From Hemileia vastatrix (taxonomy: Eukaryota > Basidiomycota > Pucciniomycetes > Pucciniales > Zaghouaniaceae): DNA of 64,000 bases. Position 1 is the first letter of the stretch; every line of letters starts with the position of its first letter. The stretch is from NCBI GenBank assembly GCA_030280995.1, contig JASXTE010000011.1, positions 5,303,501 to 5,367,500 of the forward strand, in the 5' to 3' direction. The notes below the pieces were generated by a model. It worked only from the letters and a program-made list of their open reading frames with translations, had not been told where the DNA came from and did no database searches. A program made the translations under genes and the position numbers. This document shows positions 1-64,000 of the stretch, piece by piece.

Positions 1-2437
1 TACTCGTGATCTTATCACTGGTGATTGTGTGGGTGGGTTCAACAGAAGGAATGATGCATCGAGTAGTTTCAACAAAGACCCTAAAAAGACGCCAGTTTCC
101 ACTCACTTCCCAAATTATTCCTGGAGCGGGCCTCCCTCCACCTTTGGCTGCTCCAGCACCTTTGGGGGTACTTAATCCACAATCAGCAGCCGCCAGAATT
201 TCGGCGGCCAACAGTCAAATTCTTTCTGCTGCTAGTGGACAAATGCTACCTAGTCAACCTTTGCCTGCTCAAGGATTGGGTGTTCAACCTCAAACTCTTT
301 CAAATACAGCGGTGCAGGCTCCTATTCAACCTTTACCTTCTCCAGGATTGGGTGTTCAACCTCAAACTCTTTCAAATACAGCAGTGCAGGCTCCTAATCA
401 ACCTTTGCCTTCTCCAGGATTGGGTGTTCAACCTCAAAGTCTTTCAAATTCAGCGGTGCAGGCTCCTATTCAACCTTTACCCTCTCCAGGATTGGGTGTT
501 CAACCTCAAACTCTTTCAAATACAGCAGTGCAGGCTCCTAATCAACCTTTGCCTTCTCCAGGACTGGGTGTTCAACCTCAAACTCTCTCAAATACAGCGG
601 TTCAGGCTCCTAATCAACCTTTGTCTTCTCCAGGATTGGGTGTTCAACCTCAAACTCTCTCAAATACAGCGGTTCAGGCTCCTATCCAACCTTTACCTGC
701 CCCAGGATTGGGTCTTCAACCTCAAACTCTAGTACAGGCTCCTATTCAACCTGTTGCTGCCCCATTACTTCCAGCTCCCCCTCCACGTCCATTGTTGGCA
801 ACTAATAATCCGCCTCGGGTACCTGCAAGAAATTTAGGAGGCACGAATCAGCTTTTAGCTGGGTCAAGGATTGCTGGGGGTGCTAGTCAAACCTTTATAA
901 TGGGAAGTGTGGAAGCTCAGGCTCAAGCACAATTAGCTGCAACACAAGGAGCGATAAATAGGGCAACTGATGGAAATTCAATTGTTACCATGACCGCAAA
1001 TATTGATAATTTTGCCTTACAATTGTATGTTACATGTCAAATTTTCTTTTTGTTCTATCTCAAGCTAAAAATAATCCCTTTTTTCAACATTAATTTTAAA
1101 ATCCTAACCTAATTCTAAATATAACTTATAGCAAAGTCTCCTGCTCTCCGTCATCTCTGCGTCAAGGGGTACAAAATGGAGCAGTGATATCAGCAACGTC
1201 AGTGCAACCGAAACCTCAAAGAGTTACTAACGCTGGCGCCAATGGTGTAAAGTAAGATCTCAAAATAAATTAGTTCAAAAAATTTTAGTCTCTAATGAAA
1301 TTTATTTGGAAATGATATGTTTTTTTCAATTCCCTTTATGTACTTTTTAAAAAAAAACTTAAGTGTTTTACTTCATGGAGATGGGGGAAACTCTTTTTTC
1401 GATTTTCCTAATCAAGCCACCCAAAACACCTTAATGGGTGTCGTAATATTAGCACCCAACGACAGGATGTTTTGGGGTGGTGGTGCTGGATCACTCAGGA
1501 CTGATGGAGAGTTACACTCAAGACTGGTTAACACTTTGATTACGCAGGTAGGTTTGCTATCAAAAAATCTGTTTATCACCTCTTTTGCCTAGGAGCTGCA
1601 AAATATATATCTATGATAATATATTAATATAAAGTTTTTGTTTACAATATTTTGTTGCTTAGGTTTTACCTCAGGTGATGACAATGGATGAAAGTAAAGT
1701 TTTTTTTACCGGGGTCAGTGGTGGTTCAAATATGCTCTCTGGTTTTTTTATTCCTGGTATGTGGATTTTCAGTTTGCCTCTGAAAATCTGGTAAAGTCAT
1801 TTTTTTAAAAAAGAATTATTGATACTTAACATAAAAACTCAACTTCAAAATGTTATGTCTCAACAATACTGGCGACTAAAGTGTATGGCGAAAATTATAA
1901 TACTGGAATTCTTTTCGCTTGCGGCGGATTACCGGTTCAGGTTATTCCCTCCCCCAATTTTGGAAAAACCGTGGGAACGATGAGGATGCATTTTCAAACT
2001 ACTCAAAGAGAGTTAGCAAGTTTACAGAATACCATTCCAGGGGCCATCCTTACGTATCAATCTGCTGCGCTGCAAGCAGGTGTCCCAATCAACCAACTGG
2101 CAGGTAGGATGACAGCAAGCGCGGCACCGTCGGGAGGTCATTGTACTTTTGGCACTCAAAGTTTTCCTGCCGGTGTACAGCTCATTTCGACAAACTAGTA
2201 CGCTCTTAGTGTTTTATTTTCGATAAACGAAAGAGAAAGAAGAGAAAACTGACCCTCGACAACAATTTTATTGATTTGTTAATTCTTAGTGGCTCTATAA
2301 TATTTGGAGACGGAGTTTTGCCAAACGTTGGAAGAGTTAACAACCCGACCGTGAATAATAACGAGAAATTTTTTGGAGGAACTCAATTAGCCAAAGCTTC
2401 AAGAGGGACGATAACGACTCGAATAACTAGACCTTAA
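1..2437 (+). CDS. Secreted alpha/beta-hydrolase-like protein, six exons, 5' end outside window
   Basis: I assemble six exons with GT-AG introns: ..1024, 1132-1251, 1364-1547, 1663-1756, 1882-2197, 2290-2437. All joins keep frame and give at least 627 residues ending in TAA. The visible start is a hydrophobic run (ILSLVIVWVG, then STEG) that looks like a signal peptide core, so the true ATG lies left of base 1. A Pro/Gln-rich region with 24-residue repeats follows. The conserved part starts at VLLHGDGG in exon 3, then FFDFPNQ, VVILAPN, WGGG, RTDG, the nucleophile-elbow-like FFTGVSGGSN (GxSxG) in exon 4, and GILFACGG in exon 5. This order resembles a fungal secreted family often labelled 'cyclin-like F-box', a label I think misleading. 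Substrate is unknown. The gene model is well supported; the family call is from memory and moderate. Exon 5 reads straight into a stop at 2196, but the GTACGC donor at 2198 gives an in-frame sixth exon. Confidence 0.78.
258..737 (+). repeat. 72-bp in-frame tandem repeat (24 residues, ~6.5 copies)
   Basis: The GGATTGGGTGTTCAACCT segment recurs at 273, 345, 417, 489, 561, 633 and 705, exactly 72 bp apart. Each unit encodes a variant of GLGVQPQTLSNTAVQAP followed by (I/N)QPLPSP. All copies stay in frame. Copies differ by few bases, so the array is recent or being homogenised. It lies between the signal peptide and the hydrolase-like domain, a place typical for a flexible low-complexity linker. 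Confidence 0.93.
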
Positions 2438-2850
2438 AATATAGATCCCAAAAAATGTTAAAAAATTAATTATTCCACAGAATATATGATTATTGCCACA
2501 GAATTAAATGCATTAAAATTTTAAGCTGGTTAGTTCTTCAAATATTTAAATTTAGCACCGATAAAGTTGTTTCTAATTGCATAACATCTATGAGTGATAG
2601 GATTGAATCCACTTCTTTTGATTTGAAAAATGAAAATATGTGAAATGTCATATGTCTTATAGAAATTTCAGGCATCAGGCCTAAGTATCAAGCATTTTAA
2701 ATGGGACTTGACACTGAGAGACGAAGTGAAAGACAATTTGAATATTATAATAATGATATGTGGTTTGTAACTCCGCAGCGCTAAGTTTTGAAACAATCAA
2801 TTAAAGTAATAACACTTCATAGGTGGAATCAAAATCTTTCAATCTTCCAT
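2438..2850. other. Intergenic, no gene seen
   Basis: AT-rich sequence downstream of the secreted protein gene. I see no open frame with codon structure and no repeat shared with the rest of the window. Confidence 0.6.
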
Positions 2851-2852
2851 TA

Positions 2853-3050
2853 GGGGGTGTGAAAGTTAGAAATCTTCTATATTAAAATTCCTCTTTTTTC
2901 CACCAAATCAACCATGATTAGTTTTTCATATATGGCATATTGTGCCCCAAAAACACCTTTTTACTGAGAAATAATGTCAACTCTGTAGCTCTATTTTTGT
3001 ATCGTTAAATGCCTTTTAAATAATTACAAGTTTCTAACTTTGATACCCCC
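2853..3050. mobile_element. Harbinger-type MITE, 198 bp
   Basis: Ends are GGGGGTGTGAAAGTTAGAAA and the inverse of TTTCTAACTTTGATACCCCC (18 of 20 positions pair). It is flanked by TA on both sides (2851-2852, 3051-3052). A copy of the same 198-bp length lies at 53678-53875 in the opposite orientation, and partial copies near 51487 and 63815-63958. The ends resemble those of transposons A and B, which start GGGGGT or GGAGGT inside TA and carry a Harbinger-like transposase relic, so it is probably mobilised by that family. Confidence 0.72.
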
Positions 3051-3274
3051 TATTGAATTGATGATGGATAAGACATGAAATAGCCCAACTATGAACCATC
3101 ATTTTTTTTACAACGGGATTATGAAAGGTCTTCAATCCGCTATTAGGAATCCATCATTAATTTTCGCCAGATATGCCCTTTTTAATGGCAAATTATTCTA
3201 ATACAAAAGCCCCAAAAGGAAGTCAAAGTGACCAATTAATTGTGCACTTATAGCCCAATTTTCAGCCATTACTG

Positions 3275-3975
3275 TACAGTGCCCTACCAAAAGTCTGTGA
3301 ACGGTCTTTTTTTGATGTCACTCACTCAATATTGCTCAGAAAAACTTCTAGTTTTGTATTCTGGTTCAAAAGCATGTTTCTAATCAAGATAATCATATAT
3401 AAATACAAAATCACTATGATAACATAAAAATTAAATTGAAATCCAAAAAGCAAATTTTTCAGCTACCATAAATAATTTTTTAGCCAGATGAAATACATAC
3501 CATTAGATAGCCCAGACATCATAGAATGTCTCCCCAAAAGGAAATTTCAAAAAAAAAAAATTATTATTATTTTTTTTTTCAAAAATAAAATAAGTCCCCT
3601 CCCCTCTCCTCCACTCCTGTAAGCTACCAACGAGTTGATCCTCCATGGTTATCAAATTTTTTTTTTGAAAAAAAAAAAAAAAATCAATATTTTTTTTTCT
3701 TGAAATTTCCTTTTGGGGAGACATTCTATGATGTCTGGGCTATCTAATGGTATGTATTTCATCTGGCTAAAAAATTATTTATGGTAGCTGAAAAATTTGC
3801 TTTTTGGATTTCAATTTAATTTTTATGTTATCATAGTGATTTTGTATTTATATATGATTATCTTGATTAGAAACATGCTTTTGAACCAGAATACAAAACT
3901 AGAAGTCTTTCTGAGCAATATTGAGTGAGTGACATCAAAAAAAGACTGTTTACAGACTTTTGGTAGGGCACTGTA
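3275..3975. mobile_element. Tc1/mariner-type fold-back MITE
   Basis: Two arms of about 275 bp (3275-3550 and 3700-3975) are near-perfect reverse complements around a ~150-bp A/T-run loop. The outer ends read TACAGTGCCCTACC and GGTAGGGCACTGTA, that is TA plus CAGTG, the usual target duplication and terminus of Tc1/mariner elements. There is no transposase frame inside, so it is non-autonomous. Short open frames across it only reflect the palindrome. Confidence 0.78.
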
Positions 3976-4781
3976 AATTTGAGACAAAATTTGATATATC
4001 TCATATTAAACAACCTATTTATTTTCAAAAATTAGTTGGATAACAACTGAGTGTTTCACTTATTTATCTGCAATTAATACAATGACAAATTATGGGTGGA
4101 GAGAAGTTGAGGGTTTTCTAATTTTGGTTACATTTTCAGTGTATTTTGGGAATGTAGAGGGAATTTTTTTTTTTTTTGGGACTGCTATGTGTAGTCTTGG
4201 AAAATAATACTATGATTTGAAGGTGAAAAAAGTAAAGTAAAAATGCAGATTGTGGAGTGCTAATTACGAGTTGCTTTTCAGGCGCTTTCATGTGAGCTCT
4301 AGGGATTTGCAATTGTACTTCAATTGTTACATTTTTTGATGGATTTAAGCCTATAATGACAATAGCTCCTACACTCCGCAAATGTTTGCTCACTTTTTAT
4401 GGATAACTCATAGGTTCTAAAAATGAAGTAAGAAATTTGAAATGAACTACTTTTTTTACAATTCAAAATTTTGCAAAATTTTAATTGTATAGGTTCATCA
4501 TAAGAAGTATCTAAAGAGAAAAATGTAGTACCATGGAAGTGTCACTGCATGTCATATTCACTAATACATTGGGGGGGGGATGTCAGCCAGGCTGTACCAA
4601 GAGCCCAGTAATTTTTTTATAAATGTATGGGACCTATGGGTAAAATATAGTGTAATAAATATATACATACAAATAAAATTAAACTATTTCATAAGTACGA
4701 GTAGACACTTATTTGACCCTTGAATGTGTCATAAAGAGACTAGAGTAGTTGAAACAATCCCTGTTTCTCTCTCAATTAAGG
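3976..4781. other. Intergenic, no gene seen
   Basis: AT-rich sequence between the fold-back MITE and element I. An 85-codon frame at 4136-4393 on the minus strand has no recognisable domain and is not called. TGTCAGCCAGGCT at 4579 matches the start of the element I LTR but stands alone. Confidence 0.55.
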
Positions 4782-4786
4782 GTCTC

Positions 4787-5608
4787 TGTCAAGGGTCACT
4801 TTTGGTCTAGAAGCTTTGGTACGGTGTAATATGAAGATTTTAAGGATTATTTGACTCTCAAAAGTTAGGTACGTATTTCTCAATCAAGTATGATTTCTTT
4901 TACTCAAAATAAGAGGTAGATTTAAATATTTTATATAAGTTATAGATTAGAATTACGTTTGTTGTAAGTACTAAAGATATAAAATATAAGAAATAAGTTT
5001 TAGTGTTGTAGTTATTGTAATAAATGAGTTGGTAAAAAAGAATGATCAAAAGACAACAAAAAGAGAGGCCTTTTATAGGCAAAGGAGAGACAAAGCACGG
5101 AAATCAAATTCTAAAAACAGTAGGAAGAGAGAGAGAAAAAGAACATTCCAGAAAGAGTATTTAAAATAATAAAGTTATTCTAAAAAGAAGGCGTCAAAAA
5201 GATGTATTTACAGAGTATGTCAGAAATACATCAATATTTTTAATATTTACTGTAAAAGTCAATCCTAAATAAGAAATTTGATTTTTTTGTATATATTTAA
5301 TATTATTTGAATATTTAAATCTTATTTTATCTTTGTATTTATTTTTTAATATAAAATTTTATTTTTTCCCAACCTGTCAAATGAGCACGGTGTTAGAGAA
5401 AAATATAAGGGACAAAATTATAATTATAATTTTAATTATTTATTTAATTAATTAATTTAATTTTAACATTTTGTAATTAGTTAATTTATTATAACTAATT
5501 TTAATGTAACTAAATGATAATTAAATAATAATTAAAAATGATAAGGTGCGGCTTCATCCAGTAAATAATTAATTATTTCACTGGGTAAGTCTAGTAGCCT
5601 GGCTGACA
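4787..5608 (-). repeat. Element I 3' LTR
   Basis: 822 bp with TGTCA/TGACA ends in element orientation. It is almost identical to 24680-25501. A TATAAAAG box lies at 5070-5077 (minus), the probable core promoter position. The mirror copy of this box in the 5' LTR is at 24963-24970. Confidence 0.93.
5070..5077 (-). promoter_or_regulatory. TATA box in element I 3' LTR
   Basis: TATAAAAG read on the minus strand, inside CCTATAAAAGG. The same sequence is in the 5' LTR at 24963-24970, where it would drive the element transcript. Confidence 0.5.
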
Positions 5609-5620
5609 CTCCCTCACTCT
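5609..5620 (-). promoter_or_regulatory. Polypurine tract of element I
   Basis: AGAGTGAGGGAG on the minus strand lies directly before the TGTCAGCC start of the 3' LTR, the expected plus-strand primer site. Element IV has a very similar tract (GGGTGAGGGAG) in the same position. Confidence 0.8.
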
Positions 5621-5641
5621 AAAAAACAATAAAAAAAAATG

Positions 5642-8600
5642 CTATGATTTTTTATTTTTATACTTTTTTAGTAGAGTAGGAAGATTAGATATCTCCTTCC
5701 CAGGTATCCAAGAATCATATTCAGATGATTTATTCTTGAATCTCAATAAGTATTCTGTACCTTTCTCAGCAGTGACTATTCTGTCATTTAAAATTTTTTC
5801 AATTTCTGCTGTCTCAGTGATTTCATTTGGGGTTTTCTTTGGTCTACCCCTCCTTTTTGGAAATAAATCACTATTGGATGTGTAAGGTTTCAAAAGAGAT
5901 ATTGGAAAAACAGGATGTTTTCTGTCATATGGGGAATACAGATTAACTTCAACTGCATTATCTCCAATCATTCTTCTGACAACAAAAGGACCAACAAATG
6001 GATCTTTTAATTTGTTATTACCTTGTAAGTTGAAGTGGACTGTAGAAATCAACACTTCATCACCCTTTTTAAAAGTGTATTCTTTATGGGATTTGTCCCA
6101 TCTTTTCTTCTCATATTCAAATGATTTTTCAATACATTTTTGAGCATGATTACTACATAGTTGTTGCATTTGAAGAAACGATTTTACACCAGGATGTATA
6201 TCCAATTTAGGTATTTTGTTATTGAGAATTTGGGCAGGAGTATTGGGAACATATCCAAGCCAGAGCTCAAAAGGCTTTCTTTGAGTAACAGAATGAACAG
6301 TGCTATTATAAGCAAATTCCAACCCAGGAAGTAAAGTAACCCAATCATGAGTGAATCTGTCATTATCTTTATACTCAAGGCCAAAGGCACAATATCTTCT
6401 TATCATGTCCTCTAAAGTCTGAATCATTCTTTCAGCTAAACCATCAGTCTGAGGGTGATGGGCAGTAGAAAGTTTCAGATCACAACCACAAACATCCATC
6501 AGAGACATCCAAAATTCAGAAGTAAATTTAGGGTCTCTGTCAGAGATTATGGCTTTAGGAAAACCAGCAGTATTAAACATATGAGACCACCATAAGAAAG
6601 CTAATTCTTTAGTGGAAACATCCTTGTGGGTAGGGATAAATTTACACATTTTTGTGAATCTGTCCACAATAACCCAACAAGAGTTATAACTGTCTTTACC
6701 AGCAATAGGTAATCCTGTTACAAAATCCATGTTTATTATTTGCCATGGAGCATCAGGAGGTTCAATATGTTGCATTAATCCTGCTTTTTTACCAGTTAAT
6801 CTTTTTGATTTTTGGCATGAATCACAGGATTCAACATATAATTTTGTGTCCTCAGACATATTAGCCCACCAAGCAGTGTTCTTAATTCTGATCATTGTTT
6901 TGTCAAGATCAAAATGTCCAGCCAATATGTCATCATGACAAATTTTCAAGATGATTTCTTTCATAGAAGGAGGAATAACAATAACATTACTCAACTTTCT
7001 TCTATAATATAGGTATCCTTCATCAATTGAAAATTTTCCTTTTTCCAAAGCTTTTTGGTACTTTGGTGGAAGGGTTTTAATTAATGCTTGTATTGAAGCA
7101 TTCTTTGGATCATTTAATATGGTGCATAACTTTTTCAAGTCAGTGTCCTTATCATATGATTCCAGAATAAGCTGTAATAGCTCTTCCTCCATATCAACCA
7201 CATATATCCCATGGATATGGATAATTTCATCTTCAGGATCATAAGCAGGATTAGAGTCATCATTTGGTAAGGGTAACCTTGATAACATATCCACATTTGA
7301 GTGACCAATACCAGCTCTGTGAATAATTGTCATTCTCCCTCTGTACTCTTGAACAGCCAGCTGCCATCTAAACATATGTCTATTAGGTGTTTTCAAGTTT
7401 AAAAGGGATTTAACTGCACTGAAGTCAGTGACAAGTTCAAATTTCTGGTCATCTAGGTAATAATGAAGCTTTTCTAGAGCCCATACTACAGCTAAACACT
7501 CTAATTGAGTAGCACCATATTTCAATTCACTATTTCTCAAGGTTCTTGAAATATAACAAATTACTACTTCTGAAACTTTATCATTTATCACTTGTTTTTG
7601 ATGGAGGGCAGCACCAAGACCAATAAAACTGGCATCAGTGTACAAAACAAATGGTTGATCAAAGTCAGGTAAAGCAAGAATTGGTGCTGACATCAAACAG
7701 TGTTTCATAGTGTCAAAGGCTCTTTGTCTTTCACTATTCCAGACAAAAGCAACATCCTTTCTAGTTAATTGGGTAAGGGGTAAAGCTATGACTTGGTAAT
7801 TTTTAATATACTGTCTATAGTATCCACACATTCCCAAAAAACTTTGGAGCTCTCTCACTGTTGTAGGAGCTTTCACCTGTTGTATGGCTGCCACTTTGTT
7901 CTGGTCAACACATATCTGTAAGCCTGAAACAACATGACCAAGAACTTTTAAAGAATGGAAACCAAATTTACATTTCTTCAAAGCAAGTGTCATATTTATT
8001 TCATCCATCTTCTGGAATACTTTACACAGGTGTTTAATATGGTCCTCAAATGTTTTTGAGAATATAATGATATCATCAATAAAAACCATCAGCCAACCTT
8101 CAATTATCTCTTGATGGAATGTGTTATCCATTACTTTTTGGAAAACAGAAGGGGCATTTTTAGGGCCAAATGGCATCCTAATATACTTATAAATACCCAT
8201 ATGAGTGGCAATCATCAGAAAGTTCTGAGAATTTTTCTCAACAGGTACCTGGTGATATCCTTTATTACCATCCAAACAGCTGATATATTTAGCACCCTGT
8301 AAAGTAGCATGTATAGAGCTGATTCTAGGTAAAGGATAGATATCATCAACAGTATAAGTATTTAGTGCTCTATAATCACCACATAACCTGGCTTTATCTT
8401 TCTCATAAGAAATTATGACAGGTGAGATAACACAATATTTAGGTGTTTCAACTACCTTTTCAATAATATTCATTTTTAAAAGGGTAGAGATATTATCTTC
8501 AATATCTTTTCTCTTTGTGGGAGAAGCAGGATAAGGCTTCTTCTTTAAACTAGGTGGTATATCAGTTAATGGGCAAGACAATGAAAGTTTCATTTCCTCT

Positions 8601-10504
8601 TTAACTAATCCCAGCTCATGTGACCCATGAGCAAAGGCCATAGGAAAAGATTTTATCAAGTTAATGATGGAATCTTTATCCTCACCAGAAAGTTGTTCTC
8701 CAAAAGAGGCATTGTCAATTTCAGACATAAGGGCATGTATTTCCTTTGTAGATTTTCCTTTATATTGAACCACAGAATTACATGTGTTCAATTCTGGTTT
8801 TAATAATTTTTTAGGGGAGGAAATTTTAAATTTTCTCTTCCCATTCAACCCCATTGTGAAACATTGGTTTGAAGGATCCAATTTTATGCCATACTTGGTT
8901 AAAATATCATTCCCTACAATAAACCAATTGCTCAAGTTATCATTTTTCATGACAAAAAAATCACAAATAGCTCTTACAAAACCATGGTTATATTTAAAAA
9001 ACACTGTGGCTTTGTATTTACCAATGGGGGACAAAACAGAGCCATACCCTCTCCAATTTTCAGAAATGATAGGCAACAGTTTAGATTTATAGTCTTGATC
9101 TACTGAGGCAAGTGCTCTTTCAGATACTACACTTCCTCCAGCTCCAGAATCCAGAACAACTTCAATGCTGGTTCCATTGATCAAGACTGGTGCCTTAAGA
9201 GGGGCAATAACAATTGAGTTATCCTCAATGTTCTTTATGATCTCAGCATCCTCAACTGTAGATAAATCATTATTATCAATGTCAATAGTATTTAAATAAT
9301 GAATATCTTCTTCCAGCATCAAGATTTCTTGTTGAGATTCATATGAAATATTGCTGGCACAATCACTTGATGTATCATCCAGTGCCACTGTGTCATCAGC
9401 ATGCTCCTCTGTTTGTTCTACAAGATTTATCTTCCTGTCAAAAACATGGCCTTTCTGCCAAGGCTTGTTGCACTTGAAGCAAGTGTTTGTTGCATACTTC
9501 TTTGGTGCAACAGGGGCAGAAGGTTTACCAACCTTTTCCAGAGGTTTTTGTTGGTAAGTGGAGGGTTTCTCCAAAGGGGTCCTAGGAATGAATCTTCTTG
9601 CATCATACTCATTGTTTAGAAGTATCTCATTGCAAGTATTAATGAAAGAAGAGGGTTCTTTGGAGAACTCAGTCCTAGCCACAATCAAGTCTCTCAGAGA
9701 CATTGGTAATTTATAGAGGATCCTGTCCTTCCATAAATCAAACTCCATATTTGGGTCCATTGCCCTTAAGATTTTTACAAGTTTCATTAAAAACTCAATA
9801 GGTTTATCAGTAGAAGAGCTATATCTAGTTTCCTCATACTGCCTTTGTTGAGCCATTCTGAACTTGGAGCCACCAAATTGTGCTTTAATTAATTTCTTCC
9901 AATCCTCCCATGAGTAGTCATTCCCATCCAGGAGAACAGATTCATACCACATCAGGGCAACATTAGTGAACAAAGAAATTAATTTGGACACAATTTCCTC
10001 ATCTGGGAGTTTGTAAGAATTTTTTAAATTATCAATTCTGCAAATAAATTGTTGCCAATCAGAGGAAGAATCACCATCAAATGTTGGGTACTGGTCAAGT
10101 TTTGGCCAATTCTTTTGATTTGAAGGAGTCTCCTTAGTACTAGCTTGTTTCTGAGTAAGAAGCAGCTGTAATTTCTCTAATTGTGCTGAAATCTCATTGT
10201 TTAATCCTTCTGTTTCAGATCCTGGTGCATCATCAGTTTTTGATGGAAACTCAGTGTTATCAACAGGTATTTCTGGATCAATTTTTATTTTAGATGAACT
10301 AGCCACAGGTACTGGTTGAGCATCCTGCACTATATTTTCCTTCACAGAATTGTCAGAATATTTTTGGTCATTTAACAATGAGTTCAATTTTTCTTCAATG
10401 GTTGTTAGTCTTGTTTTCATTCTTGGAAGACTAGATAAACTTTCATTGATAGTTGCAAAAGATAATTGATTTTTATGTTGAAAAGATGACAAATGGTCAC
10501 TCAA
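5642..10504 (-). CDS. Element I gag-pol polyprotein (1620 aa from first ATG of the open frame)
   Basis: One open frame with these parts in order. Gag core near residues 130-300 (QKNWPKLDQYPTFDGD, WQQF, LPDEEI). A knuckle-like CFKCNKPWQKGH near 340 that lacks the usual last Cys. An aspartic protease motif VVLDSGAGGSVVS near 450. Reverse transcriptase with LCGDYRALN, FGPKNAP and VFIDDI (near 807). RNase H with YTDAS (near 955). Integrase with HH-CC zinc site (HDDILAGH to CDSCQKSKR, near 1190) and catalytic Asp in MDFVTG, Asp in SDRDPKF and Glu in GLAERMIQT (about 1258, 1320, 1356). A chromodomain-like C-terminus, about 1568-1615 (AEIEKILNDR, EYLLRF, YDSWIP). All catalytic residues I can check are present. 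Upstream, the same frame continues into the gag start but is cut by TAG at 10637-10639 and TAA at 10721-10723, so the N-terminus is probably longer in an intact copy. Confidence 0.95.
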   Translation of the reverse strand: MSDHLSSFQHKNQLSFATINESLSSLPRMKTRLTTIEEKLNSLLNDQKYSDNSVKENIVQDAQPVPVASSSKIKIDPEIPVDNTEFPSKTDDAPGSETEGLNNEISAQLEKLQLLLTQKQASTKETPSNQKNWPKLDQYPTFDGDSSSDWQQFICRIDNLKNSYKLPDEEIVSKLISLFTNVALMWYESVLLDGNDYSWEDWKKLIKAQFGGSKFRMAQQRQYEETRYSSSTDKPIEFLMKLVKILRAMDPNMEFDLWKDRILYKLPMSLRDLIVARTEFSKEPSSFINTCNEILLNNEYDARRFIPRTPLEKPSTYQQKPLEKVGKPSAPVAPKKYATNTCFKCNKPWQKGHVFDRKINLVEQTEEHADDTVALDDTSSDCASNISYESQQEILMLEEDIHYLNTIDIDNNDLSTVEDAEIIKNIEDNSIVIAPLKAPVLINGTSIEVVLDSGAGGSVVSERALASVDQDYKSKLLPIISENWRGYGSVLSPIGKYKATVFFKYNHGFVRAICDFFVMKNDNLSNWFIVGNDILTKYGIKLDPSNQCFTMGLNGKRKFKISSPKKLLKPELNTCNSVVQYKGKSTKEIHALMSEIDNASFGEQLSGEDKDSIINLIKSFPMAFAHGSHELGLVKEEMKLSLSCPLTDIPPSLKKKPYPASPTKRKDIEDNISTLLKMNIIEKVVETPKYCVISPVIISYEKDKARLCGDYRALNTYTVDDIYPLPRISSIHATLQGAKYISCLDGNKGYHQVPVEKNSQNFLMIATHMGIYKYIRMPFGPKNAPSVFQKVMDNTFHQEIIEGWLMVFIDDIIIFSKTFEDHIKHLCKVFQKMDEINMTLALKKCKFGFHSLKVLGHVVSGLQICVDQNKVAAIQQVKAPTTVRELQSFLGMCGYYRQYIKNYQVIALPLTQLTRKDVAFVWNSERQRAFDTMKHCLMSAPILALPDFDQPFVLYTDASFIGLGAALHQKQVINDKVSEVVICYISRTLRNSELKYGATQLECLAVVWALEKLHYYLDDQKFELVTDFSAVKSLLNLKTPNRHMFRWQLAVQEYRGRMTIIHRAGIGHSNVDMLSRLPLPNDDSNPAYDPEDEIIHIHGIYVVDMEEELLQLILESYDKDTDLKKLCTILNDPKNASIQALIKTLPPKYQKALEKGKFSIDEGYLYYRRKLSNVIVIPPSMKEIILKICHDDILAGHFDLDKTMIRIKNTAWWANMSEDTKLYVESCDSCQKSKRLTGKKAGLMQHIEPPDAPWQIINMDFVTGLPIAGKDSYNSCWVIVDRFTKMCKFIPTHKDVSTKELAFLWWSHMFNTAGFPKAIISDRDPKFTSEFWMSLMDVCGCDLKLSTAHHPQTDGLAERMIQTLEDMIRRYCAFGLEYKDNDRFTHDWVTLLPGLEFAYNSTVHSVTQRKPFELWLGYVPNTPAQILNNKIPKLDIHPGVKSFLQMQQLCSNHAQKCIEKSFEYEKKRWDKSHKEYTFKKGDEVLISTVHFNLQGNNKLKDPFVGPFVVRRMIGDNAVEVNLYSPYDRKHPVFPISLLKPYTSNSDLFPKRRGRPKKTPNEITETAEIEKILNDRIVTAEKGTEYLLRFKNKSSEYDSWIPGKEISNLPTLLKKYKNKKS

Positions 10505-10720
10505 TCTTTTCAGATTTATCTTATCTATCTCTACCTCCTGGCAACAGGCAGATACAGTATCTTTTAGCTTAGATAAATCATTTTTTATATTTTGCCATAA
10601 AGCAATTTTCTTTTCATGGGTTGCTTTGTAATGAGACTATTCATCAGAGACTCTCTGTGCTTCACTTTTTAATGCTTGATAACCCTGATCAGTTAACAAA
10701 CTATTATATCTCTGAGTCAA

Positions 10721-11701
10721 TTACATATTGTTCATTATATGATTTTGCTTGGCAATAATATCTCTCAAGTGCTCATCATTAATTCTTGCTACATCTGGAG
10801 TGTTTCTCAATAAGGAAACTGAGTAACTTTCCAGACTCTCATAGAACTCAAGGTCAAGAGTTTCATCAATCACAGCCATATCAGGATTAATCATTGAGGT
10901 AGCAATTAAAAGTAATGGATTAGATACATGAGATATCTGTCTACTATTCCCAGCTTCTATAGGTCTCAAAGTTTCATCCTGTCTTCCAGATTTACCTGAA
11001 GGAACAGAGTCAGCCACAAGAAAAGGCACTTGAGAATCAATAGAGGGAAATACCAGGGTTTGCTGGGTATCACCATATTGGGCTTCCTTCTTCTTTTGCC
11101 TCCTTGATAAGGGTGGGGAGGAGTGGGGTTGGCCTGGGCGGGCTTTGATGGACCTACCTGAGGTAACTGATGCTGATTTTGAGCTAAGTAGTCCCACTGT
11201 GTGTTGAGCCAGTCCCACTGCCACTTGGACACTTCCACCATCTCTTGGGATTGGGGAGCCAATTGTTGTTGATCCCTGGGAGGAAGAGGTTTCCTTTTCT
11301 CTTGGAGAAAAGTATCTGTTCTTTTCCCCCTTTCTTCCAAGGCATCTACCCTTACCTTTAGTTTCAAGCTGTCTGTCTTTAACTCCTTTATGTGGGTTGA
11401 CAGATTCTTTATCTGCTGGGACAACGGCATCTTTTTTATCTTGAAGCCTTTTGGAAGCTCTTCTGGTGGGTTTGTCCTGGGCTTCTGATCCTGAGTATTG
11501 TCCACTAGGATTTCTACTTCTTCCATTTCTACATCCTGTTTGGGGCAAGGATTTATTAGTTTGAGAAATTCTTCTTGTTAAAGGAGAACTTACAGAAGTA
11601 GGCTCATCATAATCAATTAAGTCTAGTTCCTCTTCACGTGCAGCAAAACCACTTTGATCAGTCATTTTTAAGATTCTACTGAAATGAAGGAAAAGAGACA
11701 A
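10721..11701 (-). pseudogene. Element I gag N-terminal part, separated from gag-pol by stops
   Basis: This 326-codon frame is in the same reading frame as the long gag-pol frame and would be its N-terminal part but for TAA at 10721 and TAG at 10637. A likely start is the ATG of MTDQSGF, a few codons after the first Met. It is rich in Ser, Arg and Lys, with no known domain. The matching region in elements III and IV begins with SLRSRAEKPG or YNTRSKAKN. Between 10966 and 11526 it overlaps a second frame in the +1 register, which appears to be the better conserved of the two. Confidence 0.7.
10966..11526 (-). CDS. Embedded +1-frame ORF in gag start (KWxWDW ORF), element I
   Basis: A 186-residue frame lies wholly inside the gag start, one base ahead of the gag frame. 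It has a helical heptad-like stretch (SQQIKNLSTHIKELKTDSL), then VSKWQWDW, then a Pro-rich and basic tail (HPYQGGKRRRKP). Elements III (30584-30946) and IV (43776-44240) have a frame in the same +1 register with VSKWKWDW and VEKWKWDW. Base changes at this motif tend to preserve the Trp pattern more than the overlapping gag residues, so this is probably the selected product. I do not recognise the family. A small coiled-coil, RNA-binding Gag-like or accessory protein is an inference. Confidence 0.6.
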   Translation of the reverse strand: MEEVEILVDNTQDQKPRTNPPEELPKGFKIKKMPLSQQIKNLSTHIKELKTDSLKLKVRVDALEERGKRTDTFLQEKRKPLPPRDQQQLAPQSQEMVEVSKWQWDWLNTQWDYLAQNQHQLPQVGPSKPAQANPTPPHPYQGGKRRRKPNMVIPSKPWYFPLLILKCLFLWLTLFLQVNLEDRMKL

Positions 11702-11759
11702 AAATTAATTAGTCTTTATTTTTAATTTTTATTTAACAGAAATAAAATAAAAATAATAA

Positions 11760-12345
11760 AAAAAAATCTTTTTAGGATAAAAATCAACTTAAATAAAATT
11801 AATAAAAGAAAAATTTAAAACCAGGATAATACAATCAACTGTAGAAATAAATTAGAATTTCTATTAATTTTTATTTTCAGGATTTAAATCAACTAATTTA
11901 TTACCAGGATTTATTTTCAACTGAAATAATCAAATATGAATCTTTATTAATAAAATTATTTTAACTGATCACTTAACTAACAGGACTTAATGTCAACTGA
12001 AGTAATTTAAATATGAGTTTTATTTAAAAAAAAGATTTATTGGATTACCAGGACTCAAAGTCAACTGAAGTAATTAAATGTGAATTATTTTTATTAATAA
12101 AAATATTATTGTCAGGACAATTTTTCAACTGGAACAATTAAAAATTTAAATTAATCAGGACAAATGTCAACTGAAAAATTATAATAATTATTTTATTTAA
12201 TAAAAAATATTATTGTCAGGACAATTTGTCAACTGGAAAAATTAAAATTCAAATTAATCAGGACAATTGTCAACTGAAAAATGATAATTAATATTAAAAT
12301 ATAATTATTTTATTACTTCTGGGACTAAGAACACTTATTGCTCTA
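11760..12345 (-). repeat. Hairpin repeat array in element I leader
   Basis: About ten copies of a short unit, read on the plus strand as CAGGAC-N4/6-GTCAACTG, lie near 11770, 11820, 11877, 11902, 11981, 12050, 12113, 12155, 12215 and 12257. The flanks of the loop pair (GAC with GTC), and in other copies become GAT with ATC. Spacers are A/T-rich and unrelated. This is the untranslated leader between primer-binding site and gag. Confidence 0.7.
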
Positions 12346-12583
12346 TTATGGTCAACCAGGAAAAATAAAAAAAAATATAATAATAAAATTAAATTCCAAA
12401 TTACCAGACACCTCCCCCTGCAAAATGAGCAAATTAATGCCACTTACAGAGTGCTGAGTAAAAGGAAATACGTAGCAAATGGAGAGTGAAGAGTAACCCA
12501 CAAATAGTAATAACAATAATTACCACGATATATACGATCTTTAGTCAGTATATGAACTTAAGTTTTGGAGCGCGGTTCGATTC
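12346..12583 (-). other. Rest of element I leader up to element II insertion
   Basis: Non-coding leader of element I, with an isolated pol III B-box-like GGTTCGATTCC at 12574-12584 next to the insertion point of element II. No complete tRNA can be folded here. Confidence 0.6.
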
Positions 12584-12587
12584 CCGT

Positions 12588-13706
12588 TGTGGTAGCCTAA
12601 AGTTTAGTATGGCACCTAAGTACGTAAATGGAGTTATTACGGCGTGCAAGATTGGCGTTATTATTTTTTATATAAGGGTTTTATTTAATTTATTGGAGTT
12701 TAAAATATGAAGAAATTGGTCACGAGCAAATGCCTATACAAATACAATTTATTTTACGGAGAAAACTTATTTTACGGTCTGAAAAATTTATAAGTATCAA
12801 GTCAAGTCACTCAAGAACCTTGGGAAATTTTCCCAGAATTTTTACTATGTTTCTTATATTTTTAAATGAATTTTAAAGTTTTATAGAAATATTTACGTTT
12901 TCAAAAATTACTTAACTTTGATGAATTTTCACGGGGTAATTAGAGCTGCGCAGACTACGAAAATTAGTTTGGTATGTAAAGGGGAAGTAGCTCTATTATG
13001 TGTAATTTTTCTAGATTTTTTATTATAGTTTTAAGGTTCTAATTGAGTCCGGAAGTCCGGACGGACTCCGTTTCGACTCCGTACGGACTCTGCTTTGACT
13101 CCGTACGGGCTCCGGATTGACTCTGGAAGAGCTCTGGAGGGGAAAACTTAGGCACATGACTAGGAATACTTAAGCGCTTCTCAAACTCAAAATTGAGAGG
13201 GGGGACACAACATACAGCTTAATCTTTAACCACCACAGTCTCATTTTTTATTACTCAACAAATTAAATAAATTGTAATACCCTTATAACTTTATATTTTA
13301 TATATAACATTTTAGAAATACTACTCAACAATTTAAATCACACTTCATACAGGGTATCTTTAGAAAGGTCTTCATCACTGGGACTTGATTATTGCTGTCT
13401 CATAAAAATTTAAATTATTATAAAAACATAAAAGTCAATCTTTTCAGATCTTTCACTGGTACACCTTAATTGTTGTTATCAGTATTTCTTCCTCAACAGC
13501 CACTTTTATTAAAATCTCAATAAGCGTTAAATATATTAGAGTTTCATTATTTTTTTATCAATCAGATCCAAGTAGATTGGTTAGCTTAGTGATTTAGAAT
13601 TCCCATTTTGTTATTTTATTGGAAGGACGGGGTTTTCAGCTAAATCCACACATCTCCTCCGGATTCTGCTTACAGCAAGGCGACTGTAAGAGTTTACCTT
13701 ACCATA
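12588..13706 (+). repeat. Element II 5' LTR
   Basis: 1119 bp, TGTGGTA to TACCATA, matching 23432-24528. A TATATAAGG stretch near 12670 could be a TATA box, weakly supported. Around 13045-13130 it has repeated GACTCCGTACGG-type units, the only GC-rich part and the site of the LTR indel. Confidence 0.93.
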
Positions 13707-13708
13707 GT

Positions 13709-13725
13709 TGGCGCCCAACTTGGGG
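13709..13725 (+). promoter_or_regulatory. Primer-binding site of element II
   Basis: TGGCGCCCAACTTGGGG begins two bases after the 5' LTR. The TGG start pairs with a tRNA 3' CCA end. I cannot name the tRNA with certainty. Confidence 0.8.
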
Positions 13726-13777
13726 TTCGATTTCTCTAGCTTTCTTTAAAGACTTACTTGGATCAAGAACGTTATTA

Positions 13778-13839
13778 GCCTGCAAGAGGCTTATTTTCTG
13801 GAACTCTAATTGGATTTTTGTTATTGGCCTGCAAGAGGC
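13778..13839 (+). repeat. Two leader hairpins of element II
   Basis: GCCT-GCAAG-AGGC occurs at 13778-13790 and 13827-13839, just before the gag start codon at 13883. Each is followed by a T-rich stretch. They have the layout of the downstream hairpins but a GCCT/AGGC stem and a 5-nt loop. Confidence 0.65.
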
Positions 13840-13882
13840 TTGTTATTTTATTGATTGTTCATGCTTTTCATTACTTATTGGG

Positions 13883-16492
13883 ATGTCTTCTTCTGCTGTT
13901 GCTTCTGGATCTTCTAACCCTCTTACTCCCTCAGTTAGAATTGTTTCTTGGGATGGCCCAAAGTTTGATGGGGAGGAGGTTAAATGGTTCATTAGCAGGT
14001 ATGAAGCTGCTGCTGCTGTTGATGGTGCTTCTCATGTGGACATGGTGAAGCAAGTTAGATTTTTTATTGCTGATAGGGAGGTGGAAAAAGAGGTTATTGC
14101 TATGCAGGCATTCAAGGACAAGGATTGGGTTAAGCTTTCTAAAGCTATGGTTGATAGATGGGGTGTTAGGTTTACTATGATGGACCTCAATAAAATTGTT
14201 GGAGACTGGCAAGCAAAAGGTGGAGTTTCTTCTATGGCTGACTTCAAAAAGCTCTGTGTTCAGTTTGATGAAGTGGTGGAATATCTCATACTGGTGGACA
14301 AGTTAGTGCATGAGAAACAAGCAAAAGATTTGTTTTGGACAGCATGCAGCAGGGATATTCGTATGGACGTCTTGAAGGATCTTTCAAGAAAAGATTTGAT
14401 GAAGGAACTGCCTAATGGTGAGCAGAAACTGCCGGCTCTGGAGGTTATCAAGGACAACATTCAAGCCCATCTAAAGTTATTGGCGTTGGACAAATATCAA
14501 GAGTCATGCACTCAATATGTTAGCAAGGTTAGCAAAGTTTTGGCCGAAAACAACGATATTATGGTCAAAGCCCAGGAGGCCAAGAAGGCTCAAATGGGAT
14601 TACCTGCTGCTAAAGTTGAGGGTAATGTAGATAATAAGATGGTCGATCACTTGGCCGATTTAACGAAACAATTAAAAATATTTGTTCAAGAAACCCAGAA
14701 GGCCAATAAGGCCCCAATTGCTTCTTCGTCGACGTCAACTTCTTATCAGTCTAGAGGGTATGAACGTCGAAATTATAATGGCAATAATAATGGTAACCGC
14801 TTCCCAGGCAATGGGAGAAATGGTGGTAATGGTGGTAATGGATATAGAGGTGGCTACGATGAGCCAAAGGTGTGCTCCTATTGCAATAGGAGGGGTCACA
14901 GAGCAACAGTTTGTTTTGCTCTTGATAAGGATATGGATGCTGGGCGAGTTTTATTTGATGGTAAAGTTTATAAATTTCCTGATGGTTCGTTCATCAAGCC
15001 CAGTGATGGACAGTCTCCTTCTGATTTGGTCAGAAGAAGTTTAACGGCTGAAAGGAGAGCCAGATTTGAAGAGGTGACAGATGAAGATGTTAATGCCAAG
15101 GGTGGCAAAAATGGTAATGGTAATGGTGGTAAAGCTGACAAGGGCAAGGAGAAAGAGGTCAGTAAAGCCACATTTTCTACTTCTTTTGGTGGTTTAGAGC
15201 TGGCGACAGTTGCCCAGGTGGAGGGTAGCTGTATGGCTGGCGAATACGATGTTAATGCTGCTAGAAGAGCAGCTGCTACTAAGGCGAAGAGTAGCATTCA
15301 GAGCCAATTGAGGGCTAATCCTGGCAAGGCCAATAACAAAGTGAACCCTTACTCTAAGGACAAGAATTCTAGTGCTCAAACTGCCGCCAACAAATTGAAC
15401 CCTTACTCTAAGGACGAATTATATAAAATGCAGAAGGGGATTGCTGATATGGGGCCCCCTAGTTATGGCAAGTTTTATTTAAATGGTGAGCCTATGCCAG
15501 AGGATGATTCGGATTCTGAGGAGGACGTACCGTTGACGTCTCTACCCAGACCAAGTTTTAGCGGTCCCATCCCAATGGAGGGTGTAAGAAGGACTAGCGA
15601 TGGATCAGGATTAGTGCAAGAAGCTGGTGACGGAGTTAGGGTTATAGAAAGTGAAGATGTTATTATGGGAGGTGAAGATGGCTCGGTTGGACCTCAAGAG
15701 GTACCCAGGGCCAAGGTTGTTAAATCAAAGGTCCAGTATGAGCGGCCAGTAGTTTCTGGTCAAGCTAATGCGATGGATGCAGTTTTGAATAGGGTGAATC
15801 AACTGCAGATTCCCTTATCTTTGGGGGAGTTATTTACGATTTGTCCGGTGCTTGCTGAAAAGCAAAAGAAGCATTTGACGAGGCGTCGGGTTTCCACTGG
15901 AGAGGTGGAATATATTTGTGAAAATGCCAAAAAGTTTGGGGAAGATGTAGATACACATTTTTCCGCTCCCCTGGGTTACCTGGTGGTAACTCTTAACGGT
16001 AAAGAAGTTAAGGCCTTGGTCGATTCAGGGTCTCAAATTAATTTAATTTCATTGGAGCAAGCAACAAGTATAGGCTTGCCAATTAAAAGTGGGGCTGGGG
16101 GAAACCTCAGAGGTATTGGAGGGCATGCAACAGAGCTAATGGGTACAGCTGAGCATGTCAGGTTAGGCATTGGTGGATCTGTTGGTAAGTTTCACTTTTA
16201 TGTGGCCAGAGGAGCAGTCAAAACTGTTCTTGGTGGTCCTTTTTTGATGGATTTTGAGGCCAGGATAGGGTATCAAGCTGGCATTGGGATTAGTTTGGAG
16301 ATCACTGGTGAAGATATGCGGAGGTTACATATGCAGTTAGCGCCTCCTGGAGATGAAGGTTGGGAAACACGGCCAGGGACTACTACTCTGTGCCAGTGTT
16401 GTGTTTGCACCAAGAAGCGGCATATTAAACGGACGGCTTCTGGTGAATTATGTTTGTTGGAAAGGGATGGATGCCCTCATTTTTTGGGGTAG
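13883..16492 (+). CDS. Element II gag-protease
   Basis: I place the start at the ATG of MSSSAVASG (869 aa). The frame stays open upstream through the primer-binding site and LTR, but a start there is unlikely. Gag core: VSWDGPKFDGEEVKWF to about residue 200. A canonical CCHC zinc knuckle CSYCNRRGHRATVC near residue 330 (14873-14914). An Asn/Gly-rich linker precedes it and an acidic linker follows. An aspartic protease with VKALVDSGSQINLIS near residue 710 and VLGGPFLMD downstream. It ends in TAG at 16490, just after a slippery TTTTTTG. Confidence 0.92.
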   Translation: MSSSAVASGSSNPLTPSVRIVSWDGPKFDGEEVKWFISRYEAAAAVDGASHVDMVKQVRFFIADREVEKEVIAMQAFKDKDWVKLSKAMVDRWGVRFTMMDLNKIVGDWQAKGGVSSMADFKKLCVQFDEVVEYLILVDKLVHEKQAKDLFWTACSRDIRMDVLKDLSRKDLMKELPNGEQKLPALEVIKDNIQAHLKLLALDKYQESCTQYVSKVSKVLAENNDIMVKAQEAKKAQMGLPAAKVEGNVDNKMVDHLADLTKQLKIFVQETQKANKAPIASSSTSTSYQSRGYERRNYNGNNNGNRFPGNGRNGGNGGNGYRGGYDEPKVCSYCNRRGHRATVCFALDKDMDAGRVLFDGKVYKFPDGSFIKPSDGQSPSDLVRRSLTAERRARFEEVTDEDVNAKGGKNGNGNGGKADKGKEKEVSKATFSTSFGGLELATVAQVEGSCMAGEYDVNAARRAAATKAKSSIQSQLRANPGKANNKVNPYSKDKNSSAQTAANKLNPYSKDELYKMQKGIADMGPPSYGKFYLNGEPMPEDDSDSEEDVPLTSLPRPSFSGPIPMEGVRRTSDGSGLVQEAGDGVRVIESEDVIMGGEDGSVGPQEVPRAKVVKSKVQYERPVVSGQANAMDAVLNRVNQLQIPLSLGELFTICPVLAEKQKKHLTRRRVSTGEVEYICENAKKFGEDVDTHFSAPLGYLVVTLNGKEVKALVDSGSQINLISLEQATSIGLPIKSGAGGNLRGIGGHATELMGTAEHVRLGIGGSVGKFHFYVARGAVKTVLGGPFLMDFEARIGYQAGIGISLEITGEDMRRLHMQLAPPGDEGWETRPGTTTLCQCCVCTKKRHIKRTASGELCLLERDGCPHFLG
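16480..16486 (+). promoter_or_regulatory. Probable -1 ribosomal frameshift site
   Basis: T TTT TTG lies in the gag frame as X XXY YYZ, one codon (GGG) before the gag TAG at 16490. The pol frame is -1 relative to gag and is open only from 16447. This matches the geometry of classical -1 frameshift sites. I did not establish a downstream pseudoknot. Confidence 0.75.
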
Positions 16493-16748
16493 CAGGGGCT
16501 GATCACTCTAATGTTGTAATCTCTCCTCAGGATGAGATCCCAGATTGCAATAGGTCAGCTCACTTGGAGATAATTCAAGTGGATTCTCAATTATTTTCTG
16601 TTAATATTACTTTGGAGTGCAAATACGTTATGGACTTTTCTATATGTTTATTGGATTTACCCGGTTTTTCTATTAAATTTAAAAACGGTGAAAAAGGCAA
16701 AATGGGCCAAATTAGGTTGGATAAAAGTTGGAAGGGTATGTTTTATGA

Positions 16749-17070
16749 CCTCCAGCAAAAGGTTAAACTGCAATTATCTCCTTCTATTTTGGACCTCCAG
16801 CAAGAGGGTAAACTGCGAAAATCTTATCAAAATATGATTAAAAATCTTGGTATGAATAAAACACAAAAAAATAATTTATGTGAAAATGCTATTATGGACC
16901 TCCAGCAAGAGGCTAAACTGCAAGTATCTCCTTCTATTTTGGACCTCCAGCAAGAGGGTAAACTGCGAAAATCTTATCAAAACCCGATTAAAAATCTTGG
17001 TATAATTAAAACTCAAAAAAATAATTTTTGTGAAAATTCAATTCCAGTCCTCCAGCAAGAGGTTAAACTG
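16749..17070 (+). repeat. Hairpin array in pol linker before RT (5 copies)
   Basis: CCTC-CAGCAA-GAGG followed by NTAAACTGC at 16794, 16899, 16944 and 17049, with a one-base variant (AAGG) at 16749. All are in the same reading frame, giving LQQE(V/G/A)KL. A larger ~150-bp duplication spans two pairs of copies. The region lies between protease and RT, where protein sequence is free to vary. Confidence 0.85.
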
Positions 17071-19049
17071 CCGACTTTCTTTACGGGTGATTTACTGTTG
17101 GATAAGGGAAGAAAAGGTGTTGGAAAATCTGTTTATAAATTAGAGGAGGGAAAGGAGAAAAGGGTAAAATTTAAAAATGAAATAAAATATTTTTCTAATT
17201 TTTCTTATTCTGATTCTGGCGATGAAGAAGATTCATTTGATGAAAGTTTTAATGGCGATACAAAAGAAAATGTTTTACCTCAAGTTAATTTAGATGTGGA
17301 CGCAGCCAAATATAAGAAAGTAGCAAATAAAGTTCGACCTATTAATGAACCGCTACCTGCTGAATTAAATCCACCCTTGAGAAGACCAAGGTTATCAAGA
17401 GATCCTTATGAAAGTCCCTTGGTAAAGAATCCACCTGAATTTTCTGAGACGTCAAGAATCACTTTTGAGAGACTGGGTGTTGTTAATTTTGGACCTGATG
17501 GTTGGTTGTCTGGAGAAGAGAAGAAGTTGTTGTTGGATGTGATGGTCAAGCGAGAGAAGGCCATTGCTTTTGTAGAAGAGGAGAGGGTTGTGTTGAAGCA
17601 TTTGTATGGGGAGCCTTACAAGATTCCTGTGGTATGTCATGAACCGTGGCAGCAGAAACCGATTCCTATTCCGGCTGCATTAAAAGAAGCCTATATTGAA
17701 GTTGTCAGAGAACGGATACGCACTGGACTGTATGAGCAATCAACGTCAAGTTATTCTAGTCCGGTATTTTGTATCAAGAAACCGAGTGGCAAGCTTAGAG
17801 TTGTTCATGATCTTAGGGAATTAAATAGGGTTACAATAAAGGATGCTGGGATACCGCCTAGCGCTGAGGAGTTTGTTGAAGCGTTTGCAGGGAGAGTGTG
17901 TTATGGATTGGGAGATATTATGGGTGGATATGATGAGAGAGAGTTACATCCAGACTCAAGGCCTCTCACTACATTCGATACGCCACTAGGACGTTTACAG
18001 TTAACAAGATTACCTCAAGGAGCAACAAATTCGGTTGCAGTTTATCAAGCTCAGATGGCTTGGATCCTTCAAGACGAAATTCCACAATATGCTGGAATCT
18101 TTATAGATGATGGAGGAATTAAGGGACCAACAACCGACTATGATAACCAGGTGTTGAAAGAGAATCCCGGGATACGCAAATTCATTTGGGAGTTTGCAAT
18201 TACTTTAGAAAGAATCTTGTTTCGAATTGAAGAGGCTGGTTTAACTATTTCAGGTTCAAAATTTTCATGTTGTGTTCCAGCCTTAGAAATATTAGGCCAT
18301 GTGGTATGTAGAGAGGGTAGGATTATGTCCAAGAAGAAAGTTAACAAAATTCAGTCCTGGCCAAGACCCAAGAATACAACTGAAGTTAGAGGGTTTTTAG
18401 GCGTTTGCGTATATGTTAGAATGTTTATTAAGGACTTTTCTTTATTGGCAGCTCCATTGAGACGATTGACGAGAAAGGATGCAGACTGGGAGTGGGATGA
18501 AGAGTGTGAGAAGGCGTTTGTGAAGTTGAAGGAAGTTGTGGGGAAGGATTTAGTCCTGCACAAGTTGGATTATGGAAAAGATTCTGGCAGAATTTATTTA
18601 GCAGTTCATTCAAGTCAGGTTGCAGCTGGGGCGGTTTTGTCTCAGATGGATAAAGCTGGTTACATCAGGCCAGTTAGGTATGAATCTGTAGTATTTACTG
18701 AGGTCGAATCAAGATATTCTCAACCAAAATTGGAATTATGTGGTGTGGCGAAAATACTGAAGAAACTTCAGCATATTTTGTGGGGGCAACATTTTGAGTT
18801 GCAAGTGGATGCGAAATTGTTAATCCAGATGATTAATTCCCCAAGTTTACCGAACGCACCCATGACGAGATGGGTAGCTTTTATTCAACATTTTTCGTTC
18901 GATTTAGTTCATAAGCCTGGCAAAACTTTTACTATGCCAGATGGTTTATCAAGGAGACCACCCACTGAAGAAGATTCAGACTCAGAAGAGTTCGATGAAG
19001 ATATACCTATTATCAAAGCCAGCACTAAAGGAGCTGAAGACTTTCCATA

Positions 19050-19129
19050 CCTCCCCCATGAGGTTAAACTGGCAGGACTATTGTGTTTAGATTATGGTGT
19101 TGATGACCTCCACCAAGAGGATAAACTGG
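19050..19129 (+). repeat. Hairpin pair in pol linker before integrase
   Basis: CCTC-CCCCAT-GAGG-TTAAACTGG at 19050 and CCTC-CACCAA-GAGG-ATAAACTGG at 19107. They sit between RNase H and integrase, again a domain linker. Confidence 0.8.
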
Positions 19130-20763
19130 AAAATAGTTTTTATGTTAATAAAGGTGTTGGAAAAGGTGTAGATAAATTCGGTAGAAAGGAGGTAGAAGAA
19201 GATGTGGTGTATGTAGAGGAAGATGGATTGGTAGTGTGGGATAGTAGTAAATTAAGGAATGGTGTATATGTTGGAGAATTAGAGAATTTAAATAAAAGGG
19301 TGGATAAAGAGAAAGAGGTATTTTCAAATACGGTTTTTGAAGGATCCAAAGGTTCAGAAGAAAAACTTCGACATAGCTCGATTAAAGATTTATTTAGGGG
19401 TCAACGATTATTGGCTCATTCATGTGCAGGTGATATTGGTGATAGAGAAGTCCCTATTGATTTTATATTAATCGATTATCAAGATGAAGTCTGGGGTCAG
19501 ACTGGTTTTTATTTTTTGTTAGTCAAATATTTGTTGACTTTAGAGAGGCCAGAAGAGTGTGAAGACGATGAATGGGTGGCTATCAAGAAGAAGTCATCTA
19601 CGTTTTACCTATCTGGTCGACGTTTAATGAGGAGGAGGTATCCAAATCCTCAAGTAGTTATAACTCAACAGAAGGGGCAAGAATTAGTTTTGAAATCACT
19701 GCATGAAGATCTCGGGCATAGAGGCGTTGGAGAAACGTTTAGAAGAATTTCTGATCGATTTTGGTGGCCTGGCATGAAGATGGCTGTTAAACAGTGGGTT
19801 CAGTCATGCGAAGAATGTCAAAGACGAAGTTATTTAAGGCCAAAAGAACCTGGACGCGCGACGGGTGAATATACGCTCTTTGGAAGAGTTAGTTTAGATG
19901 CCGTTCATATAAAAGAGGGACGGTATAAATATTTAATTGTGGCCAGAGATGATTTATCTGGTTGGGTAGAGGCAGCGCCTCTTATTAATTTAACTGCCAA
20001 AAATGTGGCAGAATTTTTTTTGAATAATTGGGTATATAGGTATGGGGTGATGAAGTTGGTAACGGTAGATGGAGGTCCTGAATTTGAGACAGAGTTTAAA
20101 GAGGCCGTATTGAAAGTTGGATCAAAGGTTAGGGTAGCAACCCCATATTATCCTGAAGCTGAAGGCATGGTTGAAAGAGGGCATCAAGTTATTAAGGATG
20201 CTTTAGTTAAAATTTGTGGGACAAGTGCCGAAAAGTGGAGGCACTATTTACCTTTAGTTTTATTTGCTGATCGAATCACTGCCAAAAGGACTACCGGATT
20301 TTCACCTTATGAACTTGTTTTTGGACAGAAAGCAGTTTTACCGGTTGATTTAGAAGCTGAATCATATCTTGGGGTTGACTGGGACACGGTCAAAACTACT
20401 GAAGAATTATTGTGTGCAAGAATGATGCAGCTAGAAAAGAAAGAAGAATATTTAGAAAAGGCATATTCGCGGATGATGAAGATCCGAAATCAATCAGTTA
20501 GATATTGGGATGAGCGGTTGGCACATTGATTAAGGAAACCTTTGAACCCAGGTGATATGGTCTTGGTGTATAATAGGAGTTTGGAAAGTCAGTGGGGAAA
20601 GATGTTTGCAGATAGGTGGAATGGACCGTATAAAATCAAGGAGCAAGTTTCCGGCGGTTCATATGTGCTAGAAGAGTTGGATGGAGTAGTATTGAAGAAG
20701 AGGGTAGCGGCCGATCAAGTGAAACGGTTCTATCCTAGAGGCACCAGGAGTGCCGAAGTCTAA

Positions 20764-20890
20764 CTCCGAAATGAGGATAAACTACAATTTTAATGACATT
20801 TATCAAATTTTATGGATTCCTCCGCAATGAGGATAAACTATGATATCGACAATATTTTATGACGACCTCTGCAACGAGGATAAACTATCT
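20764..20890 (+). repeat. Three hairpins straight after the pol stop
   Basis: CTC-CGAAAT-GAG-GATAAACTA at 20764, CCTC-CGCAAT-GAGG-ATAAACTA at 20819 and CCTC-TGCAAC-GAGG-ATAAACTA at 20866, spaced about 50 bp in non-coding sequence. Same motif as in the pol linkers, now without any coding constraint. Confidence 0.85.
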
Positions 20891-21737
20891 TCTTTTTTTA
20901 TCAAAATACTTTACTATCGTTACACTGTATATGGTCAACAAAACTGTGATGAAACTTAACGAAATGCAAGAAGACCTTCTTTGAAATTTTCGAAAACTTA
21001 AAATTCTTAAAATATGGGTGAAGATAGTGTTGGAAAATTTTTAAAAATTTATTGGAAGAAGTGTTCACAGGGGAACCTTCTTAATTTAATATTGGCAAGT
21101 GTGGGGGTAATTGATGGGCTGGCTGCTCTATACACAATTACCCCATAATGTTCATTTCCAAAATTTTCCCTGTTTCTAGTTGAATCCTGGCTTTGTCTTT
21201 TAATTTTAGGAAGTCCACTAAGACTATAAACTGGAACGAATCAAGAGACACCACTCTCAACGCCGGATTCAAGATTTTTTTTATTTTATTTTGTTTTGAT
21301 TTTTTTATGTTAGATTGTGATTTCTTTTCTTTAATATATATTATGAATTATTGTAAAGGTGATGCTCACTGGTGGTCTCTAATCATTTTTATAAATTGGA
21401 GGGAGCCCACCCAGTGATCATCATTATAAAAATTATCTTCTAAAAAACTTTCATTTATTTTCTTTTCTTTCAATTTCTCAAAATTGTGTAACCACATCAA
21501 GTTGCACTTGGATGTGGGTATGATGTTGAGGGTACGGCTCATCAAATGGCCGGGGGGCATCTTTTAAAAATTTTATTTAAATTTTTTTTATTATTATTAC
21601 TTTTTTTATCTTTCTTTTCACATTCTTTTATCTTTCTTCAAAAATTATATTTTAACTTTTATTTCAAAAACTATCTTTTCTAAAATCTTTTATTTTAAAT
21701 TAAAAACAAAATTAAAATTAAAAATAAATAAAAATAA

Positions 21738-21768
<31 letters not shown>

Positions 21769-22010
21769 TAAAAATAAAAATAAAATAAAAATAAAAAAAT
21801 AAAAAATAAATAAATAAAAAAATAATTAAATAAATAAAAATAAAATAATAAAATAATAAAAAAATTAATTAATTAATTAAATCAAAATTATTATTATATT
21901 TCTTAGTTTTATTTTTCAGTCTTCATTCCTTTTAGTCTTATTCATTTAGTTTAGACAGGAAACAGGGTCTAGGAGAACTCAATACCTATGGGATTTTACT
22001 TCAAGACAGC
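20891..22010 (+). other. Element II 3' UTR, first part
   Basis: Non-coding part of the long 3' UTR. It holds one hairpin unit at 21212-21233 (AGTC-CACTAA-GACT-ATAAACTGG) and an A/T microsatellite of AAAATA-type units near 21700-21880. Confidence 0.7.
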
Positions 22011-22014
22011 TGTT

Positions 22015-22761
22015 AGTCCTCCAAGACTTTAAACTGGCTACTGTTCAAGACTTTCCTTAAGGTTTTATACGAATTTTGGAGCTGTTAGTCCTCCAAGACT
22101 TTAAACTGGCTAATTTTCAAGACTGTCATTAAAGATTTTATATTGGAGCTGTTAGTCCTTCAAGACTTTAAACTGAATTTCAAGGATGATTCAAGATTTT
22201 ATGGATATTTTTGGAGACGGATTTTTGTATTTTCTTATCAATCAAATGTTAGGTCCACCAAGACCTTAAACTGGAGTGTTATCAAATGTTAGATCCACCA
22301 AGACCTTAAACTGGACTGTTATCAAGCTGTTGGGTCCACCATGACCTTAAACTGGATTTCTTATCGATTAAATGTTTGGTCCACCATGACTTTAAACTGG
22401 CAGTTCATTCATTGTTTTAGTCCACTATGACTTTAAACTGGAAAATTAATATCTGCAGGATAATTCAACATTCATTGGACCACTATGGCCTTATACTGGA
22501 TTACTTGTCGATCAAATGTTTGGTCCACTATGACATTAAACTGGATTATCAAATTTATTCAATCTTTGGTCAAGCCTAGGCCTTACTTAGGAATTTATCA
22601 AGTTATTTATGCACCTAAACGATCTTTGGTCCACCAAGACCATAAACTGGCAATCGATTATATGTTTGGTCTACCAAGACTTTAAATTGGAATGTCAATC
22701 TTGTTTGGATAACTCAATTCAATCTTTTAATTTATCACTTTCCACTAAGACTCTAAACTGG
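22015..22761 (+). repeat. Main 3' UTR hairpin array of element II (~14 copies)
   Basis: Units of 4-bp stem, 6-nt loop and TTAAACTGG recur every 40-75 bp. AGTC/GACT stems start at 22015, 22087, 22154 and 22419. GGTC/GACC or GGTC/GACT stems start at 22252, 22333, 22378, 22628 and 22668. Imperfect copies are near 22292, 22477, 22522, 22568 and 22741. Loops read CTCCAA, CACCAA, CACCAT, CACTAT and similar. Stem bases change in pairs while loop pattern and tail persist. Confidence 0.85.
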
Positions 22762-23419
22762 TTATTCAATTATTTCTGGAATTGGGTGCTGATAAGCTTT
22801 AGGATGTTAAAATTTTAGGTGGTGATGATGCCAAGGAAAGCATAATGGTTAATTAGGTGAAATTTGTGGCGCTTTAAAATGGTCTAAAGTTGAAATTATT
22901 ATTGGAAGCCTGGAAAAAGTATTTTATGGGTTTGCTGTATAGCAAAGTTTGAAAATTGTGATGAAGGAATCAGAAGTTAGGATGGTAGTTGGATTTTAGG
23001 GAATGATTTTTTTAGTGCCTCATAGTTAGGCCATTTTTTTTTGGTGTGAAGCTTGGAGGACCTTATGGCAAGATTGGAATCATAGAATTCGGCTCAGTGG
23101 GGGGCCCTATGAGGTTGGAATCAGGAGTATTCGGCTCATAGGAAGATCCACTCTCTCAATGCTGTGACAAGAAGGAAGACTGGTATATGGGAGTCTGAAG
23201 GGATTCAAACCTTGCTCTCAGTAGTGAAATCATCACAAGATTTATTTTATTTTATTTTATGTTATATCAAGCCAGAGAAGAAGAAACAACATTTTTATTA
23301 TAAAGAATTAAAAGAAGACCAGCTAAAACAAATTTATCAAATTACTTTATTGGAAAAGATAATTCTTTTGGAATTGCTCAACCACTTATGCAAAGTTTTA
23401 AGAATGGGGACATTCTCGA
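22762..23419 (+). other. Element II 3' UTR, last part
   Basis: No gene or further hairpin units recognised between the array and the polypurine tract. A 91-codon frame at 23164-23439 runs into the LTR and has no known domain. Confidence 0.55.
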
Positions 23420-23431
23420 TTGGAGGGAGGA
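23420..23431 (+). promoter_or_regulatory. Polypurine tract of element II
   Basis: TTGGAGGGAGGA directly precedes the TGTGGTAGCC start of the 3' LTR. Confidence 0.8.
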
Positions 23432-24528
23432 TGTGGTAGCCTAAAGTTTAGTATGGCACCTAAGTACGTAAATGGAGTTATTACGGCGTGCAAGATTGGC
23501 GTTATTATTTTTTATATAAGGGTTTTATTTAATTTATTGGAGTTTAAAATATGAAGAAATTGGTCACGAGCGAATGCCTATACAAATACAATTTATTTTA
23601 CGGAGAAAACTTATTTTACGGTCTGAAAAATTTATAAGTATCAATTCAAGTCACTCAAGAACCTTGGGAAATTTTCCCAGAATTTTTACTATTTTTCTTA
23701 TATTTTTAAATGAATTTTAAAGTTTTATAGAAATATTTACGTTTTCAAAAATTACTTAACTTTGATGAATTTTCACGGGGTAATTAGAGCTGCGCAGACT
23801 ACGAAAATTAGTTTGGTATGTAAAGGGGAAGTAGCTCTATTATGTGTAATTTTTCTAGATTTTTTATTATAGTTTTAAGGTTCTAATTGAGTCCGGAAGT
23901 CCGGACGGACTCCGTTTCGACTCCGTACGGGCTCCGGATTGACTCTGGAAGAGCTCTGGAGGGGAAAACTTAGGCACATGACTAGGAATACTTAAGCGCT
24001 TCTCAAACTCGAAATTGAGAGGGGGGACACAACATACAGCTTAATCTTTAACCACCACAGTCTCATTTTTTATTACTCAACAAATTAAATAAATTGTAAT
24101 ACCCTTATAACTTTATATTTTATATATAACATTTTAGAAATACTACTCAACAATTTAAATCACACTTCATACAGGGTATCTTTAGAAAGGTCTTCATCAC
24201 TGGGACTTGATTATTGCTGTCTCATAAAAATTTAAATTATTATAAAAACATAAAAGTCAATCTTTTCAGATCTTTCACTGGTACACCTTAATTGTTGTTA
24301 TCAGTATTTCTTCCTCAACAGCCACTTTTATTAAAATCTCAATAAGCGTTAAATATATTAGAGTTTCATTATTTTTTTATCAATCAGATCCAAGTAGATT
24401 GGTTAGCTTAGTGATTTAGAATTCCCATTTTGTTATTTTATTGGAAGGACGGGGTTTTCAGCTAAATCCACACATCTCCTCCGGATTCTACTTACAGCAA
24501 GGCGACTGTAAGAGTTTACCTTACCATA
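23432..24528 (+). repeat. Element II 3' LTR
   Basis: 1097 bp, nearly identical to 12588-13706 except for a ~22-bp deletion in the TCCGTACGG repeat and a few base changes. Confidence 0.93.
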
Positions 24529-24532
24529 CCGT

Positions 24533-24679
24533 TTGCAGCAAAAACTTTTATCACGTGACGTATGACGTTCGTCGTTTTCTCGCCTCCACTCGTCCTTTAC
24601 AGGTACCTGTACGCCGATGGTCCCCTCGATTACGCCTCAAGTAACGTTGCGCCGTCGATATTTCGGAAAGTATCCCAAT
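24533..24679 (-). other. Element I leader fragment with primer-binding site
   Basis: The part of element I cut off by element II. It is clearly richer in G and C than its surroundings (several CG dinucleotides). On the minus strand ATTGGGATACTTTCC (24665-24679) abuts the LTR end. Elements III and IV have the related ATTGGGGAACTTTC and ATTGGGGGTCTTTCC in the same place, so the family shares a primer. Confidence 0.75.
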
Positions 24680-25501
24680 TGTCAAGGGTCACTTTTGGTC
24701 TAGAAGCTTTGGTACAGTGTAATATGAAGATTTTAAGGATTATTTGACTCTCAAAAGTTAGGTACGTATTTCTCAATCAAGTATGATTTCTTTTACTCAA
24801 AATAAGAGGTAGATTTAAATATTTTATATAAGTTATAGATTAGAATTACGTTTGTTGTAAGTACTAAAGATATAAAATATAAGAAATAAGTTTTAGTGTT
24901 GTAGTTATTGTAATAAATGAGTTGGTAAAAAAGAATGATCAAAAGACAACAAAAAGAGAGGCCTTTTATAGGCAAAGGAGAGACAAAGCACGGAAATCAA
25001 ATTCTAAAAACAGTAGGAAGAGAGAGAGAAAAAGAACATTCCAGAAAGAGTATTTCAAATAATAAAGTTATTCTAAAAAGAAGGCGTCAAAAAGATGTAT
25101 TTACAGAGTATGTCAGAAATACTTCAATATTTTTAATATTTACTGTAAAAGTCAATCCTAAATAAGAAATTTGATTTTTTTGTATATATTTAATATTATT
25201 TGAATATTTAAATCTTATTTTATCTTTGTATTTATTTTTTAATATAAAATTTTATTTTTTCCCAACCTGTCAAATGAGCACGGTGTTAGAGAAAAATATA
25301 AGGGACAAAATTTTAATTTTAATTTTAATTATTTATTTAATTAATTAATTTAATTTTAACATTTTGTAATTAGTTAATTTATTATAACTAATTTTAATGT
25401 AACTAAATGATAATTAAATAATAATTAAAAATGATAAGGTGCAGCTTCATCCAGTAAATAATTAATTATTTCACTGGGTAAGTCTAGTAGCCTGGCTGAC
25501 A
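24680..25501 (-). repeat. Element I 5' LTR
   Basis: 822 bp, matching 4787-5608 with a handful of differences. Followed by the GTCTC target duplication at 25502-25506. TATAAAAG on the minus strand at 24963-24970. Confidence 0.93.
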
Positions 25502-25506
25502 GTCTC

Positions 25507-26935
25507 ATTTTTTTCATGTTACATATTTTCTAAATTGAATTTTTCATTCCTTTTTTTAATATTTTTTGATGTTTTAAGAAATGTAACTAGCTGCATTAAT
25601 TAAAACAGGTTTTGGACCCTTAAATTCCCTCTTTTAATTTTTGTTACTTTGTGAAATTTCCTTTTCCTTATTATTTTGTTGTCATCCATTTAAATCTGTA
25701 TATACAAGTATTTTGGTGTACGCAGTTTACCTTGTCTATATAAGAGCCTTGGACCTCTCTTGTTTTTATCATATCTTTTACCTAAAATTATATTTACATT
25801 TAATAAATTAAGCATTTTTTGTTTGCTTATTACATTTAAGTACAATTAAAAATTATTTTGAAGTTATTAAAGCCTGAGTTTTTAATAAAATTATTTGGAA
25901 TTGAATACTTCAGTTAGAACAGACTCTACTTCATTGCCTTCCAATACCTTCACCACCAACTGGTCCCCTGTGCATTAAACCTTCTAGAGAAGTTATCCAA
26001 TAGGGGAGATCAAGGAAAATGAGAGAAAAAATTAGAAGTTAGGCATTAAGATTTCTGATTTGAGGCCAAAGGGATGGGTCTCAAAGGAAAAAAATGCTTC
26101 ATTATTATTAGAAAAAAAGCAGATTTGGATTACATTTCAGTGAAAGTACTTTTACTCCAAGGAAGATAGCTGAACTTTAGTATAATTTCAAGGTTAAGAA
26201 CAAGTGCTCTGATGCAAGGGAGGAATCTCTCAAAATATTGATTCAACTTAGTAGGGTATTTCTCAAATATAAAAGGGAAAATCTTAAAAAGATCTATATT
26301 ATTTCAAATGATATGAATATGAAAGATTTAAAAGTATTTATTAAGGAAAATTAATAATTTGATTCTAAAAACTGAAGGTGAATAGTAGATACAAAAAGGC
26401 TTTATATAGCCAAATCAAAGAAGTTGTCAGGCTTAAAATCATACTGGAATTAAACAAGATATAATGTAAGTAAATATCCTAAATAAAGGAACCAAAATTC
26501 ATTGAATGAAGATAAAAAACAGGTACTAATTACATTTATAGGTTTCTTAAAAGGAAAGATTTAAATAGCTAATATAATTGATTTTTTTATATTTATCTAT
26601 TAGTATTTTGATAGATTGTATATGAAGTAGTTGAAATGACGGTAAAGGTTTGAATTTGTTTTAAATTTTCAATATAATAAAATCAACAAAACACTTTAGA
26701 AAGAGCTAAACATCAAAATAATAATATTGATTTGAATAATGAAAAGATGAAGATAAATTTTGTGAAATACAAGTTGAAGAATAAGCATCTATAAATTCCC
26801 ATCAGAAGAGAAAATTGTAAGGGAAAGAATAATACTATATAATTTGAATTTTTAAGAAATAAAATATAAAGATACAATGAATAAAAATTAAAGACAGGTT
26901 AATAAAAATTATGAAAAAGTTTTTTATTAAAATTG
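25507..26935. other. Intergenic; possible old LTR fragment
   Basis: AT-rich, no gene seen. Between about 25700 and 26000 there is TATATAAG with a downstream CTCTC stretch and then an ACCAACTGGTCC segment, which could be the promoter and end of an old LTR. I see no second copy, so this is weak. Confidence 0.35.
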
Positions 26936-26939
26936 TGAG

Positions 26940-27080
26940 GCCTAGCTTAAAATAGGCTTAAAACACTCATTGAAATCCTCATAGATCTAATATATTTCCA
27001 AAGCACCTTTCTCCATCTCCCTAGATCCCCCTTGGCCAATTCCAATAAATTTCTGGAAATATTTTAAATACCTAGAGCTC
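26940..27080 (+). repeat. Dispersed repeat R3, copy 1
   Basis: Contains CTCATAGATCTAATAT and CCATCTCCCTAGATCCCCCT. Related sequence occurs at 46715-46835 (CTTTGTCTCCCTGGATCCCTC) and, inverted, at 53343-53440 (CAATCTCTCCCTAGGCCCCCT). Ends are undefined and no coding frame is seen. Confidence 0.55.
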
Positions 27081-27423
27081 AGATATAGAACATATGGGGA
27101 TTTTATTCCCCAAATATAAACTAATAAATTATAATTTGGAGAATTTGGAGCTGATAATTAATAAATTGAGAATAAATGAGGGTTAATTAAAATTTATTGA
27201 GATACATAAAGAGCTTTAAACATTAATATCAAATTTTAAGTAATGTTTAGAAAAAATTAAAGTTAATACTAAATATGGATAGAAAAAACATCTACTTTGA
27301 AAATTTTTCTTCTATAACTTATCATTAAATTTATTTTTTATTTCCTTGTATCTTATTTTCAGCCTTTCCACTTTTGGCTGACAGACAAATTACTTAACTT
27401 TTATGAAATTCTTTGGCTTGTAC

Positions 27424-28323
27424 TGTCAGTTTGTGCTAGTATATAAGTATGATTTAATAGTAAATATTAATGTTCCAACTAATTATTAATAAATGATTTG
27501 GTGATTAAATCTCAGGGGAAGACTAATAAAATAGTTATTCTCAATTTAAACTCACAATACTTGGATGTTATGCGTGCTAGTGGTGGAAAATAGAATAATA
27601 AAATATAGTTATAGCTTATATAAAGATAATATCAATTAATAAAGGCTTTATAATATATTTCTATATGATAATAATTGTGTTTTAGTAAGTAAGTGATGTC
27701 TAATAACCATCAAAATTCTCCCTTACTTATACCAAAATCCACTGGAGTGCACAGACCTTCAATCCAGATGATGTCACTGCTATCCCTGGCAATTAAAGAA
27801 CTTTGAGAGCCCATCACCTCCCCATGGCTTCCACTTCAAGCAGTTTCAACACCCAGACCTCCAGTAAGGACCCTCCATCACAATTAATGATACCACAGAC
27901 ACATACCATAAATAGAATAGACTGATAAAAGCAGATACCATAAAGAAACAGGTAAAATAACTCATCCAAAGAGGATAAAATGAAACCCAAAGCATATAAA
28001 GGATCAAAATTAACTTTCCAAGCTCCCAATAACATCCCCAAGCATCCAAATCAACGCAGTAATCATATCCCAACTCATAAATCTGTGAAAATCCATCCAA
28101 GGAAGCAGATTAAGTTGCCAAACTGGATATATGCGCCTGAAATAAGTTTATATGCTTGTGTAGGCATTTTCAGTCCACTGGATACGTCCATATGACTTAA
28201 AATAAGCAGAAAAATAAAGGTTATAGGCTATTAAGAGGTTAAAACCCACTCATAGACCTAAATATACATAAAATAACTACATATTTCACTGAATATGAGG
28301 TTTATGTATACATATAAGCTTAT
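27424..28323 (-). repeat. Element IV 3' LTR, distal part
   Basis: Matches 44777 to about 45676 of the other LTR. The remaining 257 bp continue at 38023-38279, beyond inserted element III. Confidence 0.9.
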
Positions 28324-29825
28324 TTTCAGCCTGTATATCCCTAGGACTGAGTAAAAAGTACTTATAAGTTATTTTACACACATGAACTATACATGGGAAC
28401 AATAAATGAGAGTACACAAACAGTATACATAAGTAAAATTATGATAATACACAAAAAATGTCATTATAACACCTTATATACATGCATATATCCAACTTTT
28501 ATAAGTCTTATGTACTTAATATTAAGTTGGAATATGTTAGAGTAATATTAAGAACCTTAATTATAAGACTACATAATTTTTAAGTATACTTAAAGCTGTT
28601 ATTTTCATTGTTTTATGCAAAAAACAAGAAATGCGCTGTATTTCACTTAAAAGTTGATTATATGCACTATACATTTAAGAATATTAAAAATGAGCTTTGC
28701 CAGTTCAATTTTTCTCTTTAGAACTATTGATTTGGCTACTTAAATGCATCAAAATAACACTTTTCAAATTTGGTGTTTTTTATGCCAGAAATGGCTTCTG
28801 TGTACTGGCCACATACTGCCTGCATTTTTCCTGTGTGAATAGCTTCATTTTTAGCAAATTTAGCTTTTTCAAACTATAATTACCCCACATTCTATTCCCA
28901 CTGTGGGAAAACACACTAAAATAGGCAAGAGGCGCTTATTTAGTGTCCTAGCTTAATTAATAATGCATTGACCCTGCTTATATGCACTAATTTCATTAAT
29001 AACCTCACTCTTTGCGTCTTATTTCATCACCACGCTTAAATTTTCTTAAATTTAGTAAAGGATTTACCCGTGCAAGCGCCTGCCAAGAACTGCATGTAGT
29101 TACCCCACATCTCACACTCATTTTTGAGTTTTTGGGTGGTTTCTCAGTCAATATTGGTCATTTTTGAATGGGAATTTCACGTAGTATAATGTCAGGATTA
29201 GCCCCATTATTTCTACAGTGAATCCCCCTTATTATTAAGCTATTTTTTAACCTTAAAAATTCCCTCTTTGGTCTTTTATATTATTTTTTAATACACATAT
29301 ACTCTCTTTTTATCTTATTCTTTAATTTTGATGGATTTTCCTTATTATTACAGGATTTTGACAGTTGTTACTCTTCTAATTATAACATGGATTACTGGGG
29401 ATGTTGATGGGCATGTCTATTAGTTGGTTTGAGGCGTCATTAACTGTGTATTGGAGTGGTACATCAAGGAATTCATTAGGGAACTCAGTGTGTATAAAAG
29501 GAGGAAGTTTTTGGGTCTTGTTTCTACATTCTTTATCATTACAATTTACACCATATAACCAAATCAATTACAATAAACATCAATGAGTACTTTGATAAGT
29601 CTTTTGAGTAGTATCTGAATTGTTAAAATCTATTTTTCTACCAACTAAAAAGATTGTAAGCCATATATAAAATTAGTGAGAATTATATTACTGAGACCTT
29701 TATTTTGAATTATATTTTACTATTTGTTGGATCTACACTACAGTATTCATATAGGACCATATAAATCTTCTAGACAAAGAGTTTTCAAGCTAGTTCACGT
29801 CCTTTTAGCTGATCGTAGCCTGAAA
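28324..29825 (+). repeat. Element III 5' LTR
   Basis: About 1502 bp, matched by 36518-38017 and the solo LTR at 51845-53337. TATAAAAG lies at 29493-29500 inside GTGTATAAAAGGAGG, with AATAAA near 29573 as a possible poly(A) signal. Ends AGCCTGAAA. Confidence 0.92.
29493..29500 (+). promoter_or_regulatory. TATA box in element III 5' LTR
   Basis: TATAAAAG followed by GAGG, retained at the same place in the 3' LTR (37686-37693) and the solo LTR (53012-53019), which suggests it is the core promoter of this family. Confidence 0.6.
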
Positions 29826-29840
29826 ATTGGGGAACTTTCA
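29826..29840 (+). promoter_or_regulatory. Primer-binding site of element III
   Basis: ATTGGGGAACTTTCA directly follows the 5' LTR. It corresponds in place and sequence to the sites of elements I and IV. Confidence 0.65.
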
Positions 29841-30009
29841 TCAAGAATTCTGTTATAATCCAGTAAGTAAAAGTTTCAAAGAAGGTACACATAAATAAAA
29901 TCCCTATAGAAATATTTGGATAATTAAAACAGGTTGGGGTCACTTATATAGTGATTTCAGAAAAAGAAGCCCTGTTATATAATAAAATTGTGATATTGAA
30001 TCAACAATT

Positions 30010-30175
30010 TTACCACTAATTTAACATATAATTTTTATTAGTGGGTCTGTAAATAGACCAATTAAATTTGTGATCTTTGCAGATAAAATTTTTTACCACT
30101 AATTTAACATAAAATTGTTCTTAGTGGGAGTCTGTCAATAGACCAATTTAATTTTTGATCTTTGCAGATGATAAC
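30010..30175 (+). repeat. Duplicated hairpin block in element III leader
   Basis: Two ~80-bp copies each hold CCACTAATTTAACAT pairing with TTAGTGGG, then a GTCTG(T)-loop-AGACC hairpin, then TTTGCAGAT. The short hairpin (GGTCT-GTAAAT-AGACC in copy 1) recalls the stem-loops of element II, though without the TAAACTGG tail. Confidence 0.55.
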
Positions 30176-30474
30176 CAATTAAACTGATTAATTGTTTTCT
30201 TTTAATAGGACTCTTAATCCCTTTTTGTTGGTTTGTAAAATTCATTTAATATTTAGAAAGAATCTTACTGACAAATTTTCTTTTTTAAATATAAAAACAC
30301 GGCTACATTTTGTAGACCAGTTAAATAAAGTGACCACATAAAAGCATATTTGACTTTTGGCACTTCTAAATTCACTTTATACCTACAAGTAAGCAATAAA
30401 ATTGTCTTCAGTGGTATTAATAAATACTGATAAAACTCCTTTTTGAAGTTTTAAAAATCTCAAATTTCAATTCT

Positions 30475-33400
30475 TTGATTAAATTCCACATAAAAATGTG
30501 TGAAAACAATGATATTGTGAGTAATAAGACAAAACCTTATAGCTTAAGATCTAGAGCTGAGAAACCTGGTTCAGGACATTCAAATGGAGGGCCAGGAGTC
30601 CCCCATAAACACCATCACTCCACAAATGTCTCTGGAGGAAAGGAAAAAACTTTTAAAACAGGTATCAATAAAGAAAACAAAAAATACCTTAAAAGAACAA
30701 ATTCACTCCCTCTCCACTCTACTGAACACCTTGACAATAAGGGTAAAAAATATAGTGGACCAGATAATTAATCTGGAGAAAAGAGCAGCTCATAGTTTTG
30801 TAGAAGTCAATCAAGCTCTAGTAGAAATAAAGGCTCAACCACCAAAAGTGGCATCCAAAAGTTCCATAGCAACACCTACAGCCCAAGAAGAGGATCAAAA
30901 ACTTACAGTAAGCAAATGGAAGTGGGATTGGTACGCCCAAAACTAAAACAACCCTCAACAGCAGGGCTCCAGAAGTCACCCTTACAGGGGAAGGCCAAGG
31001 AGAGGCAGGGTAAATGGAATAAGACCTTGGTAAGTCATCCATCTTCTCAGGATCAATTATATAATCCTAAAAATGAATTGCTTATAGGTAATGAAACTGA
31101 TAGAGAGTTATTGGATATAATTGATAAGGATTTAAAAAATTATTCATTTGAAAATAACATGTTAAACTTGTCTTCAAATGAGGACAATGTACATAGTTTT
31201 ATTGACCACCAGCAAAATGCTATTAATATAAAAATGGAACCAAATGAATTAAATCTTGAATCTGATGATGAGTCTTCTGAATCGGACACAGAAAAAATTG
31301 AATATTTTCTAAAAGAAAATCCAATGGAACCAAAAATAATTGGTAAATTATTATTAAGAATTGAACAATTGGAAGAATTCTCTAGAGAGTCAAACAATAA
31401 TACAGAAAGTGAATTATTAAACCTCACACAATCATTGAGTACAACAGCCAATAGTTTAAAAATTATTGAGAATTCAAATAATGAATTAATCAATGAAAAC
31501 AAAAGATTAAATTCTGAGATTAAAAATTTAGAAAATAAATTAGAACATTCTCAGAATATTATGGCTACCATAGAGGGACATGTAAAATTGTCTTTTTCAA
31601 ATGTAAATGATACCTTAGCTCATGTACCTGTAATAAATGATAGGTTACAAAGAGTAGAAATTGAAGTAGCTAAAATTTTGAAAAATGCTGAAAAAATAAA
31701 AGATAATACCTCTTATGTGGAAAGAGTACGAGGTTTTATGAAACACTCTGATGATAAACCAATTATTGAACATGAACATAGTGTCATGGGCTCTGAGAAT
31801 ATAAAATCAGTAAAAGATGAAATAAATGATCATCTTTCTAAAGTAAGTGAATTACTCAATATTCCTCAGGTTAGGGAAGCAAAAACTAGCCAAAAGAACT
31901 GGCCTAAGTTAGATCAGTACCCTTCTTTTGACAGGGATTCAAAATCTGATTGGCAACAATTCATTCAAAGAATTGATAACTTAAAATTTTCATACAAATT
32001 ACCTGATGAAGAAATTACATCAAAATTAATATCTTTATTTACAGATGTGGCCTTATTATGGTTTGAATCTGTGTTGAGTGCGGGAATTAACTACTCCTGG
32101 AATGAATGGAAGGCACTAATTGAAAGACAATTTGGTGGCCCAAAATTCAGAATCACTCAACAAAGATTGTATGAAAGAGCCAGATATAATCCAAATTCTG
32201 GAGATAAACCCATGGTCTTTTTAATGAATTTAATAAAAATCATGAAAGCTATGGATCCAAAAATGGATTATGATTAATGGAAAGAGAAAATAATATACAG
32301 GTTGCCTATATCAGTTAGAGACATTATTGTAGCTAGAACTGAAATCATCAGAGATACCTCTGGGTTCATTAATATATGAAATGAAATATTATTAAACCAC
32401 AAATATGAAACCAAGTATAATAATTACAAACAAAGTGTTGATGTAGTAAAACCTACTACAAGTAAATTGCCAGTGGAGAAGAAAAAACCTTCAGCTCCCC
32501 TTGTCCCTAAAAGACAAGAGAATAACACTTGTTATAGATGTAATGAACCTTGGGTTAAGGGTAACACGCGTAAGAAGAGAATAAATGTTATTGAAATGTC
32601 ACGAAATTCTGAACCAAGTAATCATGAAGATGATAACATGGAATCCAGTGAGGATTGTAAAAGTAACATATCTTATAGTGATGATGAACATGAGATATTT
32701 GTATTAGAAAAGGATATTATGTTCCTGAATGATGCTATACCTCATACAGACACATCTTTAACTTCCATTGAGGAAGCTGAAATAATTAAAGATGTATCTC
32801 ATGATACTTACAAAATAAGACCTATCAGAGCACCTGTTATCACATATGGAAAAGAAATGAATGCCATTCTTGACACTGGGGCTGCAGGTAGTGTAGTTTC
32901 AATTAATACATTAATGAAACTTGACAGTAAGTACCAGGAAAAACTAGAACCTGTTCAGACAAAGAACTGGAGGGGTTTTGGTTCAGTTTTAAATCCAATT
33001 GGCAAATACAAAACTTCTGTCTTCTTTAAATATAATAATGGATATGTTAGAGCAGTGTGTGAATTTGTTGTAATGGATAATAATAATTGTAGTGATTGGC
33101 TTATTATTGGCAATGATTTATTGACAAAATTTGGCATTAAACTAGATCCTGCAAACAATTGCTTCACTATAGGCGTGAATGGTAAGAGAAAATTCAGTGT
33201 ATGCCATTTCTCCTAGAGAAGAACAACTGCAAGGTGGAAGAACCACCACTGAAGTGGTTGATTTGTACAATGAAATCCAAAAGGCCTCTTCCAGTCCTCA
33301 ACTCTCAAAAATTGAAGAAGAAAATATTTTGAGATTGATTAATTCATATCCTATGGAATTTGCTCATGGTTCAAATGAACTAGGATTGGTCAAAGACCAT

Positions 33401-36339
33401 GAGATGAAAATCTCTTTAAGATGTGATTTGGATAATATTCCTGGCAGCTTGAAAAAGAAACCTTACCCAGATTCTCCTGCAAAAAGGAAAGATATTGAAG
33501 ACAACATAAAAATGTTGTTGGAAATGGGTATTGTTGAAAAAGTGGACACAACACCTAAGTATTGTGTCATTTCACTAGTATTGATCTCTTATGAAAAGGA
33601 TAAGGCAAGATTATGCGGTGATTATAGAGCTCTGAATACATACACTGTAGATGATATTTACCCTCTACCAAGGATAGCTTCTATCCATGCTACTTTACAA
33701 GGAGCAAAATATATTTCCTTTCTGGATGGAAACAAGGGCTACCACCAGATTCCTGTGGAAAGGAATTCTCAAAATTACTTATTAATAACCACACATATGG
33801 GTATATATAAGTATGTGAGAATGCCATTTGGCCCAAAGAATGCGCCTTCAGTCATCCAAAAATTAATGGATAGTGTTTTCCATCAGTAAATGGTTGAAGG
33901 ATGGCTTTTGGTCTATATTGATGACATCATAGTGTTTTCAAAAACATATTATGAACATTTAAATCACCTGAAAAGAGTCTTTCAAAGGATTGATGAAATA
34001 AATATGACAATTGCATTAAAGAAATGTAAGTTGGATTTAAATCCTTGAAAGTACCTGGACATGTTGTATCTGGATTACAAATTTGTGTTGACCAGAATAA
34101 AGTGGCAGCAATTAAAAACATTGGTATACCTAAAAATGTAAGAGAGGTTCAAAGTTTTTTGGGTATGTGTGGATATTATAGACATTATATTAAAAATTAC
34201 CAATCCATTGCAGCTCCTTTAACAACATTTATCAGGAAAAATGAGGCTTTGATTTGGAATAATGAAAGACAACACACCTTTAATAAATTAAAGGAATGTT
34301 TAATGTCAGCTCCAATATTGGGACTGCCAGATTTCACCCTACCTTTTATCTTTTACACTGATGCAAACTTCATAGGTTTAGGTGCTGCTTTACAGCAGAA
34401 ACAGATAATAAATGGAAAATAATCTGAAATAGTTATCTGTTATATATCCAGAATCTTAAGAAAAACAGAATTAAGGTATGGTGCCACACAACTGGAATGT
34501 TTAGCCATGTTTTGGGCTTTGGAGAAACTTCATTACTATCTGGAAGACCAGAAGTTTGAACTTATAACAGATTGCAGTGCAGTAAAATCATTACTAAAGA
34601 TGAAAACCCCTAATAGGCACATGTTTAGGTGGCAACTAGCTGTAAAAGAGTACAGAGGAAGAATGAGAATCACTCATAGAGCAGGAACATTGCATTATAA
34701 TGTGGATTTATTATCCAGAAGTCCTTTGCCAAATGATGCTGACAACCAAACTTATGTACATGAAAATGAGGTTATACATATATTTGGGATTTATATAGTG
34801 GATTTAGAGGAAGAGTTTATGTAAACTATATTGGAAAATTATTCATCTGATAAAGATTTGACTAAAATATCTACCATTCTAAATGATCCAACTAATGCCT
34901 CCATGAGTGCATTAATTAAAACCTTGCCTCCAAAGTATAGAAATGTGTTGGAAAAAGGTAAACTGTCAATTGAAGATGGATATATATATTACAGGAAAAA
35001 GTTAAGTAATGTAATAGTGATACCACCTTCTATGAAAGAGTTAATGTTGAGTACTTGTCATGATGACATCTTAGCTGGTCATTTTGATTTTAAGAAAACA
35101 TTAACCAGAGTTAAAAATACAGCCTGGTGGATAAACATGGAAGAAGATGTACAAAAATACATTGAAACATGTGACTCTTGTCAGAAATCTAAAAGATTAG
35201 CTGTGAAGAGAGCTGGGTTTTTGCAACAAATAGAGAAACCAAAAGCTCCATGGGAAATTATAAACATGGATTTTTGTAACTGGCTTTCCATTAGCAGGAA
35301 AAGAAAGGTTCAACTCTTGCTGGGTAATAGTAGATAGATTAACAAAAATGTGTAAATTTATCCCTACCCATAAAGAGGTATCTGCAAAAGACTTGGCATT
35401 ACTATGGTGGACTCAGATGATGAATACTTCTGGGTTCCCCAAAGCTATAATCTCTGACAGAGACCCTAAATTCACTTCAGAGTTTTGGACATCCTTGATG
35501 GAAGTATCAGGTTGCCAATTGAAATTTTCTACAGCACACCATCCACAAACTGATGGCCTGGCTGAGAGAATGATACAAACTCTAGAAGACATGATCAGAA
35601 GATATTGTGCCTTTGGATTAGAATACAAAGACAATGAGAAATTCACACATGACTGGGTAACATTAATTCCCGGCCTTGAATTTTCTTATAAAAGAACAAC
35701 TCTTTCTGTAACAGAGAAGAAACCATTTGAACTCTGGCTGGGATATGTACCAAATACCCCAGTAAATCATTTAAATAAATTACCAAGGTTAGATATACAC
35801 CCTGGTACTAAATCCTTTATTAATATGCAACAAATGTGTAGAAAGCATGCATCCAAAAAGCATTTGAATATGAAAAGAAAAGGTGGGATAAATCTCACAA
35901 AGAATTTGAATTCAAAAAGGGAGATGAAGTCCTAATATCAACACTACATTGTAACTTACAAGGTAATGTTAAATTAAAGGATCCCTTTGTAGGACCTTTT
36001 GTAGTAAGAAAAATGGTTGGTAATAATTTAGTGGAAGTCATATTATATGCTCCATATGATAGGAAACATCCAGTTTTCCCTATCTTATTATTGAAACCTT
36101 ACCATGCAAATGATCCTGACTTATTTCCAAAAAGAAGGGGAAGGCCTAAAAAGCAACCTGAAGAAATTGTGGAAAAAGCAGAGATTGAAAAAATAATCAA
36201 GAAAATAATCCTTACTTAAGAAAAAGGAACTGAGTATTTATTAAGATTTAGAGGGAAATCAAATGAATTTGATAAATGGATACCTGAAAAAGAAATTTCT
36301 AATTTATCCACCCTTCTTAAAAAATTTAAACAAAAATAA
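30475..36339 (+). pseudogene. Element III gag-pol (degenerate)
   Basis: Collinear with the element I polyprotein. Gag start SLRSRAEKPG; gag core near 31900-32270 (WPKLDQYPSFDRD, LPDEEITSKL). Knuckle-like CYRCNEPWVKG near 32530, where even the His is lost. Protease ILDTGAAGS near 32870; RT with GDYRALN and YIDDI at 33914-33928; RNase H with YTDANF near 34355. Integrase has HDDILAGH to CDSCQKSKR near 35055-35190, then SDRDPKF and GLAERMIQT. The chromodomain-like end is near 36190-36339. Stops at 30769, 32275, about 32379, 33887, 34420, 34822 and 36217. Frameshifts near 33200, 34030, 35280 and 35860. Not functional. Confidence 0.9.
30584..30946 (+). CDS. Embedded +1-frame ORF in gag start (KWxWDW ORF), element III
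   Basis: 120 residues in the +1 register relative to gag. It has MEGQESPINT, a helical Leu/Ile-rich stretch (LKEQIHSLSTLLNTL) and VSKWKWDWYAQN at its end. Beyond the stop the same frame reads NPQQQGSRSHPYRGRPRRGR, matching the basic HPYQGGKRRR tail of the element I copy, so the stop probably truncates a longer product. It is uninterrupted over the part where the overlapping gag frame has stops. Confidence 0.55.
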   Translation: MEGQESPINTITPQMSLEERKKLLKQVSIKKTKNTLKEQIHSLSTLLNTLTIRVKNIVDQIINLEKRAAHSFVEVNQALVEIKAQPPKVASKSSIATPTAQEEDQKLTVSKWKWDWYAQN

Positions 36340-36504
36340 ATTTCTGTTCAACCAGCTGAGGGGTAAAAACCAGTACTCAAAATATTTTATTATGCTTTAT
36401 TTCTTTAAAGAATAATCTTTAATGCTACAGAATTAATCTGAATACCTGAAAATTAACAAATAAATAAATAAAATTTATAACTTATCATTTTTTTTATTGT
36501 TTTT

Positions 36505-36517
36505 ATGGGTGGGCAAG
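36505..36517 (+). promoter_or_regulatory. Polypurine tract of element III
   Basis: ATGGGTGGGCAAG lies directly before the 3' LTR. Confidence 0.65.
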
Positions 36518-38017
36518 TTTCAGCCTGTATATCCCCAGGACTGAGTAAAAATTACTTATAAGTTATGTTAAACACATGAACTATACATGGGAACAATAAA
36601 TGAGAGTACACAAACAGTATACATAAGTAAAATTATAATAACACACAAAAAATGCCATTATAACACCTTATATACATGCATATATCCAACTTTTATAAGT
36701 CTTATGTACTTAATATTAAGTTGGAATATGTTAGAGTAATATTAAGAACCTTAATTATAAGACTACATAATTTTTAAGTATACTTAAAGCTGTTATTTTC
36801 ATTGTTTTATGCAAAAAACAAGAAATGCACTTTATTTCACTTAAAAGTTGATTATATGCGCTATAAATTTAAGAATAATAAAAATGCGCTTTGACAGTTA
36901 AGTTTGTCTCATTTAGGACTATTGATTTGGCTACTTAAATGCATAAAAATAAAACTTTTCAAATTTGGTGTTTTTATGCCAGAAATGGCTTCTGTGTACT
37001 GGCCACATACTGTCTGCATTTTTCCTGTGTGAATAGCTTCATTTTTAGCAAATTTAGCTTTTTCACACTATAATTACCCCACATTCTATGCCCACCGTGG
37101 GGAAACACACTAAAATAGGCAAGAGGCACTTATTTAGTGTCCTAGCTTAATTAATAATGCATTGACCCTGTTTATATGCACTAATTTCATTAATAACCTC
37201 ACTCTTGGTGTCTTATTTCATCACCACAATTAAATTCACCTAAATTTAGTCAAGGATTTACCCGTGCAAGCGCCTGCCAAGGACTTCATGTAGTTACCCC
37301 ACATCTCACACTCATTTTTGAGTTTTTGGGTGGTTTCTCAGTCAATATTGGTCATTTTTGAATGGGAATTTCATGTAGTATAATGTCAGGATTAGCCCCA
37401 TTATTTCTACAGTGAGTCCCCCTTATTATTAAGCTATTATTAACCTTAAAAATTCCCTCTTTAGTCTTTTATATTATTTTTTAATATGCATATACTCTCT
37501 TTTTATCTTATTCTTTAATTTTGATGGATTTTCCTTATTATTACAGGATTTTGACAGTTGTTACTCTTCTAATTATGTCATGGGTTACTGGGAATGTTGA
37601 TGGGCATGTCTATTAGTTGGTTTGAGGCGTCATTAACTGTGTATTGGATTGGTACATCAAGGGATTCATTAGGGAACTCAGTGTGTATAAAAGGAGGAAG
37701 TTTTTGGGTCTTGTTTCTACATTCTTTATCATTACAATTTACACCATATAACCAAATCAATTACAATAAACATCAATTAGTACTTTTATAAGTCTTTGAG
37801 TAGTATCTGAATTATTAAAATCTATTTTTCTACAAATCAAAAAGATTGTAAGCCATATATAAAATTAGTGAGAATTATATTACTGAGACCTTTATTTTGA
37901 GTTATATTTTACTATTTGTTGGTTCTACACTACAGTATTCATATAAGACCATATAAATCTTCTAGACAAAGACTTTTCAAGCTAGTTCACATCCTTTTAG
38001 TTGATCTTAGCCTAACA
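36518..38017 (+). repeat. Element III 3' LTR
   Basis: 1500 bp, closely matching 28324-29825. Followed by the CTTAT duplication. TATAAAAG at 37686-37693. Confidence 0.92.
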
Positions 38018-38022
38018 CTTAT

Positions 38023-38279
38023 GTATGTCTATAATTACTTAATATCACTTAGGATAAGTATATTATGACTCCATTAACACCTTAATAAGTATTATTAGGC
38101 TATGGTAAGCTATTTAAACTACTATAAGTCATATAATAGTATAATAATTATATATATATGTATTATAATCATATATATAAGTATTTTAACCTTATTTTTA
38201 AAATATAAACCTAATTTAATTAATGTTATCTTATTTCAAACATAAGAATTATTCAGTCCTGGAGATACCTAGGCTGACA
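38023..38279 (-). repeat. Element IV 3' LTR, proximal part
   Basis: Continuation of the LTR split by element III. It abuts the purine tract GGGTGAGGGAG (minus strand, 38280-38290). Confidence 0.9.
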
Positions 38280-38397
38280 CTCCCTCACCCAAAAAAATAA
38301 ATAAAAAAAATGTTAAGAAATTTTAATTAATAACTAAGGAGTGAATAGAAAAATAATTTTTAAATTTCTATGATACATATACTGAATATAAACAGTA

Positions 38398-41300
38398 TTA
38401 TTTGGATTTAAATTTTTTCAAGACATTTTTAAGATCAGAGATTTCATTTTTTTGAATCCACTGGTCATATTCACTTTATTTGTTTTTAAACCTTAATAGA
38501 TACTCAAATCCCTTTTCTTTAGTAAGGTGTCTCTTTTTAAGCGTCTTTTTAATTTCTGCCTTTTCAACTATTTCTTAAGGCTGCTGTTTATGCCTTCCTA
38601 ATTTTCTTGGAAATAGAGCAGTATCATTAAAATGGTATGGTTTTATAAGATAAATAGGAAATACTGGATGTTTTCTATCATATGGTGCATATAGAATAAC
38701 TTCAACAGCATTGTTACCAACCATCTTTTTTACTACAAATGGTCCAATGAATGGATCCTTCAATTTAACATTACCATTTAAATTGAAATGTAGTGTAGAA
38801 ATAAGGACTTTATCACCCTCTTTGAGCATTTGTTCTTTATGAGCTTTATCCCATCTTTTCTTCTCATACTCAAATGCCTTATTTATACATTCTTGAGCAT
38901 GCTTTCTGCATAATTCTTTCATCTGAAGGAAAGATTTTGTACCTGGATGGATATCCAATCTAGGTAATTTATTTAGAGTTTTAGCAGGGGTATTAGGTAC
39001 ATAACCTAACCATAACTCAAATGGCTCTTTGCCAGTGACAGAATTAACTGTACTATTGTATGCAAATTCTAAACCTGGGATAAGGGTTACCCAATCATGT
39101 GTGAATTTGTCATTGTCTTTAAATTCAAGACCAAAAGCACAATATATTCTTATCATATCTTCTAAAGTTTGTGTCATTCTTTCTGCTAGCCCATCAGTTT
39201 GTGGGTGGTGTGCTGTAGAAAGTTTTAATTGACACCCTGAAACATCCATAAGTGATGTCCAGAACTCAGAAGTAAATTTAGGATCTCTGTCTGAGACTAT
39301 TGCTTTGGGGAAACCTTCTATATTTAACATTTGTGTCCACCATAAAAAAGCTAAGTCTTTTGCAGAAACCTCTTTATGGGTAGGAATAAATTTACACATT
39401 TTTGTAAATCTATCTACAATTACCCAGCAGGAGTTATAACTCTTATTCCCTGCTATTGGCAAACCTGTTACAAAGTCCATGTTAACTATTTCCCATGGAG
39501 CTTTTGGTTTCTCAATTTGTTGTAATAAACCAGCCCTTTTGCCTGTTAATCTTTTAGATTTTTGACAAGAATCACATGTCTCAACATATTTTTTAACATC
39601 ATCAGACATGTTAATCCACCAAGCTGTCTTTTTTACTCTGTTAAATGTTTTATGGGAGTCAAAATGACCTTCTAATATATCATCATGACATATTCTTAAC
39701 ATTAAATCCTTCATTGAAGGGGAAATTACAATTACATTGCTTAATTTCTTCCTGTAATATATAAAACCATCCTCAATGGAAAATTTTCCTTTTTCTAATG
39801 CTTCTTTATACTTTTGTGGTAATGTTTTTATTAAAGCACTCATTGAAGCATTAGAGAGATCATTTAATATTGTAGTAAGTTTACCAAAGTCAGGATCTGA
39901 AGCATAATTATCAAGAATTGATTGCATAAATTCATCCTCAAGATCTACAATTTAAATGCCATACATATTAATAATCTCTGTTTCAGGAACATAAGCAGGA
40001 TTATCATCATTATTTGTTAGAGGTACTTTAGATAACAGATATACATTAGAGTGTAATGTTCCTGCTCTATGTCTAATAGTTATCCATCCTCTGTATTCTT
40101 GTACAGCTAATTGCCATCTAAAAGTATGTCTATTAGGGGTTTTCATGTTTAAGAGTGACTTAACTGCACTACAGTCAGTTATTAACTCAAATTTTTGGTC
40201 TTCCAGGTAATAATGTAGCTTCTCAAGAGCCCATACTACTGCCAAACCTTCAAGTTGAGTAGCACCATATTTTAATTCACTACTTCTTAGAGTACGTGAA
40301 ATATAGCAAATTACTACTTCTGACATTTTTCCTTCAATAAGTTGTTTTTGATGCAAAGCAGCACCCAGACCAATAAAACTTGAATCTGCATACAATACAA
40401 AAGGCAATTGGAAATCTGGTAATCCCAAGATAGGAGCTGTTATCAAACATTCTTTTAACTTATCAAAAGCCTGTTGTCTTTCATTATGCCAAATGAAAGC
40501 TTCTGATTTCTTTATCAGTGTGGTCAATGGTGCAGCAATTAATTGGTAGTTCTTTATATATTGTATATAATAACCACACATACCAAGAAAAGATTGTATA
40601 TCCTTTACATTTTGAGGAATTACAATATTCTTGATTGCAGCCACCTTATTTTGGTCTACACATATTTGTAAGCCAGATAAAGTATGACCAAGCACTTTTA
40701 AAGACTCAAAACCAAATTTACATTTTTTCAATGCAAGGGTCATTTTTATTTCATCCATTTTCTGAAATACCTTCTTTAAATGGATTAAGTGTTCATCATA
40801 TGTCTTAGAGCATACTATGATGTCATCAATTTATACCATTAACCATCCCTCAATCATTTCATTATGGAATGTTATATCCATTAACTTCTGAAATAATGAA
40901 GGAGCATTTTTGGGTCCAAATGGCATCCTGACATATTTATATATTCCCATATGTGTTGTTATCAACAAAAAGTTCTGTGAATTCTTTTCTACAGGAATCT
41001 GGTGGTACCCTTTATTTCCATCTAGGCAACTTATATACTTAGCCCCTTTAAGGGTAGCATGTATAGAGGCAATCCTTGGCAAGGGGTAAATATCATCCAC
41101 TGTGAATCTATTTAATGCTCTATAATCACCGCACAGTCTTGCTTTATCTTGTTCATAAGAAATTAGCACAGATGATATTACAAAATATTTTGGTCTAGAT
41201 TCAACCTTTTCAATAATGTTCATTTTTAATAAAATTTTAATATTATCCTCTATGTCTTTCCTCTTCATTGGTGAAGCAGGGTATAGTTTCTTTTTAGTAC

Positions 41301-44265
41301 TAGAAGGAATATTATCCATATCACAGGTTAAACTAATTGTCATTTCATGATCCTTTACAAGGCCAAGTTCATTGGTCCCATGTGCAAAAGCCATTGGAAA
41401 TGCTTTAATTAAGTCCAAAATATTTGTTTTCTCAGCTTCACTTATCTGAGTGCCAAATGATGCTTTTGAAATTTCTGTCTCCAGAAGATCCATCTCATTG
41501 GATTCTCTTCCTTTGCAAGGAATACTTATTACTGACTCAATGTGTAAGACCATGTTAAAAGAATTTTTTTTTAATTTTCATTTACCATTCACGAAAATTG
41601 TAAAATTATTATTAGCAGGGTTTAATTTCACACCATACTTAGTCAGAATGTCATTTCCAATGATAAAACAGTTACTGAAATCAGTATTATCCATTACTAC
41701 AAAGTCACAAGTTACCCTAACATAACCATGTTAATGTTTAAAGAAAACAGAAGCTTTGTATCTACCGATGGGGTGTAGTACTGATCCAAAACCTCCAAAA
41801 TTTTAACTTTGAAGGGGTTCAAGCTTTGACTTATATTCACTATCAATTTTCTGTAATGTATTTGTTGAGACAACAGAACCAGCAGCTCCTGTGTCCAATA
41901 CTATATTTACATTTTCTCCAGAAATTATAGCTGGAACCGTGGTAGGTGTCATTTTTAAGTTATTAGCTTGTATATCCTTAATGATTTCAGCATCCTCAAA
42001 ATTCATTAAAGATTCATTTGAGTCCATATTTAATATTGAATTGTCAAAGATGGACAAGTCATCTTCCAACATACAGACTTCATTTTCATCACTATATGAG
42101 ATATTACTGTCATAATCACTTGAATCTTTACTTTTTTCTGTTTCATTTTCAGATTCATGCTGATTTTTAACAAAATTTATATTCTTCTCAAATTTGTGAC
42201 CTTTTACCCAAGGTTTATTACACTTATAACAAGTATTTGTTTCATACTTTTTAGGTACTACAGATGCAATAGGTTTTTTCTGCTTCTCCTGAAGTTTTTC
42301 TGAATTCTGATTCTTCACAGGTTCATTATTTTGTTTATAAGTGGTGTACCTTTCTTCATACTTATGGTTTAATAATATTTCATTGCAAATATTAATAAAT
42401 TCAGAGTATTCATTAACCATTATTGTTCTAGCTACAACAATGTCTCTGACAGATATAGGTAATTTATATATTATATTATTTTTCCATAAGTTAAAATCCA
42501 TGTTTGGCTCAATGGCTTTTAATATTTTATTTAAATTCATTAAAAATACCATAGGTTTGTCACCATTCAATGGATTATACCTAGTTTTCTCATATAATCT
42601 TTGCTGAGTGAGTCTGAATTTAGAACCTCCAAATAGTTTTTCAATTAGTTGTTTCCATTCAGCCCAAAAGTAATCTTAACCCTTACTCAAAACAGCTTCA
42701 AACCATAATAAAGCAACATCATTAAATAAAGAAATCAATTTTGATGTTATTTCTTCATCTGGTAAATTATATGAGAATTTCAAGTTGTCAATTCTTTGAA
42801 TTAAATGTTGCCAATCAGAGCTGGCTTCCCCATCATAAGTTGGGTACTGATCTATCTTAGGCCAGTTCTTCTGATTGGATTTTGTTTCACTAATCCTAGG
42901 TAAATTTAATAACTCATTCACTCTAGATAAATGGTCTTGTATTTCCTCTTGCAAAGATTTGTGACTTAAATTTGTATTTTCAGACTTGACACTACCACCA
43001 GATGGTTTTACTTGTGGTGGTATGGGGAATAATTGAGATTCCTTTTGGCCAATGAAAGGATTATTATTATACTGAGTATACTTATGGTTATCTTGATTCA
43101 TTATTAGATTAGCAGTTTCAATCTCAACTTTAGTCAATCTTTGTAGAAGCTCAGAGACACTCTGATTTGTCTGGGCAAAAGATAACTTTGTTCTTGATTC
43201 AGTTTTCAATAAATGTGCTTCATACAGCTTTTCTAACTCAGAGAATTTTTTTGAAAGTTCACTATATTTATTACTCAATGAATCATACTTAAGAGTTAGA
43301 GCCAAGTGTTCATTATCTAATTCTTAATTTCTTGTTTCCAGTTGAGAAATGTTCAATTTCAAGGACAAAATTGTATCACTTGTGAGCTTAACTGTCTGTT
43401 CCTCACAATCAGTCATTCTATTCCATAATTCTGAAACAATTCTTTGGACAGTAGTATTATTATTAAAATACTCCATGTCTTCCTTCTCAATTTTTTCACT
43501 GTTTTGTGAACTTCTCATCTTACTAGTAAGTGGCGGCAACTGAGGATTATCTGTATTATTATTATAAATAGTACTGTTGTTATTGACAAAAGATAAGTCA
43601 GGTGTATCTACATCAAAACCTAATTTTCTCAAGTCCTCCTCAATTCTCTGTACAGATTTTACATCAATAATATTACCTATATTTTAATCATTAGTATTGT
43701 GTTCAATCTGAGAGGGTAATCTACTTACCACAGGATTTGTGCAAGCCCTGATTTTTGGCGCTTTTGCTTTCCTTTTTAGGGGTGAGCTGAGGAATTCTGA
43801 TGAGGGGGAGGATCCCTGTTGCAATTGTGACTGGAACATTGCTGGTGGAACCAATCCCACTTCCATTTCTCTACCAGGATTTTTTCCTGGGAGTGATGTG
43901 ACTTTCCTTGGGTAGGGGGTTGTTGGCTTGGCTGCCCTACCTTTAGCTCTGCCAAGGTTTGATTCATCTGTTGGAAACCCACCTTGCAGTTGTTTTGTAA
44001 TTTCTCTACCTCCTTTAGCATGAAAGACTTTGGTTCCTCCAGTTTCAGAACCTGCTTTGCCAGATGAGACAGTTGATCCTGTAGAGGAGGTGAAGTCTTT
44101 TTTATTGTTATCTTTTTTAAGAGGGCATCCTTTTCCTTTATGATCATTGACTCTGGTTGTGGGTAGGATTGACCCTCCATGGTGATGTCCTGGAGCAGTG
44201 TTTTTAGCTTTAGACCTGGTGTTATAAGCAGGTTTTTCACTTACATTGTCCTGTTGAGCACTCAT
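38398..44265 (-). pseudogene. Element IV gag-pol (in-frame stops only)
   Basis: One reading frame throughout: gag start (YNTRSKAKN), gag core near 42900-42700, knuckle-like CYKCNKPWVKGH near 42215, protease LDTGAAGS near 41885, RT (GDYRALN, FGPKNAP), RNase H (YADSSF, where most relatives have YTDAS), integrase zinc site and DDE residues near 39680-39150, and a chromodomain-like end near 38400-38560. About eleven stops interrupt it, nearly all TAA, including one at the residue before the RT catalytic IDD (near 40834). I found no frameshift, so decay has been by substitution. Not functional as it stands. Confidence 0.9.
43776..44240 (-). CDS. Embedded +1-frame ORF in gag start (KWxWDW ORF), element IV
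   Basis: 154 residues, +1 relative to gag. Features: MEGQSYPQPES (close to MEGQESPINT of element III), LQDQLSHLAKQVLKLEE as a helical stretch, QMNQTLAELK (compare EVNQALVEIK in element III), VEKWKWDWFHQQ and a short Pro/His tail. It stays open over about 460 bp although the element's gag-pol carries many stops. Function unknown. Confidence 0.55.
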   Translation of the reverse strand: MKNLLITPGLKLKTLLQDITMEGQSYPQPESMIIKEKDALLKKITIKKTSPPLQDQLSHLAKQVLKLEEPKSFMLKEVEKLQNNCKVGFQQMNQTLAELKVGQPSQQPPTQGKSHHSQEKILVEKWKWDWFHQQCSSHNCNRDPPPHQNSSAHP

Positions 44266-44776
44266 TGTGTCTTTAAATAAAAATTTTACATGTCTACAAA
44301 AGGGAAAACCTAAATGTTAATTGGTAGACAAAAAATATTAGCAATAAAATTACTAATAAAAGCTCTGGAGCTTACCCTGAATTTATATATATATTTATTA
44401 AAATTAAATATAAGAAAAATTCAAAAAAATCTGTTAAAAATAAAATAATAATTTTAACTAGACCTCTATAAGGGTGAATAATTAGCTTACCAAGCTTTAA
44501 GCAAATACCAATTTAATTGGATGCTATATTGGTGACCTAATACCAAGTGAAATTGGGTTTATATTGGGTACAGTTACTACTGTAAATACCTAATTTTTAT
44601 TATAAAAAATTAGTAGAATTATTATAAGGGTTCTTTTCCGCAATCACTGAGTTATGATGACCCACTAATATGCTGCAGACCTAAATATTTGGTTTGTTTT
44701 TAGATATACTAGAGTAAAAATCACGTCCTAAGGCTTATACTAAATAATAAATAATAACTAAGGAAAGACCCCCAAT
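44266..44776 (-). other. Element IV leader with primer-binding site
   Basis: Non-coding. GTCTAC and GTAGAC around 44290-44330 could pair as a hairpin. ATTGGGGGTCTTTCC on the minus strand (about 44762-44776) abuts the 5' LTR as primer-binding site. Confidence 0.55.
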
Positions 44777-45937
44777 TGTCAGTTTATGCTAGTATATAAG
44801 TATGATTTAATACTAAATATTAATTGTTCAACTACTTATTAATAAATTATTTAGTTTTTAAACCTCAGGGGAGGACTAATAAACTAGTTATTCTCAATTT
44901 AAACTCACAATACTTGGATGTTATGCGCGCTAGTGGTGGAAAATAGAATAATAAAATATAGTTATAGCTTATATAAAGATAATATCAATTTATAAAGGCT
45001 TTATAATATATTTCTATATGATAATGATTGTGTTTTAGTAAGTAAGTGATGACTAATAACCATCAAAATCCTCTCTTACTTATACCAAAATCCACTGGAG
45101 TGCACAGACCTTCAATCCAGATGATGTCACTGCTATCCCTGGCAATTACAGAACTGTGAGGGCCCATCACCTCCCCATGGCATCCACTTCAAGCAGTTTC
45201 AACACCCAGACCTCCAGTAAGGACCCTCCATCACAATTAATGATACCACAGACCCATACCATAAATAGAATAGACTGATAAAAGTGGATACCATAAAGAA
45301 AAAGGTAAAATAACTCATCCAAAGAGGATAAAATGAAACCTAAAGCATATAAAGGATCAAAATTAACTTTCCAAGCTCCCAATAACATCCCCAAGAATTC
45401 ACATTAACCCAGTAATCATATCCCAACTCATAAATCTGTGAAAATCCATCCAAGGAAGCAGATTAAGTTGTCCAAACTGGATATATGCGCCTGAAATAAG
45501 TGTATATGCTTGTGTAGGCATTTTCAGTCCATTGGATACGTCCATATGACCTAAAATAAGCAGAAAAATAAAGTTTATAGGCTATTAAGAGGTTAAAACC
45601 CACTTATAGACCTAAATATACATAATATAACTACATATTTCCCTGAATATGAGGTTTATGTATACATATAAGCTTATGTATGTCTATAATTACTTAATAT
45701 CACTTAGGATAAGTATATTACGACTCCATTAACACCTTAATAAGTATTATTAGGCTATGGATAAGCTATTTAAGCTACCATAAGTCGTATAATAGTATAA
45801 TAATTATATGTATATATGTATTATAATCATATATATAAGTATTTTAAACTTATTTTTAAGATATAAGCTTAATTTAATTAAGGTTATATTATTTTAAACA
45901 TCAGAATTATTCAGTCCTGGAGATAAATAGGCTGACA
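44777..45937 (-). repeat. Element IV 5' LTR (uninterrupted)
   Basis: 1161 bp; serves as the reference for the split copy. Followed by TGTAC at 45938-45942. Confidence 0.92.
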
Positions 45938-45942
45938 TGTAC

Positions 45943-46475
45943 AGTAAGAGAAGATAGGTTTTAAAGATAATTTTTGATTAGATATGATATTGTGAAAATG
46001 GTTTTAGATTATAATAATGTTTTATTTGGGCTTTGAGTAACTTCAATGTATTTTGAATTATTAATATTTCACCTCTACATGTTGAAAAGATTAAGAGTTA
46101 TATTTTTAGTTAATTTAAAATTCACTCAAATAAAGAAAAATGGAACAAATATGAATGTATTTTAAAGTAATTGTTTTTGTAAAAGACATAAGAAATGAAT
46201 TGACAACAGCCATAAATCCACCCTTTTATATCCTATAATAATTTTATGTGAATTTTTCAAAGTCCAACAATTTATTTGATAGCACTAAGTAACAATAATA
46301 ATAAAAAATTTTTATGTCAAAAAATAATTTAATAAATAAAAAAATGAACATTGAATGAAATCCTGAAAGAACCAAATTTAAATTTAAATTAAGATAAATA
46401 AGATTTAATAAAGAATAATAAAAAAATAAAGATTTTTTTAAAAAATGATTAAAAATTAAATTTTTAAAAAATAAA
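45943..46475. other. Intergenic, no gene seen
   Basis: Very AT-rich. An 84-codon frame at 46244-46498 (minus) is low-complexity Leu/Phe/Asn and is not called. Confidence 0.55.
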
Positions 46476-46686
46476 CACCACAAAAAATTAAGTGGCACCT
46501 GCTAGCAGGTGCCTATCTCTATATTCAGTTATGATTTGAGAGTAATTTTGATTTGATATTGCACAAGCTAGTGAGCTCATTTTTTAGTGAACAGTCTTTA
46601 TAGAAGAATTAAAGCTGAGCTGAAATTGTGTTAAATAAATGATAGGGATTGGTACCTGCTATCAGGTGCCCATTTTTTTTCTGGTG
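46476..46686 (+). mobile_element. CACTA-like MITE family 1, copy 1
   Basis: Starts CACCACAAAAAATTAAGT, ends TTTTTTTTCTGGTG. Just inside the left end is the perfect palindrome GGCACCTGCTAGCAGGTGCC; inside the right end is GGTACCTGCTATCAGGTGCC. Other copies: 54646-54857, 59396-59607, 61965-62174. No coding capacity. Confidence 0.72.
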
Positions 46687-46714
46687 ATATGATTTATTAA
46701 ATTTAATATATAGC

Positions 46715-46835
46715 CTTAAAGTTACAGAGAGATACCAAAGACCCCCTCTTTGTCTCCCTGGATCCCTCTTTCCAACTTCAAGAAAATTCTTGGCCCTCAG
46801 AAAATACAGTGGACTCAGATCTACAAATTTGCAAC
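46715..46835 (+). repeat. Dispersed repeat R3, copy 2
   Basis: Contains ATACCAAAGACCCCCTCT and GTCTCCCTGGATCCCTC. Related to 26940-27080 and the inverse of 53343-53440. Confidence 0.55.
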
Positions 46836-47190
46836 AATAACTTTTATAATTCTTGAAGAGATAATAATCATTAATTTTATATTAGGGGGTATCAATGTTG
46901 ACTGATGCACAATTTAATTAATTGCGGATAAAAATCATTATACCCCAATTATCTTATGCAATTATTTTTTCTAATAATTGGGCTATTAGACCTTCTATGT
47001 GTCAATTTTCACCTCTATCTGACATTTTTATCCTCAATTTTTCATAACCAAATATTGGATAATTTTCTGGATGTACCAACCTCCCTACCTTTCTGTGCAC
47101 TCCTATCCTGTCTATTCATTCTATCTGTTCAAAACCCCTCCCCATCTCATCTGTTTGTTTCTTCTCCTTTTCATCTTAAAATATCTCAAT

Positions 47191-47951
47191 ATGCCTCTTG
47201 ATCATAGGTCTTCTCAAAGGCAGCCTTCCCCCAGTTGTTCTTCAAATCCCATTACTCCCTCTTTCCTGCATTCAGCTGAGAAATCAGAGACTGTTCAACC
47301 AAAAAAAGATGAGCATCTCATACTTATCATCTGGCTGAAAACTAAAAATAATTATGATTCTTGTTTTGGTACTGAGAATTCAAATAAATAAGAATGTCCT
47401 CCTACATCAAATGTCAATGGATATCTTCTAAGGGCCAAAGAATTATGAAATAAGACAAAGGGAAGGATACATATTCTGCCTAAACAGATGTCTAAACACT
47501 TGGAGCAATATTGAGCCAAAAACAAGAAGGCTAAGACTCTTTCATCTTCCACTGGTTTTGGTATTACTTACCTTGATATCAGTAAGGGCATCAAAACTAT
47601 AGACAATAAACTTGATTCTTTATGTTGTTACCTTGAAGAGATGGATTCCATATTTGGAAAGTGAGCCAATGTTAGTCCTGAAAACATGTTGGATGGAGAA
47701 GATGATATCTCCATACATGATGTCAAAAGAAATGTTTTTCCTTCCTCTTCAACTCAAGCCTCCCTTCATTTAACTTCCACCAATCAAGATATCTTTTCAA
47801 TAGATGCTTATGGAAATATAAACCAACCTGATTTTACTCTAGTGAGCTTTTATTTCCTGTATAGATGTTTTATTTTTTTATTTCTAAAATAGGCTAATGA
47901 ACAAAACAAGGATACTCAAGCAAGAAAGTCTGAAGCTAGAATAGACTAGTT
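47191..47951 (+). pseudogene. Myb/SANT-like protein gene relic
   Basis: Begins MPLDHRSSQRQ. A DNA-binding domain with scattered stops reads WLKTKNNYDSCFG, then NVNGYLLRAKEL, KQMSKHLEQY and KAKTLSSSTGFGIT. This is the layout of Myb/SANT-like domains in fungal Harbinger-associated proteins (W..NY, K..QQR, K...L...TG.G). A possible intron starts at the GTGAGC near 47842, with a last exon ending in TAG near 47950. In Harbinger elements such a protein helps the transposase bind and enter the nucleus. Family call by motif memory. Confidence 0.6.
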
Positions 47952-48419
47952 TTTTTTATTTTTTTCATTAATAATTCATTTTAAATTTTTTTCAAGTCAG
48001 AAAATTTACACATCTTATTTGAGAATTTGGCAATACCCCCCCCCCTGCAATTTACTCTGGAAGGGGGTAAGGATTACCAAATTTTCATTTTATTTCATAA
48101 ATAATTAAGTAAATAAATTAAAAATAATAATAAACCAAGTAAAGGAGTCCCAAATACTATCTTTCAATGATCTCATGAGAAAAGTCAAAGAAAAAATATG
48201 AAAAGAATGGTATTATGAACTCATTCATAGAATATAATTGAATTTACAACTTTATACAGCACAAGGACTTGATGGTACAATAATTAATTTGATTGATTAT
48301 CTTTAATAACTGATAAATTAAAAATTTAAGAAAAATAAATAAATATTTGGAAATTCTGAAAGTACTGTATTTAGAACCCCCCCTAATGTTTTAGTAGCCA
48401 TTGAAATTTCACCCCTTAC

Positions 48420-48800
48420 CTTACTTAGCGATTTATAAAAGTTTTTTTGATCTGAAATCAACATCCAAATGAGTAAACTTTTTGTAAGAATTCAATCCAG
48501 GAGGTGCCTTAGTAGTTTGATGATTATCTCTTGAATAATTCCAAATAATTTCCATAATCCTGTTTCCTAATTCAAATTCCAAGATACATTTATGATATGG
48601 AAATTATAGCCCATGGCTTTTAATTTTATCAGGTGAAGGGATAGGTCTTCCAGAAATAGATTTGATATAACCAAAAAGCCAAAAATTAAGCATATTAGAA
48701 TTAGTTTTGTCAGCATGGCTCTGGATATGTAATCCTCCATAGTTGAAGATTACATTAGAGTAAAAGATATAATCATTACTGAGCTCAACCCATTATATAT
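48420..48800 (-). pseudogene. TET/JBP-like 2OG-Fe(II) dioxygenase relic (transposon A)
   Basis: Minus-strand frame reading VIFNYGGLHIQSHADKT, then LNFWLFGYIKSISGRP, then KSHGL-stop-FPYHKC, FELGN, EIIWNYSRDNHQTT, APPGLNSYKKFTHL. HAD (48709-48717) fits the HxD iron ligands and the His of DNHQT (48520-48522) the distal ligand. The part after the HxD block aligns closely with 56500-56697 of transposon B. The arrangement resembles Tet-like dioxygenase proteins abundant in rust fungi. One in-frame TAA interrupts it and the exons upstream are not found. The family assignment is a motif-level inference. Confidence 0.55.
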
Positions 48801-48837
48801 CTGTAATTGGTCAAGAAATAATTAAGTGATCCTAAGA

Positions 48838-49640
48838 TTTTGGAGATAAAAGCCTAGATAATCATCAGATAAGTGTTTCAGAAGCCTTATTCTCTAATTA
48901 TGCAATATGAAAGCATAAAATAAATTAAGTAAAATTTAGAAAAAAGGCTCAACTTTAAAGGTCAATATCTTAGCAACCACTTAACAAAATTCAAATCTGT
49001 CTTTTTTAAATGAAATATAGGCTTCAAAAGAATCTTCAGCTGAAAGTAAATAAGATTCAAGAAGACCTTAACCTAATTCTGACTCTTCTTTTCAAAATTG
49101 CACAAAAACTTGAAAATTGATGATGAAAATTCAAACAAGATGGAGATATAAGTCTAGATAAACATCATATAAGAGTTTTAGAAGCCTTATTCTCTAATTA
49201 TGCATTATAAAAACATAAAATAAATTAAGTGAAATTTTGAAAAAAAGGCTCAAATTTTAAGGTCAAAATCTCAGCAACCACTGAACCAAGTTCAAAAACA
49301 TTAGTGGGAAATGAAAGATATGCTTCATTAGAATCTTCATTATAAGGACAGGTGATTTTAATAAACCTAACCCTAATTTTTTAAATAAAAATATGAAATA
49401 AAAAAAATTTAAATTGGGAAAAAAAGGCTCAACTTTAAAGGTCAATATCTCTGCAACCATTGAACCAAATTCAAATCTGTTGGTGGGAAATTAAATTTAG
49501 TCTTCAGAAGAATCTTCACTTAAAAGAACAGCAGATATAAATAAACTTAACCCTAATTATAGGTGTGATTTTCAAAATTTTACAAAAACTTGAAAAGTGG
49601 CAATGGAAATGAGAACAAGAAGAGTTTAATAAGTCCACTG
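48838..49640. repeat. Degenerate tandem repeat (~180-300 bp units)
   Basis: AAAAAGGCTCAACTTTAAAG, then CTCNGCAACCACTGAACC, then a GAATCTTCA block recurs near 48945, 49245 and 49430. The TCTAGATAATCATC...TTCTCTAATTATGCA block recurs at 48850 and 49150. It lies upstream of the dioxygenase relic, inside transposon A. Confidence 0.65.
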
Positions 49641-50880
49641 TTATTTAGATAAGAGTCATGCATATATTCAAGTATAAAATTTTAATAGAAGGAAAGAGAT
49701 AGCATATAGGCATGAAAAAAAGGAGATGAAACTTACCTTGATTAAAAAGTAGGAAAAATAGAGTGAGAAAGATTGATGTTGGAATTGTGGGGAAATTGAA
49801 TATGGAGTAAGTGAAATGCATAAAGAATGTTCAATGTATGGGTTTTTATGACATGGAGGCAAAAAAAGTGAAATAGGGGAAAGGGGGGATCATGACCATG
49901 CCAAGGAGGGATGGAGAGTAGGGTGATGGAGCTAAAAAAGAAAGAAAAGAGGGAGAGAAAAAAAGGTTAATTTTACCATAAAAATCAAAAATAACCACTT
50001 ACAAAAAAAATTCAGATACAAAAAAGAAAAAAAACATAAAAAAACCAAAAAAAAATTATAATTAGCAATCAAAAAATTTAAAAAAATGAATAAAATTACT
50101 TACCTGGAGAGATGAGATGAGAAAATAAATAAAACCAAATTGTTTGGGGGATGTTTGAGGAGAGGAGGAAAGGATATGAAGGATGAATGAAAAAAAGAAA
50201 CAGTGAAAAATTGTGCAATTTCAGAAAATATGCAATTTCATGTTGAGCTGGTGAATGAAAACAAATGAGATATCCAGTGTAAATTCAAAATATAAATGAT
50301 TATGCAAAAAACAAAAATACCAAAACAAGTGAATAAAGCACACAAGTTGAACATTTGGAGAGTATAAAAAAATTAAAAGAGTTGTGTTTCAAAATGTTTG
50401 AGGGTAATTGGCATAATGACACATCATATGCTGGTAAAAAGAATGTTTTTTGATTCAAGGAAGGGGAGAGCTGAAGCAGGTTTGGGATCCTCTTCTTCAT
50501 AAAGATAAATGAAAAGACATATAATATAAAGTTTCTTCCGAAGCTGAGTCAGAATCAGATTCAGAAGCTAAAGTTAAAGTGATATCATTCATAGCTGAGT
50601 GAAGTTTCTTCCTAGTAGAGAGGTATTTCATTATTGTTGGTAGAAGGTTTAGGTGATGAGTGGAAAGTAGGAATTTGCCACCAAATGAGCAGGTGAGGTG
50701 TGTAGATAGAAAAAATTTTTATGTGTTTACCACCAAAATTAAGTGGCATAGAGTGAAGAGACACATAAGGATGGAATCTACAGTTTATGTCATGTGACTT
50801 CCTTACAAATCAATCATGGATGAGATGAGTTTGGGATCAGGAATTAGGAATAAAAATTGTGGTATTAGAGGTGGGATAAT
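49641..50880. other. Transposon A interior, unassigned
   Basis: Two minus-strand frames of 64 and 66 codons (49668-49862, 50300-50500) could be upstream exons of the dioxygenase gene, but I see no domain. The plus strand is purine-rich. Confidence 0.4.
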
Positions 50881-50898
50881 GCATTAATATGAAATCCC

Positions 50899-50926
50899 TA
50901 TCCACTAGCCCCAGGGCTAGTGGATA
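50899..50926. repeat. Perfect 13-bp hairpin near the right end of transposon A
   Basis: TATCCACTAGCCC and GGGCTAGTGGATA are separated by two bases. It resembles in style the palindromes of the CACTA-like MITEs (CTAGC core) and may be an end-proximal signal or the mark of another small element. Confidence 0.6.
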
Positions 50927-51012
50927 AGAATCATTTACTATTAAAATGTCTGACCCTGGCAAGAAAAATTCCTGATCCCTAATTTACAATCCCTGAACAT
51001 TGAAACCCCCTA

Positions 51013-51839
51013 TTAATTTTAACATAATTAAAATAAAATAAAACTTATAAAATTACACTATTAAAATTTATCAGTAATTATTCTTTAATTATTGAAACTT
51101 ATATGTCAGTCTACTTTTATCACTTCCTTAGTTATTCACAGGCTGAAAAAAGTCTAAATACAACCTGGAGGTAAACTACATTTTGAGAACATAGCCAAGA
51201 AGATTGAAGTACATAAAAATTCTTTGATTTACCCTTTGTTTCCTAGATTAAGGACAGTCTCACATGACTTGTGAAACAAAGATCCAAACCAGTTTTTCTC
51301 CCCAAAAATCAAAGATTAAGAAAGAAATTTTTTTAATTTTTTTTTCAGGGTTCACAAGGAGGTCAATCCATTTTTTTTCTTTTATGTAAGTTTAATTTTT
51401 ACTTAATGAACTTAATGAAGAAGAACTTTCAAAATATTTTGTAAAAAGTTGGATGAACTAGTTAATTATATCTTTTGTACATATTAAGGGGTATCAAAGT
51501 TGAAAATTTGTATTTTCTTAAAAGGTATTTCACAACATAAAAATAAAGCTACAAATTTGAAATTAATTTTTGACCAGTGAATCATTAAATAAATGAATAC
51601 TTGGCTGATAAAATTAGTCACTTGATAATTAATGAAGAATTATTGTGATTTTATAATAATATATATTTAGCATATTCATTTCAGTATATAATATTAAAAC
51701 TATAATATTTTAATTTTTTATACTATTAAAATTGATTAATCTATTATAAATTAAACATTTAACAATTTTATTTGAGAAAGATCAATTGTATTTCAGAAAC
51801 TTTTAGAACTAATCCTACTGTATTTACTAAGGGTCCAGA
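51013..51839. other. Intergenic with partial Harbinger-type MITE
   Basis: AT-rich, no gene. GGGGTATCAAAGTTG at 51489 with following AAATTTG...TTAAAAGGTATTT matches the left half of the 198-bp MITE; the other half is missing. Confidence 0.5.
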
Positions 51840-51844
51840 CCTTG

Positions 51845-53337
51845 TGTCAGCCTGGATATCCCCAGGACTGAGTAAAAAGTACTTATAAGTTATGTTAAAC
51901 ACATGGACTATACATGGGAGCAATAAATTAGAGTACACAAATAGTATACATAAGTAAATTTATGATAATATACAAAATATGCCATTATAACACCTTATAT
52001 ACATGCATATATCCACTTTTTGTAAGTCTTATGTACTTAATATTAAGTTGGAATATGTTAGGGTAATTTTGAGAACCTTAAATATAAGGCTACATAACTT
52101 TTAAGTAGATTTAAAGCTGTTGTTTTCATTGTTTTATGTAAAAAACAAGAAATGCGCTTTAAATCACTTAAAAGTTGACTATATGTGCTATAAATTTAAT
52201 AATATTAAAAATGCGCTTTGACAGATCAATTTGTCTTAATTAGGACTATTGATTTGGCTACTCAAATGCATAAAAATAACACTTTTCAAATTTGGTGTTT
52301 TTTATGCCAGAAATGGCTTCTGTGTACTGGCCACATACTGCCTGCATTTTTCCCATGTGAATAGCTTCATTTTTAGCAAAGTTAGCTTTTTCACACTATA
52401 ATTACCCCACATTCTGCGCCCACTGTGGGGGAACACACTAAAATAGGTGACAGATGCTTATTTAGTGTCCTAGCTTAATTATAAATGCATTGACCCTCTT
52501 TATATGCACTAATTTCATTAATAACCTCAATCTTGGCGCTTTAATTCACTACAAAGCTTAAATTTGCCTAAATTAGTCAATTATTTACCCATGCAAGCTC
52601 CTGCCAAGGACTGCATGTAGTTACTCCATATCTCACACCCTTTTTTGGGTTTTTAAGTGGTTTCTCAGTCAATTTTGGTTATTTTTGAATGGGGATTTCA
52701 TGTAGTATAATTTCATGATAAGCCCCAAAATTTCTACTGTTAATACCCCTTATAGATTAGTAATAATTAGTCTTAATTTTCCCTTTTTGGTTTTTTATTT
52801 TAATGTATAATATGCATATACTCTCTTTTTTTCTTATTCTTTATTTTTGATGGATTATCCCTATTACTACAGGATTTTGGCAGGTGATATCATTCTAATT
52901 ATGTTTCTGGTCACTCTTTGTGTTTCTGGAAATGTCTATTAGCTGGAATGAGGCATCATTAACTGTGTATAGAGCTGGTAAAGCAAGGGGCTCATTGGGG
53001 AAGTAATTGTGTATAAAAGGAGGGGGTTTTTGGTCTTGTTTTCTACATTCTTTATCATTACAATTAAATATATAACCAATACAATTACAATAAATATCAA
53101 TAGTACTTATAAAGTCTTTGAATAGTATCTGAATTTATTAAATCTATTTTTCTACCAACTATAAGATTGTAAGCCATATATAATTAGAGAGATTTAAATT
53201 ACTGAGACCCTTATATTGAGTTATATTTTAATACTTATTGGATTTGTACTACAGTATTCATATAGGACCATTAAAATCTTCTAGAAAACTGACCATTCAA
53301 GCTATTTCACGTCTCTGTACTTGACCTCAGCCTGACA
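51845..53337 (+). repeat. Solo LTR of the element III family
   Basis: 1493 bp from TGTCAGCCTGG to CAGCCTGACA, similar to both element III LTRs, flanked by CCTTG on both sides (51840-51844, 53338-53342). The intact duplication shows LTR-LTR recombination removed the interior. TATAAAAG at 53012-53019. It is clearly more diverged from the element III LTRs than they are from each other. Confidence 0.93.
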
Positions 53338-53342
53338 CCTTG

Positions 53343-53440
53343 CTTGATGTGAGCTAGAGGGGGCCTAGGGAGAGATTGAGAGGGTCTTTGGTATTTCTAT
53401 GAGACTTCAAGGGATCTTTAAAACTTCATTAAATCATTTT
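53343..53440 (-). repeat. Dispersed repeat R3, copy 3
   Basis: Inverse of the R3 pattern: AGGGGGCCTAGGGAGAGATTG then GGTCTTTGGTATTTCTATGAG. Confidence 0.5.
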
Positions 53441-53677
53441 TTATTAATACTTTGATTTCTAATCATTTTTTAAAATAAGTATTTTTTTAATTATTATATT
53501 TAATCTTATTTTTTCATCTAACTTAAATCTTGTTTTCAAAATTTAATTATTCTCTTTAAACTCCTTATTATACTTTCTTTTATTTTATTTATTTATTTTT
53601 TATTTCACCTTAAATTTATTATTAGTTTTATCAATGAATTGTTTGACTTCAACAAATTCACATTATATTTGTCAATA

Positions 53678-53875
53678 GGCGGTATCAAAGTTAGAAATTT
53701 GTAATTATTTAAAAGGTAATTAAAAATGCAAAAAGAAATTAACAAACTTTTCATTAATTCTCAATAAAAAGGTGTTTTTAGGGCACAATATGTCATATTT
53801 TAGAAAATTATAATGGTTTACTTGGTGGAAAAAAGAAGTATATTGAAATGGAGCTTTTCTATCTTTGATACCCCC
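53678..53875. mobile_element. Harbinger-type MITE, 198 bp
   Basis: GGCGGTATCAAAGTTAGAAA to CTTTGATACCCCC, the same length as 2853-3050 and inverted relative to it. TA precedes; the right flank is AA, so one duplication has mutated. Confidence 0.68.
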
Positions 53876-54645
53876 AATTAGATGTATAAGGAGTAGCTTT
53901 TTAATGTTTTAACTCATCCTATCTTATCTTTTATAAATTATTAAATACATCTTTTTTTAATTCTATAGGCTCTAAATAACAGGCAGGAAAAATGCTGAAC
54001 CAAAATCAGGTTTAGTTTTGTGAGCCTATCCCATACAAAGTTGTATTTCAAGGCAATAAAATGGAATAACCCTGGTTGAGCCAAGGGATGACCCTTGGAG
54101 TGATCTTGCACAGTATTTTCTTTTTTTTTATTTTCCAGTCTTCTTAATCACCATTTCTTATATTCTTTCACACCATCTATTGTTCCCTTTTTAGAAATAG
54201 TTAGCCTTTTCTCTTAATTTTTTCATCCCTTCCTCTCTTTCTTGATTCTCTAGCTTTCTTCCTCCCTCCCTATTCCTCTCATGTTGCCTTTCATCCCCTC
54301 TCCTTACTTCATATTACATTTTCTCTTGATGAAGTTATGAATAAATTTATTTCACCCACTTACCCATTTCATATATTTTACACTCCCTCTCCTTGATTCT
54401 TCATGTTCTGTATTTTGTTACAAGAAATAAAAATTACTAAGAATTAATATGGATAGCTAATAAATTCAATTCTACAACCACCTGTGAATGATAAAAATAT
54501 GAATTATAATAAAAATTACCAAAGGATGATTTCTATTCTTATAATTTGTTTAAAAATAAACATTATAAGTGCCTGTAAGAGTAAATATAGCCTGAAAAAA
54601 TGCATTAGTGATCTAAAATATGTATAACAAAATAAAAAGACAAGA

Positions 54646-54857
54646 CAGCAGGAAAAATTATGGACACCTGATAGCAGGTGCCAATCCCTATATTTGATTT
54701 AGCTCAATTTCAGTTCAGCTGTAATTTTTCTGGAAAGACTTTTCACTGAAAAATGAGCACACTAGCTTACGCAATATCAAATCAAAGTTACTCTTAAATC
54801 AAAACTGAATATAGGGATAGGCACCTTCTAGCAGGTGCCACTTGATTTTTTGCAGTT
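54646..54857 (-). mobile_element. CACTA-like MITE family 1, copy 2
   Basis: Inverted relative to copy 1. Palindromes GACACCTGATAGCAGGTGCC and GGCACCTTCTAGCAGGTGCC near the ends. The matching place in the right arm (near 62960) lacks it, so it inserted after the arms were duplicated. Confidence 0.75.
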
Positions 54858-55235
54858 TGATAGATTCAAACTGGATGATGAATTTATGTTTTAAGTCATA
54901 TAGGGAAGTACAAGGAATGAATAGATCAACCACAAACCAACCAAATCTTGTTAGAAATTCATGTGAGACAATACAAAGTCTATCTAGATCAAAACCAGTC
55001 TACCAATGCATTTCAGAGAACTGTATCAGATAATAAAAGGGCTGTCTATATCAATACCAATCTACCCATGCATAGTAGAAATTCATCATACATCTCAGAA
55101 AATCAAATCAATATAAAAAATATTTCTTGATAAATTTCTTTAAACCATGACCATAGAAACATACCAGATTCTCAAACCATTGAGTAAACCAGATTTTAAA
55201 ATAATTGATGCACTAATATTAGGAGGTGTCAAACA

Positions 55236-55740
55236 TTACCATATATTCCTGGAAGACTTCAGCCTCAAAGCTACATTCTGAGATGCCATCATAAATTGCA
55301 GACTTGGGGTTAGACATGTCAAACATTTGTTTAAATACTTCTTATTCTTGCACCATAACCTCAACCACAATTCAGCCCACCAATACACACATTCCCATAA
55401 TCTACTGCACATCAGACCCCTTTGCCCCCAACCCCACATCATCTTGGACTCCCACTCAAATTTATATATTCATCCATTTCAGAATAAATCTCAAAACACA
55501 TTTCTGAATGCATTTCATAATGCATATCCTAATCATCATGCAATTCCCCTTCCAGATTCCCCCAACTCTCTTCCTCTTTACATCTTTTTCTGGCCTTTCA
55601 TCAAGGTATCTCTTTTTCTTCACAGCTTCACATGTTCCTCATTTATCTTTTCAAGCCCCTTCCAACACTTACTTAAGGTGAGTGTTACCTGATCTTGATT
55701 TTCTTTTTACTGAATTTTTTCTCCTTTTTTTTCCTTTTTT
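55236..55740 (+). other. Transposon B left interior, unassigned
   Basis: Pyrimidine-rich on plus, with overlapping frames of 67 and 121 codons that show no domain. They may be remains of upstream exons of the TET-like gene. Confidence 0.35.
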
Positions 55741-55744
55741 GGGG

Positions 55745-56470
55745 GGTTTTTTTCATATTACTTTGGAAACACTCCCAGAACTATTCTAGACTGTTTCTGA
55801 GAATTTGTGATAAATTTTTTTTAGCCTTGGAAACATGCTGGCAGAATGCCCAGCACATTTCCAAGTGTTTTTACTTTCTTTTTTTTCTAATTTTTGTTTT
55901 ATTTTGTTTTTTTTTCAAATAACTTTGAAAACAGTACCAGAACAATTCTACACTGTTTCCAAGAATTTTTGGTAAGTTATTTTCTTCTTTTTTTTAGCCT
56001 TTGAGACATTCTGGAAGCATTTCCAGCACATTTCCAAGAATTTTTGCTAACTTTTTTTTTCAAATTGCTTTAGAAACAGTCCCAGAACAATTCTACAATG
56101 TTTCCAAACATTTTCAGTAATTTTTTTTAGCCTCAATAATGTGCTCAAAGCATGCCCAGCACATTTCTGGGTGTTTTTACTAATTTTTTTTCCAAATTGC
56201 TTTGGAAAAAGTACCAGAACAATTTTAAACTGTTTCTAAGAATTTTCGGTAAGTTTTTTTTTTAATTTTTAGCCTTGGGAATTTTCTGGCAGCATGCCCA
56301 GCACATTTCCAAGCATTTCTACTAACTTTTTTTCTTTCCAAATTTCTTTGGAAACAGTACCAGAACAATCCCACACTGTTTCCGAGTGTTTTGGTAAGTT
56401 TTTTTTGTTTTTTTAGCCTCAGAAACATTCTGGAAGCATGCCCAGAACATTTCTGAGCATTTTTACTAAC
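55745..56470. repeat. Tandem repeat, ~135-bp unit, about 5 copies
   Basis: Each unit has GGAAACAGTACCAGAACAAT, CTACACTGTTTCCAAG, a T-run with AGCC, ATTCTGGAAGCATGCCCAGC and ACATTTCCAAG. It stands where the N-terminal half of the TET-like gene would be expected. Confidence 0.78.
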
Positions 56471-56499
56471 TTTTTTTTAATACCAATTCACCTTCTTAA

Positions 56500-56697
56500 C
56501 TCAAAGGTCATGGATTATACTTTCTCAATCACAAATATAATATCAACTTTGGATTAGGGAACAGTCTGGAGGAAGCAATTTGGAACTCTAAAAAAGATAA
56601 CCATCAAAAAACTCAAGTTCCTCCTGGGTTAGAATCTTGTGAAAAGTTTACTCATTTTGGTTTCTCTTTTCAGATCAACCAAAATTTGATAAAGAGG
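56500..56697 (+). pseudogene. TET/JBP-like dioxygenase fragment (transposon B)
   Basis: An uninterrupted frame reads LKGHGLYFLNHKYNINFGLG, EEAIWNSKKDNHQKT, VPPGLESCEKFTHFGFSFQ and INQNLIKR, then a GTAAGT donor at 56698. It aligns with 48430-48650 of transposon A (HGL, FxLGN, IWN, DNHQ, PPGL, KFTH). The DNHQ His is the presumed distal iron ligand. The HxD half is missing, so it is not functional alone. The FTHFGFSFQ segment fits the C-terminal part of Tet-like dioxygenases of rust fungi as I remember them. Confidence 0.58.
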
Positions 56698-57429
56698 GTA
56701 AGTAAAGTAAGTCAAGAAGGTTCAATTAAAAGTAAAGCCTCAGGGAAGGAGGCTAAGGGTGGAAACTACAGGATTTGCTAAAGTTTCATTTTTATTTCTA
56801 AAATTTATATAAAATCATTCATTAAAGATAATCGTCAACTTTAATTAATGGTCCATTGGGCCTTGCTAATGCATAAAATTTACTCATTCAAACAGTTTTT
56901 TTTTTTGAATGAGTTCACAATAAAATTCCATGTCAATGTATTTTTTGGCTTCAGTTACTACTAAACTCATTGGCTGGTAGTATTCTAAATACCATTACTT
57001 ATACTTGGTTGATTATCTTTTTTGAACAATTCATTTATTCATTTATGAAATAAAAATGAAAATTTGGCAATCCTGACCCCCTCCCAGAGTAAATTGTAGG
57101 GGAGGGTATTTCCATTTTTTTTCTGATTTGGTTGGATTTTTTTTTAAATATATATATACAATAAAAAGACAAAAAGCTCCCTTTGAAGATTAAAAATTCA
57201 TGAAAAATGAATTTACTTGCATGTTAAGAAGACTTAAATGTTGAAATGTAACAAAGGAATAAAAAACTCTAATCAATATAAGTGCATAATCTAAAAAACA
57301 CCCTAATGATATCAAAGAAGAAATAAAGAAAGAGCCTTAGTACTGGTAGATAATCAATCTGTGTTTTCAAAGTGAGAACGAGTGATAGGGAGAATTTTAT
57401 AATGCATTTCACCAGATTGAAATGAAGAA

Positions 57430-58480
57430 CTGGAGGATGATTCAATATTTGGAGGTGGTTTAGGAAATTTTGTCTTCATAAAGATCATTCCATTCATCCT
57501 TTAAGTGTGCAAGGAGATTATGTAGTATCAAGAATGAAATTATCCAATCAATCATAACCTTCATTTCTTTCTGGTCACAAAGAGGACTCCTCCTTTCCCT
57601 TAGTGAAGTAAATTAAACTTTCAAAATTACAATTGCATGTTCAATCCTTACTCAAGACTTGGCATGATGAGTGTTTAATTTTGATTTTTCAATATTTTCA
57701 TTACCAGCCTCACAAAATTCTGGGATCACATTAGTACCACTGTTGTAACCAGAGTCTGAAAGAAGATATTGATGTCCATAAAAGTCATTCTCAGGGTTTT
57801 GAGAAATGATCATTTGTCGAAAAACTGAAGATTCATGGTGACACCAGAAAAGCCAGCATGTAATTCAATAAACTTCTTATTTATATCTCAAACCACTTGA
57901 AGAGCAATAGAATACCTGAAAAAAGAAAAAGTAAGAGAGGATTAGTATTAGATGTAAAAACATGTAAGATATAGATAAGCACTGACCTCTTTTTCCAATC
58001 AGAATAATTATTTCCATCCTTTTCAGGATTTGGCTCAAAGGGATGGTTGTGCCATCAACAAAACCAATAAATCCAGGGAATCCTTCATTTTTCATGACCT
58101 GTGAGTTTTACAGTCTAAAATCTATAGTGGGACATTTGAGGAATTGTGATTGAAGTGAACAGATGGCTTTTATGGTTCTCTTGGTGTATAAATCTACTTT
58201 TCCAGGACTTATACTGAAGAGGTCCTTGAGACAATTTATGACAGCACTGTTCTCATTTGATCCAAATTGGAGAAGTGCCACAGAGATTTGTATTACAGGG
58301 TCGCTCTGTGGGAAATGAGAATTATTGTGGTAAATAGAATGATCATGAATCAAATCATGTAGGTATTTAAAACCATGTAAAGTAGTTCCAAAAATTTGCT
58401 GAAAACTGGGATCAGGTATTTCAGAAAGTTTGTGAAGTGTATATTGTGGTTTATGGAATAGGGATGGGGTTTAGGAAGTC
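57430..58480 (-). pseudogene. PIF/Harbinger-type transposase relic
   Basis: In order: FKYLHDLIHDHSIYHNN, SDPVIQISVALLQFGSNENS, LYTKRTIKAICSL, GFIGFVDGTTIPLSQ (first Asp; 58030-58075), YLLSDSGYNSGTNVIPEF (second Asp, near 57745), VRIEHAIVILK (Glu, near 57640), and a C-terminal WIISFLILHNLLAHLKDEW near 57500. This is the DDE_4 pattern of Harbinger transposases. Several frameshifts and stops, and a possible intron near 57970-57915, break it. It faces the TET-like fragment. Confidence 0.75.
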
Positions 58481-59395
58481 AGGTAGTGGTTCTCTAACAG
58501 GTGACTAATGTAATAAAATCAAACTCTGCATCAGATTCTGGATCAGACTAAAAAAAAATATCAAGGGCTAGAGCATCAGTGGTTGTTTGAAGCTGTAGAC
58601 AAAGTGAAGAAGTCATCTTGGTGTTCAAGGAAGAAAATTAGAGCAAGAGTAATCAAAAGTGGTAGGAAGCAAGGGTTGGAGGATGGTGTTAGGGGGCTTA
58701 AGACTTTATGCACAGTGTACTGTGTGTGTATAAATAATCCCCTAAGAATTAGGTGAAAAAAATTTAAGGTATAGGCATGTGTGTACCAAATGCTGACTAA
58801 TAATGTTAAGGGGAAGATGTGATTGAGGGGCTTGGATGTACCCAACAAATGGCATGTGTAGGGAAAAGCACACTGTTGAAGTATACCAGTTAATGGGGTA
58901 TGTAATTTGAATTAAAATGACTTACTTGGTATCATTTTTGAGGCTATCTTGATTGGCATATATGGTAATGTTTGAAACCCCCTAATATATATATTAAAAT
59001 AATAAAAAACCTAATAGCAGCATTTTTTCAATCTTTTCCTGAAAATTTCTCTAATCCATACAGAAAGCATAATGTGATGGCTTTTAGATCAAATGAGCTA
59101 TCCATACTTAAATTATTTCCACATCTTTATCAAATAAATTTCTAGAATCATGTTTTCACTATTTAAGATAGTTAAAATGATGATTTTGAATCTAATTATT
59201 TATTAATAATTTTATATTAAGTCAATTTTACCAAGTCATGGATATTCCAATAAAAAATGATTATTTTGTAATGATTGAGAAATTTTTTTCAAATCATGTG
59301 CAAAAAATGTATTAATAATATCTTTGTAGGCCAATAAAAATATTTATAGTCTAATTAAATATTCATATTTTTTGAAGTAGAATTGAACAAGTTAT

Positions 59396-59607
59396 CACTG
59401 CAAAAAATCAAGTGGCACCTGCTAGTAGATGCCTATCCTTATATTCAGTTTTGATTTAAGAGTAAATTTTATTTGATGTTGCATGAGCTAGTGTGCTTGT
59501 TGTTCAGTCCACATTCTTTCCAGAATATTGAAAGATGAGCTGAAATTTAGTTAAGTCAAAGATAGGGATTGGTACCTGCTATCAGGTGCCCATGTTTTTT
59601 TCTGGTG
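59396..59607 (+). mobile_element. CACTA-like MITE family 1, copy 3
   Basis: 212 bp from CACTGCAAAAAATCAAGTGG to TTTTTCTGGTG, flanked by TAT on both sides (59393-59395, 59608-59610). The mirror copy in the right arm is 61965-62174, so this copy was present when the arms were duplicated. Confidence 0.78.
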
Positions 59608-60490
59608 TATATGTATGTTAATCCAAAATGTGATTATTTTCTCAAATTTTCCTTAACTCTATCAACTTTTGTGCAAAAACTTTCTTTTAAATATATTTTG
59701 ATGTGAATAAGATTATTTCAAATATAATGAGATATTAAGATTGAGTTTTGAAGTTAAATTGGCCAAGCTATTTCTAATTTAATCCAAAATGTCAGTTTTT
59801 TTCAAATAATTTCCATATCTACATCAAATCTTGTGTAAAAATTGTCTTTAAAATATCTTACAAGTATATTATGATTTTTAAAAATTTAATTAACTATTCA
59901 TATTGAGTTATAAAGTAAAATTATTCAACAAAATGTAAATAATTTGACCTAGCTATAGCTATTTAAATCCAAAATTATGTTTCTCACTAATTGTTGAAAT
60001 ATATATATATATAATATTTTGTTGCAATTTTCCTTGAAATATATAGTAAGTTTATTTTTGTGATTTAAAATCTGGTTATGTTCTTTGAATAAATATCTGT
60101 GTAAAATTGACCTACCTATGGCTATTTCATAGAAAAAGTTTAATTTTCTCTAACAATTGACATAGCATCATCACATATTTTTTGAGTTTATCTTTGAACT
60201 ACAATTTGAGATTTAATGTAGTTATTTCATTCTAAAGAGCTATTAGTCTTCATAATAAGAGTAAAATAAATCATTATCAAGCTATTTCATTCATATATTT
60301 GATTGTTTCACTAGTATTCTCCACATCACTAGCACATCATTTCCAGAAATCCTATAATTCTCTTTGCACTTTCAAGGAATACTAACACAATGAATACAGA
60401 CATAAATAGATATTCATTCTCTATAAATACTTTTTGAACATGAATTAATTATTTTAATTGAACAGGTGTATTTCACTAATAGTTGTAATA

Positions 60491-60544
60491 TTTATATAAA
60501 GTAAACCCTAGTGGAGCTCTGCTGAGGTGACAGAGGGGCTTCAT
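60491..60544. other. Centre of the large inverted repeat
   Basis: About 55 bp of non-palindromic sequence (GTAAACCCTAGTGGAGCTC onward), richer in G and C than either arm. Confidence 0.6.
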
Positions 60545-61105
60545 AACTCAAGTAAAATTTTTACAACTATTGAAAAAAAAATATTTTAAATTGAAATATA
60601 TAGAGCTCTATATATCAGAGATAATAACATCCTAGAATTACAATATCAAACTTTCTGGCTTTGTCAATGCAAAGAGAATTCCAGGGAAATGATGTGTTAG
60701 TGATGTGGAAAATACTGGTTAAAAAATATTTGATGAAATAGCTTGAAAGTGATGTATTTTAATCTTATTATGAAGCTTAATAGCTCTTTAGCATGAAATA
60801 AATACCTTTAATATCCTATTATAGTGCAAAAAAATTGCAGCAAAATATGTGGTGATGCTATGACAATTGTTAGAGAAAATCCAGCTTTTTAAACAAAATA
60901 GCCATAGGTAGGTTACTTTTACACAGATATTTAAATAAAGAAGCTACCTATATTTGAAATCACAAAAATAAACTTACTATATATTTCAAGGAGAATTGCA
61001 ACAAAATATTTGGTATATATATATCAATTATTAGTGAGAAGCATAATTTTTGATTCAAATATCTATAGATAGCTTGAATTTATTTTATTTTAAATATTAA
61101 TATAT

Positions 61106-61366
61106 CACTACGCAATATAGGGGATGGACTTGCTAGCAAGTCCCCAACCTGAACTCAGATGGAACTCAGATGGAACTCAGACTGAACTCATATTAAACCC
61201 ATACTGAACTCTACTTGAACACCCACCTAAAACTGTTCTGCTGAGTGGTGTTCATTCCTGATTGTATGGTTCCTTTGTCAATGGCTCAATGTGTGTTCAA
61301 TCTGTAGTGAGTTTGGGTCCAAGGTTGCGGACTCGCTAGCAAGTCCGCCCCCCAAATTGTGTGGTG
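61106..61366. mobile_element. CACTA-like MITE family 2
   Basis: 261 bp, CACTACGCAATATAGGGG to the inverse of CACCACACAATTTGGGGG, flanked by TAT on both sides (61103-61105, 61367-61369). Just inside both ends are GGACTTGCTAGCAAGTCC and GGACTCGCTAGCAAGTCC. The interior has GAACTCAGATG repeats. Only one copy is in the window. Confidence 0.75.
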
Positions 61367-61964
61367 TATAAATTAACCTTTAGTAATCATACTAAGCATT
61401 CCATATATTTCATTTAAATATTAAGAAAAGTATTTGATAGAGATATGGAAATTATTATCAAAAAAGCACATTTTGTATTGAAGGTCTATCATACTTCAAA
61501 TGTCAATCTAGATAGCTCATTAGAGTTGTAGTCATTATATAAGCCTCAAAAAATATTAAGAAAAACATTTTTTGCACATTTTTTGACAGAGAAATGGCAA
61601 TCATTTGAAAAAAATTTGATTTTTAATTTAAGTACCTGTATATTTACCAATTTTAATTAGAGGCTCAATATTAATAGTTCATTAAATTTGGAATAATCAT
61701 AATATACTTTTAAGATATTTTAAAGACAATTTTACACAAGATTTAATGTAGATATGGTAATTATTTGAAAAAAACCCACATTCTGGATTAAATTAGAAAT
61801 AGCTTGGCCAATTTAACTTCAAAACTCAATCTTAATATCTCATTATATTTGAAATAATCATATTCACATTAACATATATTTAAAAGAAAATTTTTGCACA
61901 AAATTTGACAGAGTTATGGAAAATCTGAGAAACAAATCACAATTAGAATTAACATACATAAATA

Positions 61965-62174
61965 CCAGAAAAAAACATGGGCACCTGATAGCAGGTGCCA
62001 ATACCTAGTGTTGAATTAACTCAATTTCAGCTCAGCTTTAAATCTTCTGGAAAGACTGTGGACTGAACAAGAAGCACACTATCTCATGCAACATAAAATC
62101 AAATTTACTCTTAAATCAAAATTGAATATAAGGATAGGCACCTGCTAGCAGGTGACACTTGATTTTTTGCAGTG
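61965..62174 (-). mobile_element. CACTA-like MITE family 1, copy 4
   Basis: Mirror of 59396-59607, with GGCACCTGATAGCAGGTGCC and GGCACCTGCTAGCAGGTGAC, flanked by ATA on both sides. Confidence 0.78.
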
Positions 62175-63814
62175 ATAGCTTGGTCAATTCTACTTCAAAA
62201 AAATCTGAATATTTTATTTGACTATAAATATTCTTATTGACCTACAAAGATGCTATTAATACAGTTTTTGCTCATTATTTGACAAATATTTCTAAATCGT
62301 TACAAAATAATAATTTATATTGGAATATCCATGACTTGGTAAAATTGACTTAATATACAATTATTAATAAATAATTAGATTCAAAATCATCATTTTAACT
62401 ATCTTAAATATTGAAAACATGATTCTAGAAATTTATTTGATAATGATGTGGGAATAATTTAAGTATGGATAGCTCATTTGATCCAAAAACCATTAGATTA
62501 AGATTTTTGCATGGTTTAGAAAGACTTTCAGGAAAGTATTGAAAAATTAGAGCTATTAGGCTTTTTTTTATTTTAATATATATAATAATAGTGCATTAAT
62601 TATTTTAAATTCTGGTTTTATCAAAGGTTTGAGAATCTGGTATGTTTTTATGGTCATGGTTTCAAGCACTTAATCAAGCAATATTTTTCATATTGATTCA
62701 ATTTTCTGAGATTTATGATGAGTTGCCGCTATGCATTGGTAGACTGGTATTGATATAGACAGCCCTTTTATTATCTGATACGGCTCTCTGAAATGCATTG
62801 GTAGGCTTGTGTTGATCTAGATAGTCTTTGTATTGTCTTAAATGAATTTCTAACAAGTTTTTGGTTGGTTTTTGATTGATCTATTTGTTCCTTGTGATTC
62901 CCTTTATGACTTGAAACATAAATTAATCATCCAGTTTGAATCTATCTTGCCTTTGTATTCACTTATACATAATATAGATCACTAATACATATTTTCAGGC
63001 TATTTTTACTCTTACAGGAACTTATAATGTTTATTTTTCAACACATTTTAAGAATAGAAATCATCCATTGGTAATTTTTTTCATTGTTCATATTTTTATC
63101 ATTCACAGGTGGTTGTAGAATTGAATTTATTAGCTATCCATAGTACTTCTTAGTGGTTTTTATTTCTTGTAACAAAAAGACAGAATATGAAGAATCAAGG
63201 AGAGGGAGTGTAAAATAGATGGAAGGGGTAAGTGGGTGAAAGAAATTTATTCAGAACTTCATAAAAAAAAGGGTAATATGAAGCAAGGATAGGGGGTAAA
63301 GGTCAACATTAGAGGGATATGAAAGGAAGAAGAAAGCTAGAGACTCAAGCATAAGAGGGAGGGATGAAAAATATAAGATCAAAGGCTAACTATTACTAAA
63401 TAGGGAGCTAAAGATGGGGTGAGAGGCTTTTAGAAATGGTCACTAAAGCAAGTGCAAAATATAAAATGAAGAGCCTGTGAAAGGTCACTCCTAGCATCAT
63501 CCCCTGGGCTCTATTGGGGTCACCACCTGAATCATACCCATATGTGTACCCTGAATCCTAAGACTAAACCAGTTGTCTGGTTCAAAATATTTCCCCCTGT
63601 TAATAGTATTTTTGATATTTGAGTCAACTAGTTTTCTTAAAAAACTAATAAAATTATATTTAATCATTTTAAGGCTTTTCAATGGAATAAATATAATAAA
63701 AAATAACAGGTTTTCATATAAATAAATTAATAATTTACATTTTTTAAATTGATTACTACTTTAATTTAAACTATTTTGTTACTCAAAAATTATTACAACA
63801 CCTATAAATTCTTA

Positions 63815-63958
63815 TGTACTTAACATGCATGACAAAAATAATTCTCATTAAAAAGGTGTTTTGGGGTACAATTTGGCATATTTTATAGAATAATCATTGT
63901 TTATTTGGTTGAAAATAGAGCAATTTTGAAATGGAATATTTTTAATGTTGATACCCTC
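63815..63958. mobile_element. Harbinger-type MITE, right part
   Basis: TCATTAAAAAGGTGTTTTGG and a ...GTTGATACCCTC end, followed by TA, match the right three quarters of 53678-53875 in the same orientation. The left end is not recognisable. It is not part of the inverted repeat, as its orientation is direct. Confidence 0.55.
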
Positions 63959-64000
63959 TATGAGGGGTTTTAGCTTAGTAAATTCATTAAAAAATAACAA

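Follow-up and report, generated by a model that had tools for sequence, protein, structure and literature searches.

Covarying loop–tail units repeated along a Ty3/Gypsy retrotransposon of Hemileia vastatrix resemble the viral coremin motif and may stall 5′-to-3′ exoribonucleases

The window analyzed here is a 64,000-nucleotide stretch of the Hemileia vastatrix genome (contig JASXTE010000011.1, positions 5,303,501 to 5,367,500) and harbors element II, a Ty3/Gypsy LTR retrotransposon with protease, RT, RNase H, and integrase arranged in that order between two LTRs; all features described below lie on the plus strand. LTR comparison places the right LTR at 23432–24528, to which the left LTR (12588–13706) is 97.6% identical, and immediately 3′ of the latter is a primer-binding-site-like sequence, TGGCGCCCAAC (13709–13719), that probably serves as the PBS of element II. 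The gag-protease frame (13883–16492) specifies an aspartyl protease at about residues 698 to 795 and, by eye, a CCHC-like zinc knuckle, and the pol frame (16450–20529) specifies RT, RNase H, and integrase, with its stop codon at 20527–20529 in this copy. The best solved relative is Ty3 Gag-Pol, with 7q5b as the top PDB sequence match. Positions 12500–24600 gave no family match in Rfam up to E = 1, any exonuclease-resistant families among its models included.

The first-pass annotation had claimed at least 20 copies of a hairpin unit in this one retrotransposon, and the count bears this out: element II contains 24 copies of a 23-nt unit consisting of a 4-bp stem (S1), a 6-nt loop, and a tail, (N)TAAACTxx, 22 of them found by a relaxed descriptor and two degenerate. 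Five units precede RT; the RNase H–integrase linker has two, the pol end three, and the 3′ UTR 14. A complete 4-bp stem (G-U allowed) together with an exact TAAACT is present in 17 units, whereas 300 dinucleotide shuffles of 13707–23431 averaged 0.09 and never exceeded 2; the rest of the window holds a single further complete-stem site, at 63752, with an A+T-only stem, and the minus strand of the whole window holds none. The stem versions CCTC/GAGG, AGTC/GACT, and GGTC/GACC are as first described, but the GCCT/AGGC version assigned to the leader could not be equated with them. The two leader hairpins (GCCT-GCAAG-AGGC at 13778–13790 and a second copy at 13827–13839) have a 5-nt loop and lack the TAAACT tail, and are thus outside the unit count; their sequence does not vary among the 10 leaders compared, so they contribute no covariation.

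Most units can form a second helix (S2) in which loop bases 3 to 5 pair with the tail, and the two bases after TAAACT, the selection criterion, divide them into a CTG class (G followed by G, A, or C) and a CTA class (A followed by C, T, G, or A). Before RT lie the degenerate unit 1 (16749–16771; CCTC cagcaa AAGG TTAAACTGC) and the CTG-class units 2 to 5 (16794–16816, 16899–16921, 16944–16966, and 17049–17071), for which S2 is GCA/TGC; the CTG-class units 6 and 7 (19050–19072 and 19107–19129), with CCA/TGG, occupy the RNase H–integrase linker. All in-pol units are confined to 16749–17071 and 19050–19129, outside Pfam domains, in agreement with the original observation that copies within pol fall only in linkers. 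The pol-end units are of the CTA class: unit 8 (20763–20785; CGAAAT loop, TAAACTAC tail), in which the outermost stem pair is an unpaired A-G, unit 9 (20819–20841; CGCAAT loop, TAAACTAT tail), and unit 10 (20866–20888; TGCAAC loop). In the 3′ UTR, AGTC/GACT stems characterize units 11 and 19 (21212–21234 and 22419–22441; S2 = CTA/TGG with one G-U), 12 and 13 (22015–22037 and 22087–22109; CCA/TGG), and 14 (22154–22176; TCA/TGA), and GGTC/GACC stems are found in units 15 (22252–22274; CCA/TGG), 17 (22333–22355), and 22 (22628–22650). The remainder comprise unit 16 (22292–22314; GATC/GACC) and unit 21 (22522–22544; GGTC/GACA), each with one stem mismatch, unit 18 (22378–22400; GGTC/GACT, outer G-U), unit 23 (22668–22690; GGTC/GACT, one tail mismatch), unit 24 (22739–22761; TTTC/GACT, two stem mismatches with S2 intact), and the degenerate unit 20 (22477–22499; GGAC cactat GGCC TTATACTGG).

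To characterize the fold, S2, codon, and outer-pair counts were made over 21 sequences (the window piece and L022–L041, with the overlapping L002–L021 left out), and L042–L044 were added for the downstream-fold test and later unit collection (24 sequences). The copies are related and come from one genome, and all counts are therefore of distinct units and not of evolutionary events. Units for the outer-pair counts, loop and tail tallies, and covariation tests were selected with the anchor ..TC......GA...TAAACT.., which fixes the inner two stem pairs and the tail core and leaves the outer pairs, loop, and tail end free to vary. Among 65 distinct CTG-class units, 93.2% of pair cells are formed versus 78.8% in shuffles (20 to 39% when the structure is slid along the alignment), with 62 double-sided changes versus 20.9; the corresponding values for 37 distinct CTA-class units are 91.2% versus 81.4% and 12 versus 2.7, and in neither class did any of 500 shuffles score as high. 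In neither class does the tally of covarying pairs, or that of pair types, rise above shuffles. One or both of the outer S1 pairs are broken in 24 of 77 distinct forms, and the outermost is missing in 13 of the 37 CTA-class units; loop base 5, which played no part in selection, is A in 102 of 102 distinct units of both classes.

Loop–tail pairing with compensatory changes, the hallmark of an H-type pseudoknot, was found in the CTG class only. Counted over complete-stem units, with one of 68 distinct cores (TGGA stem) dropped beforehand, 42 of 52 distinct CTG-class cores can form S2 and the other 10 cannot, against 26.9 on average and 38 at most among 10,000 shuffles, whereas it forms in just one of 15 distinct CTA-class cores; within element II, it forms in all 19 CTG-class units found by the relaxed descriptor. 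Across the 65 CTG-class units, pair 7-23 is CG in 35, GC in eight, UA in seven, UG in two, and otherwise in 13, and pair 8-22 is CG in 46, UG in 17, and otherwise in two. The tail, which had been described as persistent, in fact ends in GG, GA, GC, AT, or AC and covaries with the loop; the plain hairpin of the original description is incomplete, given the additional loop–tail pairing of most units. Where the loop CCCCAA is oddly combined with the tail CTGA, GG comes next in 18 of 19 copies and could extend the pairing. A pairing of loop G2 with the last spacer base common to all CTA-class units was rejected, as the tails TAAACTAG and TAAACTAA disallow it. The luteovirus frameshift pseudoknot is a minimal H-type pseudoknot with a 2-nt first loop, a 3-bp second stem, one junction base, and a short A-rich last loop, a form similar to that of the units, which differ in being repeated. 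The unit nearest the gag-pol overlap lies ≈260 nt 3′ of it, and no frameshift role is apparent.

Selection at the nucleotide level is evident within the coding linkers, where the units had been noted to impose LQQExKL-like peptides. In long open frames of the 21 sequences, all 92 LxxExKL peptides, many of which are near-copies, use the codons CTC, GAG, and AAA, for which background use is 7%, 44%, and 54%, respectively; this invariance bears out the imposed peptides, explains them at the nucleotide level, and contradicts a peptide-level explanation. In a divergent family, the equivalent linker encodes VRDDNKL or VCDDNKL with the stems TGTC/GACA, CGTC/GACG, and CGTC/GACA, and related families retain the units while their stems and encoded peptides differ. 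Partial tandem duplication does occur (a 150-bp repeat at 16743–17071 and a 40-bp repeat at 22241–22400), but simple tandem duplication, which had been named as a refutation, is contradicted by compensatory variation and does not account for the differing, covarying stem and loop types. A relative that has gag similarity and no pol match (L041; LTR ends 97% alike) keeps 11 units by the fixed anchor, 10 of them with a complete stem, which we count in favor of a cis role; L042–L044 have two or three post-pol units each. Covariation, codon use, and retention across families and in the pol-less relative strongly support the original view that both stem strands change together as a selected RNA structure.

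The closest known likeness is to coremin (xrRNA-C), an Xrn1-resistant RNA of BNYVV RNA3 and relatives, with hexaloop forms in umbra-, enamo-, hypo-, and chrysoviruses, as described in a 2023 paper (PMC10520033); that source gives the fold as unsolved, the loop as YGAD (4 nt) or YGNNAD (6 nt) on a 4-bp hp1, the hexaloop spacer as UUAAACUAC, and a second hairpin (hp2) immediately 3′ of the spacer as required. Units and coremin share a 4-bp stem topped by C-G and U-A pairs and a 6-nt loop with a pyrimidine first and A fifth; the spacer (U)UAAACU also agrees, TAAACT having itself served to pick the units. In coremin viruses the motif likewise lies in the 3′ UTR, over the stop codon in two viruses, and is repeated in some (PMC10520033). 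The hp1 feature is present in the units as S1 with its 6-nt loop, although the outermost pair is missing in some. Two of the three pol-end copies, units 9 and 8, fit the hexaloop consensus, with the loops CGCAAU and CGAAAU and TAAACTA tails, and unit 10 is off by its final loop base; both loops gave Xrn1 resistance in the BNYVV context (PMC10520033). YGNNAD is fitted by 25 of 37 distinct CTA-class units versus three of 65 in the CTG class. Element II differs in being an LTR retrotransposon, in its 24 copies, and in having no evident second hairpin: the 35 nt 3′ of units fold no better than shuffles on average (mean z of 0.07 for 59 CTA-class and −0.09 for 194 CTG-class stretches), and single copies may carry one. 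Most element II units lack the loop G of coremin and instead have loop–tail CCA/UGG, CUA/UGG, UCA/UGA, or GCA/UGC; the loops CAGAAA and CAAGAA failed in the BNYVV context with a CUAC spacer, in contrast to the CUGG or CUGC of the CTG class (PMC10520033). The units outside the pol end form a sister class in which loop–tail pairing seems to replace this G. The coremin-class pattern CTCYGNNADGAGNNTAAACTA has 14,945 exact copies in the 748-Mb genome (reversed control, 0), and the coremin pattern is present, in a stem-dependent manner, in IMG/VR viral contigs, phages among them. The same contigs yielded no pol relative and no match to the CTG-class pattern with stem; the 3′ UTR unit pattern matched once, in one contig whose tail motifs are no more numerous than chance.

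Building on the conserved structure, its pseudoknot pairing, the two pol-end consensus matches, and retention across families and without pol, all obtained by computation, we consider it somewhat probable that the units are coremin-kind pseudoknots that block 5′-to-3′ exoribonucleases. Each would fold as S1 around a 6-nt loop, with an A-rich connector TTAAAC and, in the majority of units, loop bases 3 to 5 paired with the last three tail bases, and would act as a mechanical block to such enzymes, Xrn1 in a eukaryote. With 24 units along the genomic RNA, outside the leader and recognized protein domains, decay from the 5′ end would stall at one unit after another, thus holding Xrn1 on the RNA and leaving protected 3′ fragments; as the first unit lies ≈3 kb after the left LTR, the array could protect only 3′ parts and not the full-length RNA. 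Also counting against this reading are the lack of an hp2 signal, the scarcity of YGNNAD loops in the CTG class and their incomplete share in the CTA class, the units in which S2 or outer S1 pairs fail, and the shuffle-level numbers of covarying pairs and pair types. Holding Xrn1 might serve assembly or spare RNA from decay, and the likeness to coremin hints that the element may use the units to survive or exploit host RNA decay. Ty3 of yeast, which shares the Ty3/Gypsy pol with element II, requires Xrn1 for retrosome assembly in P-bodies, and a unit array goes unmentioned in the passages of that report consulted (PMC4589538). BNYVV coremin expressed in yeast gives a stable, Xrn1-dependent RNA (PMC5869530, in part), and flavivirus xrRNAs, whose folds are other than and larger than the units (PMC10520033, in part), block 5′-3′ exonucleases, including bacterial RNase J1 and Dxo1, without protein and occur as tandem pairs (PMC5760640, in part).

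The earlier proposal that Gag or a host factor binds the repeats stands only in part: nothing found points to either, and the unit itself, in stem, loop, and spacer, resembles coremin. Dispersed packaging or assembly sites, at which the zinc-knuckle nucleocapsid of Gag binds many pseudoknots for cooperative capture, are rather unlikely; one fold in many copies in cis, the CCHC-like knuckle, and an array retained, as a packaging signal would be, by a pol-less relative with gag similarity speak for them, yet packaging signals usually lie in or near the leader, where there is no unit, and the motif that the units resemble needs no element protein for its known activity. It is distinctly improbable that the units control translation by slowing ribosomes at pol domain borders and the pol end, with the 3′ UTR copies surplus or in another role: coremin does stall scanning ribosomes in vitro (PMC10520033, in part), units sit ahead of RT, in the RNase H–integrase linker, and at the end of pol, and several related copies have a stop codon that overlaps the pol-end unit or comes shortly after it, but the 3′ UTR, in which ribosomes would not be expected, contains 14 of the 24 units, and the pol-less relative keeps its units. 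Host-protein sites for localization or export, read on the loop–tail surface without exonuclease blocking, have a slim chance; a protein could read the conserved letters, although such conservation is non-discriminating, no candidate protein emerged, and plant and fungal RNA viruses and IMG/VR contigs with the pattern would hardly share one host protein. That the units are LxxExKL protease sites or functionless tandem duplications, despite the position of the linker units where maturation cleavage might be expected, the common reading phase of all pol units compared, and the tandem repeats, is already contradicted and highly implausible given the codon invariance, the same RNA fold under different peptides in the divergent family, the presence of units in untranslated RNA, and the compensatory changes.

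Exonuclease-resistant RNAs in the literature consulted are described from RNA viruses, and our literature searches found none for any retrotransposon, consistent with the original remark that no Ty3/Gypsy element with such an array is described. At close to even chances, a retrotransposon has evolved a long pseudoknot array that includes a new coremin class, with a loop–tail helix in place of the essential loop G, and stalls Xrn1 stepwise, the fold possibly being, in view also of its stem-dependent presence in viral contigs, phages among them, a general 5′-3′ exonuclease stop of eukaryotic and bacterial mobile elements. If the blocking reading is true, exonuclease-resistant RNAs would extend to endogenous elements, with more than 10,000 exact copies of one pattern; the copies would supply a naturally occurring collection of covarying variants with which to solve the coremin fold, and the reason for the dependence of Ty3-like elements on Xrn1 and P-bodies would become directly testable.

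Element II is a Ty3/Gypsy LTR retrotransposon, bounded on the plus strand by LTRs at 12588-13706 and 23432-24528 that share 97.6% identity. A Pfam domain search places protease in the gag frame and RT, RNase H and integrase in pol (the integrase core match scores under the Pfam cut-off), and comparison with solved structures identifies Ty3 Gag-Pol as the closest solved relative. The gag and pol frames are in different phases and overlap by 43 bases (16450-16492) with a six-T run inside, making the overlap a candidate programmed frameshifting site. Both LTRs harbor 22-bp tandem repeats (13056-13138 and 23900-23949), and a tandem array with a period of ~72 bp lies inside an open frame at the start of the window (245-730).

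The sense strand of element II carries 24 copies of a 23-nt unit comprising a 4-bp stem (S1), a 6-nt loop and a TAAACT-containing tail; 22 are found with a relaxed descriptor and two are degenerate. Five units precede RT, two occupy the RNase H-integrase linker, three stand at the pol end and 14 fall in the 3' UTR. These counts bear out the first-pass annotation, which had described an array of more than 20 hairpins in one retrotransposon, with pol copies between protease and RT and between RNase H and integrase. Seventeen units combine a full 4-bp stem with an exact TAAACT, versus a mean of 0.09 and a maximum of 2 in 300 dinucleotide shuffles. The rest of the 64-kb window contains one such plus-strand site, with an A+T-only stem, and a minus-strand scan of the same window returned none. 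Across 21 element stretches totalling 212,100 bases, the sequence anchor by which units were selected has 382 hits on the fetched strand and four on the other. Two leader hairpins that had been counted as array members (GCCT-GCAAG-AGGC, 13778-13790 and 13827-13839) have a 5-nt loop without a TAAACT tail and show no variation among the 10 related leaders compared; we left them out, and they possibly function in packaging or dimerisation.

Holding the inner TC/GA of S1 fixed and the outer pairs free, we find both outer pairs formed in 329 of the 382 copies and, with identical copies collapsed, in 53 of 77 forms (10,000 shuffles: mean 25.9, maximum 40), so the earlier proposal that the stems covary, as a sign of selected RNA structure, holds. 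Beyond that proposal, the loop covaries with the tail. In units with the tail TAAACTG (the CTG class), tail bases 7-9 form a helix (S2) with loop bases 3-5; the loop/tail combinations are CCA/TGG, CTA/TGG, TCA/TGA and GCA/TGC. S2 forms in 42 of 52 distinct CTG-class cores (10,000 shuffles: mean 26.9, maximum 38), and within element II it forms in every one of the 19 CTG-class units that the relaxed descriptor finds. The odd combination of loop CCCCAA with tail CTGA is followed by GG in 18 of 19 copies, which could add further pairs beyond a bulge. CTG-class units are predicted to fold as a small H-type pseudoknot, with an S1 of 4 bp, a first loop of 2 nt, an S2 of 3 bp, one junction base and a TTAAAC-type connector. 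Over 65 distinct CTG-class units, these seven pairs give 93.2% paired cells (78.8% shuffled), 62 cells with both sides changed (20.9 shuffled) and a covariation of 0.384 (0.147 shuffled), with none of 500 shuffles as high; sliding the partners by 1-3 columns leaves only 20-39% pairing. For S1 of 37 distinct units with the tail TAAACTA (the CTA class), the corresponding values are 91.2% versus 81.4%, 12 versus 2.7 and 0.247 versus 0.068, again with none of 500 shuffles as high on any measure. S2 forms in only one of 15 distinct CTA-class cores, and covarying-pair and pair-type numbers show no excess over shuffles in either set.

Several observations provide evidence that selection on the pol-linker units acts on the RNA and not the peptide. 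In long open frames of the 21 sequences, all 92 LxxExKL peptides, many of them near-copies, use CTC, GAG and AAA codons (background in the same kind of frames: 7%, 44% and 54%), and the final leucine is CTG in 83, CTA in eight and TTG in one. In a divergent family (L042-L044), whose aligned pol stretches are 50-70% identical at the protein level, the RNase H-integrase linker holds units at a usual spacing of 33 nt. Their stems are TGTC/GACA, CGTC/GACG and, mismatched C-A at the outer pair, CGTC/GACA, and in the pol frame they encode peptides that include VRDDNKL and VCDDNKL; two or three further units with CCTC/GAGG stems follow pol. Two other relatives, L025 and L029, have units where blastn against element II lists no alignment longer than 150 bp over most linkers and the 3' UTR. 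In the stretch L041 (4681-10000) lies a relative whose 465-codon open frame resembles gag at residues 18-197 and is followed downstream by 11 units; a pol search at E 1e-5 gave no match. The LTR ends are 97% identical over the 361 bp compared, the right LTR running off the stretch end. L041 probably represents a non-autonomous element that has retained the array, and its 11 units in the apparent absence of pol argue for a role in cis.

The units resemble coremin, the Xrn1-resistant RNA of BNYVV RNA3 and related viruses. Hexaloop coremin generally needs the loop YGNNAD, and CGCAAU and CGAAAU loops stalled Xrn1 in the BNYVV context, as reported in PMC10520033. Pol-end units 9 and 8 have exactly the loops CGCAAT and CGAAAT, with tails TAAACTAT and TAAACTAC, respectively; the outermost bases of the unit 8 stem do not pair, and the unit 10 loop ends in C, off the consensus. 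Two viral coremins are reported at a stop codon (PMC10520033), and several related copies likewise have a pol-end unit that overlaps or just precedes the stop codon of pol. Loop base 5, which was free in unit selection, is A in 102 of 102 distinct units of both classes. CTG-class loops have a pyrimidine first (64/65), A fifth (65/65) and A or T sixth (65/65), but differ from coremin in having G at position 2 in only 3/65 and a tail G instead of A. We read the CTG class as a sister class of coremin in which the loop-tail helix would do the job of the loop G; the CAGAAA and CAAGAA loops reported to fail did so in a CUAC context (PMC10520033), where this helix cannot form. BNYVV coremin requires ~21 nt of sequence after it (PMC5869530), and fold analysis of the sequence following the units revealed no evident equivalent of hp2, the second hairpin after the coremin spacer. 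Since the CTA class largely matches coremin in its loop and in a spacer whose TAAACT core served for selection, but on average lacks hp2, and the CTG class departs from the loop consensus as well, we stop short of calling the array coremin. A scan of the 747.6-Mb assembly that allowed up to two mismatches counted 111,470 sites for CAAGACNTTAAACTGG, against 2,681 for its reversed control; the coremin-class pattern CTCYGNNADGAGNNTAAACTA has 14,945 exact sites and its reversed control none.

The best reading, held with moderate confidence, is that the units work like coremin and block a 5'-3' exonuclease. Counting against it are the lack of an evident hp2 and the absence of the needed loop base in most units; the unit 8 stem mismatch and the smaller L041 array lower our confidence slightly. 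From the likeness to coremin, each unit would stop the exonuclease at its 5' edge. The absence of units from the leader fits, since a coremin there would stall scanning ribosomes (PMC10520033). Because the first unit lies ~3 kb downstream of the left LTR, the array could not protect the transcript in full; Xrn1 would be trapped on the element RNA and a stepwise series of 3' fragments left behind. In yeast, BNYVV coremin yields an Xrn1-dependent stable RNA (PMC5869530). Recruitment of Ty3 RNA and Gag into retrosomes depends on Xrn1 (PMC4589538), and so we speculate that Xrn1 held on element RNA may serve assembly. A search of open-licence papers found no report of a retrotransposon carrying hairpin arrays or exonuclease-resistant RNA.

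The coremin pattern also occurs in IMG/VR viral contigs, which we scanned with matched and broken stems: CTC/GAG gave 42 stretches and GTC/GAC at least 120, versus four and two in the two broken-stem scans. We examined 122 loci (all 42 and 80 of the at least 120), for example, L104 (1228), L102 (4977) and L151 (7471). CGAAAT and CGCAAT account for 67 of the 124 matches, many rows being near-copies, and a fourth stem pair is present in 45. Rfam named no family at the sites in the 18 of 122 loci checked. For two sites the surrounding sequence was compared and matched Lactobacillus and Enterococcus phages, and in Enterococcus phage SEsuP-1 the pattern lies between two genes (L213, 2674-2694). A flavivirus xrRNA is also a barrier to bacterial RNase J1 and to Dxo1 (PMC5760640), so that blocks of this type can be purely mechanical. 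That the phage pattern blocks RNase J1 is the obvious hypothesis, and our search of open-licence papers found no report of a phage xrRNA acting against this enzyme. This occurrence supports the view that the coremin motif is a real, reused fold, and its presence in viral contigs merits separate study.
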